DNA of 64,000 bases from Geothrix limicola (GTDB lineage Bacteria > Acidobacteriota > Holophagae > Holophagales > Holophagaceae). The notes below the pieces were generated by a model. It was not told where the DNA came from, searched no databases, and was given only the letters and a program-made list of their open reading frames with translations. Positions 1 to 64,000 of the stretch are shown here, piece after piece. The stretch is taken from the NCBI RefSeq assembly GCF_030268085.1, contig NZ_BSDE01000002.1, positions 1-64,000 on the forward strand, given 5' to 3'. Both the position numbers and the translations under genes were made by a program. Each line of letters starts with the position of its first letter. The first letter of the stretch is position 1.

Positions 1-3000
1 TGATATCCACCCCATACCAGTGCCCTGAGAAAATGTTGTACTGCGTCTGTACGTCCCGGCCCCCGTTGTGCTGGATCGCGAACATCGGAGACACCTTGTA
101 GAGGATGTTCCCCTCGATCTTCACGCCACTGCCCACGCCGTCGATGTAGATCCCCGACGTGTAGACCCCCAGCGGGCTCCCGCAGTTCCGGATCAGATTG
201 AACTGGATCAGGTTCCCCTGTGTCCCCCACTCCCGGCCCGTCGTGTAGATCACCCCTGCGTCGTTCGTCCACTGCGTCGCGTCATGGATGTGGTTGTACT
301 TGATCGTGTTCCCATTGCCGCTGAACAGGATCGCCGCGTGGGGCGAATGGTGGATCTCGTTGTGCTGGATCGTGAACCCCATGCAGTCGTTGTTGTACGC
401 GTCGCTGAAGGTCCCCAGGTTGATGGCCGGCTGGTAGGTCCAGAACAGCCGCCCGAAGTACTGGAACTCACTGTTCTCGATCAGCGTCCCGCTGGGCGTC
501 AGCGTCGTCCGGTTGCCGCCCGAGGCCCAGATGCCGCCCTTGCCCAGCTGCCTGAAGTCGCAGCCCTCCACCAGGTTCGAGCTGCCGTTGAGGAGCATGG
601 CGTAGCCGCCCGCATTGCGGAACTGGCAGTTCCGGAAGGCCACGTTCTGGCAGCTCGAGGCGTAGACCAGCCGGTCCTTGGCCGCCTCGAAGCTGATCCC
701 ATTCCAGGTGATCTGCTGGCAGCCCGACATCTGCAGCACCGGCGCCTGCAGCGTCGACAGCAGGATCTCGCTCGGCGGCACGTCGCCCACGGGCCGCAGG
801 TAGAGCCGCGCGTTGACCCGATCGATGAAGCATTCGCCGGGCGCCGTCAGCTCCTCCAGCAGGTTGTAGATAAAGAAGGGCTGGCCCGCACGAAGCCCAT
901 AGGTCACCGAATTGGCCAGCACGATGCTGCCCGTCGTCGGATCGAAGGACGTGATCGCGCTGTGGCTGCCGGACCAGCTGTAGTAGCCCAGTCCGAAATA
1001 CATGGCCTCCGAGGCCCGCCACTGGCTCATGTTGGGATCGGGCGCCGTGATCTGGGTGGAGCCATTGGTGCTGCGGATCAGCAGGAAGCCCGGGATCGCA
1101 TTCGATCCATCCGCCGGCGACAGGAAGGCCGTGCCCGAAGCTCCCGATCCCGCGACGAAGGCGCCCGCAGGGGCTGCGAAGGTATCCCAGGTCCCCCAGG
1201 AGGCCGACGTTCCCGTGCCGCCCAGGTCCCTGCGGTTGGACAGCCGCCAGTCCGGTCCCGTGGCCGAGGCCGCGATGGACCACACGTCGCCGTTCTTTGC
1301 GAGCTGGTAGTAGGGCCGCCCGCGGCTGTCCAGGCCCTTGTAGGCATAGTCGCCCGTCACGTCGGGGCTGAGCGTTCCGCTCACGTGGATGCTGGCCTGG
1401 GGCGCCGTGACCGCCGCGTTCACGTCCACGGCCTTGGGGTAGCGGGCCAGGGTGAGGGGCTTTCCATCCACAAAGACTTCCATGGACTGGTTCACGCCCC
1501 CGCTACCGTCGGCGCGGCTGGTCAAGGTGCCCAGGCTCGCGCTGTAGGCCGAGAGGTCCACCACGTAGATCTGGCTCCGGGCGCTGGGATCCAGGCGGGA
1601 CCAGTTGGGGTCCGTGCCGTCCACCAGGTGGGCGGAGGCCGGATTCACCGAGACGCCGCCGATGATCCGGGGCGTTTCATTGGGGTAGGCGACGTACTGG
1701 ATGGGGTTGGCCGCGGAACCGGAATCCGCCGAGCCCAGGGTGAAGCTGGAGGTCCGTGGGTAGATGCCGCCACGCAGGTAGACGCTGAGGGTGCCCGCCG
1801 TGGCACGGCTGGCGTTCTGGAGGAGGGTGCGAGCCCCTTCCAGGGTCGTGGGCGAGGCTAGGGTGCCGGGATTGGTCGAGAGGCCATTGGGCGCCACAAA
1901 GATGCCCGCGGGGGCAGCCTGCACGGTCACGGTGCAGGAGCTGCTCTTAGTGCTATCCGTCGTGCTGGTGGCCGTCACCACGTCGCTGCCGCCGCTGGCA
2001 GGCGCCGTGTAGAGGCCCCCGCTCGTGATGCTGCCCCGCTGCGCCGACCAGGTGACGGAGGAGCTGTAGCTCCCCGAACCCGAAACGGCCACCGTGAACT
2101 GGTTCTGGGCGCTCGCCGTCAGGGACAGCGTCGTCGGGCTCACGGTCACCGAGGTGATGCTGCTGGTGGCGGAGATGGTGAGGGTCGAGCTCGCGGACTT
2201 GCTCGTATCGGCCACGCTCGTGGCCGTCACCACGTCGCTGCCGCTCGTCGCCGGCGCCGTGTAGAGGCCACCGCTCGTGATCGTTCCCCGCTGCGCCGTC
2301 CAGGTCACCGCCGAGCTGTAGCTCCCCGTCCCGGAGACCGTGACCACGAACTGGTTCTGGGCGCTCGCGTTCAGGGACAGCGAGGTCGGGCTCACCGCCA
2401 CCGAGGTAATGCTCGTGGCCGCCGTCACCGTGAGGGTCGAGCTCGAGGACTTACTCGTATCTGCCACGCTCGTCGCCGTCACCACATCGCTGCCGCTCGT
2501 CGCCGGCGCCGTGTAGAGGCCACCGCTCGTGATCGTTCCTCGTTGCGCCGTCCACGTCACCGCCGAACTGTAGTTCCCTGTTCCCGAAACCGTGACCACG
2601 AACTGGTTCTGGGCGCCGGTGTTCAGCGATAGGGAGGTCGGGCTCAGAGTCACCGAGGTGATGCTCGCCGCGGCGGTGACCGTGATGGTGGCGCTCGCGG
2701 ACTTGCTGGCATCCGTCACGCTCGTCGCCGTCACCACGTCACTGCCGCCCGTGGCGGGCGCCGTGTAGAGACCTCCGCTGGTGATCGTGCCCCGCTGCGC
2801 CGTCCAGGTCACGGAGGAGCTGTAGCTTCCCGTCCCGGTCACGGTGGACACGAACTGGTTCTGAGCGCCCGCGAGCAGGGTGAGCGTCGCCGGACTCACC
2901 GCCACGGAGGTGACGCCCGTGACCGCCACTGTGACGCTTGCAGCCCCGGATTTGGTGGCGTCCGCCGTGCTCGTCGCCGTCACGACATCGCTGCCACTTG

Positions 3001-5704
3001 TTGCCGGCGCGGTATAGAGGCCCGAGCTGGTGATCGTGCCCCGCTGGGCCGACCAGGTCACCGTCGAACTGTAGCTTCCCGTGCCGGCAACCGTCGCGAT
3101 GAACTGGTTCTGGGCCCCCACGTTCAAGGACAGGGTCGCCGGACTCACGGCCACGGAGGTGATGCTGGCGCTCACGGCCACGGAGATGCTTGAGCTCGCG
3201 GATTTGCTGGCGTCGGCCGTGCTCGTCGCCGTCACCACGTCGCTGCCGCTCGTGGCGGGGGCGGTGTACAGACCCGAACTCGTGACCGTGCCCCGCTGGG
3301 CCGTCCAGGTCACCGCCGAACTGTAGCTTCCCGTGCCCGCGACCGTGGCGGTGAATTGTTTCTGGGTGCCCGTGTTCAGGGATGCACTCGTCGGGCTCAC
3401 GGTCACGGAGGTGATGCTGGCGGCGACGTTGACGGTGATGCTCGAACTGGCGGACTTGCTGGAATCACCCACGCTCGTCGCCGTCACGACGTCGCTTCCG
3501 CTCGTGGCGGGCGCGGTATAGAGGCCCGCGCTCGTGATGCTGCCCCGCTGGGCCGTCCAGGTCACCGCCGAGCTGTAGCTCCCCGTGCCCGCAACAGTCG
3601 CAATGAACTGGTTCTGCGCGCTTGTATTCAGGGAGATCGTTGTCGGACTCAAGGTCACCGAGGTGATGCTCGAGGCGGATGCCACCGTGATGCTGGCACT
3701 CGCGGACTTGCTGGTGTTCGCCACGCTCGTCGCCGTGACCACGTCGCTCCCGCTCGTGGCAGGCGCGGTGTACAGGCCCGTGCTCGTGATGCTGCCCCGC
3801 TGGGCCGTCCAGGTCACGGCCGAGCTGTAGCTGCCCGTGCCCGATACCGTGGCGACGAACTGGTTCTGGGCTCCGGTCGTCAAGGAAATGGCCGCCGGGC
3901 TCAGCGTCACGGAGCTGATGGTGGCCGTGGTCGTCACGGTGATGCTCGCGCTCGACGACTTGCTGGCGTCGGCCACGCTCGTCGCGGTCACGACATCGCT
4001 TCCGCCGGTGGCGGGGGCGGTGTAGAGACCGGAACCGCTGATGGTGCCCCGCTGTGCGGACCAGGTGACAGAGGTGTTGTAGCTTCCCGTTCCGGAGACG
4101 GAAGCCGTGAACTGGTTCTGGGCGCCCGTGTTCAAGGAGGCACTGGCCGGACTCACCGCCACGGAAGTGATGCCGATGGGAACCACCACCGTCACCGTCG
4201 CCGTGGCCGACTGGCTGGGATCCTGCGCGCTCGTGGCCGTGATGCTGTGGGTACCCGCGGTACCCGGTGCGGTGTAAAGCCGTGTGGTTCCTGTTCCCGT
4301 GAGCGTCCCGACACTTGCGTTTCCATCCGTGATGCCGTCCACGGCCCATGACAGGCCCGTGTTGGTCGTCCCCGACACGGTGGCTGCACAGGTCAGCGAG
4401 GCCCCGGTGGCGATCGTCCCCGTGGCAGGGCTCAGGCTGACCACCACCGCGGCTGGAGGCGCCTGGACGGTGATGAGGGCCGAGGCCGACTTGGTCGCAT
4501 CGGCCTGGCTGGTGGCCACCAGGGTATGGCTGCCTGCGGCCGCCGGGGCCGTATAGGTGATGGTGTTGCCGGTCCCTGTGAGGGTACCCACCGTGCTGTT
4601 CCCATTCGCGATGCCATCCACGGCCCAGGTGACGGCCGTATTGGAAACGCCGGATACCGTGACCATGAAGGAGGTGCTGGAACCCGCCGCCAGGCTGCTG
4701 GAAACCGGATTCAGGGTCACCGTTTCGGCGGGGGGAGGCACCTGCACGACGACAATGGCAGAGGCCGATTTGCTCGCATCGGCCACACTCGTCGCGGTCA
4801 GGGTGTGACTTCCCCCCAGGGTGGGGGCCGTGTAGGTGATGGTGAGACCACTCCCCGCCACGGTCCCCGTGCTGGCATTGCCGCTGGGGACGCCGTCCAC
4901 GCTCCACAGGATGGCTGTGTTGGTGGTCCCGGACACCGCGGCCGTGAAGGAGCTGGAGCCCCCGGCATTCAGGGTGACGGAGGTCGGGTTCATCGTCACG
5001 GAGACGACGAGGGGGAGGGCCTGGACCGAGATCGTCGAGGCGGCTTTCTTCGAACTGTCCGCAATGCTGGTGGCCACCAGGGTATGGCTGCCCGCCACGG
5101 CGGGTGCCGTGTAGAGCACGGTGTTTCCACTCCCGGTCACCGTTCCCACGGTGCCATTGCCGTTCACGACGCCATCGACGGTCCACTTGACCGTCGTATC
5201 CGCGGCATTCGACACCACGGCGGAGAAGGATTGGCTCGCACCGGCCGTGAGCGTCGTCGCACCGGGACTCAAGGTCACGCTCACCGCCGGTGTGATGGGA
5301 TGGACGGTCACACTTGACGAGGCTTTCTTGGAGGCATCAGCCTGGCTCGTGGCCGTCAGGACGTGGCTGCCTGCGGAATCCGGGGCCGTGTAGACGGCGC
5401 TGGTCCCGCTGCCCGAGATGGTGCCCACGTTGGCGTTTCCATTGGGCACACCGTCGACGCTCCAGGTTACGGAGGTATCGGTGGTGCCCGACACCGTGGC
5501 CGTAAGCGCAAGCGTGTCGCCAGCCTTGATGTCCGTCACCGTGGGACTGACCACCAGGCCCACCGCAGCCGGAGGCGTGCCCGGCACAGGCGCAGCGGGC
5601 GCCGCGGCACTGCTTCCGCCGCCACCGCTGCAGGCGATCATCGAACACACCACCCCGATGATCAGGATGCCCAATAAGCGGACTTGAATACTCCCAGCGT
5701 GCAT
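1..5704 (-). CDS. Giant Ig-repeat beta-helix lipoprotein (partial, C-terminus off window)
   Basis: One open frame runs from the ATG at 5704 to the left edge with no stop, giving about 1900 codons. The N-terminus is a lipoprotein signal with lipobox SMIAC, followed by a Gly/Ser/Ala/Pro linker. Next come five Ig-like repeats of about 93 residues (YTAP and GSHTL..ATS..DASK cores). Nine shorter repeats of about 84 residues follow (VTW.AQRG, GLYTAP, ATSVADASKS). After these is a right-handed parallel beta-helix region with the NEIHH and YNHIH turns typical of pectate-lyase-like folds. The last visible residues align with about residue 720 of the paralogue at 6544-9132, so roughly 145 residues lie outside the window. 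Likely an outer-membrane or surface-anchored polysaccharide-binding or -cleaving protein; the substrate cannot be told. The family assignment is secure, the enzymatic role is not. Confidence 0.85.
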   Translation of the reverse strand, partial: MHAGSIQVRLLGILIIGVVCSMIACSGGGGSSAAAPAAPVPGTPPAAVGLVVSPTVTDIKAGDTLALTATVSGTTDTSVTWSVDGVPNGNANVGTISGSGTSAVYTAPDSAGSHVLTATSQADASKKASSSVTVHPITPAVSVTLSPGATTLTAGASQSFSAVVSNAADTTVKWTVDGVVNGNGTVGTVTGSGNTVLYTAPAVAGSHTLVATSIADSSKKAASTISVQALPLVVSVTMNPTSVTLNAGGSSSFTAAVSGTTNTAILWSVDGVPSGNASTGTVAGSGLTITYTAPTLGGSHTLTATSVADASKSASAIVVVQVPPPAETVTLNPVSSSLAAGSSTSFMVTVSGVSNTAVTWAVDGIANGNSTVGTLTGTGNTITYTAPAAAGSHTLVATSQADATKSASALITVQAPPAAVVVSLSPATGTIATGASLTCAATVSGTTNTGLSWAVDGITDGNASVGTLTGTGTTRLYTAPGTAGTHSITATSAQDPSQSATATVTVVVPIGITSVAVSPASASLNTGAQNQFTASVSGTGSYNTSVTWSAQRGTISGSGLYTAPATGGSDVVTATSVADASKSSSASITVTTTATISSVTLSPAAISLTTGAQNQFVATVSGTGSYSSAVTWTAQRGSITSTGLYTAPATSGSDVVTATSVANTSKSASASITVASASSITSVTLSPTTISLNTSAQNQFIATVAGTGSYSSAVTWTAQRGSITSAGLYTAPATSGSDVVTATSVGDSSKSASSSITVNVAASITSVTVSPTSASLNTGTQKQFTATVAGTGSYSSAVTWTAQRGTVTSSGLYTAPATSGSDVVTATSTADASKSASSSISVAVSASITSVAVSPATLSLNVGAQNQFIATVAGTGSYSSTVTWSAQRGTITSSGLYTAPATSGSDVVTATSTADATKSGAASVTVAVTGVTSVAVSPATLTLLAGAQNQFVSTVTGTGSYSSSVTWTAQRGTITSGGLYTAPATGGSDVVTATSVTDASKSASATITVTAAASITSVTLSPTSLSLNTGAQNQFVVTVSGTGNYSSAVTWTAQRGTITSGGLYTAPATSGSDVVTATSVADTSKSSSSTLTVTAATSITSVAVSPTSLSLNASAQNQFVVTVSGTGSYSSAVTWTAQRGTITSGGLYTAPATSGSDVVTATSVADTSKSASSTLTISATSSITSVTVSPTTLSLTASAQNQFTVAVSGSGSYSSSVTWSAQRGSITSGGLYTAPASGGSDVVTATSTTDSTKSSSCTVTVQAAPAGIFVAPNGLSTNPGTLASPTTLEGARTLLQNASRATAGTLSVYLRGGIYPRTSSFTLGSADSGSAANPIQYVAYPNETPRIIGGVSVNPASAHLVDGTDPNWSRLDPSARSQIYVVDLSAYSASLGTLTSRADGSGGVNQSMEVFVDGKPLTLARYPKAVDVNAAVTAPQASIHVSGTLSPDVTGDYAYKGLDSRGRPYYQLAKNGDVWSIAASATGPDWRLSNRRDLGGTGTSASWGTWDTFAAPAGAFVAGSGASGTAFLSPADGSNAIPGFLLIRSTNGSTQITAPDPNMSQWRASEAMYFGLGYYSWSGSHSAITSFDPTTGSIVLANSVTYGLRAGQPFFIYNLLEELTAPGECFIDRVNARLYLRPVGDVPPSEILLSTLQAPVLQMSGCQQITWNGISFEAAKDRLVYASSCQNVAFRNCQFRNAGGYAMLLNGSSNLVEGCDFRQLGKGGIWASGGNRTTLTPSGTLIENSEFQYFGRLFWTYQPAINLGTFSDAYNNDCMGFTIQHNEIHHSPHAAILFSGNGNTIKYNHIHDATQWTNDAGVIYTTGREWGTQGNLIQFNLIRNCGSPLGVYTSGIYIDGVGSGVKIEGNILYKVSPMFAIQHNGGRDVQTQYNIFSGHWYGVDI
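1930..5560 (-). repeat. 14 in-frame Ig-like coding repeats
   Basis: Within the giant lipoprotein gene, the LYTAP/YTAP codons recur near 2011, 2255, 2511, 2762, 3011, 3264, 3514, 3768 and 4021 (period about 252 bp). They recur near 4270, 4551, 4828, 5109 and 5389 with a period of about 279 bp. Adjacent 252-bp units share long near-identical stretches at the DNA level, so copy number could change by recombination or slippage without breaking the frame. Confidence 0.85.
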
Positions 5705-5729
5705 GGGAGCTCCTGGGTGCGACGAGGTT

Positions 5730-5748
5730 GCTTTTCGGCTCGAAAAGC
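5730..5748. promoter_or_regulatory. Perfect inverted repeat upstream of the giant lipoprotein gene
   Basis: An 8-bp perfect inverted repeat (GCTTTTCG / CGAAAAGC, 3-nt loop) lies 26-44 bp upstream of the lipoprotein ATG, in the region shared with the divergent PilZ gene. It could be an operator or a 5' UTR hairpin. No regulator can be assigned. Confidence 0.35.
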
Positions 5749-5835
5749 ATAAGTCTTTATTGGTGGTCTGCCAGTTTTCTCCCATTCCTTGCGAATGTCC
5801 ACTAGGGGCCTATCATCCTGTTGAGAGATTCGACG

Positions 5836-6477
5836 ATGACCTCATCTGCCGATCAGCGAGCCTACGAACGCCTGCCCTTCAGCCAGAAGGTCAGGGTGGT
5901 CTCCGCCGGGCGCGTGGCCGCCTACGCCATGGTCATCAATATCGGGATGGGGGGCATCCTGCTCGGATCCACCTCGCCCCTGCCGGTGGGCAGCCAGTGC
6001 AAAGTCGCCATTCCGGTCCCCGATGGAGGCGGCATCAAACGCATCGTCGCCGAGGGGACCGTGGTCCGCGGCGACAGCGGGGGAACCGCCGTCAAGTTCG
6101 CGCAAGCCATCGAACCCAGCCGCTTCGAAGCCCTGTTTCGCAGCGCTCCGGTCAGCACCCACAGCTCGCTGCTGGCGGGCTACCTGGCCTATTTCGAGGT
6201 CAGCCGCGACAAGGACCTGGCCAACTGCGAAAAACTCCTGGGCGTCAGCAAGCGGGCCTTCCGGACCACCTTCTACATCACCTTCTGCTCGTGCATCTCA
6301 CTGGCCATCCTTCCCGTATGGCTGCTCCGGAGCCTCATTCCGGCCTATCCGAACTGGATCAAGATCGCCCTTTGCTTCGGCTACGGCGCCATCTGGCTGG
6401 CGGTCATCCAGCCGTCCATCGATCTCTCGGTCTTCCATTTCCTGAAGCATCGCCGCTCTTCCCAACCCAACCCCTGA
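5836..6477 (+). CDS. PilZ-domain protein with two C-terminal membrane helices
   Basis: A protein of 213 residues. Residues 5-100 look like a PilZ c-di-GMP-binding fold: an R-rich start (YERLPFSQKVR) and INIGMGGIL at 34-42, matching the (D/N)xSxxG-type loop with Gly in place of Ser. The Arg motif is weak, so c-di-GMP binding is probable rather than certain. Two hydrophobic helices at about 146-168 and 174-193 anchor it in the inner membrane. The ATG at 5836 is preferred over the upstream TTG because GAGAG sits about 8 nt before it. It is divergent from the giant lipoprotein gene and lies between the two beta-helix lipoprotein genes, which suggests a link to surface or exopolysaccharide control. 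Confidence 0.75.
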   Translation: MTSSADQRAYERLPFSQKVRVVSAGRVAAYAMVINIGMGGILLGSTSPLPVGSQCKVAIPVPDGGGIKRIVAEGTVVRGDSGGTAVKFAQAIEPSRFEALFRSAPVSTHSSLLAGYLAYFEVSRDKDLANCEKLLGVSKRAFRTTFYITFCSCISLAILPVWLLRSLIPAYPNWIKIALCFGYGAIWLAVIQPSIDLSVFHFLKHRRSSQPNP

Positions 6478-6543
6478 GAAGGTGATTCCGTCAAGGGATG
6501 GACTGGAGGGTTGAGGGCAGGCCTGGTGCCCGTTTAGCGTGGT

Positions 6544-9132
6544 TCAGGGCTGGACGCCGATCTTGGATGCGTCGATGCCCGGGAAGCCGGGGATGCTGTA
6601 CATGGGGCTTTCGGGTTTGAGCCTGAAGTCCAGATTCACCGGATCCATGAAGAGGGGATCCACCTGACTCAGGTTATTCGACACCTGGGTGAACCAGGTC
6701 AGGGGCGGGGCCAGGCCCGGAAAGACATTCTCCTGGCGGATGGCGTCGGCGCTGCTGCCCTGGAACAGGTTCCCGTAAAAAATGCAATTCTCGGGTTCGA
6801 GCCAATGGCTTCCCTGGATTAGAGTCCAATCGTTCGGGATGGCCGCGACGGTGGGATAGGCCGTGGACCAGGGTGCAGCCTGGTAGTTGAAGTGGTTCAG
6901 CTTCTCCAGCAGGTTGAGGCTACTGCCGGCGACGTTGTTCACCATGGTCGTTCCGTAGTTCACGGTGACTGCCCCGAACCAGTATCCAGACATCACGTTG
7001 TACCGGATCTTCACGTCACGGCCCCCATTGTGCTGAAGGGCCAGGGCCGCGCCGGACTTGTAGAGGATGTTGCCTTCGATGGTGACGCCGCTGCCTCCCG
7101 AATCCAGGTAGATCCCCAGGACGTAGACGCCAAAGGGACCGCCGCTGTGCCGGATCAGGTTGTACTGGACGAGGTTGCCCTGGCTGCCCCAGTCCCGCTG
7201 GGAATAGAGGGCCCCGGCATCGTTCACCCATTGGCACACGTGATGGATGTGGTTGTAGCGGATCGTGTGGTTGTTCCCCTGGAAGAGCATGGCCTGGTGG
7301 GGCGCGTGGTGGATTTCGTTGTGCTGGACCGTGATGCCGGAACAATCATCGCTGTAGCTGGGCTTGGTGATGGAATCGATGTTGATTCCGGGCTGGTAGC
7401 TCCAGAAGAGGCGGCCGTAGTGGTGGATCCGACTGTTTTCGATCACCGTGCCGCTGGACGTGAGCGTGTGCCGGTCACCGCCGCAGACCCAGACGCCGCC
7501 TTTTCCGAGTTGTGTGAGTTCGCAGGCCTCGACGAGATTGGATGCCCCGCTGAGGAGGAGCCCCCAGCCTCCGGCGTTGCGGAAGAGGCAGTTGGCGAAG
7601 GTCACGTTGGTGCAGGCCTGGGCGTCCACCAGGTTGTTCTGGGCCGATTCGAAAACGATGCCCTTCCAACTGACGTAAGCGACGCTTCGCATGGTGACGA
7701 TGGGCGCCTGCAGCGTAGAAAGCAGGATTTCGCCAGGCACCGCGTCTCCCACGGGGCGAAGGTACAGGCGGGCGTTGACCCGGTCGATGAAATAGTCCCC
7801 CGGATCGGTGAGTTCTTCGAGCAGGTTGTAGACGTAGAAGGGCTGGCCTCCCCTCAAGCCGTAGGTGGGCGTCGAGGCCAGGTGGATGGTTCCGGAGGCC
7901 GAGTCCAGCGAACTCAGCGCGCAGTGGCTGGCAGACCATGCGTAGTAGCCCGTACCGTAGTACATCGCCTCACTGGCCCGCCAGCGGCCCATGCGGGAAT
8001 TGGAGACCTGGATCTGTGTGCTGCCGTTCGTCCCCTGGATGAGCATGAAACCTGGCATGGCGTTCGATCCATCCGCGCGGCTCAGGAAGGCCGAGCCGAG
8101 GGCGCGGCCCGAGGTCGGGTCGAACCTGCCGACGGGGCCCGCGAAGCTTTCAAATGTCCCCCAGGACGCCGATGTGCCTGTGCCTCCCAGGTCGCGGCGG
8201 TTGGATAGATACCAATCCGCGCCGGTGGCCGAACCCGCGATGGACCAGAGGTCTCCGCCCTTGGCCAGCTGGTAGTACGGGCGGCCCAACGCATCGGTGC
8301 CCTTGTAGGCGTAGTCCCCAGTCGCGTCCGGCGTGATGCTGCCCGTGACCCGCAGCGTGGCCTGAGGCGTGAGATTCACCGACTCGGGATCCACGGCCTT
8401 TGGGTACTGAGCCAGCGAGAGCGGCACGCCATTGGCGAACACTTCCATGGCGTGATTGATCTCGCTGCTGCCATCGATCCGACTGCTGAAGCTTCCCAGG
8501 TACGAACGGACGCTGCTGAGATCCGCTGCGTAGATCTTGGACTGGGCCGTGGCATCCAGCCGGGCCCAGTTCGGATCGGTCGAATCCACCAGGCGAAGGT
8601 TCTTGGGATCGAGGGAAACGCCCCCCACGAGGCGTGGCGTCTCGTTGGGATAGGCCACGTATTCCACCGGGTTGGCCTGGGAGCCCGAATCCGTCGCGCC
8701 GAGCGAAAACGTTGCCGAGGTTCGCTGATAAACGCCCCCCCGCAACAGGACCCGCAGGACGCCCGGGCCCGACCGGGCCGCATTCCGGATCAGGAGCTGG
8801 GCGCCTTCCAGGGTCGTCGGGGCCGCCAGGGTTCCAGGATTAGAGGCCGTCCCATTGGGAGCCACGACGAACTCGTGAAGGGTCGTGCCAGGTGTGGGAG
8901 TCGGCGTGGGAGTCGGCGTTGGAGTGGGGGTCGGGGTTGGCGTAGGAGTCGGTGTCGGTGTCGGTGTGGGGGTTGGTGTCGGAGTCGGTTGGACCGCCGC
9001 CTGCCCATCCTGCGCCTTGTTGCCGCAGGCGAGACCGAGCACCAGCAGGCACAGCCCGACCACAAGCCTCCAGCGGAATCCCCGCAGATTCCAAACCAGC
9101 CCAGGGTGCCCCCCGGGTGTCCGGCTCCGCAT
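6544..9132 (-). CDS. Beta-helix lipoprotein with Pro-Thr stalk
   Basis: A protein of 862 residues, paralogous to the beta-helix part of the giant lipoprotein at the left edge. The signal peptide ends in lipobox LGLAC (Cys about 36). A run of about 17 Pro-Thr dipeptides (about 47-80) acts as an extended stalk, followed by the same N-terminal sandwich (ATFSLGATDSGS, YPNETPRLVGG) and a parallel beta-helix (NEIHHAPHQAM, YNHIHHV). I chose the ATG at 9132 because GGAGG lies 4 nt before it; another ATG at 9162 would overlap the upstream gene and adds residues before the signal peptide. It starts 13 bp after the stop of the CapD-like gene, so the two are probably co-transcribed. Role: surface polysaccharide binding or lysis, substrate unknown. 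Confidence 0.85.
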   Translation of the reverse strand: MRSRTPGGHPGLVWNLRGFRWRLVVGLCLLVLGLACGNKAQDGQAAVQPTPTPTPTPTPTPTPTPTPTPTPTPTPTPTPTPGTTLHEFVVAPNGTASNPGTLAAPTTLEGAQLLIRNAARSGPGVLRVLLRGGVYQRTSATFSLGATDSGSQANPVEYVAYPNETPRLVGGVSLDPKNLRLVDSTDPNWARLDATAQSKIYAADLSSVRSYLGSFSSRIDGSSEINHAMEVFANGVPLSLAQYPKAVDPESVNLTPQATLRVTGSITPDATGDYAYKGTDALGRPYYQLAKGGDLWSIAGSATGADWYLSNRRDLGGTGTSASWGTFESFAGPVGRFDPTSGRALGSAFLSRADGSNAMPGFMLIQGTNGSTQIQVSNSRMGRWRASEAMYYGTGYYAWSASHCALSSLDSASGTIHLASTPTYGLRGGQPFYVYNLLEELTDPGDYFIDRVNARLYLRPVGDAVPGEILLSTLQAPIVTMRSVAYVSWKGIVFESAQNNLVDAQACTNVTFANCLFRNAGGWGLLLSGASNLVEACELTQLGKGGVWVCGGDRHTLTSSGTVIENSRIHHYGRLFWSYQPGINIDSITKPSYSDDCSGITVQHNEIHHAPHQAMLFQGNNHTIRYNHIHHVCQWVNDAGALYSQRDWGSQGNLVQYNLIRHSGGPFGVYVLGIYLDSGGSGVTIEGNILYKSGAALALQHNGGRDVKIRYNVMSGYWFGAVTVNYGTTMVNNVAGSSLNLLEKLNHFNYQAAPWSTAYPTVAAIPNDWTLIQGSHWLEPENCIFYGNLFQGSSADAIRQENVFPGLAPPLTWFTQVSNNLSQVDPLFMDPVNLDFRLKPESPMYSIPGFPGIDASKIGVQP
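8890..8991. repeat. Pro-Thr-encoding hexanucleotide tandem repeat
   Basis: About 100 bp of degenerate GGAGTC/GGTGTC-type 6-bp units encode the (PT)n stalk of the lipoprotein. All units are multiples of 6 bp, so slippage changes stalk length but not frame. It also produces long spurious open frames on the plus strand. Confidence 0.8.
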
Positions 9133-9145
9133 CAAGCCTCCAGCC

Positions 9146-11257
<2,112 letters not shown>

Positions 11258-11516
11258 GGTCGACTTCCTGTCTATGGAACCCATTTTGGTCTGGACCCCA
11301 AAGTATAAGCACTTCATGCCGGCCAGGTGGAAAATTCCTGCTAAATCACTTGCGACAACACTCATAGACAAGGCGAACATTCAGATTTTGCAGGCACTTG
11401 GAAAGGCCGCCGATTTTCAAAGACCATAAGCGCGGATAAAACCAAGGCCCCCCCTTATGACCATTGCCTCCATGCACTAGATCAAAAGGAGTAGACCGTT
11501 CAAGGAGCGGCGGCGT

Positions 11517-12593
11517 TCAATGATCCCGGTGCAGGGTGATCCGGACAATTTCGGGACGGCACCGGAAACGGAACGGCAGGGTGGTGCACCCGAGCCCCCG
11601 CGTGACGAACAGGCGATCCTGCCCCTCCGAGTACAGACCCTCGACATAGGGCGAGCGCTCCTTGGCCGCGTTGTAGAAGGGGCTGAGGTCCACCTGCCCC
11701 CCGTGGGTATGGGCGGCCAGGGTCAGGCGCGCGCCTTCTTCCCGCAGCAGGTGCCACTGCTCGGGGCCATGGCAGAGCCCGATCCGGAAGCCGGATGGCC
11801 AGGGCTTCCCTTCCCAATCCGGCCGGAACCCTTCTTCGTCTTCGGCCGGATGACGGGAACCCAGCAGCACCAGCCGCTGGCCCTGCCGCTCGATCACCCG
11901 CTTCTGGTCCAGCAGCAGCACCCAGCCGTGCTTGCGGAGCCGGCTCGCCACTTCGTCCGTGTGCGAGTACTGATCGTGATTGCCGAGCACGCCCACCAGG
12001 CCATCGGCAGGATGAAGGGCCTGAAAGGCTTCGCCGGTGCGTTCAGCTTCCTCGGGAATGCGGGCCACGAAATCGCCCGCCCCCACCACGAGGTCCGCGG
12101 GCAGCTTGGCGATGGCGCGCGCCCAGCGTCCCACCGTCCGCGTGCCGGCGTAGGGCCCCGCGTGGATGTCGCCGACGAGCACGATGCGGTAGCCGTCGAA
12201 GGCCGGCGGCAGATCCGGAAAGGCGAGGGAGACTTCAGTGACGACCGGGGGCCCGTAGGCCTCGCCCAATCCCCAGGCATAGCCCCCCAGGATCAAGCCC
12301 AGGCCCGCCGCCCGGATCCAGTGCCGCAACGGCAGCAGCCGCGCCACAGCCTCCACCCCCAGGAGCGGCCCCAGCATCAGATGGAAGGTGAGCCAGGTGG
12401 CCACCGGCGACAGCGCCCACACGCCGGAGACGCTCAGGCTGCGGCCGTCGATGGCGTACCAAAGGATCCAGGTCAGATCCAGCGACAAGGCCGCCAGCGT
12501 GAAGGTGGGCCGCCCTCGGCGAGGCAGCAGAGCCCAGGCCAGTGCCTGCACGAGAAGGCCCGCCAGGACGAGGAAAAGATGGCTGGGCCTCAT
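11517..12593 (-). CDS. Membrane-anchored metallophosphoesterase
   Basis: A protein of 358 residues. The first about 125 contain four or five hydrophobic helices. The rest is a calcineurin-like phosphoesterase with the full metal-ligand set: VGDIHAG (about 138), VGAGDF (about 171), GNHD (about 205), LCHGPE and AAHTHGGQ (about 296). The architecture matches YkuE/YaeI-type membrane phosphoesterases; some relatives hydrolyse lipid A precursors (LpxG), but that assignment would need a tree. It stands alone on the minus strand, with 172 bp separating it from pcm upstream. Confidence 0.85.
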   Translation of the reverse strand: MRPSHLFLVLAGLLVQALAWALLPRRGRPTFTLAALSLDLTWILWYAIDGRSLSVSGVWALSPVATWLTFHLMLGPLLGVEAVARLLPLRHWIRAAGLGLILGGYAWGLGEAYGPPVVTEVSLAFPDLPPAFDGYRIVLVGDIHAGPYAGTRTVGRWARAIAKLPADLVVGAGDFVARIPEEAERTGEAFQALHPADGLVGVLGNHDQYSHTDEVASRLRKHGWVLLLDQKRVIERQGQRLVLLGSRHPAEDEEGFRPDWEGKPWPSGFRIGLCHGPEQWHLLREEGARLTLAAHTHGGQVDLSPFYNAAKERSPYVEGLYSEGQDRLFVTRGLGCTTLPFRFRCRPEIVRITLHRDH

Positions 12594-12765
12594 CTTCGCG
12601 TCCGGTGCGACCTGATTCTTGGCAGGAAAGGGAGATTCAAGAGCCTGGACCTCATCGTGGAAAAACTGTCCTGGCGCCTAATCGGCCGCCAAGCCCATCG
12701 AATCAACCCATCATGCCACAGGCTTGCGCGCACCTTATCGAGGCCGCATTCCTATGCACCACGCA

Positions 12766-13479
12766 CTAGTGGGCCATGACCATCGGAACGAATCGCACCG
12801 GAAGCACGGCCTGGGTCTGCAGGCCACCTTCGAGCTTGCGCAGCAGGTAGAGTTCCTGGACCCCATGCTGCGGCCCGACGGGGACGATCATCCGGCCTCC
12901 CACCTTCAACTGATCCACCAGGGCCTTCGGCACCTTTTCCGGAGCGCAGGTGACGATGATGGCGTCGAAGGGCGCCGCCTCGGGCCAGCCTCGGTAGCCG
13001 TCCCCGGCGCGCACCTTCACCTTGTCGTAGCCCAGGCGCTTGAGGTCCGCCTCGGCGCGACGGGCCAGGGGTTCCACGATCTCGATGCTGTAGACGGCCG
13101 CCACCAGTTCCGAGATCACCGCCGCCTGATAGCCCGAGCCCGTGCCGATCTCCAGGACCCGGTCCTTGGGCTGGGGGTCCAACGCCGCCGTCATGAAGGC
13201 CACGATGTAGGGCTGGGAGATGGTCTGCCCGTGGCCGATGGGCAGCGGCCCGTCCTCGTAGGAGGCATACCGCTGGTTCTTGGGGACGAATTCCTGCCGA
13301 GGCACCCGGCCCATGACCGACAGCACGCGCGGATCCGTGAGGCCGCGCGCGACGATCTGATCGCGCACCATGCGGGCGCGCGCAACGATGAAGACCGCAT
13401 CCTCCACGGGCGGTGGCGTGGATCCCGGTTCGAAGCCCCCACTCGTGAGCATCAAGGCCACTCCCAGGAGTTCCTTCAT
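12766..13479 (-). CDS. pcm: Protein-L-isoaspartate O-methyltransferase
   Basis: A protein of 237 residues. It repairs isoaspartyl residues by SAM-dependent methylation. The family signature is complete: GHGQTISQPYIVAFMT, then the SAM-binding LEIGTGSGYQAAVI, IEI, the acidic GDGY loop and FDAIIVTCAPEKVP. The first about 20 residues (MKELLGVALMLTSGGF) look like a weak signal peptide, which would place the protein in the periplasm; cytosolic Pcm lacks such a leader. The start is taken as given because the homologous fold begins only at about residue 30. Confidence 0.9.
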   Translation of the reverse strand: MKELLGVALMLTSGGFEPGSTPPPVEDAVFIVARARMVRDQIVARGLTDPRVLSVMGRVPRQEFVPKNQRYASYEDGPLPIGHGQTISQPYIVAFMTAALDPQPKDRVLEIGTGSGYQAAVISELVAAVYSIEIVEPLARRAEADLKRLGYDKVKVRAGDGYRGWPEAAPFDAIIVTCAPEKVPKALVDQLKVGGRMIVPVGPQHGVQELYLLRKLEGGLQTQAVLPVRFVPMVMAH

Positions 13480-13515
13480 GGGTACGAAGATAGCTCGATC
13501 CCGGCCCGGCGCCAG

Positions 13516-13544
13516 CGCGCCTCCCCCGGAATGGAGGAGGCGCG
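13516..13544 (-). terminator. GC-rich hairpin between pcm and the VIT-vWA gene
   Basis: A 9-bp perfect stem (CGCGCCTCC / GGAGGCGCG) with an 11-nt loop lies about 29 bp past the stop of the VIT-vWA gene and about 36 bp before the pcm start. There is no U-run, so it may be only an attenuating or stabilising hairpin. Confidence 0.4.
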
Positions 13545-13572
13545 TCCCCGAGGCAGATTCGGGGCCGATCCT

Positions 13573-15984
13573 TCAACCGAGGGTGATCTCGAGCTGTCCG
13601 GCCAGGCCTCCGGTCCAGCTCCGCAGGCGCCATAGCTTCATCAAAGCCGTGGCCCGGGTGGAACCGGCAAAGGTAGCGTCGAAGGTCGCCGACACGACCC
13701 GACCGGAGCCATCAACCTTCAGCGTGAGCGTGGTGCCCGAAGGCAGGTGTGCGAGCGCCGAAGCCAGGGCCGGATCCATCAGGCGCGCGTCGATCTCCCG
13801 TCGCAGGGCCGCGGGATCCGAGCTCCCCGTGAGGCCCGAGAAGGCCAGGATCCGCAGGGTGTGGGCCACTTTGGCTTTCTCTGCGCGCAGCACCGCATCC
13901 TGCGCCACCACCTCGGTCACCGCCGAACCGTACGAGGACCGTTTCATCATGGGGGCCGGGGCCGCGGGCGAAGACATCACGCCACCCACCACATGGCCGA
14001 CCACCCCACCGACCAGGCCGCCCGGCTGGTTCCCGGAAAGGCCGCCCACCGCCGTGTCCGGCACGCCTTCGGGCATGGGCAGGGGCTGGGTCACCGTGGT
14101 CGATCCGCCCGTGTTCCGCACCTGGGAATCGATGGCCACGAAGGACGTGTAGGCCGTGAGCAGGTGGTAGGAAAGGCCCAGCCGCGTGACCTCGGCCTTG
14201 CGGTCCGCGTTCTGGCCGAACTGATCGTAGTCCGAGAGCATCTGGATGCGCTGGCGGGCCCAAAGCTGGCGCAGCGAGCCGTGATGGCGATCCTTCACCT
14301 GGCCCACCTCAAAGGTCTGGCTCCAGGGCCCCGCCCCGCTGACGCCGGACAACGTGACCGTGCCCTTCGCCTCGCCGCTCCACTTGCCGAGGCAGATGAC
14401 GGGGCGATCCGCCAGCACGTCGGACAGCTGCATGGGTTCCAGATCCTGGATGTGGAATCCGTTCGTCGTGAGCTTCAGGTTCGTGAGCACGGGCGAGGAC
14501 ACGTAGGCGCGGAACTTTTCGGCCTCGGCCGCCGCCTGCTCGGGGCGCGTGATGACGAAGGCCTCGCCCTGCCCCGCGTGGGCCATGCCTTCGATGAGGT
14601 GGCGGTTCACGGAAGATCCGATGCCGAAGGTGAAGAGGTTCGCCGATCCGAGGTTCTTGCGGATGATGTCGAAGACCTGGCCGTCGGCGCTGATGTAGCC
14701 GTCCGTGGAGACGACGAAGGTGCGCGAGATCCCGGGCAGGCGCGGCAGTCCGAGCGCGCGCCGCATGGCGCTGCCCAGCTCCGTGCCGCCGCCGCCGTTC
14801 TGCGCGCGCACGAAGGCCAGGGCCGCCTGCGCGTTCTCGGGCGTGGCGTGCTGCGAGGCCGGCGACCAGAGCGCCGAGCTGCCTTCGAAGACCATGACGT
14901 TGAAGAGGTCCTGGGGACGCAGGCCCTGGATCATCTCCTGCATGAGCACCTTGGAGACTTCGATGGGAAAGCCCATCTGGCTGCCGCTCACGTCCATGAT
15001 GAAGACGAATTCGCGGGGCGGCAGATCCTTGGGCGTCACGCGCTTGGGCGGCTGCGCCATGAGCAGGAAGGTGTTCTCTTCCTGGGCCTGATCCAACAGC
15101 AGGCCCGACTGCACGGCACCGCCCGCGAGCTGGTACTTCACGATGACGTCGCGGTTGCCACCCTGGGCTTCGCCGGGATCCAGGCGAAGGGTGGCGTCCG
15201 CCTTGCTGTCGTAGGCGATGGAGGTTTTATGCGTGTCGCAGGACATGCGCTGGATGGGCAGGCCGGCGGACAGTTTCACCTCCAGATCGAACGTGGTCGA
15301 CGGCTTCTCGCCCGCGTGCGTGTAGGGATTGGCCACCCAGGCCTCGCCCGTGCTTGAATCCGTGCCCGCCTGCCCCGCGTAGCGCGGACCCACCACCGTC
15401 GGATAGACGAAGCTGTACGTGCCCTCGCTGGGCACCAGCAGTTCGGTGTACGACAGCTCCACGCGGATCTCGTCGCCGGGCAGGATGTTCGCCACGTTCA
15501 TCTGGAAGACGTTGGGCCGGTGCTGCTCCAGCAGCGAGGCGCTGCGCCCCTGCTGCTTGGCCTGCTCGTACTCGATGCGGGCCTGGCCGCGCTCCTTGAT
15601 CTGGGCCTTCAGCACGCGCTCGCCGATGCGCATGGTCATGCCGTAGACCGCGGAGCGGGTGGAACCCGGAAACACGTAGACCGCCTCCAGGGCCTTCGTG
15701 CCCGTGTTGCGGTAGACCTGCGTGACCTTCACGTCGGCGATGACGCCCGCGATGGCCACCTTGGCCGAGGTGGCCTTCAGCGGCAGCTGATCCACGGCGC
15801 TGTCCCCGCCCTTCACGAAGAAGTAGGGAGATCGCGTGGCGTCGGCGGACTCGATGCCCTGGCAGCCATCCATCCGGAACGCCGCGGTCCTGGCGCGGAC
15901 ATGGGTCTGGGCATCCCCCTGGGTGGCCAGGACGAGCCCGGCCGCGCAGGCGAACAAGGTGGTGGTGGACCGGCGCATCGACAT
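13573..15984 (-). CDS. Secreted VIT and von Willebrand A domain protein
   Basis: A protein of 803 residues. A signal peptide (to about residue 25, LATQGDAQ) is followed by a VIT domain (about 60-190, including VFPGSTRSAVYGMTM). A vWA domain (about 325-500) has the metal-ion site DVSGS at about 331 and a TDG motif. A Gly-Val-rich tract (PGGLVGGVVGHVVGGV) precedes a C-terminal domain of about 130 residues. The frame is open further upstream, but the ATG at 15984 has GGAGGA 4 nt before it and the upstream part is antisense-free shadow of the anti-sigma gene. It is the last gene of a sigma / anti-sigma / VIT-vWA operon. In the inter-alpha-trypsin-inhibitor family this pair of domains mediates metal-dependent protein binding; the partner here is unknown. 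Confidence 0.85.
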   Translation of the reverse strand: MSMRRSTTTLFACAAGLVLATQGDAQTHVRARTAAFRMDGCQGIESADATRSPYFFVKGGDSAVDQLPLKATSAKVAIAGVIADVKVTQVYRNTGTKALEAVYVFPGSTRSAVYGMTMRIGERVLKAQIKERGQARIEYEQAKQQGRSASLLEQHRPNVFQMNVANILPGDEIRVELSYTELLVPSEGTYSFVYPTVVGPRYAGQAGTDSSTGEAWVANPYTHAGEKPSTTFDLEVKLSAGLPIQRMSCDTHKTSIAYDSKADATLRLDPGEAQGGNRDVIVKYQLAGGAVQSGLLLDQAQEENTFLLMAQPPKRVTPKDLPPREFVFIMDVSGSQMGFPIEVSKVLMQEMIQGLRPQDLFNVMVFEGSSALWSPASQHATPENAQAALAFVRAQNGGGGTELGSAMRRALGLPRLPGISRTFVVSTDGYISADGQVFDIIRKNLGSANLFTFGIGSSVNRHLIEGMAHAGQGEAFVITRPEQAAAEAEKFRAYVSSPVLTNLKLTTNGFHIQDLEPMQLSDVLADRPVICLGKWSGEAKGTVTLSGVSGAGPWSQTFEVGQVKDRHHGSLRQLWARQRIQMLSDYDQFGQNADRKAEVTRLGLSYHLLTAYTSFVAIDSQVRNTGGSTTVTQPLPMPEGVPDTAVGGLSGNQPGGLVGGVVGHVVGGVMSSPAAPAPMMKRSSYGSAVTEVVAQDAVLRAEKAKVAHTLRILAFSGLTGSSDPAALRREIDARLMDPALASALAHLPSGTTLTLKVDGSGRVVSATFDATFAGSTRATALMKLWRLRSWTGGLAGQLEITLG

Positions 15985-16055
15985 GGGTTCCTCCCGGATG
16001 GCCCGCGCCGGCATGGCGCGGTTCAGGAGGGAATGCCGCGGGAATCCGGTCCCTT

Positions 16056-17186
16056 TCAGTGCGCCGGTGTTTTTTTCTCCGCCGGATGGATGCGGGCCCG
16101 GAAGCCGTCCACTGCGCCCGTTTCCGGAAGGGCGATCACGTTGGCCACGGGATGGGCCAGCACGTAGAGATCGAGGACTTCCCCGGCGCTGGGGCGCACG
16201 TCGGCGCGCCAGGACTGGCTGCTCGCATCGCCTTCGGTCGCGCGCAGAGCCAGCGCTTCCACCCCCGAGGCCCCGCGCCGCAGGAGCGCCACCTGGTGCC
16301 CGCGCTGGGCCTTCACCGTCACACGGAGGCTTCCATCCGCCTGGGCCACCACCGTCCAGGTCGGGGTCTCCGGCGCCGCATCCGGACTGAAGCGCACCGC
16401 CTTCGCCTTCGCGGTCTCCGCAGGAGAAGGCGATTTGGCAGTGCCGCCCACAACACCACCGACCACGCCGCCCACCACTCCGCCCGGAACGCCGCCCGGA
16501 ACGCCACGGGGCACGGCTTCCGGCACGGCCCGTCTTTCGTACGCAGCCTGGTTCGTCAACACCTCCACCACCGCCGAGGATCTGGAAGCCTCGGCCTTCT
16601 TCGCCACCTGATCCGCGGCGCTCGCGGAGGCCGAGCCTTGCTGAGCCGAAATTGCGGCTGGCACTGCCACGGGTGGCGGGGGTGGAGCCGCCACCGCGGG
16701 GGCCGACATCATCCTCCCTGCCGCCTCGGCCGCCGGCTCCGCTTGCTTCGTCTTCGCTTCGGAACTTCGCTTCCGCGCGGCGGCGTCGGGGGCCGGAGCG
16801 GCGGGCGCTTCGGGGGCCTTCGCCGGGGATGCCTTCTCGGTTTCCGGATGCAGGGGCGGCGGCGCGGTGCCGGGGCTGCGAAGGTAGACCAGGCCTGCCG
16901 TAGCCGCCACCAGGAGGCTGGCCGCGGTGCCGAGCACCTCCCACCTACGCCAGAGGGGACGGACCTTCGGCTGCGGCGGCGCGAGGGCCGCGAGCAGCTG
17001 GGCCTTGGCTTCCGGATCCGCCAGCAGGTCGCGCAGGACCTCCTCGTCGGCCAGCGCATCGAAGATCTCCTGACGCTCCAGGGCCGCCGCGAAGAGAATC
17101 TGGCGTTCAGATTCGGTGAGGGTGCCCGTCGCGTAGCCACCCAGCAGCTTTTCGGTGTCAATCGGCTTCATGTCGACCGGCTTCAT
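16056..17186 (-). CDS. Putative anti-sigma factor, single-span membrane protein
   Basis: A protein of 376 residues. The N-terminal about 85 residues are helical and acidic (ERQEIFDALADEEVLRDLL), as in cytosolic anti-sigma domains but with no HxxxCxxC zinc site. One membrane helix follows (VLGTAASLLVAATAGLVYL, about 93-112). A long Ala/Pro/Lys-rich periplasmic stretch follows, then a Gly-Val repeat (GGVVGGVVGGVVGG) and a C-terminal beta-rich domain of about 110 residues. The ATG at 17186 overlaps the sigma-factor stop as ATGA and has AGGGGGA upstream, so translation is coupled. By position and layout it should restrain the preceding sigma factor; that role is inference. Confidence 0.7.
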   Translation of the reverse strand: MKPVDMKPIDTEKLLGGYATGTLTESERQILFAAALERQEIFDALADEEVLRDLLADPEAKAQLLAALAPPQPKVRPLWRRWEVLGTAASLLVAATAGLVYLRSPGTAPPPLHPETEKASPAKAPEAPAAPAPDAAARKRSSEAKTKQAEPAAEAAGRMMSAPAVAAPPPPPVAVPAAISAQQGSASASAADQVAKKAEASRSSAVVEVLTNQAAYERRAVPEAVPRGVPGGVPGGVVGGVVGGVVGGTAKSPSPAETAKAKAVRFSPDAAPETPTWTVVAQADGSLRVTVKAQRGHQVALLRRGASGVEALALRATEGDASSQSWRADVRPSAGEVLDLYVLAHPVANVIALPETGAVDGFRARIHPAEKKTPAH

Positions 17187-17767
17187 GGCGTCCCCCTTTC
17201 GGAAGGTCCGGCCCAATGGCCCCCGAGGGATTCCAGCAGCTGCTTCCGGCAGCGGTGGTCCCAGGTGTAGACGGTATTGAGGCTGGCCGCGCCCAGCAGG
17301 GCCTGGATTTCCGGGAAGCTGCGTCCCTGCAGCTTGAGGCGGAACAGGTCGCGGCAGCGCTCGCCCATGCGCGAAATGCCGCCCATGAGTTTCGCGAGCA
17401 GTTCCTTCCGCTCCAGCACGGCGGCCGGATCGGGATCCTCCGAGGCGGGCGGGAAGGCGTCCACGTCCACCGCGTCGAATTCGCCGCGTCGCGCGGCCTT
17501 GCGGCGGTGGGCGGCCAGCTTGAAGCGCAGGATCTGGAAGGACAGGGGCAGCAGATCCTCGATCCGGTCGAGATGCCCGTACTTTTCATGGATGAGCACC
17601 AGCACCTCCTGCGCCAGGTCCTCCGCATGGGCGCCTGCTAAACGGGATGCCGCGAAGGCGACCATCCTTTCACGGAGGCGCGCGAGGAGGGCGGCCCGGT
17701 CCGGCAGAATCCCGTCCACCCCAGATGGGTTCGTGACGGCGGAAGGGGTCGGGGCCTGGGTTTCCAT
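17183..17767 (-). CDS. ECF-like sigma-70 family factor
   Basis: A protein of 194 residues. Region 2 is seen as AHAEDLAQEVLVLIHEKYG and region 4 as LFRLKLQGRSFPEIQALLG followed by a recognition helix (NTVYTWDHRCRKQL). A short acidic Pro-rich linker joins them. The start at 17767 (METQAP) is chosen because it begins shortly before the first helix; no strong ribosome site is visible and the frame is open further upstream on the other side of surE. Its stop overlaps the anti-sigma-like gene by 4 bp. It probably drives its own operon, including the VIT-vWA gene. Confidence 0.8.
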   Translation of the reverse strand: METQAPTPSAVTNPSGVDGILPDRAALLARLRERMVAFAASRLAGAHAEDLAQEVLVLIHEKYGHLDRIEDLLPLSFQILRFKLAAHRRKAARRGEFDAVDVDAFPPASEDPDPAAVLERKELLAKLMGGISRMGERCRDLFRLKLQGRSFPEIQALLGAASLNTVYTWDHRCRKQLLESLGGHWAGPSERGTP

Positions 17768-17833
17768 GGGGCGGCTGGGAGAATTCCATCCTGACAGCGA
17801 ATGGGGGCGCGACCCAGCGGGTAGACTGGTGCC

Positions 17834-18583
17834 ATGCCCGAACGCCTGATTCTTCTCACCAACGACGATGGCCTGTGGGCCCCCGGCCTCGCCACCCTGG
17901 CCAAGGTGGCCTCCCGGTTCGGCCGCGTGGTCACGGTGGCGCCGGACCGCAACCGCTCGGCCATCTCTTCGGCCATGAGCCTGCACAACATCCTGCGCCT
18001 GAACGAAGTGGGCCCCGACCGTTTCGCCTGCGACGGAACCCCCGTGGACTGCGTGCTTCTGGGCGTGTGCGAGGCGCTGGGACGCCAGCCCGACTGGGTG
18101 CTGTCGGGCGTGAACCACGGTTTCAACCTGGGCGAGGACGTGTTCTACTCGGGCACCGTGGGCGCGGCCTTCGAGGGGCGGCTCCAGGGCGCCCTGGCGG
18201 CGGCCTTTTCCATCCACCCCTCGGGTTCGCTGGAAGCGGCCGAACCCTGGATCGCCCGCTTCCTCGAGCGCTGGGAGGGCATGGAACTGCCCGGCAACCG
18301 CATCTGGAACGTGAACCTGCCGAAAGAGGAACCCAAAGGCTTCCACCTCACGAGCCAGGACAGCCGCGCCTACCACGACCTGGTGGAGCGCCGCCTCGAT
18401 CCCCGCAACACGCCCTATTTCTGGATCGGCGGCGACGCCGGCCCCACCTACGCCAAGGCCCCGGGCACCGATGCCGAGGCGGTCTTCCACGGATTTGCCA
18501 GCGTGACGCCCCTGCGCCTCGACCTGGGCTGCCCCGAGACCCTGGCCCGGCAGGCGGACTTCAACGCGACCTTCAACGGATAG
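17834..18583 (+). CDS. surE: 5'/3'-nucleotidase SurE
   Basis: A protein of 249 residues, the usual SurE length. It dephosphorylates nucleoside monophosphates. The metal-binding LTNDDG is at 8-13, followed by VAPDRNRSAISSAMS, GTPVDCV and SGVNHGFNLGEDVFYSGTVGAA, all diagnostic. It is divergent from the sigma-factor gene (66 bp apart) and is followed after 4 bp by the acylphosphatase gene and then apt, forming a small nucleotide-related operon. Confidence 0.95.
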   Translation: MPERLILLTNDDGLWAPGLATLAKVASRFGRVVTVAPDRNRSAISSAMSLHNILRLNEVGPDRFACDGTPVDCVLLGVCEALGRQPDWVLSGVNHGFNLGEDVFYSGTVGAAFEGRLQGALAAAFSIHPSGSLEAAEPWIARFLERWEGMELPGNRIWNVNLPKEEPKGFHLTSQDSRAYHDLVERRLDPRNTPYFWIGGDAGPTYAKAPGTDAEAVFHGFASVTPLRLDLGCPETLARQADFNATFNG

Positions 18584-18587
18584 CTCC

Positions 18588-18860
18588 ATGCGAGTGGCCT
18601 TCCAGGTTCATGGCGCCGTGCAGGGCGTCGGCTACCGCCGCTTCGCGGTCCAGGCGGCCCAGGCCCTGGATCTGGCGGGCTGGGTGAAGAACGAGCCCGA
18701 CGGATCCGTCAGCGGGCAGGCCGAGGGCTCCGAAGCCGCGCTGGCCGCCTTCCGCGCCCAGCTGGCCCGGGGCCCCGCCTTCGCCGCCGTCCAGCGACTG
18801 GACTGGAACGGCCTGGATATGCGATCCTCGCTACCCCTTCCTTTCGAGATCCACAGGTAG
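18588..18860 (+). CDS. acyP: Acylphosphatase
   Basis: A protein of 90 residues, normal for the family. It hydrolyses acyl phosphates. The active-site loop VQGVGYRRF (with the essential Arg) is near the N-terminus and the catalytic Asn is in GWVKNEPDGSV. The C-terminus carries the usual LPFEIHR-like strand. It sits 4 bp after surE and 2 bp before apt, so the three genes are co-transcribed. Confidence 0.93.
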   Translation: MRVAFQVHGAVQGVGYRRFAVQAAQALDLAGWVKNEPDGSVSGQAEGSEAALAAFRAQLARGPAFAAVQRLDWNGLDMRSSLPLPFEIHR

Positions 18861-18862
18861 CC

Positions 18863-19375
18863 ATGTCACCCACCACCCCCTTCAACTCCTTCGTCCGCGA
18901 TGTGCCGGACTTCCCGAAAGAGGGCATCCTCTTCCGCGACATCACCCCCCTGCTGGCCAACGCCGAGGCCGTGGAAGCCATGGCGCAGCCGGTGCTCGCC
19001 CTCCAGCCCACCCACGTGCTCGGGCTCGAATCCCGGGGCTTCATCTTCGGCAGCGCCCTGGCCCAGAAGCTGGGCGTGGGCTTCGTGCCCGCGCGCAAGC
19101 CCGGCAAGCTGCCCATGGCCACCTTCAACGAGAGCTACGGCCTGGAGTACGGCAGTGATGCCCTGGAGATCCACACGGACGCCTTCAAGGCCGGCGACCG
19201 CGTGCTCATTGTGGATGACGTCATGGCCACCGGCGGCACCGCCGCCGCCGCCCAGCGCCTCGTGCAGCGCACCGGCGCCCAGCCGCTGGCCCTCACGGTC
19301 TTCATCGAACTGACCTCCCTGCCCGGCCGGGAAAAGGTCGAAGGCCTGCCGGTCTTCAGCGTCCTGCGCTACTAG
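18863..19375 (+). CDS. apt: Adenine phosphoribosyltransferase
   Basis: A protein of 170 residues. It salvages adenine to AMP using PRPP. Seen are the N-terminal FPKEGILFRDITPLL, GLESRGFIFG, and the PRPP-binding loop VDDVMATGGTAAA. Length and order match bacterial Apt. Its 3' end overlaps the convergent SDR gene by 20 bp. Confidence 0.95.
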   Translation: MSPTTPFNSFVRDVPDFPKEGILFRDITPLLANAEAVEAMAQPVLALQPTHVLGLESRGFIFGSALAQKLGVGFVPARKPGKLPMATFNESYGLEYGSDALEIHTDAFKAGDRVLIVDDVMATGGTAAAAQRLVQRTGAQPLALTVFIELTSLPGREKVEGLPVFSVLRY

Positions 19376-20282
19376 CACCTTCCGCGGCCGCCCAGCCCAT
19401 CTCCAGCAGGCTGGCCCGGATGCCGTCGTCGGGATTCCTGTAGACGGGCGTCCAGCCCAGCGCCTGCGCGCGGCGGCTCGTCACGCGCCGGGATTCCCGC
19501 AGGAAGGCGAGGAGCCCCGGGCTCAGGATAGTCTGCGCCTCGGCCCAGGACACCCGCGGGGGCCGGGGCAGGCCCGCCAGGTCGGCCACGCGGCAGCTGA
19601 AGGCCGCCATGCTCATCGCGCAGCCATCCGTCAGGTTGAACGCGCCGGAAGCGGTCCCCCGCAGGGCCGCCAGGCAGGCGCCGGCCAGATCGTCGACGTG
19701 GATCCGGTTGCCCGGGCCCGAATCCTCCTCGCGCAGCACCGGTTCGCGCCGCTGCAGGCGCTCCAGGGGCAGGCGGTGGGGCCCGTAGATGGCCGGCACA
19801 CGGAAGATCACGCAGCGCACCTTCCGCTCGTCGCACCAGGCGGTCGCGCGCCTTTCGGCGTCCAGCCGCTGGCGCGACCGGTCCTCCCGCGGGGCGAGGG
19901 GACTCTCCTCATCCACCTCGCGACCGCCGGCGTCGCCGTAGACACCCGTGGTGCTCACGTAGAGCAGCACCTGGGGACGCGCTGGGCCCAATGACTCCAG
20001 GAAGCGCGCCAGGCGCAGATCTTCGGGACCCGCTCCCGAGGGCGGCGCCGCGTACAGCACGGCACCCGGATCCCCCGGAAGATCCAGGTTCGCAGCCGGC
20101 TGGTCGAAGTCCTCTGCGAGAGCCCGCAGACCCAGGCGCCGCAGCCCCTCCGCCGAGGCCGGGCTGCGCGTCAGCGCCAGCACGGGACCCTCGGCCGCCA
20201 TCCGCCGGGCCAATCGGGTGCCCAGGTAGCCGCACCCGGCGATGAGGGCCGGGGGCGCGGGGTTGGGCGGGGGCGTCTTCAT
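19356..20282 (-). CDS. NAD(P)-dependent SDR-family epimerase-like protein
   Basis: A protein of 308 residues. The Rossmann motif IAGCGYLGTRLA is at about 14-25, followed by YVSTTGVYGDAGG, FRVPAIYGPHR and GNRIHVDDLA. These match the YeeZ-like atypical SDR group. The classical YxxxK catalytic pair is not obvious: the region after VYG reads RQRLDAERRA. It may therefore be non-catalytic or use other residues. Substrate unknown. Confidence 0.8.
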   Translation of the reverse strand: MKTPPPNPAPPALIAGCGYLGTRLARRMAAEGPVLALTRSPASAEGLRRLGLRALAEDFDQPAANLDLPGDPGAVLYAAPPSGAGPEDLRLARFLESLGPARPQVLLYVSTTGVYGDAGGREVDEESPLAPREDRSRQRLDAERRATAWCDERKVRCVIFRVPAIYGPHRLPLERLQRREPVLREEDSGPGNRIHVDDLAGACLAALRGTASGAFNLTDGCAMSMAAFSCRVADLAGLPRPPRVSWAEAQTILSPGLLAFLRESRRVTSRRAQALGWTPVYRNPDDGIRASLLEMGWAAAEGASSAGR

Positions 20283-20303
20283 CCGCCCAGCATACGCGCC
20301 GCC

Positions 20304-20435
20304 ATGAGAGGCTGGTGCAGGCCGTCGTCCGCTGGAGCCCGCGTGATCCCCCTCTACAAGCTCGTGCTGCTGGCCTGGCTCGTGCTCGGACCCGTGGGGA
20401 TCTGGCTGCGGCGGCGGAGGAAAATCAGGCTGTAG
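20304..20435 (+). CDS. Possible small membrane protein (43 residues)
   Basis: A short frame with ATG at 20304 and an internal GTG at 20343 ends at a TAG. The C-terminal 30 residues form one very hydrophobic helix (LYKLVLLAWLVLGPVGIWL) followed by a basic tail (RRRRKIRL), the usual layout of a small inner-membrane protein with its C-terminus inside. No strong ribosome site precedes the ATG; TGGAG lies 7 nt before the GTG, so the shorter form is plausible. It fills the gap between two genes facing away from and toward it. No homology can be claimed. Confidence 0.3.
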   Translation: MRGWCRPSSAGARVIPLYKLVLLAWLVLGPVGIWLRRRRKIRL

Positions 20436-20447
20436 GACGAAGCCTGG

Positions 20448-21029
20448 TCAGGGCGCTTCCTTGCGATCGCACTGGAGTTCTGCCTGCTCATCCAGAAGGA
20501 TCCGGCAGTCTTGCTCCATCTGGGCCCGCAACCTTCGGCGAGCGCGATGGAGGCGGATCTTGGCGGAACCGGCGCTGATGCCGAGGATCTCTGCCACCGC
20601 GCCGATCCGCAGTTCCTTCAGTTCACTCAAGTAGATGATCGTACGGTCATTCAGGGGCAGGTCATCCACGAGGTCGCGGATGCAGTGGCACATTTCCGCT
20701 TTCATGGGTTCCTGGCCATGGTCCGGACCCGCATGAATATCGGCACCTTCCAGCATGGCCTCAGGCAGGAGAGCCCGAGAGGCCCGGTAAGAGGGGCTCT
20801 TCAATCGATCCAAGGCCGCATGGGTGGCCACCTGGAAGACCCAGGTGGACAGCTTGGCCTCTCCGCGAAAGCGACTCAGCCCTTGGTGGACCTTGAGAAA
20901 GACTTCCTGGGCGAGATCCTCGGCCTCGGTCGGCCCCACGAAGCGGCTGAGGTAACGAAGAACCTTCGGCCTGGTGGCCGCTTCCAGACATTCAAAGGAG
21001 GTGGGTTCGATGGCCATGACCATCCTCAC
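20448..21029 (-). CDS. ECF sigma factor with Cys-containing C-terminus
   Basis: A protein of 193 residues. Region 2 is clear (EAEDLAQEVFLKVHQGL, LSTWVFQVATHAALDRL) and so is region 4 (LKELRIGAVAEILGISAGSAKIRLHRARRRLR). The linker has MCHCIRDL and the tail has EQDC and ELQCDRKE, so four Cys could bind metal or sense redox. The GTG at 21029 is favoured by AGGA 6 nt upstream; ATGs follow at 21023 and 21017. It lies 88 bp after the CxxC carboxymuconolactone-decarboxylase gene on the same strand and is probably co-transcribed with it. Confidence 0.85.
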   Translation of the reverse strand: MRMVMAIEPTSFECLEAATRPKVLRYLSRFVGPTEAEDLAQEVFLKVHQGLSRFRGEAKLSTWVFQVATHAALDRLKSPSYRASRALLPEAMLEGADIHAGPDHGQEPMKAEMCHCIRDLVDDLPLNDRTIIYLSELKELRIGAVAEILGISAGSAKIRLHRARRRLRAQMEQDCRILLDEQAELQCDRKEAP

Positions 21030-21117
21030 TCAGGGTCCTTTCAGTTTGACGGGCCGAGGAAGTTTGCGACCCTTTTTTAGGATGGGCAACCTTCCCCGGC
21101 ATCTGGACTTCCAGGAC

Positions 21118-21402
21118 TCAGCAGCAGGTGCCACCGGGTAAGCAGGCCTCGACGGCACCTGCAGTCTCCGGTCCGCCCGCGGCCAGGTAACGCTCTGCCG
21201 ACTCCACCATTTTCCGGTGGGGTGTGGCTTTGACGGCCAGAGCCATCTTGACCGCCGCCCTCATGTCTTCCTTGGAAACGCCCAGCTCGCGGGCCGAATC
21301 GAAGTGATGCCTGAAGCAGGGCTCACAATTCGCGGCGATGGCCGCCCCGATGGCCACCAATTCGGTGACCGCCTCGGTCATATGGGATGTGGATTGGGAC
21401 AT
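21118..21402 (-). CDS. AhpD-like carboxymuconolactone decarboxylase family protein
   Basis: A protein of 94 residues, a single CMD domain. The redox motif CEPCFRHHF (CxxCxxxH) at about 26-34 is that of AhpD-type disulfide reductases and peroxidase partners. The C-terminus adds further Cys (ACLPGGTCC). The ribosome site AAAGGAGG is strong. It is followed by an ECF sigma factor that also has Cys pairs, suggesting a thiol- or metal-responsive unit. The family call is firm; the physiological substrate is not known. Confidence 0.85.
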   Translation of the reverse strand: MSQSTSHMTEAVTELVAIGAAIAANCEPCFRHHFDSARELGVSKEDMRAAVKMALAVKATPHRKMVESAERYLAAGGPETAGAVEACLPGGTCC

Positions 21403-21483
21403 GGTGTCCTCCTTTCACCCCTTGAGACGAGCAGCGACCCTCCATGGATACAGGACCGGGTAGGCCCTCACCCCGCTTCGGAT

Positions 21484-23586
21484 CTAGGACCGAGCGTGCG
21501 CCTTCCGGGGCAGCAGCAGGCTGAAGCGGCTGCCGGGCTCCTTGGGCTCGTAGCGGGCGTCGCCGCCATGATCCTGGGCGATGCGGCGCACGATGGCGAG
21601 CCCGAGGCCCGTGCCCTTGCGCTTGGTCGAGAAGTAGGGCTCGAAAAGCCGCTCGCGGTCGGCCTCGGGCACGCCGGCGCCGTCATCGGAAATGTCGTAG
21701 CGCAGGTCCGGGCCCTCCACCGAGAGCGTGAGCGCGATGGCGCCCTGGCCTGCCCCGGCGGCGACCGCCGATACCGCGTTGTCCACGAAGTTGATGAGGG
21801 CCCGCTTCACCATGTCGCCGTCCCAGAGCGCGGATAGGGGCTCTTCGGGCAGGCGGAGCTCCCACCGGATGTCGGGGTGGTTGGGCTGGTAGAGGGCCGC
21901 CACCTGGCGCAGCAGGTCCGCCGGATCGCAGGGAGAGAACTGGGGGCTGGGCAGCCGCGCGAAGCGGCTGAAGCTGTCCACCAGGCGCGAGAGGCTGGCG
22001 ACTTCAGCCAGGATGGTTTCCGCGCCTTCCTGCACGGCCATGGGATCCAGCCTGCCCTCCCGCCCGCGCCGCAGCAGGCGCTGGGCCGTGAGCTGGATGG
22101 GCGTGAGGGGGTTCTTCACCTCGTGGGCCATGCGTCGCGCCACCTCCTGCCAGGCGGCCCGCTTCTCGGCCTGGGCCAGCAGGGAGAGATCCTCCAGCAC
22201 CGCCAGCGCGCCGCCGCCCTGCAGGGGCACGAGGATGGCGCGCACGGGGCGCCCCTCCCCTTCGCCACCGAGGCGGAATTCCTCCTGCACGCCCCGTCCC
22301 GATTCGCGCACGGCCGTCAGCAGCTCAGGCAGGCGGCCCAGGCGGGGCAACGATTCCACCTCCGCCCAGCGGGCCTCGGTGGGATCGAAGGCGTCCAGCC
22401 CCAGCCAAGCGCGCGCGGCGGCGTTGAAGGTACGCAGTTCGCCATCGGCCCGCCAGCTCATGACGCCCACGGGCAGCGCCGCCAGCAGCTGGTCCAGGTA
22501 GGCCCGCTGCTGATCCAGGCGGCTGGCCTGGGCCTCGATGGCGGCCCGGTTGGTCTTCAGGTCGCGGGTCATGGCGTTGAAGGTGCGCGCCAAGAAGGCC
22601 AGCTCGTCCTCGCCCAGCTCGGGGAGCTGCACGTCGAGGTCGCCGCTACCCACGCGCTGGGCCGCCTTGGCAAGGGCGCGGATCGGCTCGCTCAGCGACT
22701 TGGCCAGGGCCAGGCCCGACCACACGGCGAAGAAGAGCGTCAGCATCGTCAGGAAGAGGAAGGTGCTCTGGGGCAGGGTCTGGAGAGTGTCCTTGTTGGC
22801 CCGGATCTGCTGGCTTTCCTTGTAGCGCTGCTCCAGCGCCAGCAGGCGGTCGAGGGTCTCCCGGGGCATGAAGATGCCCACCACCCAGGGCCCGTCGCCC
22901 CTGGGCACGCGGCGCAGCAGCCACATGCCTTCCGGGTATTCCTGGGTCGCCTCACCCTCCGGCAGATCCAGGTCCGGCGTGGGCGACTCGGCGATCATGT
23001 CCAGCCCCTTCACGCCGCCGTCTGTGCGACCTTCAGCGCGGCCGCCGAGGACGGCCACGAGGTCCAGGCCCGACACAACGCGGATGGCCGCCGGCTCCGC
23101 CGAAGCCGAGGCCCGCAGGCGCTCTGCGCCGAAATCCAGGCGGCCCCGGGCGGCGGCGCGCAGATCCTCGGCCACCTTCTGGCCGTCGCGGATGGCCACC
23201 TCGGTCTCGGGGCTGAACCAGCGCTCCACGTTCTTGTTGATGAAGTCGCGGCCCACCATGAAGAGGATCAGGCTCGGCACGATGCCCACGATGAAGAGGG
23301 TCAGCACCATGCGGGTGCGCAGGCGCGAGCCCAGGATGCCGCTCTTGCGCTCGAAGTAGAGCTTGGCGATGCTGCGGGCCACGATGAAGAGCAGGGTGCC
23401 GATGGCCAGCACGTTGAGCAGGCCCAGTGCCACGAGGGCCCAGCGCGACGGCGCGTCCAGCCCGCCCCCGGCAATGCGGTTGCCCACGGTCTTGTAGACC
23501 ATGATGATCATCAGCACCACCACGCCCAGGCCCACCGCTACGTAGAGGCGCGTCAGTTCGGGATGGCGCTTGGGCGTCGGGTTCAT
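21484..23586 (-). CDS. NtrY-like membrane sensor histidine kinase
   Basis: A protein of 700 residues. Two N-terminal membrane helices, a third at about 100-125, an extracytoplasmic region, a further helix near about 275-300, then HAMP, PAS and kinase core. The H-box is MAHEVKNPLTPIQL (about 488), the N-box NFVDNAVSAV, and the G-boxes DDGAGVPEADRE and KGTGLGLAIV. The NPLTPIQL sequence and the layout are those of NtrY. No response regulator is adjacent. I chose the ATG at 23586 (MNPTPKR); upstream ATGs add polar residues with no homology-like character. Downstream on the same strand is the CMD / sigma pair. Confidence 0.88.
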   Translation of the reverse strand: MNPTPKRHPELTRLYVAVGLGVVVLMIIMVYKTVGNRIAGGGLDAPSRWALVALGLLNVLAIGTLLFIVARSIAKLYFERKSGILGSRLRTRMVLTLFIVGIVPSLILFMVGRDFINKNVERWFSPETEVAIRDGQKVAEDLRAAARGRLDFGAERLRASASAEPAAIRVVSGLDLVAVLGGRAEGRTDGGVKGLDMIAESPTPDLDLPEGEATQEYPEGMWLLRRVPRGDGPWVVGIFMPRETLDRLLALEQRYKESQQIRANKDTLQTLPQSTFLFLTMLTLFFAVWSGLALAKSLSEPIRALAKAAQRVGSGDLDVQLPELGEDELAFLARTFNAMTRDLKTNRAAIEAQASRLDQQRAYLDQLLAALPVGVMSWRADGELRTFNAAARAWLGLDAFDPTEARWAEVESLPRLGRLPELLTAVRESGRGVQEEFRLGGEGEGRPVRAILVPLQGGGALAVLEDLSLLAQAEKRAAWQEVARRMAHEVKNPLTPIQLTAQRLLRRGREGRLDPMAVQEGAETILAEVASLSRLVDSFSRFARLPSPQFSPCDPADLLRQVAALYQPNHPDIRWELRLPEEPLSALWDGDMVKRALINFVDNAVSAVAAGAGQGAIALTLSVEGPDLRYDISDDGAGVPEADRERLFEPYFSTKRKGTGLGLAIVRRIAQDHGGDARYEPKEPGSRFSLLLPRKAHARS

Positions 23587-23791
23587 CTCCAGCAGGCTAT
23601 CCTGGATGCACCTAGGAGGCACTGACCCATCCATGGAAGAGCATTTAGGGCCTTTAGGTACTCGAAGCATCCGAGTTGTGGGCCCCCTGCAATATGAAGG
23701 AAGAACCCACTGAAGGTAGTAGGCTGGTTATGTTCCCAACAACTACCGGCCAACATAGTCATTTCCCCCATTCAGCCCTTCAAAGGTAAAT

Positions 23792-25042
23792 ATGAAAAAA
23801 ACAGATTTAGCAAATTATATTGAGAACGTAAATAAGCTCACAAAAATAACAGAACCTGATGTTCCATATATATTTGATAAACTTGAATTACCAGACTATA
23901 ACCAACCCATTCCAATCATTACACGTGAACTCTGGACGGCAAGACAAAGACAAGCACATAGTCTTCATGAAATAAGCTATCGTGCATGCTTTAAACCACA
24001 GCTTCCTCGATTTTTTATCTCCAGACTCACAACTGAATCACAAGTTGTATATGACCCATTCGCAGGGCGCGGAACAACGGCCCTGGAAGCTGCGTTTCTA
24101 GGTCGAAAATTTATTTCAAATGACATTAATCCTTTATCTAAAATATTGACACAACCACGGCTATTACCGCCAAGTATAACTAGCATTTCGGATCGACTTA
24201 AAACTATACCTAAAAAACCAAGTCAACCAGCCATCAATCATTTAGATATGTTTTATCACAAGGATACTTTTGATGAAATTTTAGCATTGAGAGAATATTT
24301 TTTAAATAAAGAAAAATCTAATTCACTCGACGGAATCGATAGCTGGATTAGAATGGTCGCTACAAACAGGTTAACTGGCCATAGTCCAGGCTTTTTCAGC
24401 GTCTATACGCTTCCACCAAATCAAGCCACTTCGATAGAAGGGCAAATAAAAATAAATGAAAAATACAAGCAACGCCCAGAATATAAGAATACCTACGACA
24501 TCATAATTAAAAAATCGAGATCTCTACTTTCTTCAGAAATCCAAGAGCATGAAAGAGTCAATCTTGATAGAGCAAGAAAATCTGCCATCTTTTTGACCAA
24601 AGACGCCAGGAATACACCCGAAATCGAGAGTGAATCCGTTGCCTTAACCGTTACCTCTCCCCCTTTTCTCGATATTGTTCAATATGCCGAAGACAATTGG
24701 TTAAGGTGTTGGTTTAATGGTTTAGATGCAAATGAAATAGGTAAAAACATATCCACCCCTTCAAGCATCGAAGTTTGGCAGGCCGTCATGAAGGCCGTTT
24801 TCCTTGAATTATATAGAATCAGCATTTTTGGTGGGCATGTTGCATTTGAAGTTGGAGAAGTGCGCCGTGGTCGAGTGCAAATGGAAAATCTAGTTATGCC
24901 AATCGCAATAAGCGCCGGCTTTCAACCGGTTGGCGTGCTTCTAAACGAGCAAGTATTCACAAAAACTTCCCATATTTGGGGAGTTGAAAATAACTCAGGT
25001 GGAACAAACACAAACAGAATAGTTTTATTAAAAAAACCATAA
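23792..25042 (+). CDS. Site-specific DNA methyltransferase, SPPF type
   Basis: A protein of 416 residues. SAM motif I is DPFAGRGTT (88-96) and catalytic motif IV is TSPPF (about 288), separated by about 190 residues that should hold the target-recognition part. The order motif I, then recognition region, then motif IV is that of the alpha-type arrangement. SPPF usually goes with N4-cytosine methylation, so the product is likely m4C, less likely m6A. The gene lies in an AT-rich island and its C-terminal half (from about residue 184) closely matches the GC-rich stub at 25603-26295. No restriction endonuclease is recognisable nearby. Target sequence unknown. Confidence 0.85.
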   Translation: MKKTDLANYIENVNKLTKITEPDVPYIFDKLELPDYNQPIPIITRELWTARQRQAHSLHEISYRACFKPQLPRFFISRLTTESQVVYDPFAGRGTTALEAAFLGRKFISNDINPLSKILTQPRLLPPSITSISDRLKTIPKKPSQPAINHLDMFYHKDTFDEILALREYFLNKEKSNSLDGIDSWIRMVATNRLTGHSPGFFSVYTLPPNQATSIEGQIKINEKYKQRPEYKNTYDIIIKKSRSLLSSEIQEHERVNLDRARKSAIFLTKDARNTPEIESESVALTVTSPPFLDIVQYAEDNWLRCWFNGLDANEIGKNISTPSSIEVWQAVMKAVFLELYRISIFGGHVAFEVGEVRRGRVQMENLVMPIAISAGFQPVGVLLNEQVFTKTSHIWGVENNSGGTNTNRIVLLKKP

Positions 25043-25105
25043 TCGCAATATTCAATATTTATATCATATATATCAACACTAATTAAACACCGAAGAGCAA
25101 TAACT

Positions 25106-25483
25106 TTAAATTGTCCATCCGACTATAGCAGCATCAGCACGCAACGCAGCAACTCGTGCTTGCTCCTTCGCAATTCTAGCGGTGTACCAATCGCGCATAA
25201 GTTCAGCATCATGCTGTGTGTCAATAATAAAGTACCCCCAAGGATCGTGGTCAAAGGAACCGATAAAATAGCCATTTTCACGAGAATTTTTCAATAACCC
25301 CTGCTGAAATGCATTCTGAGACAAAGTAAAGCCACAATTGGCGAGGTGTATTTCGATTGCTTCCCAAGGCTGGGCATTTGCACTACCAACAGCATTGGCA
25401 ATAAGAAAATCCAAAATACATTTGTGCACTATACTGGTGCGTGGATTCGCAGCCTTATTCTGTACTGCTTGAAGAAATGACAT
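25106..25483 (-). CDS. Uncharacterised protein next to the methyltransferase
   Basis: A protein of 125 residues, AT-rich codon use, convergent with the methyltransferase (63-bp gap). The ATG at 25483 has AGGAG 5 nt upstream. The N-terminal half looks helical (TSIVHKCILDFLIANAV, AIEIHLANCGFTLSQNAF), as in a winged-helix fold. The middle has GYFIGSFDHDPWGYFIID and the tail is a charged helix (IAKEQARVAALRAD). I do not recognise the family. A control protein, an inhibitor or a small nuclease-like partner are possible; none is shown by a catalytic motif. Confidence 0.6.
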   Translation of the reverse strand: MSFLQAVQNKAANPRTSIVHKCILDFLIANAVGSANAQPWEAIEIHLANCGFTLSQNAFQQGLLKNSRENGYFIGSFDHDPWGYFIIDTQHDAELMRDWYTARIAKEQARVAALRADAAIVGWTI

Positions 25484-25602
25484 GGTTACTCCTGAAGGAA
25501 GGTCGCGCTTAATACAAATCACACTGATGGTAATTATCTCCTTACCTAACGTCTAGTGATCAATCAACATCTGGATTTGAAATTTGATTCTTTTCAAATG
25601 CC

Positions 25603-26295
25603 TGGATCCGCATGGTCGCCACCAACCGGCTCACGGGGCACAGCCCGGGATTTTTCTCGGTCTACACCCTGCCCCCCAATCAGGCCCTCAGCGCCGACAA
25701 GCAGCGGAAGATCAACGCGCAACGTGAGCAGACGCCGACCTACCGGGACACCCGCGCGCTGATCCTGAAGAAGACGAAGCAGCTGCTCTCGGGCCTGGAG
25801 CCCGTGCAGACGAAGCACCTCCGGGCCGCGGCGCTGGACGCGCGCTTTCTCACGGGCGACGCGCGTGACACCCATTCGCTGCTCGACGGGTGCATGACCC
25901 TCACGCTGACCTCGCCGCCCTTCCTCGACGTGGTGGACTACGCCGGCGACAACTGGCTGCGCTGCTGGTTCACGGGCCTCGACGCCGACACCATCGGCCG
26001 CAGCATCAGCACCCCCCGCACGGTGGAGGCCTGGTCCGACACCATGTCCGCCGTCTTCGCGGAGCTGTTCCGCATCACGCGGCGCGGCGGCTTCGTGGCC
26101 TTCGAGGTGGGCGAGGTGCGGCGCGGCAAGCTGCGCCTCGACGAGGTGGTGCTGCCCCTGGGCCTTCGCGCCGGATTCAAGGCCCACGGCGTCCTCGTGA
26201 ACAGCCAGACCTTCACCAAGACCGCCCACATCTGGGGCGTGGGCAACAACGACAAGGGCACCAACAGCAACCGCGTGGTGCTGTTCGAACGCTGA
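25603..26295 (+). pseudogene. 3' remnant of a GC-rich DNA methyltransferase
   Basis: From TGG at 25603 this frame encodes WIRMVATNRLTGHSPGF and onward, closely matching the C-terminal 55 percent of the AT-rich methyltransferase upstream, including TSPPF, EVGEVRRGK and THSIWGV-like ends (TAHIWGVGNN). SAM motif I and the N-terminal half are absent and the frame meets a stop at 25585 just upstream. An ATG at 25612 could start a 227-residue product, but it would lack the SAM site. Codon use is that of the host, so this is the native gene truncated at the edge of the AT-rich island. Confidence 0.75.
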
Positions 26296-26603
26296 TCCGG
26301 GGGTTCCCCTCGCGGCGCGTGCGCTGCGAGGATCTAGGGGCGCGCTGCGCGCACACCCCCGGACCCCCGCGTCACGACCCGGCCAAGCCGGGCCGTGACT
26401 TTTCTCCCTGATCCAGCGCTGATCCGGGGGTTCCGCGCTGCGCGCACACCCCCGGACCCCCGCGTCACGACCCGGCAAAGCCGGGCCGTGACTTTTCTCC
26501 CTGATCCAGCGCTGATCCGAGGGTTCCGCGCTGCGCGCACACCCCCAGACCCCCGCGTCACGACCCGGCCAAGCCGGGCCGTGACTTTTCTCCCTGATCC
26601 AGA
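26291..26603. repeat. Three tandem hairpin-rich repeat units (93 bp)
   Basis: Units 26418-26510 and 26511-26603 are nearly identical 93-bp copies; 26291-26417 is a first copy with about 34 extra bases. Each contains an inverted repeat CCGGGGGT...ACCCCCGG and a second stem CACGACCCGGC / GCCGGGCCGTG with a 3-nt loop. They start at the stop codon of the methyltransferase remnant and end just before the convergent ompW gene, so they may also end transcription. Open frames across them are artefacts of the repeat. The rest of the 26296-26635 gap holds nothing else. Confidence 0.85.
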
Positions 26604-26635
26604 GATTCCCCACGGCGAGGAATCCCCGCGGGACA

Positions 26636-27247
26636 TCAGAACCGGTACCCCACCCCCACGCCGTAGAGCATGGGATCCACCTTCACGGTGGTCACCTTGG
26701 CGCCGGCGGTGGTTTTCACGTCACTGCGGATCTGCACGTACTTCGCATCAAAGTTGAGGTAGCAGTTCTTCGCCACCTGGATATCCACGCCGACCTGGGC
26801 GGCGGGCCCCACGCTGGACGAATCGAGGTTCAGGGCCCCGCCCGCCAGCTTCACATCCGAGATGAGGGTGAGGTTCAGGCCCAGGCCAACATAGGGATTC
26901 ACCGTCTGGCCCGGGAGGAAGTGCCACTGGGCGACGAGGGTGGGCGGCAGCTCCTTGAAGGTGCCGATCTTGGTGCCGGCCAGGGTGACGTCGTGCTCCT
27001 GGGGCACCGTCAGCACCAGCTCCGCGGCGAAGTTCTTCGTGAAGAAGTAGCTGAAGTCCACCTCGGGGATGGTCTTCGAGCTGACGTGGATGGCGTCGGC
27101 CGGGATGCCCGGAGCCGCGTCGGACTTGTCCGCAGGCTGGAGGGATACGGCGCGCAGGCGGACCATCCACGGGCCCTCCTGGGCCTGGAGCGGGACAGAA
27201 CTTAGCCACCCGGCGGCCAAAGCCACCGGCAGGATGAGGGTCTTCAT
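26636..27247 (-). CDS. OmpW-family outer-membrane protein
   Basis: A protein of 203 residues. A signal peptide (about 1-22, ending PLQAQ) precedes an eight-strand barrel pattern: PWMVRLRAVSLQP, VDFSYFFTKNFAAELVL, NPYVGLGLNLTLI, CYLNFDAKYVQIRSD. The last residue is Phe (GVGVGYRF), as expected for outer-membrane insertion. Length and strand order match OmpW. It lies 152 bp downstream of cydB with a hairpin between, so it probably has its own promoter. Likely a small hydrophobic-compound channel, as in the family. Confidence 0.88.
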   Translation of the reverse strand: MKTLILPVALAAGWLSSVPLQAQEGPWMVRLRAVSLQPADKSDAAPGIPADAIHVSSKTIPEVDFSYFFTKNFAAELVLTVPQEHDVTLAGTKIGTFKELPPTLVAQWHFLPGQTVNPYVGLGLNLTLISDVKLAGGALNLDSSSVGPAAQVGVDIQVAKNCYLNFDAKYVQIRSDVKTTAGAKVTTVKVDPMLYGVGVGYRF

Positions 27248-27266
27248 GGGATTTCTCCTTGTGAGG

Positions 27267-27284
27267 CCCGGGGTTCTCCCCGGG
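27267..27284. terminator. GC-rich hairpin upstream of ompW
   Basis: CCCGGGG / CCCCGGG forms a perfect 7-bp stem with a 4-nt loop. It lies in the ompW 5' region after cydB. There is no U-run, so it may be a transcript-stabilising stem or a weak terminator. Confidence 0.4.
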
Positions 27285-27316
27285 AGATTTTCGTCGTTCA
27301 GGGATCTGGAAGGCGA

Positions 27317-27389
27317 ACCGCGAATGACGCGAAGTCACGCGAAGGTGGGACTCTCTTCTTGATTCGCGCCCATTCGCGCCATTCGCGGT
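27317..27389. repeat. Inverted repeat downstream of cydB
   Basis: Two 17-bp arms (ACCGCGAATGACGCGAA at 27317 and its complement, one mismatch, at 27373-27389) flank about 39 bp in the cydB-ompW gap. This has the form of a REP-like intergenic hairpin and could end cydB transcription. Confidence 0.5.
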
Positions 27390-27399
27390 TTCAGCTTTT

Positions 27400-28425
27400 T
27401 CAGTAGGCCGGCCCCTTGCCGATGCTCTCGGCGTTGAGCGTGTCGCGGAACTTCAGGTACACCCAGAGCTGGTAGCCGATGACGACGGGCAGGAAGCAGA
27501 GCACGACGCCCAGCATGATCTTCAGCGTGAGCGGGCTGGAGGCGGCGTTGAAGGCCGTCACCGAGGCCGCGGGATCGAGGCTGGAGGGCAGCAGGTTGGG
27601 GAAGAGGCCGGCCACGCCGAACAGCACGGCGCCGAGGATGAGCGCCGAAGAGGCGAACCAGGCCTTCCACCAGGCGCCCTTGGCGGCGAAGACGCGAAGC
27701 GAAAGCAGGCCCGCCACCGCCAGCAGCGGCAGGATCAGCAGCAGGGGCTTGGCCAGCACGTTCTGCCAGAGCCGCGTGCTGAACCAGGTCAGGGCGAGGA
27801 AGGCCACGGCCACGACGGCCTCGGCCCACCAGAGCGAGGTGGCCATGCGGCCGGCGCGGGCCTGCAGTTCGCCTTCCGTGCGCGTGGTCAGCCAGAGGGC
27901 GCCATGCACGGCGAAGATCAGCACGAAGAGCACGCCGCCCAGCAGGCCGTAGGGGTTCAGCAGGGTGAACAGGTTGCCGTGGAAGATGCCTGCGGCGTCC
28001 AGTGGCAGGCCCGCGAAGATGTTGGCGAAGGCCACGCCCAGCAGCAGGGCCGGCAGGAAGGAGCCCACCACCAGGCAGGTGTCCCAGATGGCGCGCCAGG
28101 CGCGACCCTCTTCCTTGCCGCGGAATTCGAAGGCCACGCCCCGCAGGATGAGCGCGAAGAGCAGCAGCATGAGCGGCGTGTAGAGCCCCGAGAACATGAT
28201 GGCGTAGGCCCGCGGGAAGGCCGCGAAGGTCACGCCGCCCGCCGTGATGAGCCACACTTCGTTGCCGTCCCAGAAGGGCCCCATGGCGTTCACGAGGATG
28301 CGCTTCTCCGTTTCATTCTTCGCGAGGAAGGGGAAGAGCGTGCCCAGGCCCAGGTCGAAGCCGTCGAGCATGAAGTAGACGGCCCAGGCCACTCCCCAGA
28401 TCACGAACCAGATGGTCTCGAACAT
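27400..28425 (-). CDS. cydB: Cytochrome bd oxidase subunit II
   Basis: A protein of 341 residues with eight or nine membrane helices. The N-terminus FETIWFVIWGVAWAVYFMLDGFDLGLG and the GPFWDGNEVWLITAGG segment are diagnostic of CydB. The ATG at 28425 has GGGAGG 5 nt upstream; the longer frame starts inside cydA's tail. It lies 11 bp after cydA in the rrf2-cydA-cydB operon. It pairs with CydA to reduce oxygen to water with quinol under low oxygen. Confidence 0.95.
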   Translation of the reverse strand: MFETIWFVIWGVAWAVYFMLDGFDLGLGTLFPFLAKNETEKRILVNAMGPFWDGNEVWLITAGGVTFAAFPRAYAIMFSGLYTPLMLLLFALILRGVAFEFRGKEEGRAWRAIWDTCLVVGSFLPALLLGVAFANIFAGLPLDAAGIFHGNLFTLLNPYGLLGGVLFVLIFAVHGALWLTTRTEGELQARAGRMATSLWWAEAVVAVAFLALTWFSTRLWQNVLAKPLLLILPLLAVAGLLSLRVFAAKGAWWKAWFASSALILGAVLFGVAGLFPNLLPSSLDPAASVTAFNAASSPLTLKIMLGVVLCFLPVVIGYQLWVYLKFRDTLNAESIGKGPAY

Positions 28426-28436
28426 GGTCGCCTCCC

Positions 28437-29756
28437 TCACTTCGCGGCCGCGGGTGCGGCTTCGGGGCCCTTGCGGGCGAACTTGAACAGCAGGTAGAAG
28501 TCCACGGCACCCAGCAGCGCGTAGACGAGGAAGAAGGCCACGAGCGAGGTGCCCACCTGGGAGACCGCGATGGGAGACACCGCATCCGAGGTCTTCATCA
28601 GGCCGTAGACGATCCAGGGCTGGCGGCCCAGCTCGGCGATGGTCCAGCCCAGTTCATTGGCCAGGTAGGGCAGCGGGATCAGCCAGGGCAGCACGCGCAG
28701 GAAGGTGCTCCGCGATTCGATCTGATGGCGCTTCAGCCAGGCCCAGAGGCCCACGGCCAGGAAGACGAAGGCCAGGCCCACCATGGCGCGGAAGCTGAGG
28801 AAAACGGGCAGCACGGGCGGGCGCTCCGAGGCTGGGTAGTCCTTCAGCCCCTTCACCTCGCCGCCGGTGGAATAGGTGGCCAGCAGGCTGAGGCCGCTGG
28901 GCACCGACAGGCTCTGCACGGCGTTGCGCTCGCCCTTGGCGTCGGGCCAGGCGATGAGGTGCATGGGCACGTTGCGGCCCGTCTCCCAGTGGGCTTCCAT
29001 GGCGGCGAGCTTGGTGGGCTGGGAGCTGCTGAGGATCTCGGCGTTCATGTGGCCCTGGGCGATCTCGAAGAGCGCGAAGGCCAGCGTCCAGGCCGCGGCG
29101 ACGCGGAACGACTTCTTGAAGAAGGCCGTCTCGTGCTTGCGGATCAGGTGCCAGGCCGAGATGCCCAGCACGAAAAATCCCGCCGTGAGGTAGGCGCCGC
29201 CCAGGGTGTGGATGAATTCCAGGATGGCGAAGCGCTGGGTGATGACGGCGAAGAAATCCGACAGTTCCGCGCGGCCGTTGCGCAGCACGAAGCCCACGGG
29301 ATGCTGCATCCAGGCGTTGGCCACGAGGATCCAGAAGGCCGAGATGTTCGAGGCGATGGCCACCAGCCAGATGGTCGTGGCGTGGGCCTTCTTCGACAGC
29401 TTCTCCCAGCCGAAGAACCACACCGCAATGAAGGTGGATTCCAGGAAGAAGGCCGCCGTGGCCTCGATGGCCAGCAGCGATCCGAAGATGTCACCCACGT
29501 AGGCCGAGTAGCGGGACCAGTTCGTGCCGAACTGGAATTCCAGTGTGAGCCCCGTGACGATGCCCACGGCGAAATTGATGAGGAAGAGCTTGCCCCAGAA
29601 CTTCGTCATGCGCTTGTAGTCCTCGTCCCCGGAGCGCACGTACATCGTCTCCATGATGGCGACGAGCATGGACAGGCCGAGGGTGAGCGGCACGAAGAGG
29701 AAGTGGAAGTAGGTGGCGACCGCGAATTGCAGGCGCGACAGGGCTAGGACATCCAA
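28437..29756 (-). CDS. cydA: Cytochrome bd oxidase subunit I
   Basis: A protein of 439 residues. The haem ligand His is at residue 18 (YFHFLFVPLTLG), another His is in FIHTLGGAY, and the quinol-loop Q region is short, as in cyanide-insensitive/short-loop oxidases. Start: the codon is TTG at 29756, with AAAGGAGG ideally spaced; the nearby ATG at 29752 is out of frame. The sequence then begins DVLALSRLQF, matching the conserved CydA start. It follows the Rrf2 gene by 35 bp and precedes cydB by 11 bp. Confidence 0.95.
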   Translation of the reverse strand: MDVLALSRLQFAVATYFHFLFVPLTLGLSMLVAIMETMYVRSGDEDYKRMTKFWGKLFLINFAVGIVTGLTLEFQFGTNWSRYSAYVGDIFGSLLAIEATAAFFLESTFIAVWFFGWEKLSKKAHATTIWLVAIASNISAFWILVANAWMQHPVGFVLRNGRAELSDFFAVITQRFAILEFIHTLGGAYLTAGFFVLGISAWHLIRKHETAFFKKSFRVAAAWTLAFALFEIAQGHMNAEILSSSQPTKLAAMEAHWETGRNVPMHLIAWPDAKGERNAVQSLSVPSGLSLLATYSTGGEVKGLKDYPASERPPVLPVFLSFRAMVGLAFVFLAVGLWAWLKRHQIESRSTFLRVLPWLIPLPYLANELGWTIAELGRQPWIVYGLMKTSDAVSPIAVSQVGTSLVAFFLVYALLGAVDFYLLFKFARKGPEAAPAAAK

Positions 29757-29791
29757 GGTGTCCTCCTTTCAGGGCGGGATGGGTGGGTGGG

Positions 29792-30268
29792 CTAGGTGAC
29801 AGTACAGGCCGGGACCGCCTTGCAGGCGGCGTGGCGAGAGAGGTGAGCGCTGAGGTGCGTATCCGAAGCCCGGGCCAGGGCGTCGAAACGCACGGCCGCG
29901 AGATGGGTTTCCAGGGCGCGGGTGGCGGCGGCCCAGGCATCCTGGATGGGGCAGGCGTTCGTGAAGGGGCAGACGTGCTTGCCATCCAGGCACTGGTTGA
30001 GCACCACGGGCCCCTCGATGGCGGTGATCACGTCCAGCAGGGAGATCAGCGCGGCGTCGCGGCCCAGGCGGATGCCCCCGCCCGTGCCCCGGGAGGTGCG
30101 CAGGATGCCGGCCTTCACGAGGGGGCCCGCCAGGCGGCGCACCAGGGCCACCGGCAGCAGGCGCAGGGTAGAGATCTCGGCGATGGAGACCTGGCTGCCC
30201 GTCGGCAGCGCCGCCAGGTGCAGCACGAGCCGCGCCGCGTAATCCGTTTGCCGTGAAATGCCGATCAT
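29792..30268 (-). CDS. Rrf2-family Fe-S transcription regulator
   Basis: A protein of 158 residues. The winged-helix N-terminus (SRQTDYAARLVLHLA, RGTGGGIRLGR) is typical of Rrf2. Three Cys in QCLDGKHVCPFTNACPI (about 92-108) should hold a [2Fe-2S] or [4Fe-4S] cluster, as in NsrR and IscR. The ATG at 30268 is chosen because homology starts there; the longer frame extends into the promoter. It is the first gene of an operon with cydA and cydB and has a palindrome inside its promoter, so it probably represses its own operon and responds to nitric oxide, oxygen or iron. Which signal cannot be read from sequence. Confidence 0.88.
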   Translation of the reverse strand: MIGISRQTDYAARLVLHLAALPTGSQVSIAEISTLRLLPVALVRRLAGPLVKAGILRTSRGTGGGIRLGRDAALISLLDVITAIEGPVVLNQCLDGKHVCPFTNACPIQDAWAAATRALETHLAAVRFDALARASDTHLSAHLSRHAACKAVPACTVT

Positions 30269-30296
30269 GGAGCCCCGCAAGGTGACCAGATCTGTA

Positions 30297-30324
30297 ACAT
30301 TACCCATTGGGTAACATTGGTCAA
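30297..30324 (-). promoter_or_regulatory. Promoter and palindromic operator of rrf2-cydAB
   Basis: On the minus strand TTGACC (30319-30324) and TAATGT (30297-30302) are spaced 16 bp apart and resemble sigma-70 elements. The 15-bp palindrome TTACCCAATGGGTAA (30300-30314) lies across the spacer and into the -10 box, an ideal place for repression. It is 29-34 bp before the Rrf2 start codon. Confidence 0.6.
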
Positions 30325-30446
30325 CACCTGTAGGTCAATTATTTAAAAGAGTGATTTATCCGTTTATTTCAAGACGAGAAAAGTCCGCGCTTGGAAGCAT
30401 TGATTTTTTTCTTCGACGCTTGGCGTCCGACCCGGGTTCCGAGGTT

Positions 30447-30872
30447 CTAGGAGGTCCGCTGGAACAGCAGGGCGTCCTCGCCATCCGGGTAGTAGCCGGG
30501 CCGCCGGCCGCAGAGCGTCCAGCCGCAGGCTTCGTAGAGCCGGATGGCCGGTGCGTTGGACACGCGCACCTCGAGGAAGAGGTGGGGCATCCCCTCGGCC
30601 GCCAGGTCGCGCTGGCAGGCCTCCAGCAGGTGCCTTCCCAGGCCCCCGCCCCGATGGGCCGGATCCACGGCGATGCGCAGCAGCTCGGCCTCGCCGGCCG
30701 CGGGCACGCAGGCCCAACGAGCGAAGGCCAGACCCGGCACCAGCCACAGGGCCTCGTGATCGGCGGCGGCCTTCCAGGGCACTCCGAAGGCCGTGCGGTC
30801 CAGGCGCACCGCCCAGTCCGGCAACGGGTCCCTTCCCGAAAGCCGCTGAGTGATCAGGGCCTCTTCACTCAT
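30447..30872 (-). CDS. rimI: Ribosomal-protein-alanine acetyltransferase-like GNAT
   Basis: A protein of 141 residues. The acetyl-CoA-binding motif is AVDPAHRGGGLGRHLLEAC, followed by LFLEVRVSNAPAIRLYEACGW, the RimI signature. The ATG at 30872 overlaps the tsaB stop as ATGA, so the two genes are translationally coupled, the order tsaB-rimI often seen in bacteria. It acetylates the N-terminus of ribosomal protein S18 in known cases. The longer upstream frame is a shadow of tsaB. Confidence 0.9.
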   Translation of the reverse strand: MSEEALITQRLSGRDPLPDWAVRLDRTAFGVPWKAAADHEALWLVPGLAFARWACVPAAGEAELLRIAVDPAHRGGGLGRHLLEACQRDLAAEGMPHLFLEVRVSNAPAIRLYEACGWTLCGRRPGYYPDGEDALLFQRTS

Positions 30873-31564
30873 CGCGCGTGGCCCTTCCGCAGGGCCTCGG
30901 GCAGGTGGGCGGCGGCGTGGGGGAAGTTCACTTCGGCGTCCGTCTCGCGCAGGTAGAAGGGCACGAGGGGCGATTCCGGGGCGCCCTGGGAGACGCGTCG
31001 CGCCAGGGCCACCAGGCCCGCCAGGGTGGCCTCGCCCTCGTCGGCGAGAGCGATTCGATGAGCAGGTAGCACGGCCTCGACCTTGGGCGCGAAGGCTTCG
31101 GGGGCCCACCAGGCCTCCTCGCCCACGCGCTCGGGCAACGTCGCGAGCAGGTGCTTGGCGGCCGCTTCCGTCGGCGCCTCCTCCCAGCGCTGATGGAAGG
31201 CCTCGCCGCGCTGGCCGTCCAGCAGGATCCAGAAGGGCCCCGTGATTCCCGCCTGGCGCAGGGCCTCGGCCCGCAGGGCGAAGGCCGAAAAGCCCCAGGT
31301 GGGCAGGCCCGTGAGGCCCAGGCCCTCGGCCGTGGCTACGCCGATGCGCAGGCTCGTGAAGCCGCCGGGCCCCAGGCAGGCCGCCACCCCCGAAAGATCG
31401 CGGGGCGCGGCGCCGGCCTCGGCCATCAGCTCGTTCAGCGTGGGGATCAGGCGCTCGCTGTGGCCCCGTCCCACGCCCGAAAGCACCCGCCGCGCCCACA
31501 CCCGTTCGCCGCGGATCAGGGCCAGGTGCAGGATTTCCGTGGTGGTGTCGAGGGCGAGCAGCAT
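30869..31564 (-). CDS. tsaB: tRNA threonylcarbamoyladenosine protein TsaB
   Basis: A protein of 231 residues. It supports TsaD in forming t6A37 on tRNA. The ASKHA-fold start (LLALDTTTEILHLAL), SGVGRGHSERLIP and the signature LGPGGFTSLRIGVATAEGL are all present. Length matches TsaB. It overlaps rimI by 4 bp and is separated from rpmB by a strong terminator. Confidence 0.93.
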   Translation of the reverse strand: MLLALDTTTEILHLALIRGERVWARRVLSGVGRGHSERLIPTLNELMAEAGAAPRDLSGVAACLGPGGFTSLRIGVATAEGLGLTGLPTWGFSAFALRAEALRQAGITGPFWILLDGQRGEAFHQRWEEAPTEAAAKHLLATLPERVGEEAWWAPEAFAPKVEAVLPAHRIALADEGEATLAGLVALARRVSQGAPESPLVPFYLRETDAEVNFPHAAAHLPEALRKGHAR

Positions 31565-31591
31565 GAAATCAGTGTAGAGGGCGGGAAACAG

Positions 31592-31620
31592 AAAAAGGCG
31601 GCCGCGGGGGCCGCCTTTTC
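31592..31620. terminator. Bidirectional rho-independent terminator
   Basis: An 11-bp stem (AAAAGGCGGCC at 31593, complement at 31609-31619) with a 5-nt loop ends in a T-run on the minus strand, just after rpmB and before tsaB. The A-run on the other side also allows use in the plus direction. Confidence 0.85.
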
Positions 31621-31637
31621 GAATGGGAATCCGAGAC

Positions 31638-31829
31638 CTAGCAGGCCTTGAGGATCTTGCCCGCCTGGATGCAGGAGGTGCAGACGCGCATGCGCTTCGC
31701 GGCGCCGTTCACGAGGGCACGGACGCGCTGGATGTTCGGGTTCCAACGACGCTTGGTGACGTTGTTGGAGTGGGAGACGTTGTTCCCGAACTGGGGCTTC
31801 TTACCGCAGACTTCGCACTGACGGGACAT
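31638..31829 (-). CDS. rpmB: 50S ribosomal protein L28
   Basis: A protein of 63 residues, the usual L28 length. It begins [19 protein letters not shown] and continues [14 protein letters not shown], the L28 signature. Two Cys pairs (CEVCGK and CTSC) suggest the zinc-binding form. The ATG at 31829 has GAGG 5 nt upstream; the longer frame is a shadow of the divergent dprA. A terminator follows. Confidence 0.95.
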
Positions 31830-31961
31830 GGGAACCTCACGAACCAAAGGTGAAAACAGCCAAGAGAACCAGTGTAGCCAAGCGGGTGCATAACGCAAGG
31901 GGAAAGCCCTTGCGCCTCGCCACTTTCCTTGTCCAGGATAGCGGCATCCCCTGGAACCGCC

Positions 31962-32828
31962 GTGAACCTTCGCCTCTGGGCCCTCGCCTTCACCGTCCTG
32001 GACTGGCCCGAGCGCCAGAAGGCCGAATGCTGGGCGGCCCTGCAGATCGGGGCCCAGCCCGCCCTCAGCCCCGAACAGGCCGAAGCCCTGGCCCGCCTGG
32101 AGGCCGACCTGCCCCGCCGCCAGCAGGAGGCCCGGGATCGCGGCGCCCGCCTGCTGCTGCCGGGCGACCCCGAGGAGGGGCCGGCCGTCGACGCCCTGCT
32201 GGCGCCCCTGCCCTACCCCGTGGCCCTGTGGGTGCGGGGCACCCTGCCACCATCCGGCCCCCGCATCGCCATCGTGGGCAGCCGCGCGGCCACCACGCGG
32301 GGCAAGGCCCGCACCCGGGCCTGGGCGAAGGCGCTCGCCGAAGCCGGCGTGGCCGTGATCTCGGGGTTGGCCCGGGGCATCGACGGCGAAGCTCATGCCG
32401 GGGCCCTGGAGGCCGCGCCCGGCATGTTCACCCAGGCGGGCACCTGGGGCGTCATGGGTTCGGGCCTGGATCAGCCCTACCCGCCCGAGCACAAGCCCCT
32501 CATGGACCGCATGGTGGCCGCGGGAGGCGGCGTCATCACGCCCTTTCCGCCCGAGGCCCCGCCCCTGAAGTGGCATTTCCCCCGGCGCAACTGGCTGCTG
32601 GCGGCCTGGACCGAGGGCGTCCTCGTCACCGAGGCCCGCCTGAAGTCCGGTTCCCTGGTCACGGCTCGCCTCGCCCTGGACCTGGGCAAGGAACTCTGGG
32701 TCTGCCCGGGATCTCCGGAGGATCCTTCGGCCGAGGGTCCGAATTTATTGCTAAAAGAATGTTCTGCAAGGGTTTGTCTATCGCCGGACGACCTTCTGGA
32801 GGGGCTCGTCCCCGGCCGGGTCACTTGA
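31962..32828 (+). CDS. dprA: DNA-processing protein DprA/Smf
   Basis: A protein of 288 residues from the GTG at 31962. DprA loads RecA on incoming single-stranded DNA in transformation. Seen are [16 protein letters not shown], the Rossmann-like [18 protein letters not shown] and [21 protein letters not shown]. The phosphate-binding GSR and the ARGID motifs are intact. The C-terminal winged helix of long DprA forms is absent. A TTG at 31929 would add 11 residues; GTG is preferred because the [10 protein letters not shown] start matches the family. It precedes topA by 49 bp, a common arrangement. Confidence 0.9.
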
Positions 32829-32877
32829 CAAAGGGCCGCCCCTAGGTTCCATCCTTAGCCCCCAAGGGAGATGTCCA

Positions 32878-35364
32878 GTGACCAAGTTAGTGATCGTCGA
32901 AAGCCCCTCCAAGGCGAAGACCATCACCAAGTACCTCGGCAAGGGGTACAAGGTCATGGCGTCCGTGGGCCACATCCGGGATCTGCCGCGGAAACTGGGC
33001 GTCGACATCGAGAACGGGTTCCAGGAGGAATACGAGATCAGCCCGGCCAAGGAGAAGGTGGTCAAGGAACTCCGCGCCGCCGCCAAGACTGCCGACGAAC
33101 TCGTGCTCGCCACCGACCCTGACCGCGAGGGCGAGGCCATCAGCTGGCACCTGCTGGAGGCCATCAAGCCGCCCAAGAGCCTGCCCGTGAGCCGCGTGCT
33201 CTTCAACGAGATCACCCCCGCGGGCATCCAGAAGGCCATGGCCGCGCCCACCACCATTAATAAGAAACTCGTCGACGCCCAGCGGGCCCGCCGCGTGCTC
33301 GACCGCCTCGTGGGCTACAAGGTCAGCCAGGTACTCTGGGACAAGGTGCGTCGCGGGCTTTCCGCGGGCCGCGTGCAGAGCGTGGCCGTGCGCATCATCG
33401 TCGATCGCGAGAAGGAGATCATGGCCTTCAACCCGGTCGAATACTGGGTGCTGAAGGGCCGCTTCGCCGCCAAGCTGCCGCCCTCCTTCTGGATGAAGCT
33501 GGTCAAGCTGGGCGGCCAGCCCGTGCAGCTCGGCAACAAGGAGGCCAAGCGCCGCGTGGCCGACGCCGCCCAGGCCAAGGATCTGAAGGCGAAGCTGGAG
33601 AAGGCCGCCTACACGGTGACGGGCCTCGAAACCAAGGAGAAGAAGCGCAACCCCGCCGCGCCCTTCACCACCGCCAAGCTGCAGCAGGAATCGGCCCAGA
33701 AGCTGAAGATGAGCGTGAGCCGCACCATGCAGAACGCCCAGCGCTTGTATGAAGGCGTCGATTTCGGCGAAGGGCCCGTGGGCCTCATCACCTACATGAG
33801 AACGGATTCGCCCCGCATGGCCCCCGAGGCCGTCGAGGCCACCCGCGAATTCATCGCGTCGAAGTACGGCAAGGATTTCCTGCCCGCCAAGGCCCGCGTC
33901 TACACGGGCAAGGCCGGGGCGCAGGACGCGCACGAAGCCATCCGTCCCACGGATGTCACCCGCACCCCCGAAAGCCTGCGCGGGCACCTGGAGCCCGATC
34001 AGTTCCGCCTCTACGCCCTCATTTGGCGGCGCACCATGGCCTCGCAGATGGAGGCCGCGCGCTTCGACGAGACGGTCGTCCAGACGGAAGCCCAAGTAGG
34101 GGCCTCGGTGGGCAAGGACACGGCCCTCTTCGAGGCCAAGGGCGAGATCGAGCGCTTCCCCGGCTGGCTGGCGGTCTACCGCGCCGACAAGACCGAGGAG
34201 GATGCCGAGGGCATCGCCGACGCCACCAAGGGCCCCGATGAAGAGGACGAGGACGAGGCCCTGCTGCCCGCCCTGAAGCTGGGCGAGGCCCTCAAGCTCG
34301 AACAGCTCGACGCGGATCAGCAGTTCACCAAGCCCCCCGCGCGCTTCAACGAAGCCACCCTCGTGAAGGAACTGGAAGAGGACGGCATCGGCCGGCCCTC
34401 CACCTACGCCAGCATCATCGCCACCATCCAGGATCGCGACTACGTGAAGAAGCACGAGGGCCGCTTCAAGCCCACGGACTTGGGCATGACGGTCACCGAG
34501 CTGCTGCTGCAGGGCTTCCACGACCTGCTGGATCCCAAGTACACCGGCGCCATGGAAGGCAACCTCGACCGCATCGAAGAGGGCAAGCTCACCTTCAAGA
34601 AGGCCATGACGGACTTCTACGGTCCCTTCGAAGAAAGCCTGGCCGCCGCCGGGCGGGACATGCAGAACCTGAAGGCCGGCGTACCCACGGGGGAGAAGTG
34701 CCCCAAGTGCGGCGACCGCAAGAAGCACCCGGGCACCCTGCTCAAGCGCATCGGCCGCAACGGGCTCTTCGTGGGCTGCACCAACTACGGCGCCGAAGCC
34801 GAGAAGGACAAGTGCGACTACACGGCGGACCTCGAGAAGATGGAGGAGCCCGAAGACGCGCCGGAATGCCCGCTCTGCGGCACCACGCCCATGAACCTGC
34901 GCAAGGGCCAGTGGGGCCCCTTCTGGGCCTGCCCCAACTACCCCAAGTGCAAGGGCATCGTGAAGGCCGATCCCAAGGGCATCCCCGTGCCCCCCGACGA
35001 GCCCACCGGCGAGACCTGCCCCAACTGCGGCAAGGGCTTCGTGAAGCGGCACGGCCGCTACGGCGAGTTCGTCTGCTGCGTGGACTACCCCACCTGCAAG
35101 ACCGTGAAGAAGGAAATCCTGCCCGTGCCCTGCCCCAAGTGCGGCGGCGGCCTCAGCCCCCGCAAGACGCGCTTCGGCAAGGTCTTCTACGGCTGCGTGA
35201 ACTACCCCAAGTGCGACTACACCGCCTGGGACAAGCCCGTCCCCGTCACCTGCCCCGCGTGCAAGAACCCCACCATGGGTGAAAAGACGCGGAAGCCAAG
35301 GGGCAAGGACCCCATCCAGGTGCTCATCTGCCCGAAATGCCAGCACGAAGAGCCGATGGGGTAA
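32878..35364 (+). CDS. topA: DNA topoisomerase I
   Basis: A protein of 828 residues. The TOPRIM domain has Glu8 (VIVESPSKAKTI) and ATDPDREGEA (about 78). The catalytic Tyr is in LITYMRTDSPRM (about 305). The C-terminus carries at least five Cys4 zinc-ribbon repeats, for example CPKCGDRKKHPG, CPLCGTTPMN, CPNCGKGFVKRHG and CPKCGGGLSPRKT, ending CPKCQHEEPMG. The start is GTG at 32878 with GGGAG 8 nt before it. It relaxes negative supercoils and is probably co-transcribed with dprA. Confidence 0.97.
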   Translation: MTKLVIVESPSKAKTITKYLGKGYKVMASVGHIRDLPRKLGVDIENGFQEEYEISPAKEKVVKELRAAAKTADELVLATDPDREGEAISWHLLEAIKPPKSLPVSRVLFNEITPAGIQKAMAAPTTINKKLVDAQRARRVLDRLVGYKVSQVLWDKVRRGLSAGRVQSVAVRIIVDREKEIMAFNPVEYWVLKGRFAAKLPPSFWMKLVKLGGQPVQLGNKEAKRRVADAAQAKDLKAKLEKAAYTVTGLETKEKKRNPAAPFTTAKLQQESAQKLKMSVSRTMQNAQRLYEGVDFGEGPVGLITYMRTDSPRMAPEAVEATREFIASKYGKDFLPAKARVYTGKAGAQDAHEAIRPTDVTRTPESLRGHLEPDQFRLYALIWRRTMASQMEAARFDETVVQTEAQVGASVGKDTALFEAKGEIERFPGWLAVYRADKTEEDAEGIADATKGPDEEDEDEALLPALKLGEALKLEQLDADQQFTKPPARFNEATLVKELEEDGIGRPSTYASIIATIQDRDYVKKHEGRFKPTDLGMTVTELLLQGFHDLLDPKYTGAMEGNLDRIEEGKLTFKKAMTDFYGPFEESLAAAGRDMQNLKAGVPTGEKCPKCGDRKKHPGTLLKRIGRNGLFVGCTNYGAEAEKDKCDYTADLEKMEEPEDAPECPLCGTTPMNLRKGQWGPFWACPNYPKCKGIVKADPKGIPVPPDEPTGETCPNCGKGFVKRHGRYGEFVCCVDYPTCKTVKKEILPVPCPKCGGGLSPRKTRFGKVFYGCVNYPKCDYTAWDKPVPVTCPACKNPTMGEKTRKPRGKDPIQVLICPKCQHEEPMG

Positions 35365-35800
35365 TTAATTATTATATGAATTCAATTACTACTGGTAATC
35401 ACCTTCAATAAACAAGTAGCGCTTAGTTGCTATGCCCACAAGGCACGACCTTACCTGATAGCGTGAAGATTTTGCTTTTATTAAGGTCCACATCTATTCC
35501 TGAATCGAGTGAAACTTGTCCATTACACTATGTTTATCACCTCTACAAAGATTGAAAAGCTATCGAAAAGCCTAATCATAGGATTCAAGTAGTGAGGTCG
35601 CAGCCTCGCCACCCCTTGCGACAAAATCATGAAAAACTACGCCATGATGGCTACTATCGCCAGTTTCCTTATTTGCCTCTACTTGAAATCATGCAACAGG
35701 TCATCCTTGTTTATTTATAAATTACAAGTGTTTGCCAACCACTCAAAAGATAGCAGATGGCAAACACTTATCAAATCAAATAGGCAAGGACCCACAATTG
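35365..35800. other. AT-rich non-coding stretch after topA
   Basis: Composition turns AT-rich directly after the topA stop. I see no supported gene: the longest plus-strand frame (35629-35847) has no ribosome site and overlaps the convergent gene end. A short stem GTCGCA/TGCGAC is present near 35600. No att-like direct repeats or transposase remnants were found. Confidence 0.5.
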
Positions 35801-36805
35801 CTATTGTTCACCGCAAATTTTCTCGTACTCATTTGCGTCTCGTTTAAACGAATAAAAGGCTTGCCCTCCGGAAAGAAATGGTTCAACAGTTTCACTCGCC
35901 ATTGGAAATTCTACCCAGCGACACAGCCCACCTACTTTTTGCGTCCAAATATCATTATATGTAGAGTTTAAAAATGCATGTCGGGCTTCAAAATTCGTAT
36001 ACTCAACCCTGCCATCAAGTACATTAGTGTTCACAGGGACTGGAAGAAATGGAAACGCGAACTGTTTTGTACTGCCGATAGTTGGAAGCTGCGTACGCAC
36101 ATCAAAAGAATCAGATTTTATAATTACCTTATTTACCCACGACCTCTCCGTACTGCTGTCCAGTTGGACTTGAGTTAAATCTCCAGCCGAATGAAAGATT
36201 GTAGATGTTGATCCTAACCCAACCTCTATGATGTATGGACCTGCAGCGAGATTTTCAAACACAAAAGTCTTCGATGTATTGCCTCCAAGATTTTCAATCC
36301 AGGACCAGTTATAATTACCACTAACTAACCTCAAGGTATTTTTTGGCCTTATAATTGGATCACCAGGGAGAGACACTGATATTGTATAGCGACCATCGAC
36401 AGGTACAAAAAAAGTAAAATACCTATATTGCGTATTATACGATGCAAGATTATTCGCTATTCCAGTTAATGCACCGGTCACTGCTTGAGTAACAACATAC
36501 CATTGAATATAGGCAACTACTCCCGCATAATTATTATTCCAGACTTGGCTTAAAATATCTTTATATTTTGGCTCATTAAACCCCAAACCAGCCACTGCAG
36601 TATTAGCCAAATTATTCACATTGGCACTATTGCCATCAACATTCAAATAAGACAATTGTGTGAAATTCAAATTCATTTTTTTTACATGAAATGTCGCATC
36701 TGCAACGATTGGACAAATAACCGCTGTGTCTGCATGGACGGGATTTGTTGGCGTTTCGGCATATATATTCAAAGCAAAAATCAAAGCGCAAGATGCAATT
36801 TTCAT
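35801..36805 (-). CDS. AT-rich secreted protein of unknown function
   Basis: A protein of 334 residues. A signal peptide (MKIASCALIFALNIYAETP) marks it as exported. The ATG at 36805 has GGAG 9 nt upstream; an ATG at 36820 lacks one. The body is Asn/Ser/Thr-rich and beta-prone. A middle part (FTFFVPVDGRYTISVSLPG, YIIEVGLGSTSTIF) resembles a bacterial pre-peptidase C-terminal or jelly-roll domain. No catalytic motif is recognised. Composition differs sharply from its neighbours topA and the sigma-factor operon, so it was probably acquired horizontally. Confidence 0.65.
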   Translation of the reverse strand: MKIASCALIFALNIYAETPTNPVHADTAVICPIVADATFHVKKMNLNFTQLSYLNVDGNSANVNNLANTAVAGLGFNEPKYKDILSQVWNNNYAGVVAYIQWYVVTQAVTGALTGIANNLASYNTQYRYFTFFVPVDGRYTISVSLPGDPIIRPKNTLRLVSGNYNWSWIENLGGNTSKTFVFENLAAGPYIIEVGLGSTSTIFHSAGDLTQVQLDSSTERSWVNKVIIKSDSFDVRTQLPTIGSTKQFAFPFLPVPVNTNVLDGRVEYTNFEARHAFLNSTYNDIWTQKVGGLCRWVEFPMASETVEPFLSGGQAFYSFKRDANEYEKICGEQ

Positions 36806-37422
36806 AGCTATGTTCTCCATCAGCGATTATAAAGATTATTATGCAATAATATTTTAAATGAAAGGTGGACCTCGATTATAAGTTGTTCTAGATTCGCTCA
36901 AATATATAATTATCATTTTATAAACCATGTTAACATTTGATATGAATTAAATTAACATTTTTCCAGTGAATTCTGGGGTCATAGTGAATTTATTTTTGAC
37001 AATAAGCTTGGTTACAATTTTGGCTACATATGGTTATTGTTATATTTTTACATTTATTAACATGTTTTACCCAAGCATGTAATGTGAGTGATAAGGTCCC
37101 CCAAAAGTCTTCGCAAACAAGGAAAGGTCCCACGCGGTAAAGCAGGGGGTATCTCAGCGGCTGACACATTAAACGGAATGGAGTCTTTTCCCGTCCAACG
37201 AAAAGGCCTGAACGGTAATTTATGAAGGCCGAACGGTAGCCCCCCAAGTCGGCAGAACCGATCCACCAGGTATTCCTCAGTCTCGGATGCATCCTGATCT
37301 GCTGGTATGCGCTGGGTTGGTAGTTTTGTTAGGCACTCTTAGGGACAGCCTCTCCAAAATTTCCGTGCATCCTTCCGCTCGGCTCGTTCGTATAGGTCTG
37401 TATCGCCGTTGCGATCACCTGG
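36806..37422. other. AT-rich intergenic region, composition shifts back near 37.1 kb
   Basis: The first about 280 bp are strongly AT-rich and hold the promoter region of the secreted-protein gene; they include TTCTGGGGTCATAGTGAAT-like sequence near 36970. From about 37090 to 37290 composition is mixed. The minus-strand frame across 36990-37292 (about 100 residues) has protein-like composition in its first half but no start site or family I recognise. It may be a decayed fragment. The last about 130 bp are the likely promoter region of the following sigma-factor operon. Confidence 0.4.
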
Positions 37423-37977
37423 ATGCATCCCTTGGACCTCGACCTTCCCATGCCGCTGGAAGCCGCCGAGGCCGCCGTTCCCCTGCGGAGCTTCCGGGAG
37501 ATCGTGACGGCGCATCAGTCCTTGGTGTTTTCCATCGCCTTGCACACCCTGCGCAACAGGGCCCTGGCGGAGGAGGTGGCGCAGGAAGTCTTTCTGCGCC
37601 TCTCGGACCGGCTGGGCGGCATCCAGTCGGAAGCCCACCTCGTGAACTGGCTGCGCACCGTGACGTCGCGGTTGTGCATCGACGAGCTGCGCAGCCATGG
37701 CCGCAAGGCCCTGAGCCTGGAGGCCGTGCCTGAACCAGCGGCCGAGCCGCATCCCCGGGATCCCTTCCTGTCCGCGCACCTGCGGCACCTGGTGGGGGAG
37801 CTTCCGCCTCCCGTCCGGGTGGCCCTGGTGCTGCGCTACCAGGAGGATCTGGATCCCTCTGAGATCGCCAGGATCCTGCAGGAACCCCTCCCCACCATCA
37901 AGAGCCGTCTTCAGCGCGGTTTGCAGGCCCTGCGGGACAGCTTCAAAACCCTGGGAGTCGGCCATGGACGACTTTGA
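37423..37977 (+). CDS. ECF sigma factor
   Basis: A protein of 184 residues. Region 2 reads LAEEVAQEVFLRLSDRLGG and region 4 ALVLRYQEDLDPSEIARILQ followed by PTIKSRLQRGLQALR. The start is taken at 37423; ATG at 37450 is an alternative, and neither has a strong ribosome site. Its stop overlaps the next gene by 14 bp. It begins a four-gene unit with a small membrane protein and two secreted proteins, so it probably controls that unit. Confidence 0.85.
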   Translation: MHPLDLDLPMPLEAAEAAVPLRSFREIVTAHQSLVFSIALHTLRNRALAEEVAQEVFLRLSDRLGGIQSEAHLVNWLRTVTSRLCIDELRSHGRKALSLEAVPEPAAEPHPRDPFLSAHLRHLVGELPPPVRVALVLRYQEDLDPSEIARILQEPLPTIKSRLQRGLQALRDSFKTLGVGHGRL

Positions 37978-38248
37978 GCTTCATCTGACCCACGCCCTTC
38001 GCCGCCAGGAAGCGCCAGCGGGCTTCGCGGACCGCGTGCTTCTCGCGGCCCGTGCCCGGCGGCAGCGGCGCTGGGGCTGGCTCGCCGCCGCTTCCCTCGC
38101 CCTGATGATCCTCCCGGCGGGCTACGCCTACCACGTCCACACGGAACGCCAGCGCGCCGAAGCTCAGCTCCGCCTGGCCCTCAGCATCACCAGCGGAAAA
38201 CTCAACCTCGCCTTCAAACACCTGAACGCCGAACCGGAGCAGCCATGA
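37964..38248 (+). CDS. Small membrane protein, probable anti-sigma factor
   Basis: A protein of 94 residues. A cytosolic N-terminus (DDFELHLTHALRRQEAPAGF) leads to one membrane helix (WGWLAAASLALMILPAGYAY, about 40-60) and a short basic/helical tail. Position and overlap with the sigma gene, plus the F..RVLLAAR..R motif common in short anti-sigma proteins, suggest it holds the sigma factor at the membrane. This is inference. It overlaps the next gene by 4 bp. Confidence 0.65.
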   Translation: MDDFELHLTHALRRQEAPAGFADRVLLAARARRQRRWGWLAAASLALMILPAGYAYHVHTERQRAEAQLRLALSITSGKLNLAFKHLNAEPEQP

Positions 38249-38811
38249 TCACGAACCGCCTCCCCTCATTCGCCTGCGCTGGCCTCATCTGCCTGGTGGC
38301 GCTGCCCGCCTTCGCCCAGCAGGGTCGCCTCAAACTGGACGCCTGCGCCGGTCTGGCGGCCAAGGCTTCGAACGTGGTGGACATCACCCTGGACGGCCCG
38401 GGCCTTCGCATGGCCGCCCGCATCCTGGAGAAGGATCCCGAGGCCCAGGCCATGATCCAGGGATTGACGGGCATTTTCGTCAAGGTCTTCGAGTTCGATA
38501 AGCCCGGGGGCTACGCGGCGTCCGATCTGGAGGGGATCCGCGCCCAGCTTCAACCCGGGGGCTGGTCCCGCATCACCCAGGTGAAGAGCCGCCGGGAGGG
38601 CGAGGTGGAAATCTACCTGCTGGAAGACGGTAAGGGAGGCAACGCGGGCCTCACCGTCCTGGCCATGGAGCCCCGGGAGGTGGCCCTGGTGAACATCCTG
38701 GGCCCCATCGACGTCGCCAAGCTGGGTTCGCTGGAAGGCAAGATGGGGATCCCCCGGCTGAGCGAGCCGAAGGTCACCAAGCAGGCCACCAAGCCGGGCG
38801 GTGCGAAGTGA
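38245..38811 (+). CDS. DUF4252-like secreted protein
   Basis: A protein of 188 residues. A signal peptide (about 1-25, LPAFAQQ) precedes a domain with ASNVVDITLDGPGLRMA, IFVKVFEFDKPGGY, GGWSRITQVKSR and EVALVNILGPIDVAKL, the pattern of DUF4252 proteins found beside ECF sigma genes. The tail is basic. ATGA/GTGA overlaps tie it to both neighbours. Function unknown; likely the regulated output of the sigma factor. Confidence 0.75.
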   Translation: MITNRLPSFACAGLICLVALPAFAQQGRLKLDACAGLAAKASNVVDITLDGPGLRMAARILEKDPEAQAMIQGLTGIFVKVFEFDKPGGYAASDLEGIRAQLQPGGWSRITQVKSRREGEVEIYLLEDGKGGNAGLTVLAMEPREVALVNILGPIDVAKLGSLEGKMGIPRLSEPKVTKQATKPGGAK

Positions 38812-39272
38812 GAGCCCGGAGCCTCCTCCTCTCGGCGCTTCTCGTGGGATGCCCCCTCCGGGCCGGCGACAAGGTCTTCGACCACCTGGTGAACCACCTC
38901 CAGTCGCGCTATCAGAAGGCGCCTGTGGGCACGGGCTTCATGGGGTTCATGGCCCGGTGCTTCTCGCCCAAGGGCGTCAGCGGGCTGCGCATGGCCATTT
39001 TCGAGGAAGTGGACACGCGCCAACCCCAGGGCGAGGACTTCGAGGCCGTCGTGCGTTCGACCATCGGCACGGAGGTGACGCCCCTGCTGCGGTCCCTCAG
39101 CAGGACGGGAGAACGTTGCAGCATCTACCTCTGGGAGCGGGAAAAGCGGACCGAACTCCTGATCTTCTCCTCCGAAAAGGGCGAAGTGGTTCTGCTGAAA
39201 ATGCGCCTGGATCCCGACCGTCTGCGGGAGTGGCTGAACGACCCGGAGGGCATGGCCCGGAAGAAGGGCTGA
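38808..39272 (+). CDS. Secreted protein paired with the DUF4252 gene
   Basis: A protein of 154 residues starting at GTG 38808, which overlaps the upstream stop as GTGA. A short signal peptide (LLLSALLVGCPLRAG) is present, with VGC as a possible lipobox. The rest resembles a shorter DUF4252 domain (FMARCFSPKGVSGLRMAIF, YLWEREKRTELLIFSSEKG). Its C-terminal about 50 residues are repeated, diverged, in the fragment at 41100-41252, so a tandem paralogue once existed. Role unknown. Confidence 0.7.
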   Translation: MRARSLLLSALLVGCPLRAGDKVFDHLVNHLQSRYQKAPVGTGFMGFMARCFSPKGVSGLRMAIFEEVDTRQPQGEDFEAVVRSTIGTEVTPLLRSLSRTGERCSIYLWEREKRTELLIFSSEKGEVVLLKMRLDPDRLREWLNDPEGMARKKG

Positions 39273-39296
39273 GCCCGAGCCGCGACGCGGACAGGC

Positions 39297-39367
39297 AACC
39301 GGTGATGAACCGTGATGGACGGTGATCCACCCACCCCATCACTGTCCATCACCGTTCATCACTGGTT
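39297..39367. repeat. Long GTGATGAACGGTGAT-type hairpin, copy 1
   Basis: Imperfect arms of about 30 bp (AACCGGTGATGAACCGTGAT... against ATCACTGTCCATCACC...) surround an 11-bp loop just after the four-gene sigma operon. Two related copies occur at 56326-56402 and 56539-56615. It may act as a terminator or REP-like element. The remaining 39368-39611 shows no gene. Confidence 0.75.
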
Positions 39368-39611
39368 CCCCTGTCTTTCGTTCTTGATCCTGTCCATCCG
39401 CGTTTCACGCCGTGTCCCCGACAAGGCCCGCACGTCTTGGGTTCGGGGCTGCCATGGGGATTTCAGCAAAGGATTCGCGGTCATCGGCGAATGCCACGAC
39501 GCGCGCGAAGTCGCGACTAATGCCCTTTAGATACGGCGAGTAACGTCTTTCTCACTTCTATACCAAGACTGGTGAGAGTCCCAGGTTGAGATAACGCAGC
39601 TCCAATCCAAA

Positions 39612-40502
39612 CTATCGCGAGTGCGAACGAAACGCATCGATCACGAAATTGGCAAACGCAATTACCTTCTTGGGTACCTGGCCACTCGAAGGATATAGGA
39701 TCACGATTTCGCCCTCCATCCGATCGCGCCCGGGAATTGAGACTTCTTCGATGAACCCCTCGCGCACATAGTCTTTGGCAACAAAGAGCGGTAATAGGCC
39801 CAAGCCCACGCCCTCACGAATGAGCTCCCGCGCAAACAAGAAATCATCTACCACGAAGTGTGAAGGGAGTGGGCGGGTCTTCAGCAACCTGATAGTTGCG
39901 AGATGAACTACCCACGAGTGGCGTTCATCCACTTTGTCCCTGGGGCGGCCGCGACGAGCGAGGTACGACGGCGATGCGTAAATTCCGACCGGAATGCGTG
40001 TAATTCGCCGAACCGTCAACGATGAATCCTTTAGAGGCCCCGTGGCGACTCGAATCGCGAGATCGTAGCCTTCTCTTACCGGGCCGGAATGAGGGCCCAT
40101 CAAACGAACTTCCAGCTGAACCGCAGGATAGCGACGGGCGAATGCCGCGAAGATGGGAGGCAACACGATGGTCCCAAAGTCCTGAGGTGCGGTCATACGC
40201 AAGACGCCGGAAGGTTCTTCGTCCCGCTCAGGCAGGTCGACAAGAGCCCTTTGTAACTCCGCTAGATGCTCTCGTGTCCTTTCGTAGAGGGCAGCGCCGG
40301 CAGTGGAAAGCGCGACCTTATGGGTGGTTCGGTGAAGCAATTCAAAGCCGAGAAGACCTTCGAGCTGGGCGATGGATCGGCTGACGGTTCCCTTGCCGAT
40401 GCCAAGCTTGCGTGAGGCTTTTGTGAAGCTGTTTTGCTCTGCGACGGCGGCAAAGACGACGAGAAGCTGGAAATCAATCTGTGTTGCATTCATAGAACAC
40501 AT
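39612..40502 (-). CDS. LysR-family transcription regulator
   Basis: A protein of 296 residues. The N-terminal helix-turn-helix is clear (FAAVAEQNSFTKASRKLGIGKGTVSRSIAQLEGLLG), followed by the effector domain (GVLRMTAPQDFG, YDLAIRVATGPLKDSS). The ATG at 40502 has AGGAAA just before it. It is divergent from a DoxX-family gene with 70 bp between, so it probably controls that gene. Codon use is less GC-biased than the neighbours, in keeping with acquisition of the pair. Confidence 0.9.
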   Translation of the reverse strand: MCSMNATQIDFQLLVVFAAVAEQNSFTKASRKLGIGKGTVSRSIAQLEGLLGFELLHRTTHKVALSTAGAALYERTREHLAELQRALVDLPERDEEPSGVLRMTAPQDFGTIVLPPIFAAFARRYPAVQLEVRLMGPHSGPVREGYDLAIRVATGPLKDSSLTVRRITRIPVGIYASPSYLARRGRPRDKVDERHSWVVHLATIRLLKTRPLPSHFVVDDFLFARELIREGVGLGLLPLFVAKDYVREGFIEEVSIPGRDRMEGEIVILYPSSGQVPKKVIAFANFVIDAFRSHSR

Positions 40503-40572
40503 TGTTTCCTTTTTTCGAGCTTGTTGGCAATGCGGAACAGAATCATCGTTACAACAGAAAGGGGAATTCACC

Positions 40573-41016
40573 ATGAACAACACCAGCGCAATATCACCCT
40601 CTCGGGTTACCGCCTCTGGCAAGGCTCTCACCACCAGCTTGTGGGTCGCTCAAACGATCCTGGCTTTGGTTTTTCTAATGTCAGGTGGAATGAAGGTGGC
40701 TGCGTCAACCGAAGCACTAAGGGCACAAATGCCCTGGGTCAATGGTGCCTTGGGCAGTGCCGTTCGCATGATTGGGTTTGTCGAGATTCTCGGAGCTATT
40801 GGAATTGTCTTACCGGCCGCCACTCGAATCGCGCCGAAGCTCACTCCAGTGGCGTCCCTGGGATTGGCTTTGGTCATGGCACTCGCAAGCATCACGCACC
40901 TTTCCCGCGGCGAGCTTTCCATGGTCCCCGTGACCATGACACTTGGTGGCCTAGCCGTCTTCGTCGCGTGGGGCCGTTTCGGAAGAGCCGCCGTCCCGCC
41001 GCGAGCTCGAAGCTGA
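40573..41016 (+). CDS. DoxX-family membrane protein
   Basis: A protein of 147 residues with four membrane helices: LWVAQTILALVFLMSGGMKV, AVRMIGFVEILGAIGIVLP, LTPVASLGLALVMALASI and VPVTMTLGGLAVFVAWG. The layout and the GxxK pattern after helix 1 match DoxX/DoxD-like proteins. The ATG at 40573 has AAGGGG upstream; the frame is open further but crosses the promoter. Function is unknown; relatives are linked to redox or quinone stress. It is divergent from the LysR gene. Confidence 0.82.
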   Translation: MNNTSAISPSRVTASGKALTTSLWVAQTILALVFLMSGGMKVAASTEALRAQMPWVNGALGSAVRMIGFVEILGAIGIVLPAATRIAPKLTPVASLGLALVMALASITHLSRGELSMVPVTMTLGGLAVFVAWGRFGRAAVPPRARS

Positions 41017-41099
41017 GATCGGAAAAAATTCAACAAGTCGCGATGGAAATCATTCCAAAGCAGAAAAACCCATTAAGCCTACGGCCAAACGGGTAAAGC

Positions 41100-41252
41100 G
41101 AACTCTACCTCTGGGAGAAGGGGACCAGGACCGAACTGATGATCGTGACCTCCGAGAAGACCGAGGTCGTGCTCATCAAGATGCGAGTGGATCCCGAGCA
41201 GTTGCAGAGGTGGCTGGACGACCCTGAAGGCATGGCGCGAAAGAAGGGGTAG
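41100..41252 (+). pseudogene. 3' fragment of a paralogue of the DUF4252-operon protein
   Basis: Fifty codons plus a stop encode ELYLWEKGTRTELMIVTSEK and DPEQLQRWLDDPEGMARKKG. These match, with substitutions, the C-terminal end of the protein at 38808-39272 (YLWEREKRTELLIF, DPEGMARKKG). There is no start codon or upstream part: sequence before 41100 is unrelated and belongs to the LysR-DoxX segment. Confidence 0.8.
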
Positions 41253-41588
41253 ATCGAAAAGGTCAACATCGATAAAAGCGAATGAACACCGATCAGGCCA
41301 AGACATGAGCAGTACGCTCACAGGCTTTATCGGTGTTCATCATTCAGTTTGCGGTGTTCATCGGTGTTTTTGACCGATTCCTGCTTTTCAGTTCTTCCAT
41401 CCATATGAATCCGTGTTCATCCGTGGCTAATCGGATGCGTTAGAGGTCAAAGAAAAGGAATTCAATAAGCGGAGGTTGGCGGAGGAGCTGAGGAAAGCGG
41501 AGAAAGACAGTCCTTCTTTGCTCCGCTTGCCTACGCCTTTCCGCTCTCCTCCGCTTTCAAAATTCCTTTCGACGAACGACTACGAAAC
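41253..41588. repeat. Intergenic hairpin repeats before the CoA-transferase gene end
   Basis: A 12-bp perfect inverted repeat (ATGAACACCGAT at 41282-41293, complement at 41329-41340) is followed by GTTCATCGGTG and CATCCGTGGCTAATC phrases. The second of these recurs near 46450. From about 41447 to 41567 there is a purine-rich/pyrimidine-rich hairpin (GCGGAGGAGCTGAGG ... CTCTCCTCCGC) with a second copy at 43266-43403. No gene is supported here. Confidence 0.7.
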
Positions 41589-43088
41589 CTACTGGTACTT
41601 CGCCCAGTCGATGTTGCGCATATCCCCGCTGGCCAAAAATTCCCGGTGCATGCCGAGGCTCAAAGCAAGCGACAGCGGCGCGTGGCCGGCCTCGGTGAGC
41701 TTGAGGTAGTCGCGCAGCTGCTCGCGGTAGGCGGGGTGGGCGCAGTTGTTGATGATGAGATGGGCGCGCTCGTGGGGATCCTTGCCTCGCAGGTCGGCCA
41801 CGCCTTGTTCGGTGACGACCACCTGCACGGAGTGTTCGCTGTGGTCCATGTGGCTCACCATGGGCACGATGGCCGAGATCATGCCGCCCTTGGCCGTGGA
41901 GGGGCAGGAGAAGATGGACAGGTAGGCGTTGCGCGTGAAATCGCCCGATCCCCCGATGCCGTTCATCATGGTGCTGCCCATGACGTGGGTGCTGTTCACG
42001 TTGCCGCCCAGGTCCACCTCGATGGCCGTGTTCATGGACACGATGCCGATGCGCCGCACGATTTCGGGATGATTGCTGATTTCCTGGGGGCGCAGCAGGA
42101 CGCGCTGCTTGAAGAAATCCAGGTTCTTGAAGACCTTGTCGTGGGCCTCCAGGGACAGCGTGAGGGCGCAGGTGGAGGCGAAGGTGCAGCGGCCATTTTC
42201 CAGCAGGGGCACCACGGAATCCTGCAGCACCTCCGTGTACATCTCGAAGGGGGGAATGTCCCTGCTTTCGCCCAGGGCCGCCAGCACGGCGTTGGCGATG
42301 TTGCCCACGCCGGATTGAAGGGGCAAGAAGGTGGGCGGGATGCGCCCCGCCTTCATTTCGGCCACGAGGAACCGGGCCACGTTATCGCCGATCTGATCGG
42401 TGGCGGCGGTGGGTTTGTCGAAGGCGCCGGTTTCGTCGGGGCGGTTCGTGCGCACCACGGCCACGATCTTTCGGGGATCCACGGTGCAGATGGGCGAACC
42501 GATGCGATCGGACGCGTTGAAGATGGGGATCTCGGCGCGGGTCGGGGGGTCCTGGGGCTCGAAGAGATCGTGCATGCCCAGCATCTGGGGCGACAGACTT
42601 TCGTTGAGCTCGATGATGATCTTGTCGGCCAGGCGCAGGTACGTGTTGGAGGCACCCACGGAGGTGCTGAGTACGATGCCGCCGCCGGCCGTGATATCGC
42701 AGGCCTCAACCACGGCGAAGTGGATGGGGCCGAGAAATCCGTAGCGCGCATTCTGGGGCACGACGGAAAGGTGCATGTCCACGAAGCGCACCTGCCCCGC
42801 GTTGATCTGCTTGCGCAGCCCGGCATCGGATTGATAGGGGGCGCGGAAGCTGATGGCCTCGGCTTCCGCCAGGGCGCCATCCAGGCTCTTGCCCGTGGAG
42901 GCCCCCGTGAGCACGCCCACCTTGAAGGGGCGGCCCGCCGCGTGTTCGCGCTTGGCCCGCACCGCCAGCGCGGCCGGCACGTCCTTGGCCGCGCCCGCGG
43001 CTGTGAAGCCGCTGAAGCCGATGGTCTGGCCGTGGCCGATGAGTTCCGCGGCCTCGGCGGCGGTCATGACGGGAAAAGGAGTAGACAT
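41589..43088 (-). CDS. Acetyl-CoA hydrolase/succinyl-CoA:acetate CoA-transferase
   Basis: A protein of 499 residues from the ATG at 43088, which has AGGTGA 5 nt upstream. The class I CoA-transferase pattern is clear: GQTIGFSGFTAAGAAKDVP, LTGASTG, LQSGVGNIANAVL, IEVDLGGNVNSTHVMG and GGSGDFTRNAY. The likely catalytic Glu lies in the C-terminal VVTEQGVADLRG. Length and motifs fit the succinyl-CoA:acetate CoA-transferase group used in acetate oxidation or overflow; hydrolase activity cannot be excluded. It stands alone, with repeat elements on both sides. Confidence 0.9.
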   Translation of the reverse strand: MSTPFPVMTAAEAAELIGHGQTIGFSGFTAAGAAKDVPAALAVRAKREHAAGRPFKVGVLTGASTGKSLDGALAEAEAISFRAPYQSDAGLRKQINAGQVRFVDMHLSVVPQNARYGFLGPIHFAVVEACDITAGGGIVLSTSVGASNTYLRLADKIIIELNESLSPQMLGMHDLFEPQDPPTRAEIPIFNASDRIGSPICTVDPRKIVAVVRTNRPDETGAFDKPTAATDQIGDNVARFLVAEMKAGRIPPTFLPLQSGVGNIANAVLAALGESRDIPPFEMYTEVLQDSVVPLLENGRCTFASTCALTLSLEAHDKVFKNLDFFKQRVLLRPQEISNHPEIVRRIGIVSMNTAIEVDLGGNVNSTHVMGSTMMNGIGGSGDFTRNAYLSIFSCPSTAKGGMISAIVPMVSHMDHSEHSVQVVVTEQGVADLRGKDPHERAHLIINNCAHPAYREQLRDYLKLTEAGHAPLSLALSLGMHREFLASGDMRNIDWAKYQ

Positions 43089-43265
43089 GGGAATCACCTG
43101 CATGGGTGGTGGGGGATGCGCGCTCTCCGGGTCGAAAAGCTGAGGCCCCGGTACGGGGCCCCGGAACCGGGGCGACAAGCCCATTTTAGCGGATTTCAGC
43201 CGTTAATGACCATTCGATCATGAATGAAGTTCCGCCTGCCCCATCGTGTGAAGGCAGCATCGGGG

Positions 43266-43403
43266 ATCAAAGAAGAAAGGAAAAGGAATTCAATAAGCGG
43301 AGGATGGCGGAGGAGCTGAGGAAAGCGGAGGAAAAACGATTCAGCCCTGCTCTGCTCCGCTGTCCTCCGTTTCTCAGCTCTCCTCCGCTTATTTACTTCT
43401 TCC
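43266..43403. repeat. GGAGGAGCTGAGG hairpin, second copy
   Basis: The sequence AAGGAATTCAATAAGCGGAG followed by GCGGAGGAGCTGAGGAAAGC matches the copy at 41447-41567, and is mirrored by CTCAGCTCTCCTCCGCTTAT. It forms a long imperfect hairpin between the CoA-transferase gene and the hybrid kinase end. No gene is seen in 43089-43438. Confidence 0.7.
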
Positions 43404-43438
43404 TTGAAGCGAGGATTCAGCGGCGCCCAGGAGCGAAC

Positions 43439-45094
43439 CTAGGCGTCCAGGATCTCCCGCACTTTGTGCAGCAGGGCGGCACGGGTGAAGGGTTTCTGGA
43501 GGAAGGCCCGACCGAGGACGGGTTGGGATTCGAGGTCCAAGGTCCCCGAGGGATATCCGGAGACGAACAGGGCCCGAAGGGTGGGCTGGAGGGCTTGGAA
43601 CTGATGGAACAGCTCGATCCCATTCAGGCCCGGCATGACGAGGTCGGAGACCAGCAAGGCGACGCTCTGCAGGCTGCCATCCCGGGCTTTCGCCAGGGCT
43701 TCCAGGGGATTCGACACGGGGACGACCTGATAACCGGCCTCCTTCAGCACCCGGGTTCCCAATTCGAGCAGCGCCTGCTCATCTTCCACCAGCAGCACCT
43801 TTTCATGCCCCCGGGGTGGGTCGAGATCCTGGGTGGACAGGGTCGCGGGATCTCCACCCTGGTGTCTCGGGAGGTAGAAGCTGAGGGTGGTTCCCAGGCC
43901 CGGGCTGCTATAGACGGAAACGAAGCCCCCATTCTGGCGGGCGATGCCATACACCATGGCCAGGCCTAGGCCCGTGCCGCACCCCAGCGCCTTGGTGGTG
44001 AAGAAGGGCTCGAAGATCCTGGCTTGCACCTCTGGGCTCATGCCGTGGCCCGTGTCGGTGACCCGCAGCACCACGAACTGGCCCGGATCCGCGTCCGGGT
44101 GTACCTGATGGAAGGCCTCATCCACGGTGACATTGGCCATTTCCAGGGTGATGGTCCCACTGGGACCGAGGGCATCCCGGGCGTTCAACACCAGGTTGGT
44201 GAGGATCTGGTCCATCTGCGAGGGGTCCACGCGCACGAGCCAGAGATCCTTGGCCGCTTTCCAAACCAGGGTGTGCTGTTCCCCGATCAGGCGCCGGAGC
44301 ATTTTCTGGGTGGCCTCAAACACCTCGTTCAGATCGACCAACACGGGCTGGATCGTCTGCTTGCGGGCGAAGCCCAGCAGCTGCCGATTGAGATCCGCCG
44401 AATGGAGGGCGGCCTTGCGGATCTGCTCCAGATCCTCGCGGGCCTTGGTGCCTTCGGGCAGTTCTTCCAGCAGCAGGTCCGCGTAGCCGATGATCACGCC
44501 CAGCATGTTGTTGGTGTCGTGGGCCACGCCACCCGCCAGCTGCCCCAGGGCATCCAGCTTCTGGGCCTGCTGCAGCATGGCTTCCAGCCGCTTCCGTTCG
44601 GAGACATCCCGCACCACGGCCACGACCACGTCCTGGTCGTACCAGGTGGCCCGTCGGAGCGAGACTTCCACATCGAAGTCCCCGTTCGGGCTGAGGGGGC
44701 GTCTCGCACGCCACTCGAAGACCAGGTACCCTTCCACGCGCAGGCGGGCCAGCTGGTCCGCGATGCCGACCTTGTTGGGCTGGCTGGCATCCGGAGAGGC
44801 GGAATAGTCCGCAAGGGTGAAGGTGCGGAACGTGTCCCGGGTGACGCCGTACATGGACAGCATGGCGTCGTTCACTTCGATCAGCCGACCCTCCCAGTCA
44901 TGGATCAGGATCGCGTCGTGCAGGTTGTCGAAGAGGGTGCGGAGGTTCGCCTCCGAACGCCGCAGGTCTTCGCGGGCCTCCTCCAACTGGGTGATGCGGC
45001 TCTGGAGTTCGGGATAGTAGGTTCTCCGGGAGGACTCGGTTCCCAATCCGATGATGCCCTCCCGCATCCGGGCCCAATCCTGTCTGTCGCGCAT
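43439..45094 (-). CDS. PAS hybrid histidine kinase with receiver domain
   Basis: A soluble protein of 551 residues. A coiled-coil N-terminus (ITQLEEAREDLRRSEANL) leads into PAS (about 50-165). The kinase H-box follows (GGVAHDTNNMLG, about 192), then LVLNARDAL, DTGHGMSPE and GTGLGLAMVYG. A C-terminal receiver (VLLVEDEQALL; phospho-acceptor Asp in VSDLVMPG, about 485; Lys in FLQKPFT) completes it. It starts at the base after the stop of the alcohol dehydrogenase gene, so they are one transcript. No membrane helix is seen. Confidence 0.9.
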   Translation of the reverse strand: MRDRQDWARMREGIIGLGTESSRRTYYPELQSRITQLEEAREDLRRSEANLRTLFDNLHDAILIHDWEGRLIEVNDAMLSMYGVTRDTFRTFTLADYSASPDASQPNKVGIADQLARLRVEGYLVFEWRARRPLSPNGDFDVEVSLRRATWYDQDVVVAVVRDVSERKRLEAMLQQAQKLDALGQLAGGVAHDTNNMLGVIIGYADLLLEELPEGTKAREDLEQIRKAALHSADLNRQLLGFARKQTIQPVLVDLNEVFEATQKMLRRLIGEQHTLVWKAAKDLWLVRVDPSQMDQILTNLVLNARDALGPSGTITLEMANVTVDEAFHQVHPDADPGQFVVLRVTDTGHGMSPEVQARIFEPFFTTKALGCGTGLGLAMVYGIARQNGGFVSVYSSPGLGTTLSFYLPRHQGGDPATLSTQDLDPPRGHEKVLLVEDEQALLELGTRVLKEAGYQVVPVSNPLEALAKARDGSLQSVALLVSDLVMPGLNGIELFHQFQALQPTLRALFVSGYPSGTLDLESQPVLGRAFLQKPFTRAALLHKVREILDA

Positions 45095-46261
45095 CTACAT
45101 GGCTTCCGAATAGAGGGACTGGAGGTCCCCCTGGCTGGGCGGCCTGGGGTTGGTGGCATTGCAGGGATCGAGGATGGCCTTGCTGGCCAGCCGCTGGTGA
45201 TCGGTGGCGTGAATCCCCCGGGCCGCGAGCCCTTGGTCAATGCCGCAATCCCGACGCAGGTCCAGGATATGCGCCGTCAATCGGGCCCGGCACTCCCGAT
45301 CGTTGAGTCCCCGCAGATCGCAGCCCATGACCTCGCCGATGCGGCGGAACCGCTCGGGGGCCGAGGAGAAGTTGTAGTCCATCACGAAGGGGAGAAGCAG
45401 GGCATTGCATTCCCCGTGGGTCAGATCCTTGAAGCCGCCCAGGCTGTGGGCCATGGCATGGACGGAGCCCAGGCTGGCATTCGAAAAGGCCAGCCCGGCC
45501 TGGAGGCTGGCCTGCATGATCTGGGTGCGCAGTTCCAGGTTCTGCGGGGCTTCGGCGCTGGCCCGCAGGTGGGTGTGAACCAGGCGGATGGCCTCCAGGG
45601 CATGCAGATCCGTGATGGGCGAGTGGGCGTTGGACACGAAGGCCTCGATGGCATGCACCAGGGCATCCATGCCCGTGCAGGCCGTGAGGTAGGTATCCAT
45701 GGTGAGCAGCGTGCAGGGATCGATGAGCGCCACATCGGGCACGACGGCCTTGCTGATGATGGCGATCTTCACCTTCTCCTGCGAGTCGGTGATGATGGCG
45801 AACTGGGAGACATCCGCCGAGGTGCCCCCGGTGGTCGGGATGCAGATCAGGGGGACCATGGGCGTAGGCACCCGATCCACGCCCTCAAAGTCGAGAATCG
45901 AGCCCCCATTCGCGGCCACGATGCCGATCCCCTTCGCGCAGTCCATGGGGCTGCCGCCGCCCACGGCCACGATGAGATCGCAGGCCATGTCGCGGAAGCG
46001 CTCGGCGCCCTCCATCACCTCGGTATCGCGGGGATTGGCCGAGACGCCAAGAAACGGCACCACCACCAGCCCCTCGGCCTCCAGCTGGGCGAGGACCTCC
46101 CCGGTCCAGCCTGCGGCCTCCACCCCGGCATCGGAAACCAGCAACACCCGATGTCCACCCAACTTCCGGACGTACCGGCCCGCCAGCTGCCGCGCATTCG
46201 CCCCGAAGATGAACTCGGGCGCCACGAATTTCCGGAGTTCGTCGATGATCGTGTCAGGCAT
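45095..46261 (-). CDS. Iron-containing alcohol dehydrogenase
   Basis: A protein of 388 residues. NAD-binding VGGGSPMDCAKGI and PTTGGTSADVSQF, and metal ligands in CTGMDALVHAIEAF, GSVHAMAHSLGG and LTHGECNALLLP are all present. This is the group III alcohol dehydrogenase pattern. I chose the ATG at 46261 (MPDTIIDELRKFVAPEF); an ATG at 46315 adds an unlike leader. Its stop touches the kinase start codon with no gap. Likely an ethanol/butanol or aldehyde-reducing enzyme. Confidence 0.9.
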   Translation of the reverse strand: MPDTIIDELRKFVAPEFIFGANARQLAGRYVRKLGGHRVLLVSDAGVEAAGWTGEVLAQLEAEGLVVVPFLGVSANPRDTEVMEGAERFRDMACDLIVAVGGGSPMDCAKGIGIVAANGGSILDFEGVDRVPTPMVPLICIPTTGGTSADVSQFAIITDSQEKVKIAIISKAVVPDVALIDPCTLLTMDTYLTACTGMDALVHAIEAFVSNAHSPITDLHALEAIRLVHTHLRASAEAPQNLELRTQIMQASLQAGLAFSNASLGSVHAMAHSLGGFKDLTHGECNALLLPFVMDYNFSSAPERFRRIGEVMGCDLRGLNDRECRARLTAHILDLRRDCGIDQGLAARGIHATDHQRLASKAILDPCNATNPRPPSQGDLQSLYSEAM

Positions 46262-46475
46262 GAAGGCCCCCGGGGACCAGGGTTCAGCTTGGGTAGGTGC
46301 TTCCTGTATCGGCAAAGGGGCGTTTGTCGATGAATTAGCCCCATCTGGCAGGGGGGGCCAGGCAAATCAGACATTGGCGGAACCACGCCTTCGCTGATCC
46401 AGGTGCCGTCCATGGACCGGTCAGTCGGGGTTGTTGGAGGTCAAAGGATTCGTGCTCATCCGTGGCCAATCAGCC

Positions 46476-49400
46476 CTAGCGGAGAAGCGCCGGTACCTCC
46501 TTGGGCTTCAGCGGCGCCACGGGCTCCTTGGCCAGTTTGTCCTGCAGCAGCTTGATCGCCGTTTCCAGCTGGCGGTCGCGGCCTTCGTAGGTTTCCTTGG
46601 GCAGGTTTTCGACTTCCACATCGGGGGCGACACCGACGCCTTCGATGATCCAGCTGCCGTCCTTGCCCAGGTACTGGGCCCATTCGGCGGCGCGGATCTG
46701 GCCCCTGTCGGCGAGCAGGTTGGAATCCGTGAGCCAGGCGCCGGCCCCGGCGGTGCGACGACCCACCACGGGACCCAAGCCCAGGGCCTTGATGCCGGCG
46801 GTGAAGGTTTCGCCGTCGCTGTAGGTGAACTCGTCGGCCAGCACCACGAGGTGGCCGCGGAAGGTCTGCTGCATGTTGGTGGCGTTCAGGTGGCCCTTGT
46901 TGTCGGTCCAGTAGCCCCAGACGCGGCGCAGCAGCTTCTCGATGACCCAGCTGTCGATGTTGCCACCGTTGTTGCGGCGCACGTCGAGGATGAGGCCGTC
47001 GCGGTCCACCTGGCCGTAGAACTCGCGGGCGAAGGTGTTGATGTCGCCGGGTCCCATGGCCCGCAGGTGCAGGTAGCCGATCCGGCCGTGGCTGGCCTGG
47101 TCCACCTGGCGCCGCAGGCCCTCCTCCCAGTCGCTGTAGCGCAGGCTGGCCTGGCGTCCGCCGTCGATGGCCGTGACGATGACGGGCTTGAGCGCTTCGC
47201 CGCCGCGCGTGAAGGCGAGCAGCACCTGCTGGCCGGCCCGGTTGCGCAGCAGGTCCGAGAGGTCGCGGGCCTCGAGCACGGGACGTCCGTTGACCGCCGT
47301 GAGCACGTCGCCTTCCCGCAGGCCCAGACCCGCCTGGGCCAGGGGCGAGGCCTCCGAGGGCAGCTCGGCTTCGGTGCGGTAGAGGTGGTCGAGGCGGTAG
47401 CCCTCGGCGCTGCGGCTGAACACCGCGCCGAGGAAGGCCTGGGCCGAGCCGTCCTGGGCCACGCGCTGATCGCCGGGGCGGGTCTGACTGTGCAGGGCGC
47501 CGAGCTCGCCCATCATCTGGCCCAGCAGGTCGTTCAGCTCGGCGCGATCCGTCACGCGGGCCACCAGGGGTTCGTATTTCCTGCGCAGAGCCTCCCAGTC
47601 CTGGCCCCGCAGCTTGCTGTCGTAGAAGCGGTCGCGGTGCATGCGCCAGGCATCCTGGAACATCTGCCGCCACTCGGTCTTGGGCTCCACGGGGAAGGCC
47701 CAGCCGCCCAGCTTCACCTCGGCCTTGGCCAGGTCGCCGGCCTTGGCGCCCGCCTCCACGAGGTAGAAGGTGTCACCGTTGGGGCCGTGCTTGCGCAGCA
47801 TGGCCTTCTTCCCGTCGGCGGAGAGATCAAAGCTCGCCACGTCGGCGGCGAAGGTTTCAAGCGGCGCGCCGCTGTTGCCGATCTCCAGCGTCTTCACCTG
47901 GGTGGCGCGGCCCTCGCGCTCGGTGAGGTAGAGCCTCTTGGCGTCCACGTGCAGGTCGCTGTAGTTGCCCGCGGCGAGGGGCACCTCGTAGAGTCGCGCC
48001 GCCAGACCGTTCCAGAGGATGGCCGGAGTTTCGGCCTTCGCATCCTTGGCCTTCGCCTCCTTGCCTTCCTTGGGCTTGGCCTCCTTGGATTCGGCGGGCT
48101 CGGCATCCAGTTCGGTCCTGGGCTGGAAGGGGAAGCGCAGGCCCTCCTGCAGGGCCAGGGCGTAGACCTTGGTGCGGTGGTCGAAGTAGGGGCCCATGTT
48201 GCGGTCGCCCCAGGGGGAATCGTTCACCACCTGGAAGCTGCGGTCGGAAAGGAAGTAGAGCCACTTGCCGTCGGGGCTGAAGGCGGGCGCATAGGATTCG
48301 TACTTGTCGCTGCTGAGGACCATCTGCCGGCCGTCGGCCACGCTGTGCAGCAGGATCTGGCTGAGGTGGCGGGCGCTGTCGGGGCGGATGATGGCGAGCG
48401 TCTTGGCGTCCGGCGCCCAGATCACGCTGGGCACCTCGCCGTAGGGGTTCGCGTCGATGCGCTTGTTCTCGCCGGAAGCGAGGTTCAGCAGGTAGAGGTT
48501 CCCCTCGTGGTCGGTGTGGGCCAGGACCGAGCCGTCCGGCGCGGGAAAGATGGCCATGCGGTCGAGGCCCTTGTCGGTGGTGAGGGCCATGCCGCCGGGA
48601 GCGCCGTTGGCGGGGAAGCGCCAGAGCTGCTGCTCGCCGGTGGCGTCACAGAAGGCGAAGACGCTCTTGCCGTCCAGGCTCAGGGTGGCTTCGCGGGCGC
48701 GGCTGCCCGCGGGCAGGGCCACGTCCACGCGGCGCAAGCCCTCGGTTCCCGCCACGGCCACCTGGCCGCGGGCCGTGAGCACCACGCGCTCGCCGTTGAG
48801 GGCGAGGCCGGCGTTCTCGAGGAAATCGAGGGGCTTCTTGATGAGCCGTTCGCGCTGCTGATCGAAGTCGGAGGCGAGGGAGACCTCCACCAGGCGGTCC
48901 TGCCCCGTGACCAGGTCATAGACGCGCAGGTCCGCGCCCAGCTGGTAGGCCACCCGTCCATCCCCCAGGGAGGCGCCGCGCACGTCCCAGGCCTTGTGAT
49001 GGGTGAGCTGGCGCGCGTCGCTGCCATCGAAGGCCAGGGACCAGAGGTTGTCGCAGCCGTCCTTGTCGCTCACGACGAGGAGGCGGTCCTTCCACACCAT
49101 GGGCCGCTTGAGGGGGGCGCCGAAGGACACCTTCACGGCCTCGCGGCCGCCCGCCAGGTCGTAGCGCCACACCTCGGCCGCCGCGCCGCCGCGGTAGTTC
49201 CGCGCGTTGTCCCCGGTCATGTGGATGCCCAGGCGGGTGAAGAAGAGGAGCTTGCCCGAGGGATCCACGCAGGCCTCGTTGGCATCCGCCAGGGGCAGCG
49301 TGGTGCGCGCCAGCGTCTTGGGATCCACCATGGCCACGACGGTGGCACGGCTGGGGCCCACCTCGGCCTGGGTGGTGAAGAGCACCTGGCCCTGAGGCGT

Positions 49401-49751
49401 CCAGCCCAGCACGGAGCAGCCCAGGCCCGCGAAGGTGAGGCGCCGGGGTTGGCCGCCTTCCACCGGCATCACGTAGACCTCCTGGGGCCCTTCGTACGAG
49501 CCCGAGAAGGCCAGCCAGCGGCCGTCGGGAGACACCGCGGGCCGGATCTCCTGCCCCGCGTGCGAGGTCAGCCGCATCGCCCTGCCCCCCGTCAGCGGCG
49601 CGCGCCAGAGGTCGCCCTCGGCCGTGAAGAAGACCTGGTCGCCCCGGGTGGCGGGGAAGCGGACATAGGCCTCGCCCGCATGGGCGGGCAGGCTCAGGAT
49701 GAGCGCGCCCAAGACGAGCTTGAAGGCGAGGGCGGAAAGGGGCTTGGACAT
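46476..49751 (-). CDS. Tricorn-like S41 protease with beta-propeller
   Basis: A protein of 1091 residues with a signal peptide (LILSLPAHAG). The N-terminal about 640 residues hold repeated propeller blades (PAVSPDGRWLAFSGS, PAFSPDGKWLYFLSD). A Lys/Glu/Ala-rich insert (about 545-575) follows, then a PDZ domain (LREGDVLTAVNGRP, about 814) and the S41 core. The catalytic Ser should be that of YSDGETF (about 977), with ALHSQ (about 753) and RAAEWAQY supplying other residues, at positions like those of tricorn. Exported peptidase, probably degrading peptides in the periplasm. Confidence 0.92.
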   Translation of the reverse strand: MSKPLSALAFKLVLGALILSLPAHAGEAYVRFPATRGDQVFFTAEGDLWRAPLTGGRAMRLTSHAGQEIRPAVSPDGRWLAFSGSYEGPQEVYVMPVEGGQPRRLTFAGLGCSVLGWTPQGQVLFTTQAEVGPSRATVVAMVDPKTLARTTLPLADANEACVDPSGKLLFFTRLGIHMTGDNARNYRGGAAAEVWRYDLAGGREAVKVSFGAPLKRPMVWKDRLLVVSDKDGCDNLWSLAFDGSDARQLTHHKAWDVRGASLGDGRVAYQLGADLRVYDLVTGQDRLVEVSLASDFDQQRERLIKKPLDFLENAGLALNGERVVLTARGQVAVAGTEGLRRVDVALPAGSRAREATLSLDGKSVFAFCDATGEQQLWRFPANGAPGGMALTTDKGLDRMAIFPAPDGSVLAHTDHEGNLYLLNLASGENKRIDANPYGEVPSVIWAPDAKTLAIIRPDSARHLSQILLHSVADGRQMVLSSDKYESYAPAFSPDGKWLYFLSDRSFQVVNDSPWGDRNMGPYFDHRTKVYALALQEGLRFPFQPRTELDAEPAESKEAKPKEGKEAKAKDAKAETPAILWNGLAARLYEVPLAAGNYSDLHVDAKRLYLTEREGRATQVKTLEIGNSGAPLETFAADVASFDLSADGKKAMLRKHGPNGDTFYLVEAGAKAGDLAKAEVKLGGWAFPVEPKTEWRQMFQDAWRMHRDRFYDSKLRGQDWEALRRKYEPLVARVTDRAELNDLLGQMMGELGALHSQTRPGDQRVAQDGSAQAFLGAVFSRSAEGYRLDHLYRTEAELPSEASPLAQAGLGLREGDVLTAVNGRPVLEARDLSDLLRNRAGQQVLLAFTRGGEALKPVIVTAIDGGRQASLRYSDWEEGLRRQVDQASHGRIGYLHLRAMGPGDINTFAREFYGQVDRDGLILDVRRNNGGNIDSWVIEKLLRRVWGYWTDNKGHLNATNMQQTFRGHLVVLADEFTYSDGETFTAGIKALGLGPVVGRRTAGAGAWLTDSNLLADRGQIRAAEWAQYLGKDGSWIIEGVGVAPDVEVENLPKETYEGRDRQLETAIKLLQDKLAKEPVAPLKPKEVPALLR

Positions 49752-49877
49752 GGAGGCTCCGGGGCGGCGGGGTGGGCCTGCCGACTGAGATTGGCGTTAC
49801 GAGCTTAACGGCGAAAGGTGTAGCACGGGCACAGGCCCGGTCTTCCCAAACCGCTCCGAGCCGCCGATGCTCGTCTC

Positions 49878-50300
49878 ATGAGACAACCAATCAGGCCTTC
49901 CCTTCGCGCTCTCCTTCTCCCCTTGCTGCTCCTCGGCTCAGGCCGTGCGCAGGAGCCGGCCGCCCCGCCGATCCTTCGAAAAGCCCTTCTGCTCGCCCAG
50001 GTGGAACCAGGGAAACGCACGGACCGGGTCGAGATCCAGGAGATCACCCTGAAAGCGGGCATGAAGGCTCCGCTCCACCTTCACCCCTGCCCCGTGGTCG
50101 GCCTGGTCACGGCGGGCGCGATCTGCTTCCAGATCGAAGGCGGGCCCGTTCAGCACCTGAAACCGGGCGAGGCCTTCTTCGAGCCGGCGATGGCCCGCGT
50201 TGTCCATTTCGACCCGGAGGGAAGCGCCTCCGCGACCTTCATCGCGGCCTACCTCCTGGAAGCCGGGGACAAGGAGACCATCCGCCTGCTGCCCCGCTGA
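49878..50300 (+). CDS. Exported cupin-domain protein
   Basis: A protein of 140 residues. A signal peptide (LLLPLLLLGSGRAQ) is followed by a single cupin barrel: LKAGMKAPLHLHPCPVVGLVTAG supplies two His, and HLKPGEAFFEPAMARVVHF the second motif. It is divergent from the protease gene and ends 7 bp before the convergent ABM gene. Ligand or reaction unknown. Confidence 0.82.
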   Translation: MRQPIRPSLRALLLPLLLLGSGRAQEPAAPPILRKALLLAQVEPGKRTDRVEIQEITLKAGMKAPLHLHPCPVVGLVTAGAICFQIEGGPVQHLKPGEAFFEPAMARVVHFDPEGSASATFIAAYLLEAGDKETIRLLPR

Positions 50301-50307
50301 GGTCGCC

Positions 50308-50664
50308 CTACTGCAGCCCGGCGGGGGCCTCGTAGTCCGCGCGCACCATGACGACGCCCCAGCGCTTCAACAACCCCGGCATGTCGAAGCCCATGCGCTG
50401 GTAGTAGGCCCGCACCTCCTTGCCGGCAGCCTCCAGGGCCTCGCGGCTTTCCCAGGTGGCGAGGGTGACGAGGTTGTAGGGCCCATCCCCCGCCTTCTTC
50501 TCGAAGACCCTGTGGCCCTGGAACCCCGGCAGGGTGCGGATGAAGGCCATGTTCTGATGCATGGCCGACAGGAATTCCTCTCGCGCGGCCTCGGGGAGGA
50601 TGAACGAATCGATGCGATACCAGGGCTGGATGGCCGGGTTCGGGCGGGGGATGAAGGTCGACAT
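50308..50664 (-). CDS. Antibiotic biosynthesis monooxygenase-like (ABM) protein
   Basis: A protein of 118 residues. FILPEAAREEFLSAMHQNMAFIRTLPGFQGHRVFEKK and LVTLATWESREALEAAGKEV are the ABM dimeric alpha-beta barrel pattern. The ATG at 50664 has GAGGA 6 nt upstream; the longer frame runs back into the divergent AraC gene's promoter. It may be a haem- or quinone-type monooxygenase or only a small-molecule binder. Divergent from an AraC-type regulator, which may control it. Confidence 0.8.
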   Translation of the reverse strand: MSTFIPRPNPAIQPWYRIDSFILPEAAREEFLSAMHQNMAFIRTLPGFQGHRVFEKKAGDGPYNLVTLATWESREALEAAGKEVRAYYQRMGFDMPGLLKRWGVVMVRADYEAPAGLQ

Positions 50665-50791
50665 GGCGGGTCCTCGTGAGGGGGGTGGATACCAGGGGCG
50701 CGTGGCCCGGACCCTGATTCTTGTTCCGACGCGGACCTGGGGATTGTATGAATTCAGCGGGCCCCGAACATGCGTCGAGTAGGATGGCCCC

Positions 50792-51607
50792 ATGAAGATG
50801 CACGCGTTCGCACCCTGCGCCGCCCTCGCGCCCTACGTGCGGGTCTTCGAGATCGTCGAGGCCGAGGCGGCCGCGGACCACACCCTCGTTCCGGAATCGG
50901 GCCTGATCCTCGGCTTCCGCTACGCGGGTTCCTCGCGCCTGCAGGAGGGCGCCGCCGAGGTGCCCGTGCCAAACCACGTGGTGACGGGCCTGCGGGCCAC
51001 GGCGCGACGGATGCTCACCGCCCCGGGCAGCGGCATCATCCTGGCCAAATGCCACGACGGCGCCGCCGGGGCCTTCCTCGACCTGCCCCTGCACCACCTT
51101 TTCGGGGCGACGGTGGCCCTCGAAGAACTGGTGGATCCCGCCGAGGTCGAAGCCGCTTCCGCCCAAATCCGCGCGGCGAGGAGCCATCGGGAGCGCGTGG
51201 ACGCCTTCGAGCGGTTCCTGCTGCAGCGTTTGGCGCGGCGGGCCTGGGGGCCGGACCGGGTCGTGGATGCGGCCGTGCAGGCCATCCGCAGCGACCCGGG
51301 CGCCCTGCGCGTGGGCGCCCTCGCGCAGGAACTGGGGCTCAGCATCGACGGGCTGGAGAAGCGCTTCCGCCGCAGCGTCGGCGCCTCGCCCAAGCAGCTG
51401 GCGGCCATCCTCCGCCTGCGGCGGGCCATCGGCTCCCACCGCAGGGGCGCCCCGCTGACGCGGGTGGCACTCGATGCGGGCTACTACGATCAGGCCCACT
51501 TCAATCGCCACTTCAGGGCCGCCCTCGGCGTTTCGCCAAAGGCCTTCCTCCAGGGGCCGCCCTGCGGCGGACCTACTGGGGCAGGATCAACTCAGTCCGG
51601 CGATTGA
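50792..51607 (+). CDS. AraC-family transcription regulator
   Basis: A protein of 271 residues. The C-terminal AraC domain has both helix-turn-helix units: VGALAQELGLSIDGLEKRFRRSVGASPKQL and VALDAGYYDQAHFNRHFRAALGVSPKAF. The N-terminal domain (DHTLVPESGLILGFRYAG, NHVVTGLRATAR) looks like the DUF6597-type sensor. It is divergent from the ABM gene, with 127 bp between, and overlaps the OmpA gene end by 35 bp (convergent). Confidence 0.9.
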   Translation: MKMHAFAPCAALAPYVRVFEIVEAEAAADHTLVPESGLILGFRYAGSSRLQEGAAEVPVPNHVVTGLRATARRMLTAPGSGIILAKCHDGAAGAFLDLPLHHLFGATVALEELVDPAEVEAASAQIRAARSHRERVDAFERFLLQRLARRAWGPDRVVDAAVQAIRSDPGALRVGALAQELGLSIDGLEKRFRRSVGASPKQLAAILRLRRAIGSHRRGAPLTRVALDAGYYDQAHFNRHFRAALGVSPKAFLQGPPCGGPTGAGSTQSGD

Positions 51608-52271
51608 GCGACCGCCCGCTTTCGGTGTCGTTCCCGGCCACGGGATAGGCGCTGCCAAACCCTTCGGACTTCAAGCGATTCTTCGGCACGCCCTGCGCCT
51701 CCAGGCGGCCCGCCACGGCCCGCGCGCGATCCAGGGAGAGGGCCAGGTTGAAGTCGTTGGTGCCCTGGCTGTCGGTGTGGCCGCAGAGGTGGACCTCCAG
51801 CGCCGAGAAGGGGCCGTTGAGCAGGCGGGCTTGCTGATCCAGCAGCGGAAGGAAGTCGGGCTTGAGGTCCGCGCGGTTGACGTCGAAGGTGACGCCGGCG
51901 CCGTAGTCGAACACGAGAATCCGCGGAAGCTTCAGGACCTTCGCCATGGCCGAGCGGCCCGCGCCGAAGGTGAAGCTCATCTCCACCCGGTCCAGGTTCA
52001 GGTACTTGATCCGCTTCTCCACCAGGACCTCCTGGCCGAAGGTGGCCGTGATGGGCAGCAGGTCTTCGGTCGCGTTCACCGCCAGGGTCTGGGGCGTTTC
52101 GCCGATGGGCTTGCCCCCGCGGAACAGGGCGGCCTTGCCGGGATCGGAGGTGATGGTGACCTTGATCGCCGGCTGAGGGGCCGGCGGCTCCGGCGTCCGG
52201 CAGCCAAAAGCCAGGATGCCGACGGTGAGGGAGCAAACGAGGGCGCAGAAGGCTGAAGATTGAGCGTTCAT
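51573..52271 (-). CDS. OmpA-family lipoprotein
   Basis: A protein of 232 residues. The signal peptide ends in lipobox LAFGC. After a PEGA-like beta domain (VTITSDPGKAALFRGGKPIGETP), the C-terminus is an OmpA peptidoglycan-binding domain: GHTDSQGTNDFNLALSLDRARAV, GFGSAYPVAGNDTESGRSLNRRTEL. The ATG at 52271 has GGAGG upstream and overlaps the kinase stop by 4 bp (ATGA). Anchors the outer membrane to the wall and may present a signal to, or be a target of, the coupled kinase. Confidence 0.88.
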   Translation of the reverse strand: MNAQSSAFCALVCSLTVGILAFGCRTPEPPAPQPAIKVTITSDPGKAALFRGGKPIGETPQTLAVNATEDLLPITATFGQEVLVEKRIKYLNLDRVEMSFTFGAGRSAMAKVLKLPRILVFDYGAGVTFDVNRADLKPDFLPLLDQQARLLNGPFSALEVHLCGHTDSQGTNDFNLALSLDRARAVAGRLEAQGVPKNRLKSEGFGSAYPVAGNDTESGRSLNRRTELILPQ

Positions 52272-53767
52272 GGTGCCTCCGGGAAATCGATGCCCGCTGC
52301 CACGGTGCTTTCGATGGGCCTGCCCTCCCCATCCAGCGCGGGCTTGTAGCGGGAGGCCAGGGCGAGGGCCTTGGCCGCTTCGGCGCACTCGGGCGCCACC
52401 TTGGAAAGCAGCCGGCAGGACTTGACCGTGCCGTCCTCGCCCACCACCAGGGACACGGCCACCTTGGTGCCCAGGCAGGCGGCGGGCACGGAGGTGGGCG
52501 TGAAAGTGGACGCGGCCCCCCCTTCGATCAGCTGCGGGTAGGTGACCACCCGGCGGGGTGGAGGTTCCGCGGGCGCGGCTTTGGCCGGAACGTCGGCGGG
52601 AGCCTGCTTCGGGGCCGGCGGAGGCGGCGTCTTCCAGGGGGTCGGCGAAACTCCGGCCACCAATCCAGTAGGAGCCGGCGCGTCGACGGACCTGCGCGGG
52701 AGGGTCCAGGCAAGCAGCGCCACGGCGGCCAGGAGGGCGGCCCCCAGAACGAGGCTGCCGGCGCCGCTCCGCTTGGGCCCCTTCGGCAGGTCCACGGTCG
52801 GATCGAGCCCTGGATGGTGGTTCTCCGCCGCCTCCTCCGCCGGAAGGGGCCTGAGGGGCTCGTGCGTGATCGAAACGCTGCCCAGGCCTTCGAGGGGGAG
52901 GTTCCACGCGATTCCCGCCGCCGCGCAGGCCTGCACCAGGGCCTCGCGCATCTCGTGGAGGCCCGCCCAGCGCCGGTTCTTGTCACGGCGCAGCGCGCGC
53001 ATGACCACCTCGCTGAAGACCGGATCCAGGTGCGGCAACAGTGTCCCGATGGGCGTGGGTTCTTCCTGCACCCGCTGCATCAGCGTCTGGATGGCGCCTT
53101 CCTCGCTGAAGGGGAAGACCCCCGTGAGGGTGCGGTACAGCGTGATGCCGAGGGCGTACTGATCCGCGCGGCCATCGACCTCCTCGCCCAGGGCCTGCTC
53201 GGGCGAGAGGTAGGCGGGCGTGCCCAGCAGCTGGCCCGTCTGGGTCTCCTGGATGTCCCCCCAGACCTTGGCGATGCCAAAGTCCGCCAGGAAGGGCCGA
53301 CCCTCCTGGTTGAAGATGATGTTGGCGGGCTTGATGTCCCGGTGGATGACACCCCGCTCATGGCTGTAGGCCAGTGCGTCCAGGAGGGGGACGGCGATGC
53401 GGGCCGTCATGGCCGCATCGAAGCGCCAACCCGCCTGCAGCAGGTCCGCCAGGGTCGGGCCGTCCACCAGCTGCATGGAGTACCACTGGATGCCTTCTTC
53501 TTCGCCGAAGGCGTAGACCTTGACGATGCGCGGGTGGTCCAGCGCGGCGACGGTCTTCACTTCATGGGTGAAGCGGCGGGATCTGAGCCCGGTGCTGGCG
53601 TCTTCGGAGGCGACCTTGAGGGCTTCGCGCCGCCCCAGCTGGCGGTTCACGACTTCGAAAACCGAACCCCAGCCGCCCTTGCCCACCAGAGACACGAACT
53701 CGTACCGGTCCGCCAGCCGGACCGCAAGCTGCATCCACCGTTCCTGGGACATGGGCCCATTATCCAT
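52268..53767 (-). CDS. Membrane Ser/Thr protein kinase with TonB-like C-terminal domain
   Basis: A protein of 499 residues. Kinase domain about 20-290: glycine loop VGKGGWGSVFE, Lys in EALKVA, catalytic HRDIKPANIIF, DFG, and GTPAYLSPEQ. Then a juxtamembrane stretch, one membrane helix (SLVLGAALLAAVALLAWTL, about 345-365), a Pro/Ala-rich spacer and a TonB_C-like domain (VSLVVGEDGTVKSCRLLSK, ASRYKPALDGEGRPI) on the periplasmic side. The start is ATG at 53767; ATG at 53752 is an alternative. Coupled to the OmpA lipoprotein by a 4-bp overlap. Confidence 0.9.
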   Translation of the reverse strand: MDNGPMSQERWMQLAVRLADRYEFVSLVGKGGWGSVFEVVNRQLGRREALKVASEDASTGLRSRRFTHEVKTVAALDHPRIVKVYAFGEEEGIQWYSMQLVDGPTLADLLQAGWRFDAAMTARIAVPLLDALAYSHERGVIHRDIKPANIIFNQEGRPFLADFGIAKVWGDIQETQTGQLLGTPAYLSPEQALGEEVDGRADQYALGITLYRTLTGVFPFSEEGAIQTLMQRVQEEPTPIGTLLPHLDPVFSEVVMRALRRDKNRRWAGLHEMREALVQACAAAGIAWNLPLEGLGSVSITHEPLRPLPAEEAAENHHPGLDPTVDLPKGPKRSGAGSLVLGAALLAAVALLAWTLPRRSVDAPAPTGLVAGVSPTPWKTPPPPAPKQAPADVPAKAAPAEPPPRRVVTYPQLIEGGAASTFTPTSVPAACLGTKVAVSLVVGEDGTVKSCRLLSKVAPECAEAAKALALASRYKPALDGEGRPIESTVAAGIDFPEAP

Positions 53768-53901
53768 CCGTGGGAGGATTCCGGGGGCCCAGCATTCGAG
53801 ATAATCTCTCGGCAGCCTAGACAGGGGCCTCCTCCTCACGGAAAATGCCGAGACTGTCCCGTTTACATCCCGAGCGATTCCCGCTCCCAGGGGTCCAGGC
53901 C

Positions 53902-55554
53902 ATGCCGGATTTCCTTCTCCACATTCCCGGGCACCGCGCTCAGCCGCTGAACCAAGCCAGGCCTGAGCTTCGGATCGGCCGGGCCCCGGGACAGGATGTC
54001 GTCCTGGAAGATCCGGCCATCTCGCGCAGCCACGCGCGCTTCCTGTGGAAGGAAGGGAAGGCCTACCTGGAGGACCTGGGCTCGCGGCACGGCAGCCGCA
54101 TCAACGGACGGAAGACCTCGGGCCGCTGCGAAATTCAGCCCGGCGACCGGATCCTGCTGGGTGAAGTGGAGCTCTCTCTTTCGCCCTGCGAATCCCGCGC
54201 GGAGCCCGGCCTCCCGCGGCGCACGAAGGAAGAGACGGTCACCCTCTCCCTGTCCGTGGAGAACCTGCGGTACGAAACGCGGCCGCCCGGCGGCGACGTC
54301 TCGGGGCCCGGCGCCGTGGACATCCTCCATCACCTGAGCCGCGACCTGGTGTCTCGCCGGTCGCCCCGGAGCCTCCTCGAGGACCTGCTCGAGCGCCTGA
54401 TGTCCCACCTCGACGCGAGCCACGGCGCGGTCTACCTGAAACAGCCCGGAGGAGCCCTGGAATGCCTGGCGGCGCGATCCGTGGGCACGGATCCCGGCGC
54501 GGCGGCCTCCCTCTCGCCCGGCACCATGGAGGCCCTGTTCGAGCGGAAGGAAGCGCTGCTGATGGATGCGACGCTGGCTGCTCCGAACCACCCGGCGGCT
54601 CCGAACGGCGTGACGGCAGCCACCCCGGGCGACACGACCCGGTCCGTGATGGTGGTTCCGCTCGAATCCCAGGGCGAGGTGCTCGGGCTGATGCATTTCG
54701 GTGCGAGCGAGACCCGCGGCCCCTTCACCGAGCAGGAGATCCGCTTCGTCGTCTCCCTGGGCAACCTGGCGGCCACCCGCATCATTCATCAGCGCACGGC
54801 GGAGGAACTGCAGCGCAAGGAAGATCTGGAACGCCAGATCCTCGCCCTGGAATCCCAGACCCGCGCCAAGGGGGAGCTGCTCGCCTTCATCAGCCACGAG
54901 ATCCGGAACCCGCTCACGGCGCTCATCGGTTTCCTGGAGCTCGCCCAGCGGGCCAATCTGCCTCCGGCCGCGCAGGCCCACCTGCAGAAGGCCGAGCGCT
55001 CCGGCGCCACCCTGCTGAACATCCTCAACGAGGTGCTGGACTTCTCGAAACTCGAGGCGGGCGGCATCGAACTGGAGCGCATCCCCTTCCAGCTTCAGGA
55101 AGTGCTTGAAACCGTCCTGGATCTCTTCGGCCCCCAGGCCTCGGCCAAGGGCATCACCCTCCGGCTGCAGCGCGATCCCTCGCTGCCCACGGACTGCGTC
55201 GGCGATCCGCTTCGGCTCGGGCAGGTGCTCACCAACCTGGTGGGCAACGCGGTGAAGTTCACCTCCGACGGGCACGTCTCGCTCGCGGTGGTGCCCGGGG
55301 AGGATCCCGCGCGGCTCCGCTTCACCGTCACGGACACGGGCATCGGCATCCCGGAAGAACGGATCGACCACCTCTTCAATCCCTACACCCAGGGCGAGGC
55401 GGCCACCACGCGACGCTTCGGCGGCACCGGCCTGGGCCTCTACATCTCAAGCCGGCTCGTCGAAATGCAGGGCGGCACGATCTCGGTGGCGAGCAGGCCC
55501 GGCCAAGGCAGCGCCTTCGCCTTCAGCCTGCCCCTGCTCGCTTCGAACCGCTGA
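53902..55554 (+). CDS. FHA-GAF histidine kinase
   Basis: A soluble protein of 550 residues. The FHA domain (about 5-95) has the phospho-Thr-binding residues: LRIGRAPGQD, ISRSHARF and LGSRHGSRING. A GAF domain follows (about 150-310), then a short coiled coil. The kinase core has H-box FISHEIRNPLTALIGF (His about 332), LVGNAVKFTSDG, DTGIGIPEE and GGTGLGLYIS. No receiver domain. It is divergent from the Ser/Thr kinase gene, 134 bp apart. The FHA domain may read phospho-Thr made by that kinase. The ATG at 53902 is preferred: the FHA fold starts directly after it. Confidence 0.9.
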   Translation: MPDFLLHIPGHRAQPLNQARPELRIGRAPGQDVVLEDPAISRSHARFLWKEGKAYLEDLGSRHGSRINGRKTSGRCEIQPGDRILLGEVELSLSPCESRAEPGLPRRTKEETVTLSLSVENLRYETRPPGGDVSGPGAVDILHHLSRDLVSRRSPRSLLEDLLERLMSHLDASHGAVYLKQPGGALECLAARSVGTDPGAAASLSPGTMEALFERKEALLMDATLAAPNHPAAPNGVTAATPGDTTRSVMVVPLESQGEVLGLMHFGASETRGPFTEQEIRFVVSLGNLAATRIIHQRTAEELQRKEDLERQILALESQTRAKGELLAFISHEIRNPLTALIGFLELAQRANLPPAAQAHLQKAERSGATLLNILNEVLDFSKLEAGGIELERIPFQLQEVLETVLDLFGPQASAKGITLRLQRDPSLPTDCVGDPLRLGQVLTNLVGNAVKFTSDGHVSLAVVPGEDPARLRFTVTDTGIGIPEERIDHLFNPYTQGEAATTRRFGGTGLGLYISSRLVEMQGGTISVASRPGQGSAFAFSLPLLASNR

Positions 55555-55595
55555 CCTCCCTGCCGCGGGCGCAACCACGGGATCGGAAACCTCGC

Positions 55596-56303
55596 ATGGC
55601 CGATACCGACCTCCCTCCCCTGCTCATCCTGCTCCCCGGACTGGACGGCACGGGCCGCATGTTCGAGCCGTTCCTATCGGCCCTGGAGGACTTCGACGCG
55701 CGGGTGGTGCGCTATCCGGCGGCGCTCGTCTCGTACCCCGCCTGCATCCACTTCGTGCGCACGCATCTGCCGAAGGACCGGCCCTTCCTCCTGCTGGGCG
55801 AATCCTTTTCGGGGCCCGTGGCCCTGGCCCTGGCGGCGGAGCGTCCCGAGGGGCTGGTGGCCCTGGTGCTCTGCGGCAGCTTCGCGCGGAACCCGCGCCC
55901 GGGCCTGTCCTGGCTGGCGGGTCTGCTGGGCCTTCTGCCCGCCCGTCGCCTGCCCATGTGGCTGCTGCGCTTCCTGCTCCTGGGCCGGTGGGCCACGACG
56001 CCGCTGATGGATCTGGCCCGAGCCATGGGCGCCGAAGCTTCCCCCGTGGCCATGCGGGCGCGGCTCCAGGCGGTGATGGGCGTGGATCACACACCGCTGC
56101 TCGCGCACATCCAGGCGCCCACGCTGGCCCTGGTGGCAACCCGCGACCGCCTGGTGCCCCGGGCCGCCACCACGTGGTTGCGCGCCCACCTGCCGAACCT
56201 GGACATCGTCAGGCTCGATGGACCCCACTGGCTGCTGCAGGCCCGTCCCGAAGCCGCCGCAAAGGCCATCCGGGATTTCCTGGCGCGCCTCCCGCGGGGT
56301 TGA
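55596..56303 (+). CDS. Alpha/beta hydrolase
   Basis: A protein of 235 residues. The oxyanion start LLPGLDGTGRMFEPF and nucleophile GESFSGP are clear, with ATRDRLVPRAATTW holding the acid and DGPHWLLQ the His. Thus the triad Ser-Asp-His is complete. It follows the FHA kinase gene by 41 bp on the same strand. Substrate unknown. Its last 23 codons are repeated downstream in a tandem duplication. Confidence 0.88.
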   Translation: MADTDLPPLLILLPGLDGTGRMFEPFLSALEDFDARVVRYPAALVSYPACIHFVRTHLPKDRPFLLLGESFSGPVALALAAERPEGLVALVLCGSFARNPRPGLSWLAGLLGLLPARRLPMWLLRFLLLGRWATTPLMDLARAMGAEASPVAMRARLQAVMGVDHTPLLAHIQAPTLALVATRDRLVPRAATTWLRAHLPNLDIVRLDGPHWLLQARPEAAAKAIRDFLARLPRG

Positions 56304-56325
56304 TTACACCGTGGGAAGCCTTTGG

Positions 56326-56402
56326 AACCGGTGATGGACAGTGATGAACGGTGATAAAGAGGGGCGCTTTTCATCACTGTCCATCTCCGTTCATCACTGG
56401 TT
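56326..56402. repeat. GTGATGAACGGTGAT-type hairpin, copy 2
   Basis: Arms AACCGGTGATGGACAGTGAT and ATCACTGTCCATC...ATCACTGGTT form a long imperfect stem. It matches copies at 39297 and 56539 and lies after the hydrolase stop, so it may serve as a terminator. Confidence 0.75.
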
Positions 56403-56447
56403 AAAGATCTTTCGCGGTGATTTTCACCGTGAGGGACCTTGCTATGG

Positions 56448-56516
56448 CTGCAGGCCCGTCCCGAAGCCGCCGCGCAGGCCATCCGGGATTTCCTGGTGCG
56501 TCTCCCGCGGGGTTGA
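56448..56516 (+). pseudogene. Duplicated 3' fragment of the hydrolase gene
   Basis: Twenty-two codons plus a stop encode LQARPEAAAQAIRDFLVRLP, the end of the hydrolase with Lys to Gln and Ala to Val changes. It is part of the 213-bp tandem repeat and has no promoter or start. Confidence 0.75.
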
Positions 56517-56538
56517 TCACACCGCGGGAAGCCTTTGG

Positions 56539-56615
56539 AACCGGTGATGAACAGTGATGAACGGTGATAAAGAGGGACGCTTTTCATCACTGTCCATCTC
56601 CGTTTATCACTGGTT
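56539..56615. repeat. GTGATGAACGGTGAT-type hairpin, copy 3
   Basis: This is the duplicate of the copy at 56326, with GTGATGAACAGTGATGAACG on the left arm and TTTATCACTGGTT on the right. It ends about 55 bp before the next coding start. Confidence 0.75.
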
Positions 56616-56669
56616 AAAGATCTTTTGCTTTTGCTTTCGCCTTGCGGGCCCTTGCTATGCTTGGGCCCC

Positions 56670-58103
56670 GTGGACCTCCCCGCCCCTTCCACTCACCTCT
56701 GGGCCGCCCGACCCCGGGTCGCGCTCGCCGGTACCAGCGGCTTCATCGGAGCGGCGCTTTGCGAGGCGCTGGGCGAGCGCTTCGACCTGCGCATCCTCAC
56801 GCGCTCCATGGCCCGCCGAGCGGGCCCCGAAGATGACATCCGGCCCTGCGACCATTTCTCCCGCAAGGAACTGGCCACGGCGCTGGAGGGCGTGGACTAC
56901 GCCATCTACCTCGTGCACAACCGCGATCCCTCGGCCCGCCTGGACCAGGCCCAATGCCAGGACATGGATCTGCTCGTGGCCGACAATTTCGCCTGGGCCG
57001 CCGCAAAGAACGGCGTGAAGCAGATCCTCTGCCGCGCGCCGCTGCTGGCCCATCCGGAGCGGCCCACCGCCAGGCACGCGCAGGAACTGGAAGCGGTGCT
57101 CGCCGCACGCGGTGTGCCCCTCACGGTGCTGCGCACGGGCCTGGTGATGGGTCCCGGTGGTGAATTGTCGAAGCTGCTGGCGCGCCTGGTGCGACGCTTG
57201 CCTCTGATCCCCCTGCCCAGGCTCGCCGACACGGACATCCGCCCCATCCACCTGGAGACCCTGCTCGCGGCCTTCCAGCACTGCGTGGGACGGCCGGACA
57301 CCTTTCATCGCGCCTTCGATGTGTTCGGGCCCGAACCCGTCACCCTGCGGCGAATGATCGAGGACACGGCCCGCCTGCAGGGCCGCAAGGCCCGCTTCGT
57401 CCCCTGGCCGGGCATGCCCCCGGGACTCTTCGCGGCCCTGCTGCGCAGCCTGAATCCTTCGCTGCATCCGGTCTTCCTCCGCTACCTCCTGGATCAGTTC
57501 GCGGATGGCACGCCGGGCCAGGACAATCCCGTGCAGCAGGCCGCCACCCGCGACTGGGCGCCCCTGCAAGGCACCCTGGCGCGGTCCCTGACCTCCGCCT
57601 CGGGAACCCTTTCGAAGGGCCAGCGGCACGTGGACGACGAGATCATCCGCCAGATGGGCCGCGTGCGCTCCATCCAGCGCATGCACCTGCCCCCGCGGCG
57701 GAACGCCGAATGGATGGCGGACCACTACTTCGCCTGGCTGGGCACCCTCATGAAGGCCTTCGTGGGCACGGAACGCGATGCCGACGGTTCCTGGACCGTG
57801 CGTCAGAAGCCCGGCGGCCTCCGGCTGCTGCGCCTGGATTTCAAACCCACCCACAGCACGCCGGACCGGCGCATGTACTTCATCACCGGCGGGGCCCTCG
57901 CCCGCGCGCTGGGCGGACGCACGGCCCGCCTGGAATTCCGCGACCTGCTGAACGGCCGCTTCACCCTCGTGGCCATCCACGATTTCAACCCGGCCCTGCC
58001 CTGGTTCTTCTACCGCTTCACCCAGGCCGTCATCCACGGCCTGGTGATGAAGGGGTTCCAGGGCCACATGGAACAGGCCGCCGAGGGCGGGCCCATGCTC
58101 TGA
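56670..58103 (+). CDS. NAD-binding SDR protein with DUF2867 domain
   Basis: A protein of 477 residues from GTG 56670. The N-terminal about 300 residues are an atypical SDR: VALAGTSGFIGAAL, AIYLVHNRDPSA, LTVLRTGLVMGPGGELSKLL, and DTDIRPIHLETL. The C-terminal about 170 residues match DUF2867 (FAWLGTLMKAFVGTERDADG, RLLRLDFKPTHSTPDRRMYFITGGALA, NPALPWFFYRFTQAVIH). Upstream in-frame codons (from 56625) fall in the repeat region, so GTG is preferred. Relatives such as YbjT are thought to bind quinone or NADP, but function is unknown. Confidence 0.82.
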   Translation: MDLPAPSTHLWAARPRVALAGTSGFIGAALCEALGERFDLRILTRSMARRAGPEDDIRPCDHFSRKELATALEGVDYAIYLVHNRDPSARLDQAQCQDMDLLVADNFAWAAAKNGVKQILCRAPLLAHPERPTARHAQELEAVLAARGVPLTVLRTGLVMGPGGELSKLLARLVRRLPLIPLPRLADTDIRPIHLETLLAAFQHCVGRPDTFHRAFDVFGPEPVTLRRMIEDTARLQGRKARFVPWPGMPPGLFAALLRSLNPSLHPVFLRYLLDQFADGTPGQDNPVQQAATRDWAPLQGTLARSLTSASGTLSKGQRHVDDEIIRQMGRVRSIQRMHLPPRRNAEWMADHYFAWLGTLMKAFVGTERDADGSWTVRQKPGGLRLLRLDFKPTHSTPDRRMYFITGGALARALGGRTARLEFRDLLNGRFTLVAIHDFNPALPWFFYRFTQAVIHGLVMKGFQGHMEQAAEGGPML

Positions 58104-58143
58104 CACCGGCCCCGGGCGGCCCCTGCGAAGCGCGCGGCTCCGC

Positions 58144-58986
58144 CTATTTCTCGGGTTCCTTCTTCTCGGGCTTCGGCGTCCAGAAGCCCGGATCGCTGGC
58201 GACCAGGCCGGGGGCCGGGAAACTCAGCTTCGGATTGAAGGCGAAGATCTGGTTCTCCACATCATTCACCGTCTCCGAAAAGACCTTCTGCATGGTCTTG
58301 CGGCCCTCCTCACCCAGGGCCTCCGCGACGGCCTTGTCCGCCGCATCCAGGGCATCGATTTCCTTGAGGCTCTTGAGGGGACGCAGGGCCACGAAGCTGG
58401 GCGAGCCCATGCCCGCGCTCACCTCATAGAACGCGAAGGAACCCGGCAGCTGACTTTTTTCGTAGGCGGCCAGCGCCACTTTCACGCCCTCCTCGAAGGC
58501 CTTGTTCTGGCCCGGCTTCACGCGGAATACCCGCGTGCGAAGGTACCGCATCTTGCCGATCTCCACCGGCGGGCCGTAGCTCAGATCCTTGCGGTAGGTC
58601 CCCAGGAAGGTTCGGACGCCCGTGAGGTGCTCGCCATCCTTCTGGGAGATCGCCTCGACCTCCTTCTTCAGGGCCGGGTTCTGCTCGACTTCGTGCTGCT
58701 TGGCCTCCCAGTCCGCATAGTTGGCGTAGCCCATGAGGAACCAGGCCTCTGAAGGCCCCGTCAGGGAACTCATGCCGATGTAGTGATCCGTGGCCTTCCC
58801 TTTGACGAGGGCCCTGGTCCAGGCGGATTCCGTGGCGGCGTGCGCCGCGCCATGGCCGGGTTTGACCTCCTCCCGGACGAACTGCATCAGCGGCGGAGGC
58901 GGCATGGGGCCGCTTTGAGCCAGCAGGACCGGGGCCACGAGAAGGGCCAGCGCGGAGAACAGGGACGGGAAGGTTGCGTGCTTCAT
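58144..58986 (-). CDS. Secreted protein of unknown function
   Basis: A protein of 280 residues with a signal peptide (FSALALLVAPVLLAQ). The body has two similar halves, each with a dimeric alpha-beta-barrel feel: FVREEVKPGHGAAHAATESAW and VFRVKPGQNKAFEEGVKVAL, plus WFLMGYANYADWEAKQHEV. This is like NIPSNAP or ABM proteins, but I cannot name the family. The tail is Lys/Glu/Pro-rich. The ATG at 58986 has GGAGG 8 nt upstream. Convergent with the SDR gene. Confidence 0.7.
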   Translation of the reverse strand: MKHATFPSLFSALALLVAPVLLAQSGPMPPPPLMQFVREEVKPGHGAAHAATESAWTRALVKGKATDHYIGMSSLTGPSEAWFLMGYANYADWEAKQHEVEQNPALKKEVEAISQKDGEHLTGVRTFLGTYRKDLSYGPPVEIGKMRYLRTRVFRVKPGQNKAFEEGVKVALAAYEKSQLPGSFAFYEVSAGMGSPSFVALRPLKSLKEIDALDAADKAVAEALGEEGRKTMQKVFSETVNDVENQIFAFNPKLSFPAPGLVASDPGFWTPKPEKKEPEK

Positions 58987-59176
58987 GGAAGCCCACCTCC
59001 AGAGGGCGGACCTGATGCTAGGCGCCACGCTTAAATTCATCTAGCAAATTCATGTAGTAACAATTCAATCTAGTCGTATTCATCCAAATACCGATCCAGA
59101 CATCATCAAGCTCGGACCTGAGAGCGGAGGAGCACAGGTTCGAGCCTTCGCCGGTTCAGCGAGGCCCGAACACGCC

Positions 59177-60421
59177 TCAATCCTTCCCGACGCCGATCTC
59201 GGAGGATTTGAAGCTCCGGTAGAGCAGCAGGTCGTAGAGGATCTTCAGTCCCCCCGCGATGAAGAAGGGCATGCCCACCAGCGCGGGCACGGCGAGCATG
59301 GGGCCCGCGAGCACCGGCGAGATGGCCGCGCCGGTGGTGCGCGCGATGCCCGTGACACCCGCGGCGGCGGAGCGCTCATCGGGCGCCACCACGGCCATGG
59401 TGTAGGCCTGGCGCGTGGGCACGTCCATCTGCGAAATGCTGAAGCGCAGCAGGAGCATGGCGACGGCCAGGGGCAGGTTGGGCATGAGCGGCACGAGGAT
59501 CAGCAGCACGTTCGATGGGATGTGCGTGACCACCATGGTGCGGATGAGGCCGATGCGCGCCGCCAGCCGCACGGCGTAGAGGCTGGAGAGGCCCGCCAGC
59601 ACGTTGGCCGCGAAGAAGATCGACCCCAGGGCGCCCGGCGCCACGCCGAACTTCCGGTGGAACCAGTAGGCCATGATGCTCTGGATGACGAAGCCCCCGG
59701 CGAAGGCGTCCAGCGAGAACAGGGCCGACAGCTTCAGCACCACGCCCTTCGAGGCATGGAGCCCCCACCGGCTGGCGTGGCTGGCGGCGGGCGGGGCCTC
59801 CACCGCCGCCGACATCTTGGCGAAGAGCGCGGCGAGGATGAACCCCACGGCGGCGTAGGCCACGATGAGCACCCGGTAGCTGGCCACGGGGGCCATTCCC
59901 GAGCCCTGAAGCGCCTGGGCCGTCCAACCCCCGGCTAGGGCGCCGAGCGCGGTGGCGAAGGAGCCCGTCAGGTTGTACCAGGCGAAGACGCCCGTGCGGC
60001 GTTCCTCGGGCAGCACCTGGGAGAGCGCCGCCTGCTCGATGGCCAGGAAGGGTCCCACCTCGTTGCCCGAGGGGCTGATGACGCCGAAGGTGGCCGCCAG
60101 CACGAGCACGGTGAAATCCCCGCTGAGGGCGAAGGGCAGGCCCGCCATCACCATGAGCGCCGCGCCCACGACGAGCATGCGCTTGCGGCCCAGGCGATCC
60201 GCGCGGAGGGTGATCCAGAGCGAGATGAGCGTATCCCCCACCAGGGTGAGCGTGAGCAGCAGGCCGATGCGGCCTTCGCTGAAGCCCAGGCCTGCGAGGT
60301 AGAGCACCAGCACCACGGAGAGGAAGCCGTACGAGAACATCCGCGCGGCCCGCGTCACGAAAAGCAGGCGGCCGTCGCGGCCGAGGGCGGGAGGAGGGGA
60401 CGGAACGGCTGGCTGGACCAT
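59177..60421 (-). CDS. MFS transporter
   Basis: A protein of 414 residues with 12 predicted membrane helices. The loop 2-3 motif ADRLGRKRMLVVG is the classic MFS signature. Other features are LPEERRTGVFAWYNLTGSFATALGAL and APDERSAAAGVTGIARTTGAAISP. The substrate is not evident; the sequence resembles the drug/sugar-exporter-like MFS group. It lies 20 bp downstream of the hybrid kinase gene and may be co-transcribed with it. Confidence 0.9.
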   Translation of the reverse strand: MVQPAVPSPPPALGRDGRLLFVTRAARMFSYGFLSVVLVLYLAGLGFSEGRIGLLLTLTLVGDTLISLWITLRADRLGRKRMLVVGAALMVMAGLPFALSGDFTVLVLAATFGVISPSGNEVGPFLAIEQAALSQVLPEERRTGVFAWYNLTGSFATALGALAGGWTAQALQGSGMAPVASYRVLIVAYAAVGFILAALFAKMSAAVEAPPAASHASRWGLHASKGVVLKLSALFSLDAFAGGFVIQSIMAYWFHRKFGVAPGALGSIFFAANVLAGLSSLYAVRLAARIGLIRTMVVTHIPSNVLLILVPLMPNLPLAVAMLLLRFSISQMDVPTRQAYTMAVVAPDERSAAAGVTGIARTTGAAISPVLAGPMLAVPALVGMPFFIAGGLKILYDLLLYRSFKSSEIGVGKD

Positions 60422-60441
60422 GCAGGATGGTACCGCGTGGC

Positions 60442-63400
60442 TCAGCCGGTGAAGGGCGCCAGCTGGGCCTGGAGCTCCTTCATGCCGAAGGGCTTGGACA
60501 GCAGGGTGACGAAGGGGTGGGCCTCCACCAGGTCCTGCGCGGTCTGATCGGCCCGGCCCGTAGCCAGCAGCACGGGCACGGTGGGCAGCAGGGCCCTCAG
60601 CCGCGGCAGGGTGCCCGCGCCGCCCAGGCCCGGCATGTTCATGTCGAGGATGACGACGTCGGGCTTCAGGCCCGCCTCCACCATCGCCAGGGCCTCCTCA
60701 CCGCTGGGCGCGAGGGTGGGCTGGTGGCCCAGGAGTTCGAGCAGACCCTGCATGGAGGTCTGGATCAGCTCGTCGTCATCCACCATGAGCACCTTCAGCC
60801 CGCCGCGGCTCGCCATCGTGCGGTAGGCCCCGGTGGTTTCCGCCGCCCGGGCCGGGGCCTCGCAGGCGGGGAAGCGCATGGTCACGCAGGTCCCCTTCCC
60901 GGGTTCGCTGTGCAGGTCCATCTGGCCGCGGTGGGTCTTCACGGTGCTGTAGACGATGGACAGGCCCAGGCCCGTGCCCTTGCCGATCTCCTTCGTGGTG
61001 AAGAAGGGATCCAGGGCCTTCTCGAGAATCTCCTTGGCCATGCCCACGCCCGTATCCTCCACCTGGACCTCGACCCAGCCCGGATCCAGGTTGCGCGTGC
61101 GCAGGGTGAGGACGCCGTTCTCGGGCATGGCGTCCACGGCGTTGACGCTGAGGTTCATGAAGGCGTGGGTGAGCGCGCCCGGATCGCCGAGGATGGGCCG
61201 CAGGTCGGGCGCCAGTTCCATGACGAGGCGCACCTTGGACAGGGTGGTGCGCTCCAGCAGGCGGACCTCCTCGCGGAGGATGGTGTTCAGGTCCAGCTCG
61301 CGCATTTCGGCGGCGTTCTGCCGCGCGAAGCTCAGCAGGCTCTTCAGCATGTTCCCGCCCCGCTCGGCGGCCTTGATGATGGTGCCGAAGGCCTTCTGGG
61401 TCGGGCTTCCGGCCGGCTGGGCCTCGATGTGGGCCGAGGCCAGGCCGAGGATGGCCCCCAGCACGTTGTTCATGTCATGGGCCACGCCCCCGGCCAGGCT
61501 GCCCAGGCTTTCCATCTTCTGGGCCTGGTGCAGCTGCACTTGGAGCACCCGCTGCTGCTCCTCCGACTGACGGCGCTGGGTGATGTCGGTGATGATGCCG
61601 ACCAGGGCCCGCAGGCTGCCATCCACGTTCTCCAGCCGCCGGCCAGACAGGTGGCCCCAGAACTCCGTGCCGTCGGCGCGGAGGTAGCGCCGTTCCAGGG
61701 ACACGGATTGGATCTCTCCGTCAATGAGCTGGTGCATCCGCCGGTCGCCGGACGTTTTCTCGTCCGGATGAAGGTGGTCGGTGTAGGCAGTGCCGATGAG
61801 CGCCCCGTTCTCCATGCCGAACATCTCCGCCATGCGCCGGTTGGCGAAGCGGATCTCGCCCTTCGGGGACACGAGGATGATCCCGGCGCCAGAGGCCTCG
61901 AAGATGATCCGCAGCTGCTCTTCGCTTTCCCGCAGGGCCTCTTCGGCCAGCCTGGCCTCCGTAATGTCGTGGGCCACGCCGATGAACCTGGGTGCGCCAT
62001 CGGAAGTCGGCAGCAGGGCCCCGTTGGCCACGAACCAGCGCCACGAGCCATTGGCGTGCCGCACGCGGTACGGTGGGCTCGCCTCGGCCTCCCCCGTCGA
62101 CAGCACCCGGGTCAGGTAGGCCATGCAGGGCGCCACATCGTCTTCATGGACGAAGGGGGCGAAGGGCCTGCCGATGACCTCGCTGGCCGGGAATCCGAAG
62201 TGCCGTTCCCAGGCCGGGGACACGAAGACGAAGGTGCCCTGGGCATCCAGCGTGAAGATGACGTCCCTCGACTGCTCGATGTAGGTCCGGAAACGCGCCT
62301 CGCTTTCGCTGAGGCGGACCTCCATCTCCTTGCGCTCGGTGATGTCCCGGAAGATCCCGATGACCAGCCTTTCGCCCTCGGGCTGGTTGGCCCAGGGCCG
62401 GCCCGTGACGAGGAGGATGCGCGGTGTCCCGTCTTCCCGCCGGATCCTCAGCTCGTAGGTGCTGGAGATGCCCTTGGGCCGACGCAGGGATTCCCGCCGC
62501 ACCACCTCAGCCTGATCCTCGGGCAGGTAGTCCATCAGGCAGCGGCCCACCAGGTGACCCGGCGCCACGCCGAAGATCTCCTCGGCCACCGGGTTCACCA
62601 CCACGAAGCGCTCGTCGGCATCGACCATGCCGAAGCCCTCGCCCTGGCTGTTCAGCAGTTCGCGGTACATGGTCTCCAGCCGCTTGCGCCCGGTGATGTC
62701 GCGGAAGGTGCCCATCAGCACCGTCCGGCCGCCGGCCTGCACCAGCTGCGCGAGTACTTCCACAGGGACCGTGGTGCCATCGGAACGGAGGATCCGGTCC
62801 TCATTGGGCAGCGTGAAGCCCTGCTCCCGCGATTCCTGGATGTGACGCTGGAAGGCCTCCCGCGCGCTGGTGGCATGTTCGGGGGGATGCAGCGCCGCCT
62901 GATCCAGGCCGATGATCTCCTCGCGGGAGCGGCCCAGCAGGCGGCAGGCCGCCTCGTTGGCGTCCAGGATCGTCTTCGTATCGGGATCCGCCAGGAAGAT
63001 GGCGTCCGGGGCCTTTTCGAAGAAGGCGCCAAACCCCTTGGCACTGGCGGCCTGAGCCTCCTCCGCGCGCTTCTTGTCCACCAGGTCCCAGGCCAGGTCC
63101 GCCAGCCGCTGGAAGGCCTCGGCCTCGGCTTCGCGGTAATCCGTCGCCTTGTTGGCGACCCCGAGCACCGCCACCACCCGCCCGGAGCGCCGCACGGGCA
63201 CGATCAGCTCACGCACCACCACTGCGTTCAGAGGGGACGCCCCCTCCGCCAGCTGGGCGCAATCGTTATGGATCAGGGGATGCCCCATGCGCAGGCAGTC
63301 CGCCCAGACCGCCGCCGGCTGGCCCAGGGCCGGCCCCCCGGTTTCCAGCGCCCTCGCCCTCTGGTGGCGCGTGGCCCAGGCTTGCAGGGGAAGGCTTTGC

Positions 63401-63615
63401 GGATCCTCTGCCACCGTGTGGAGGAATCCCAGGCAGGACCCGGTCAGGCCTTCGGCCTCATCCAGGAGGGCGCCGAGCAGCTCGCCGAGGGAGCCCCCCG
63501 TGGACCGTTCCATGAGGCAGGCTCGCGCCGCCAGCACCGGTTCCAGACCACCACCCGCCCGCTCCTGGTAGATGGGCAGGCCTGAGGGTGGGTTGGGAAC
63601 ATCCGAGGCTGTCAT
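60442..63615 (-). CDS. GAF-multi-PAS hybrid histidine kinase with receiver
   Basis: A soluble protein of 1057 residues. GAF (about 40-190), then four PAS domains (about 200-330, 335-455, 460-580, 590-705), HisKA ([13 protein letters not shown], about 712), HATPase ([30 protein letters not shown]) and a C-terminal receiver ([10 protein letters not shown]; Asp in [10 protein letters not shown] about 990; Lys in LLSKPFG). The ATG at 63615 is the likely start: the GAF fold begins about 20 residues later and the longer frame overlaps the divergent gene. No strong ribosome site is seen. Signal unknown. Confidence 0.9.
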
Positions 63616-63748
63616 GGGGGCAAAGGGTGTGGGCAGATGTTTCTTTTCGACCAGCCCGCAGGGTACTGGAGATTGGTACCTGGGCCCACCGGATCCGGCT
63701 TGGCATCGTGGACTGCCGATCCGCCCGCGAATCAGCGATACTCGCCCC

Positions 63749-64000
63749 ATGTCTCTCCTTTCCCGCCCCGCCTTCCGCTGGTCCGCCCTAGCCGCCCTCT
63801 GGGCCCTGGTGGGCACCGTGCTGTGGATCGTCACGGTGCAGGTCTTCCTCCTCGCCCTCAACCCCTTCTGTCAGGTCCAGCGGCCCCGCACGGCCCGGGT
63901 GATCGTGAAAAGCGTGGACCGGGATCCCGACAGCCAGCTCACGGATTTCGTGACGGTGAAGCAGGGCGAGGATGAACGGGTGCTCCGGATGTCCAAGGCC
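63749..64000 (+). CDS. Membrane protein of unknown function (partial)
   Basis: The first 84 codons are in the window; the gene continues past the right edge. One hydrophobic helix (SALAALWALVGTVLWIVTVQVFLL, about 11-35) is followed by a soluble part starting PFCQVQRPRTARVIVKSV. Divergent from the large hybrid kinase with 133 bp between. I do not recognise the family. Confidence 0.65.
   Translation, partial: MSLLSRPAFRWSALAALWALVGTVLWIVTVQVFLLALNPFCQVQRPRTARVIVKSVDRDPDSQLTDFVTVKQGEDERVLRMSKA

What the first reader, a model, noticed from the sequence alone, without database searches (positions are those of the whole stretch)
51573..55554. Ser/Thr kinase-OmpA pair divergent from an FHA histidine kinase
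A membrane Ser/Thr kinase with a periplasmic TonB-like domain is translationally coupled to a wall-binding OmpA lipoprotein. Divergently, a soluble histidine kinase begins with an FHA domain that has intact phospho-Thr-binding residues. Together they could pass an envelope signal from Ser/Thr to His phosphorylation, a link rarely seen in one locus.
Basis: inference. Interest (0 to 1): 0.58.

Follow-up and report, generated by a model that had tools for sequence, protein, structure and literature searches.

The report
Envelope kinase linked to histidine kinase
Three neighbouring bacterial genes look like one signalling unit, in which a wall-facing Ser/Thr kinase and its outer-membrane partner would control a histidine kinase through a phospho-threonine-binding domain; the gene set recurs in related genomes, but the hand-over of the signal has not been tested.

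Summary
The Ser/Thr kinase gene overlaps the OmpA-lipoprotein gene by ATGA, and a soluble FHA-GAF histidine kinase (HK) is head-to-head; catalytic and phospho-Thr-binding residues are conserved.

Kinase orthologs lie in 16 of 77 genomes of the family (one cut by a contig end). In 8 of 16 a related FHA-HK is head-to-head; a ninth has a related HK without FHA-GAF. The 8 FHA-HKs form one clade inside an FHA-GAF family whose usual output is a SpoIIE-type phosphatase (24 of 47 have a kinase domain within 700 bp). So the HK looks like an output-domain swap.

Six of the 8 HKs carry a receiver and Hpt; five of these loci have an OmpR-type regulator beyond OmpA, the sixth is cut. The window genome and G052 lack all of these, so the HK here is an orphan.

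Against a purely FHA-based reading: 13 of 16 kinase loci touch a two-component gene, and in 5 of the 13 it has no FHA. Ser/Thr-to-His coupling is therefore plausible but inferred, and FHA may be dispensable.

Closest precedents: QseG and YfiB (lipoproteins), EspA-PktA5, DgcB. New variant of a known kind.

The parts
51573..52271 (-). OmpA-domain lipoprotein, 232 aa: signal peptide with lipobox Cys24, a PEGA-like beta domain (about residues 35-103), a peptidoglycan-binding OmpA domain (residues 128-224)
   Evidence: PEGA matched in 4 of 17 orthologs, not in the window's own protein
52268..52271 (-). ATGA overlap of kinase stop and OmpA start (translational coupling inferred)
   Evidence: the coordinates give the same overlap in 7 of 7 triad loci with a complete OmpA gene
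52268..53767 (-). Hanks-type Ser/Thr kinase, 499 aa: kinase domain 22-268, juxtamembrane linker, one TM (about 338-354), Pro/Ala-rich periplasmic linker, TonB_C-like domain 435-495
52796..52798 (-). codon of Thr324 in the juxtamembrane motif PTVDLP: candidate phospho-Thr docking site for the FHA domain (post hoc lead)
53768..53901 (.). about 134 bp divergent intergenic region between the kinase and HK start codons
   Evidence: start codons chosen by alignment
53902..55554 (+). soluble histidine kinase, 550 aa: FHA 24-87, GAF 153-294, HisKA 322-387 (His332), HATPase_c 434-545; no receiver or Hpt

Best explanation
A membrane-spanning signalling unit. An outer-membrane lipoprotein bound to the wall (OmpA/PEGA-like) is made with, and senses for, a transmembrane Ser/Thr kinase whose periplasmic end is a TonB-like domain. 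When the envelope signal arrives, the kinase phosphorylates a Thr, on itself (candidate Thr324) or on the histidine kinase. The FHA domain of the divergently encoded histidine kinase binds that phospho-Thr, and this together with the GAF domain sets the autokinase activity of the His domain. In most orthologs phosphate would then go His -> receiver -> Hpt -> an OmpR-type regulator encoded next door; in the window genome that tail and regulator are missing, so the output must be a regulator elsewhere. Shown: anatomy, conservation of active-site and FHA residues, recurrence of the gene set, joint presence or absence of REC-Hpt tail and regulator, origin of the HK within an FHA-GAF-phosphatase family. 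Inferred: OmpA-kinase contact, Thr phosphorylation, FHA docking, direction of the signal.
For: Kinase orthologs in 15 of 77 family genomes at E <= 1e-60, plus one cut by a contig end (G067). All 15 have the OmpA ortholog on the same contig, 14 directly downstream on the same strand. FHA-HK head-to-head in 8 of 16. The 8 HKs form one clade, SH-aLRT 100, in a tree of 65 FHA-GAF proteins. REC and Hpt in 6 of 8. The OmpR-type regulator is convergent with OmpA in 5 of these 6 loci (the sixth is cut), and there is no regulator ortholog anywhere in G000 or G052, the two whose HK lacks the tail. FHA-GAF-SpoIIE proteins: kinase domain within 700 bp in 24 of 47, within 2 kb in 29 of 47, next to kinases of at least four other clades; the own genome has such a pair too. 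In the own genome 2 of 76 HisKA matches lie within 2 kb of a Pkinase match, one of them the window's. 13 of 16 kinase loci have a two-component gene as neighbour. Kinase and FHA residues invariant.
Against: No biochemistry. G069 has a related hybrid HK head-to-head but without FHA-GAF (SH-aLRT 94). Three loci have another HK, and one a CheY-like protein, in place of the FHA-HK. Three of 16 loci show no two-component neighbour. The kinase-OmpA pair exists without any FHA-HK in 5 of 6 distant genomes (the sixth is cut), so the pair does not need it. Two OmpA orthologs (G056, G074) have no kinase beside them. Outside the family only 2 of 20 FHA-GAF loci have a kinase within 2 kb. The linker Thr motif was found after looking; a loose form is also in 3 of 8 loci without FHA-HK. 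The genome has more than 20 Ser/Thr kinases, so the FHA could serve others.
Confidence: 0.5

Rival explanations
1. Self-docking. The Ser/Thr kinase phosphorylates a Thr in the HK's own FHA-GAF linker, and FHA binds it within the HK dimer, as in the diguanylate cyclase DgcB.
For: DgcB precedent, ligand from its own N-terminus (PMC6733907 abstract). The HK linker after FHA carries at least one Thr in a short acidic-then-hydrophobic stretch (window KEETVTLSL) in all 8 HKs as aligned (read by eye).
Against: The HK begins directly with FHA, so there is no N-terminal tail as in DgcB. The linker alignment is gappy and the Thr context varies. The idea is post hoc.
Confidence: 0.2
2. The kinase-OmpA pair acts on neighbouring two-component proteins by direct phosphorylation of the HK or regulator; the FHA domain is an accessory that some lineages lack.
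For: 5 of 13 two-component neighbours have no FHA: G069 hybrid HK, small HKs after or beside OmpA in G068, G030 and G061 (the last cut, HisKA just under cut-off), CheY-like protein in G071. The HK cores of G068 and G030 are unrelated to the triad HKs. Ser/Thr kinases modifying two-component proteins are known in Firmicutes (titles PMC4478028, PMC6010298 in listings; abstracts seen in part only).
Against: FHA residues are fully kept in the 8 FHA-HKs, and FHA-GAF proteins with another output sit beside other kinases.
Confidence: 0.2
3. Neighbours without biochemical coupling: a shared divergent promoter region, or chance conservation of gene order.
For: No interaction data. The window HK has lost the downstream relay. 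Pair and HK have different phylogenetic depth.
Against: Recurrence at 46-51% kinase identity over several genera, and the same theme with other kinase clades.
Confidence: 0.1

Closest known systems
EspA with PktA5 (and a second kinase) of Myxococcus xanthus
   Same: A hybrid histidine kinase working with Ser/Thr kinases; PMC4320627 (passages) says PktA5 appears to act with another kinase and EspB and may interact with EspA. That EspA has an FHA domain and that the genes are clustered is recalled; the EspA paper PMC2446797 is not held.
   Different: Not compared by sequence here. The present system has an OmpA lipoprotein partner, a TonB-like kinase end, a GAF domain, and one clade nested in FHA-GAF-phosphatases; the output is an OmpR-type regulator where present.
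FHA-GAF-SpoIIE phosphatases beside Ser/Thr kinases in the same bacterial family
   Same: Same FHA-GAF front, often head-to-head with a Ser/Thr kinase (18 of 47 within 700 bp and head-to-head, 6 downstream on the same strand). The own genome has one (C1:1076961).
   Different: Output is a PP2C-like phosphatase, not a histidine kinase; the kinases are of other clades with TPR, PD40 or PEGA domains.
QseG-QseE-QseF of E. coli
   Same: An outer-membrane lipoprotein activates an inner-membrane sensor kinase in the periplasm (PMC6075780 abstract).
   Different: There the lipoprotein acts directly on a membrane histidine kinase; here its likely partner is a Ser/Thr kinase and the HK is soluble.
YfiB-YfiR-YfiN
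   Same: YfiB structures are among the best PDB matches of the OmpA domain; an OmpA-type lipoprotein as signalling input (role recalled).
   Different: No YfiR or diguanylate cyclase in the locus; the output is a kinase.
DgcB of Bdellovibrio (FHA-gated enzyme)
   Same: An FHA domain gates an attached enzyme by binding a phosphopeptide (PMC6733907 abstract).
   Different: GGDEF output, and the ligand comes from its own N-terminus.
HstK-type proteins of cyanobacteria
   Same: Ser/Thr kinase and histidine kinase in one signalling unit (title in the reference list of PMC1262709).
   Different: One fused polypeptide; here separate genes joined, if at all, by FHA.

Membership tests
Hanks-type Ser/Thr protein kinase | Pkinase domain with Lys, HRD and DFG | tested here: met
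   K51, D144, D162 invariant in 15 of 15
Hanks-type Ser/Thr protein kinase | Ser/Thr kinase activity | not testable with these tools
   no biochemistry
TonB C-terminal domain | sequence and fold match | tested here: met
   Pfam above cut-off; ten best fold hits are TonB, at modest scores
TonB (energy transducer) | works with ExbB-ExbD to power outer-membrane receptors | not tested
   the N-terminus is a kinase; no ExbB/ExbD search was made
OmpA-type peptidoglycan-binding lipoprotein | lipobox Cys and OmpA domain with conserved Asp and Arg | tested here: met
   Cys seen in the 15 of 17 rows whose start was included
FHA phospho-Thr reader | GR, SxxH and NG residues | tested here: met
   8 of 8
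FHA phospho-Thr reader | binds a phospho-Thr peptide of the neighbouring kinase | not testable with these tools
   needs an experiment
HisKA histidine kinase | H-box His, N, G1 and G2 boxes | tested here: met
   His332 and the boxes invariant in 8 of 8
Phosphorelay hybrid HK with OmpR-type regulator | receiver and Hpt in the HK, regulator gene at the locus | tested here: not met
   absent from the window HK and no regulator ortholog in the own genome; met in 5 of the 7 other FHA-HK loci
EspA-type FHA hybrid HK | sequence relationship to EspA | not tested
   EspA sequence not at hand; resemblance recalled

The most novel reading that the evidence does not exclude
A complete Thr -> His -> Asp signalling chain across the envelope: wall-bound lipoprotein, TonB-ended Ser/Thr kinase, and a histidine kinase switched on by FHA docking. 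It arose when the phosphatase output of an FHA-GAF protein was swapped for a histidine kinase. The kinase-OmpA module is a general front end that different lineages have plugged into different two-component systems.
Probability: 0.4. Interest if true: 0.75.

Novelty: new variant of a known kind. Interest (0 to 1): 0.55.

Why it matters
Ser/Thr and His-Asp phosphorylation are usually studied as separate bacterial networks that cross-talk by chance phosphorylation. Here one gene set appears to join them by design, with a reader domain for phospho-Thr on a histidine kinase and an envelope sensor on the Ser/Thr kinase. Nature supplies the comparison set: with and without FHA, with and without the phosphorelay tail, and with a phosphatase or a histidine kinase as output. 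That makes the direction and need of the link directly testable.

Tried and rejected
Type VI secretion (Ser/Thr kinase + FHA + OmpA-like) came to mind; I made no dedicated search for its genes and only saw none by name among the Pfam-scanned window proteins, so it is left aside rather than excluded. A direct chance estimate for two-component neighbours (10% per locus assumed) is not used, because the loci are not independent. The genome-contig scan with the OmpA protein found 3 loci, all proteobacterial MAGs matching only the OmpA domain, so the organism could not be named; that it is a Holophagaceae-like acidobacterium is a guess from memory. Rfam over the window gave no match. The OmpA fold search lists hits of about 102-142 aligned columns that match the OmpA domain, so the N-terminal domain stays 'PEGA-like' on 4 of 17 orthologs. 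The FHA-GAF tree is a quick tree (SH-aLRT only, long branches meet). In it the HK of a second G070 locus (L107) falls among SpoIIE-type proteins (97), whereas its HK core falls beside the triad HKs (97): either recombination or a second fusion; not resolved. The species of the window is in the same genus as G033 and G018, yet its HK core groups with G052 (89), so transfer or loss cannot be told apart.

Rows dropped before counts: G067's kinase (cut, runs of X) was left out of alignment A3 but counted in the 16; OmpA loci G056 and G074 have no kinase and are not in the 16. A second, unrelated FHA-HK group (5 rows: L114, L121, L125, L128, L141) and the 4 FHA-GAF rows of unassigned output are not in the 47 or the 8. 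Of the 14 SpoIIE rows without a kinase in reach, 3 lie near contig ends.
Full report
What is there. On the minus strand a Hanks-type Ser/Thr kinase gene (52268-53767) runs into an OmpA-domain lipoprotein gene (51573-52271); the start of the second shares ATGA with the stop of the first. On the plus strand, about 134 bp away, starts a soluble FHA-GAF-HisKA-HATPase histidine kinase (53902-55554). The kinase has one transmembrane stretch, a Pro/Ala-rich linker and a TonB_C domain. The lipoprotein model (pLDDT 89) has a beta-rich N-terminal domain and an OmpA domain whose best solved relatives include PA0833, OprF and YfiB. The FHA residues GR, SxxH and NG, His332 of the HK and the catalytic residues of the Ser/Thr kinase are conserved in all aligned orthologs.

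Co-occurrence. Of 77 genomes of the same family, 15 hold the kinase at E <= 1e-60, and G067 holds a copy cut by a contig end, 16 in all. Seventeen genomes hold the lipoprotein at E < 1e-40: the 15, where it is directly downstream in 14 and differently arranged in G068, plus G056 and G074, which have no kinase beside it. An FHA-HK is head-to-head in 8 of 16: the window, G033, G018, G070, G052, G066, G051, G067. The ATGA overlap is seen from coordinates in 7 of 7 of these with a complete lipoprotein gene. Among 396 genomes across the phylum the lipoprotein profile finds 14, six of them outside the family; five of these six have the kinase adjacent, the sixth is cut, one (G392) has the gene order reversed, and none has an FHA-HK. 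So the kinase-lipoprotein pair is the older core, and the FHA-HK is an addition within this family.

Where the HK came from. All 56 FHA-GAF matches below 1e-20 in the family were fetched. Forty-seven have a SpoIIE-type phosphatase as output (checked by Pfam for L115; the rest by a home-made profile) and 9 a histidine kinase. In a quick tree of 65 FHA-GAF sequences the 8 head-to-head HKs are one clade (SH-aLRT 100) lying among the SpoIIE-type proteins. Of 20 FHA-GAF loci taken from 20 other families of the phylum (one each from the 215 of 396 genomes with a match), 17 have a SpoIIE output, 3 are unassigned and none an HK. The SpoIIE form is therefore probably older and the HK a swapped-in output. 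The ninth HK (L107) gives conflicting trees.

A family habit. A kinase domain lies within 700 bp of 24 of the 47 SpoIIE-type genes, within 2 kb of 29; 14 have none in reach, 3 of them near contig ends. The partner kinases belong to at least four clades other than that of the window's kinase, with TPR, PD40 or PEGA parts. The own genome has one such pair (C1:1076961, kinase domain 397 bp away) besides the window's (267 bp). Outside the family this habit is weak: 2 of 20 loci have a kinase within 2 kb. In the own genome only 2 of 76 HisKA matches lie within 2 kb of a Pkinase match.

Output side. Six of the 8 HKs continue into a receiver and an Hpt domain. Five of these six loci carry an OmpR-type regulator (REC + Trans_reg_C, shown by Pfam for G033, G070 and G051) convergent with the lipoprotein gene; the sixth (G067) is cut. 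The two HKs without the tail, the window's and G052's, are in genomes where the regulator search found nothing at E <= 1e-25. Tail and regulator thus come and go together, which is what a phosphorelay would give. G030 has a regulator ortholog elsewhere, with no HK beside it.

A wider link. Of the 16 kinase loci, 13 have a two-component gene as direct neighbour: the 8 FHA-HKs; a hybrid HK without FHA-GAF head-to-head in G069, whose HK core groups with the 8 (SH-aLRT 94); small HKs beside the lipoprotein gene in G068, G030 and, cut and just under the Pfam cut-off, G061; and a CheY-like protein in front of the kinase in G071. G072, G073 and G076 show none (G076 on a 4.8 kb contig). Outside the family one of six (G415) has a convergent hybrid HK. 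This supports a bond between the Ser/Thr module and two-component signalling and at the same time weakens the claim that FHA is what makes it.

A lead on docking. The linker before the kinase's transmembrane stretch is poorly conserved, except for a motif around Thr324 (window PTVDLP). T-[AV]-[DE]-[LMW] is present in 7 of 7 triad kinases and 0 of 8 others; a looser form is in 7 of 7 and 3 of 8 (Fisher p 0.026; found after looking, lineages not independent). An alternative is a Thr in the HK's own FHA-GAF linker, by analogy with DgcB (PMC6733907, abstract).

Mechanism. My best reading is: envelope state -> lipoprotein -> TonB-like end of the kinase -> phospho-Thr -> FHA of the HK -> His autophosphorylation -> (in orthologs) receiver, Hpt, OmpR-type regulator. 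The anatomy and the genetic linkage are shown; each biochemical arrow is inferred. An outer-membrane lipoprotein driving an inner-membrane kinase has a precedent in QseG-QseE (PMC6075780, abstract). Ser/Thr kinases acting with a hybrid HK have one in EspA-PktA5 (PMC4320627, passages); that EspA itself carries FHA is recalled.

Literature. Searches for FHA + histidine kinase + threonine kinase + Acidobacteria found no paper, and Geothrix/Holophaga + kinases found one, which from its listing is a ribosomal-protein tree study. Searches listed reviews and other systems; in the listings and passages I saw none describing this gene set. The library holds open-licence papers only. PMC1262709 (passages) notes that FHA genes cluster with Ser/Thr kinases in another genome, so the general theme is old; the link to a histidine kinase and an envelope lipoprotein is the new part.

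Noticed in passing
window 50792-51607 +: An AraC-family regulator gene converges on the OmpA gene and overlaps its 3' end by about 35 bp, where five orthologous loci have an OmpR-type regulator instead.
   Followed up: partly
L083 178-2205 - (G069): Hybrid HK with two receivers and Hpt, head-to-head with the kinase, related to the triad HKs but without FHA-GAF: a natural deletion, or a pre-fusion form.
   Followed up: partly
L081 3768-4721, L085 10310-11218, L088 8736-9125 (cut): A small HK of another clade directly after the OmpA gene in three loci.
   Followed up: partly
L107 (G070 C1:4431000-4444000): A second FHA-GAF-HK whose FHA-GAF part and HK core fall in different places in trees: possible recombination or a second output swap.
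   Followed up: partly
own genome C2:315206-317559: Cluster of a Ser/Thr kinase gene and two FHA protein genes on one strand.
   Followed up: no
L118, L124, L125, L128: Tandem arrays of two or three related PD40-type Ser/Thr kinase genes beside FHA-GAF-SpoIIE genes.
   Followed up: no
L210 and L222 (other families): FHA protein, kinase with FHA, and FHA-GAF-SpoIIE on one strand in a row.
   Followed up: no
L176 (G030 C55): Ortholog of the OmpR-type regulator far from the kinase-OmpA pair, with no HK near it.
   Followed up: partly
window 60442-63861 -: Large hybrid histidine kinase gene with a C-terminal receiver, one of 76 HisKA matches in this genome.
   Followed up: no
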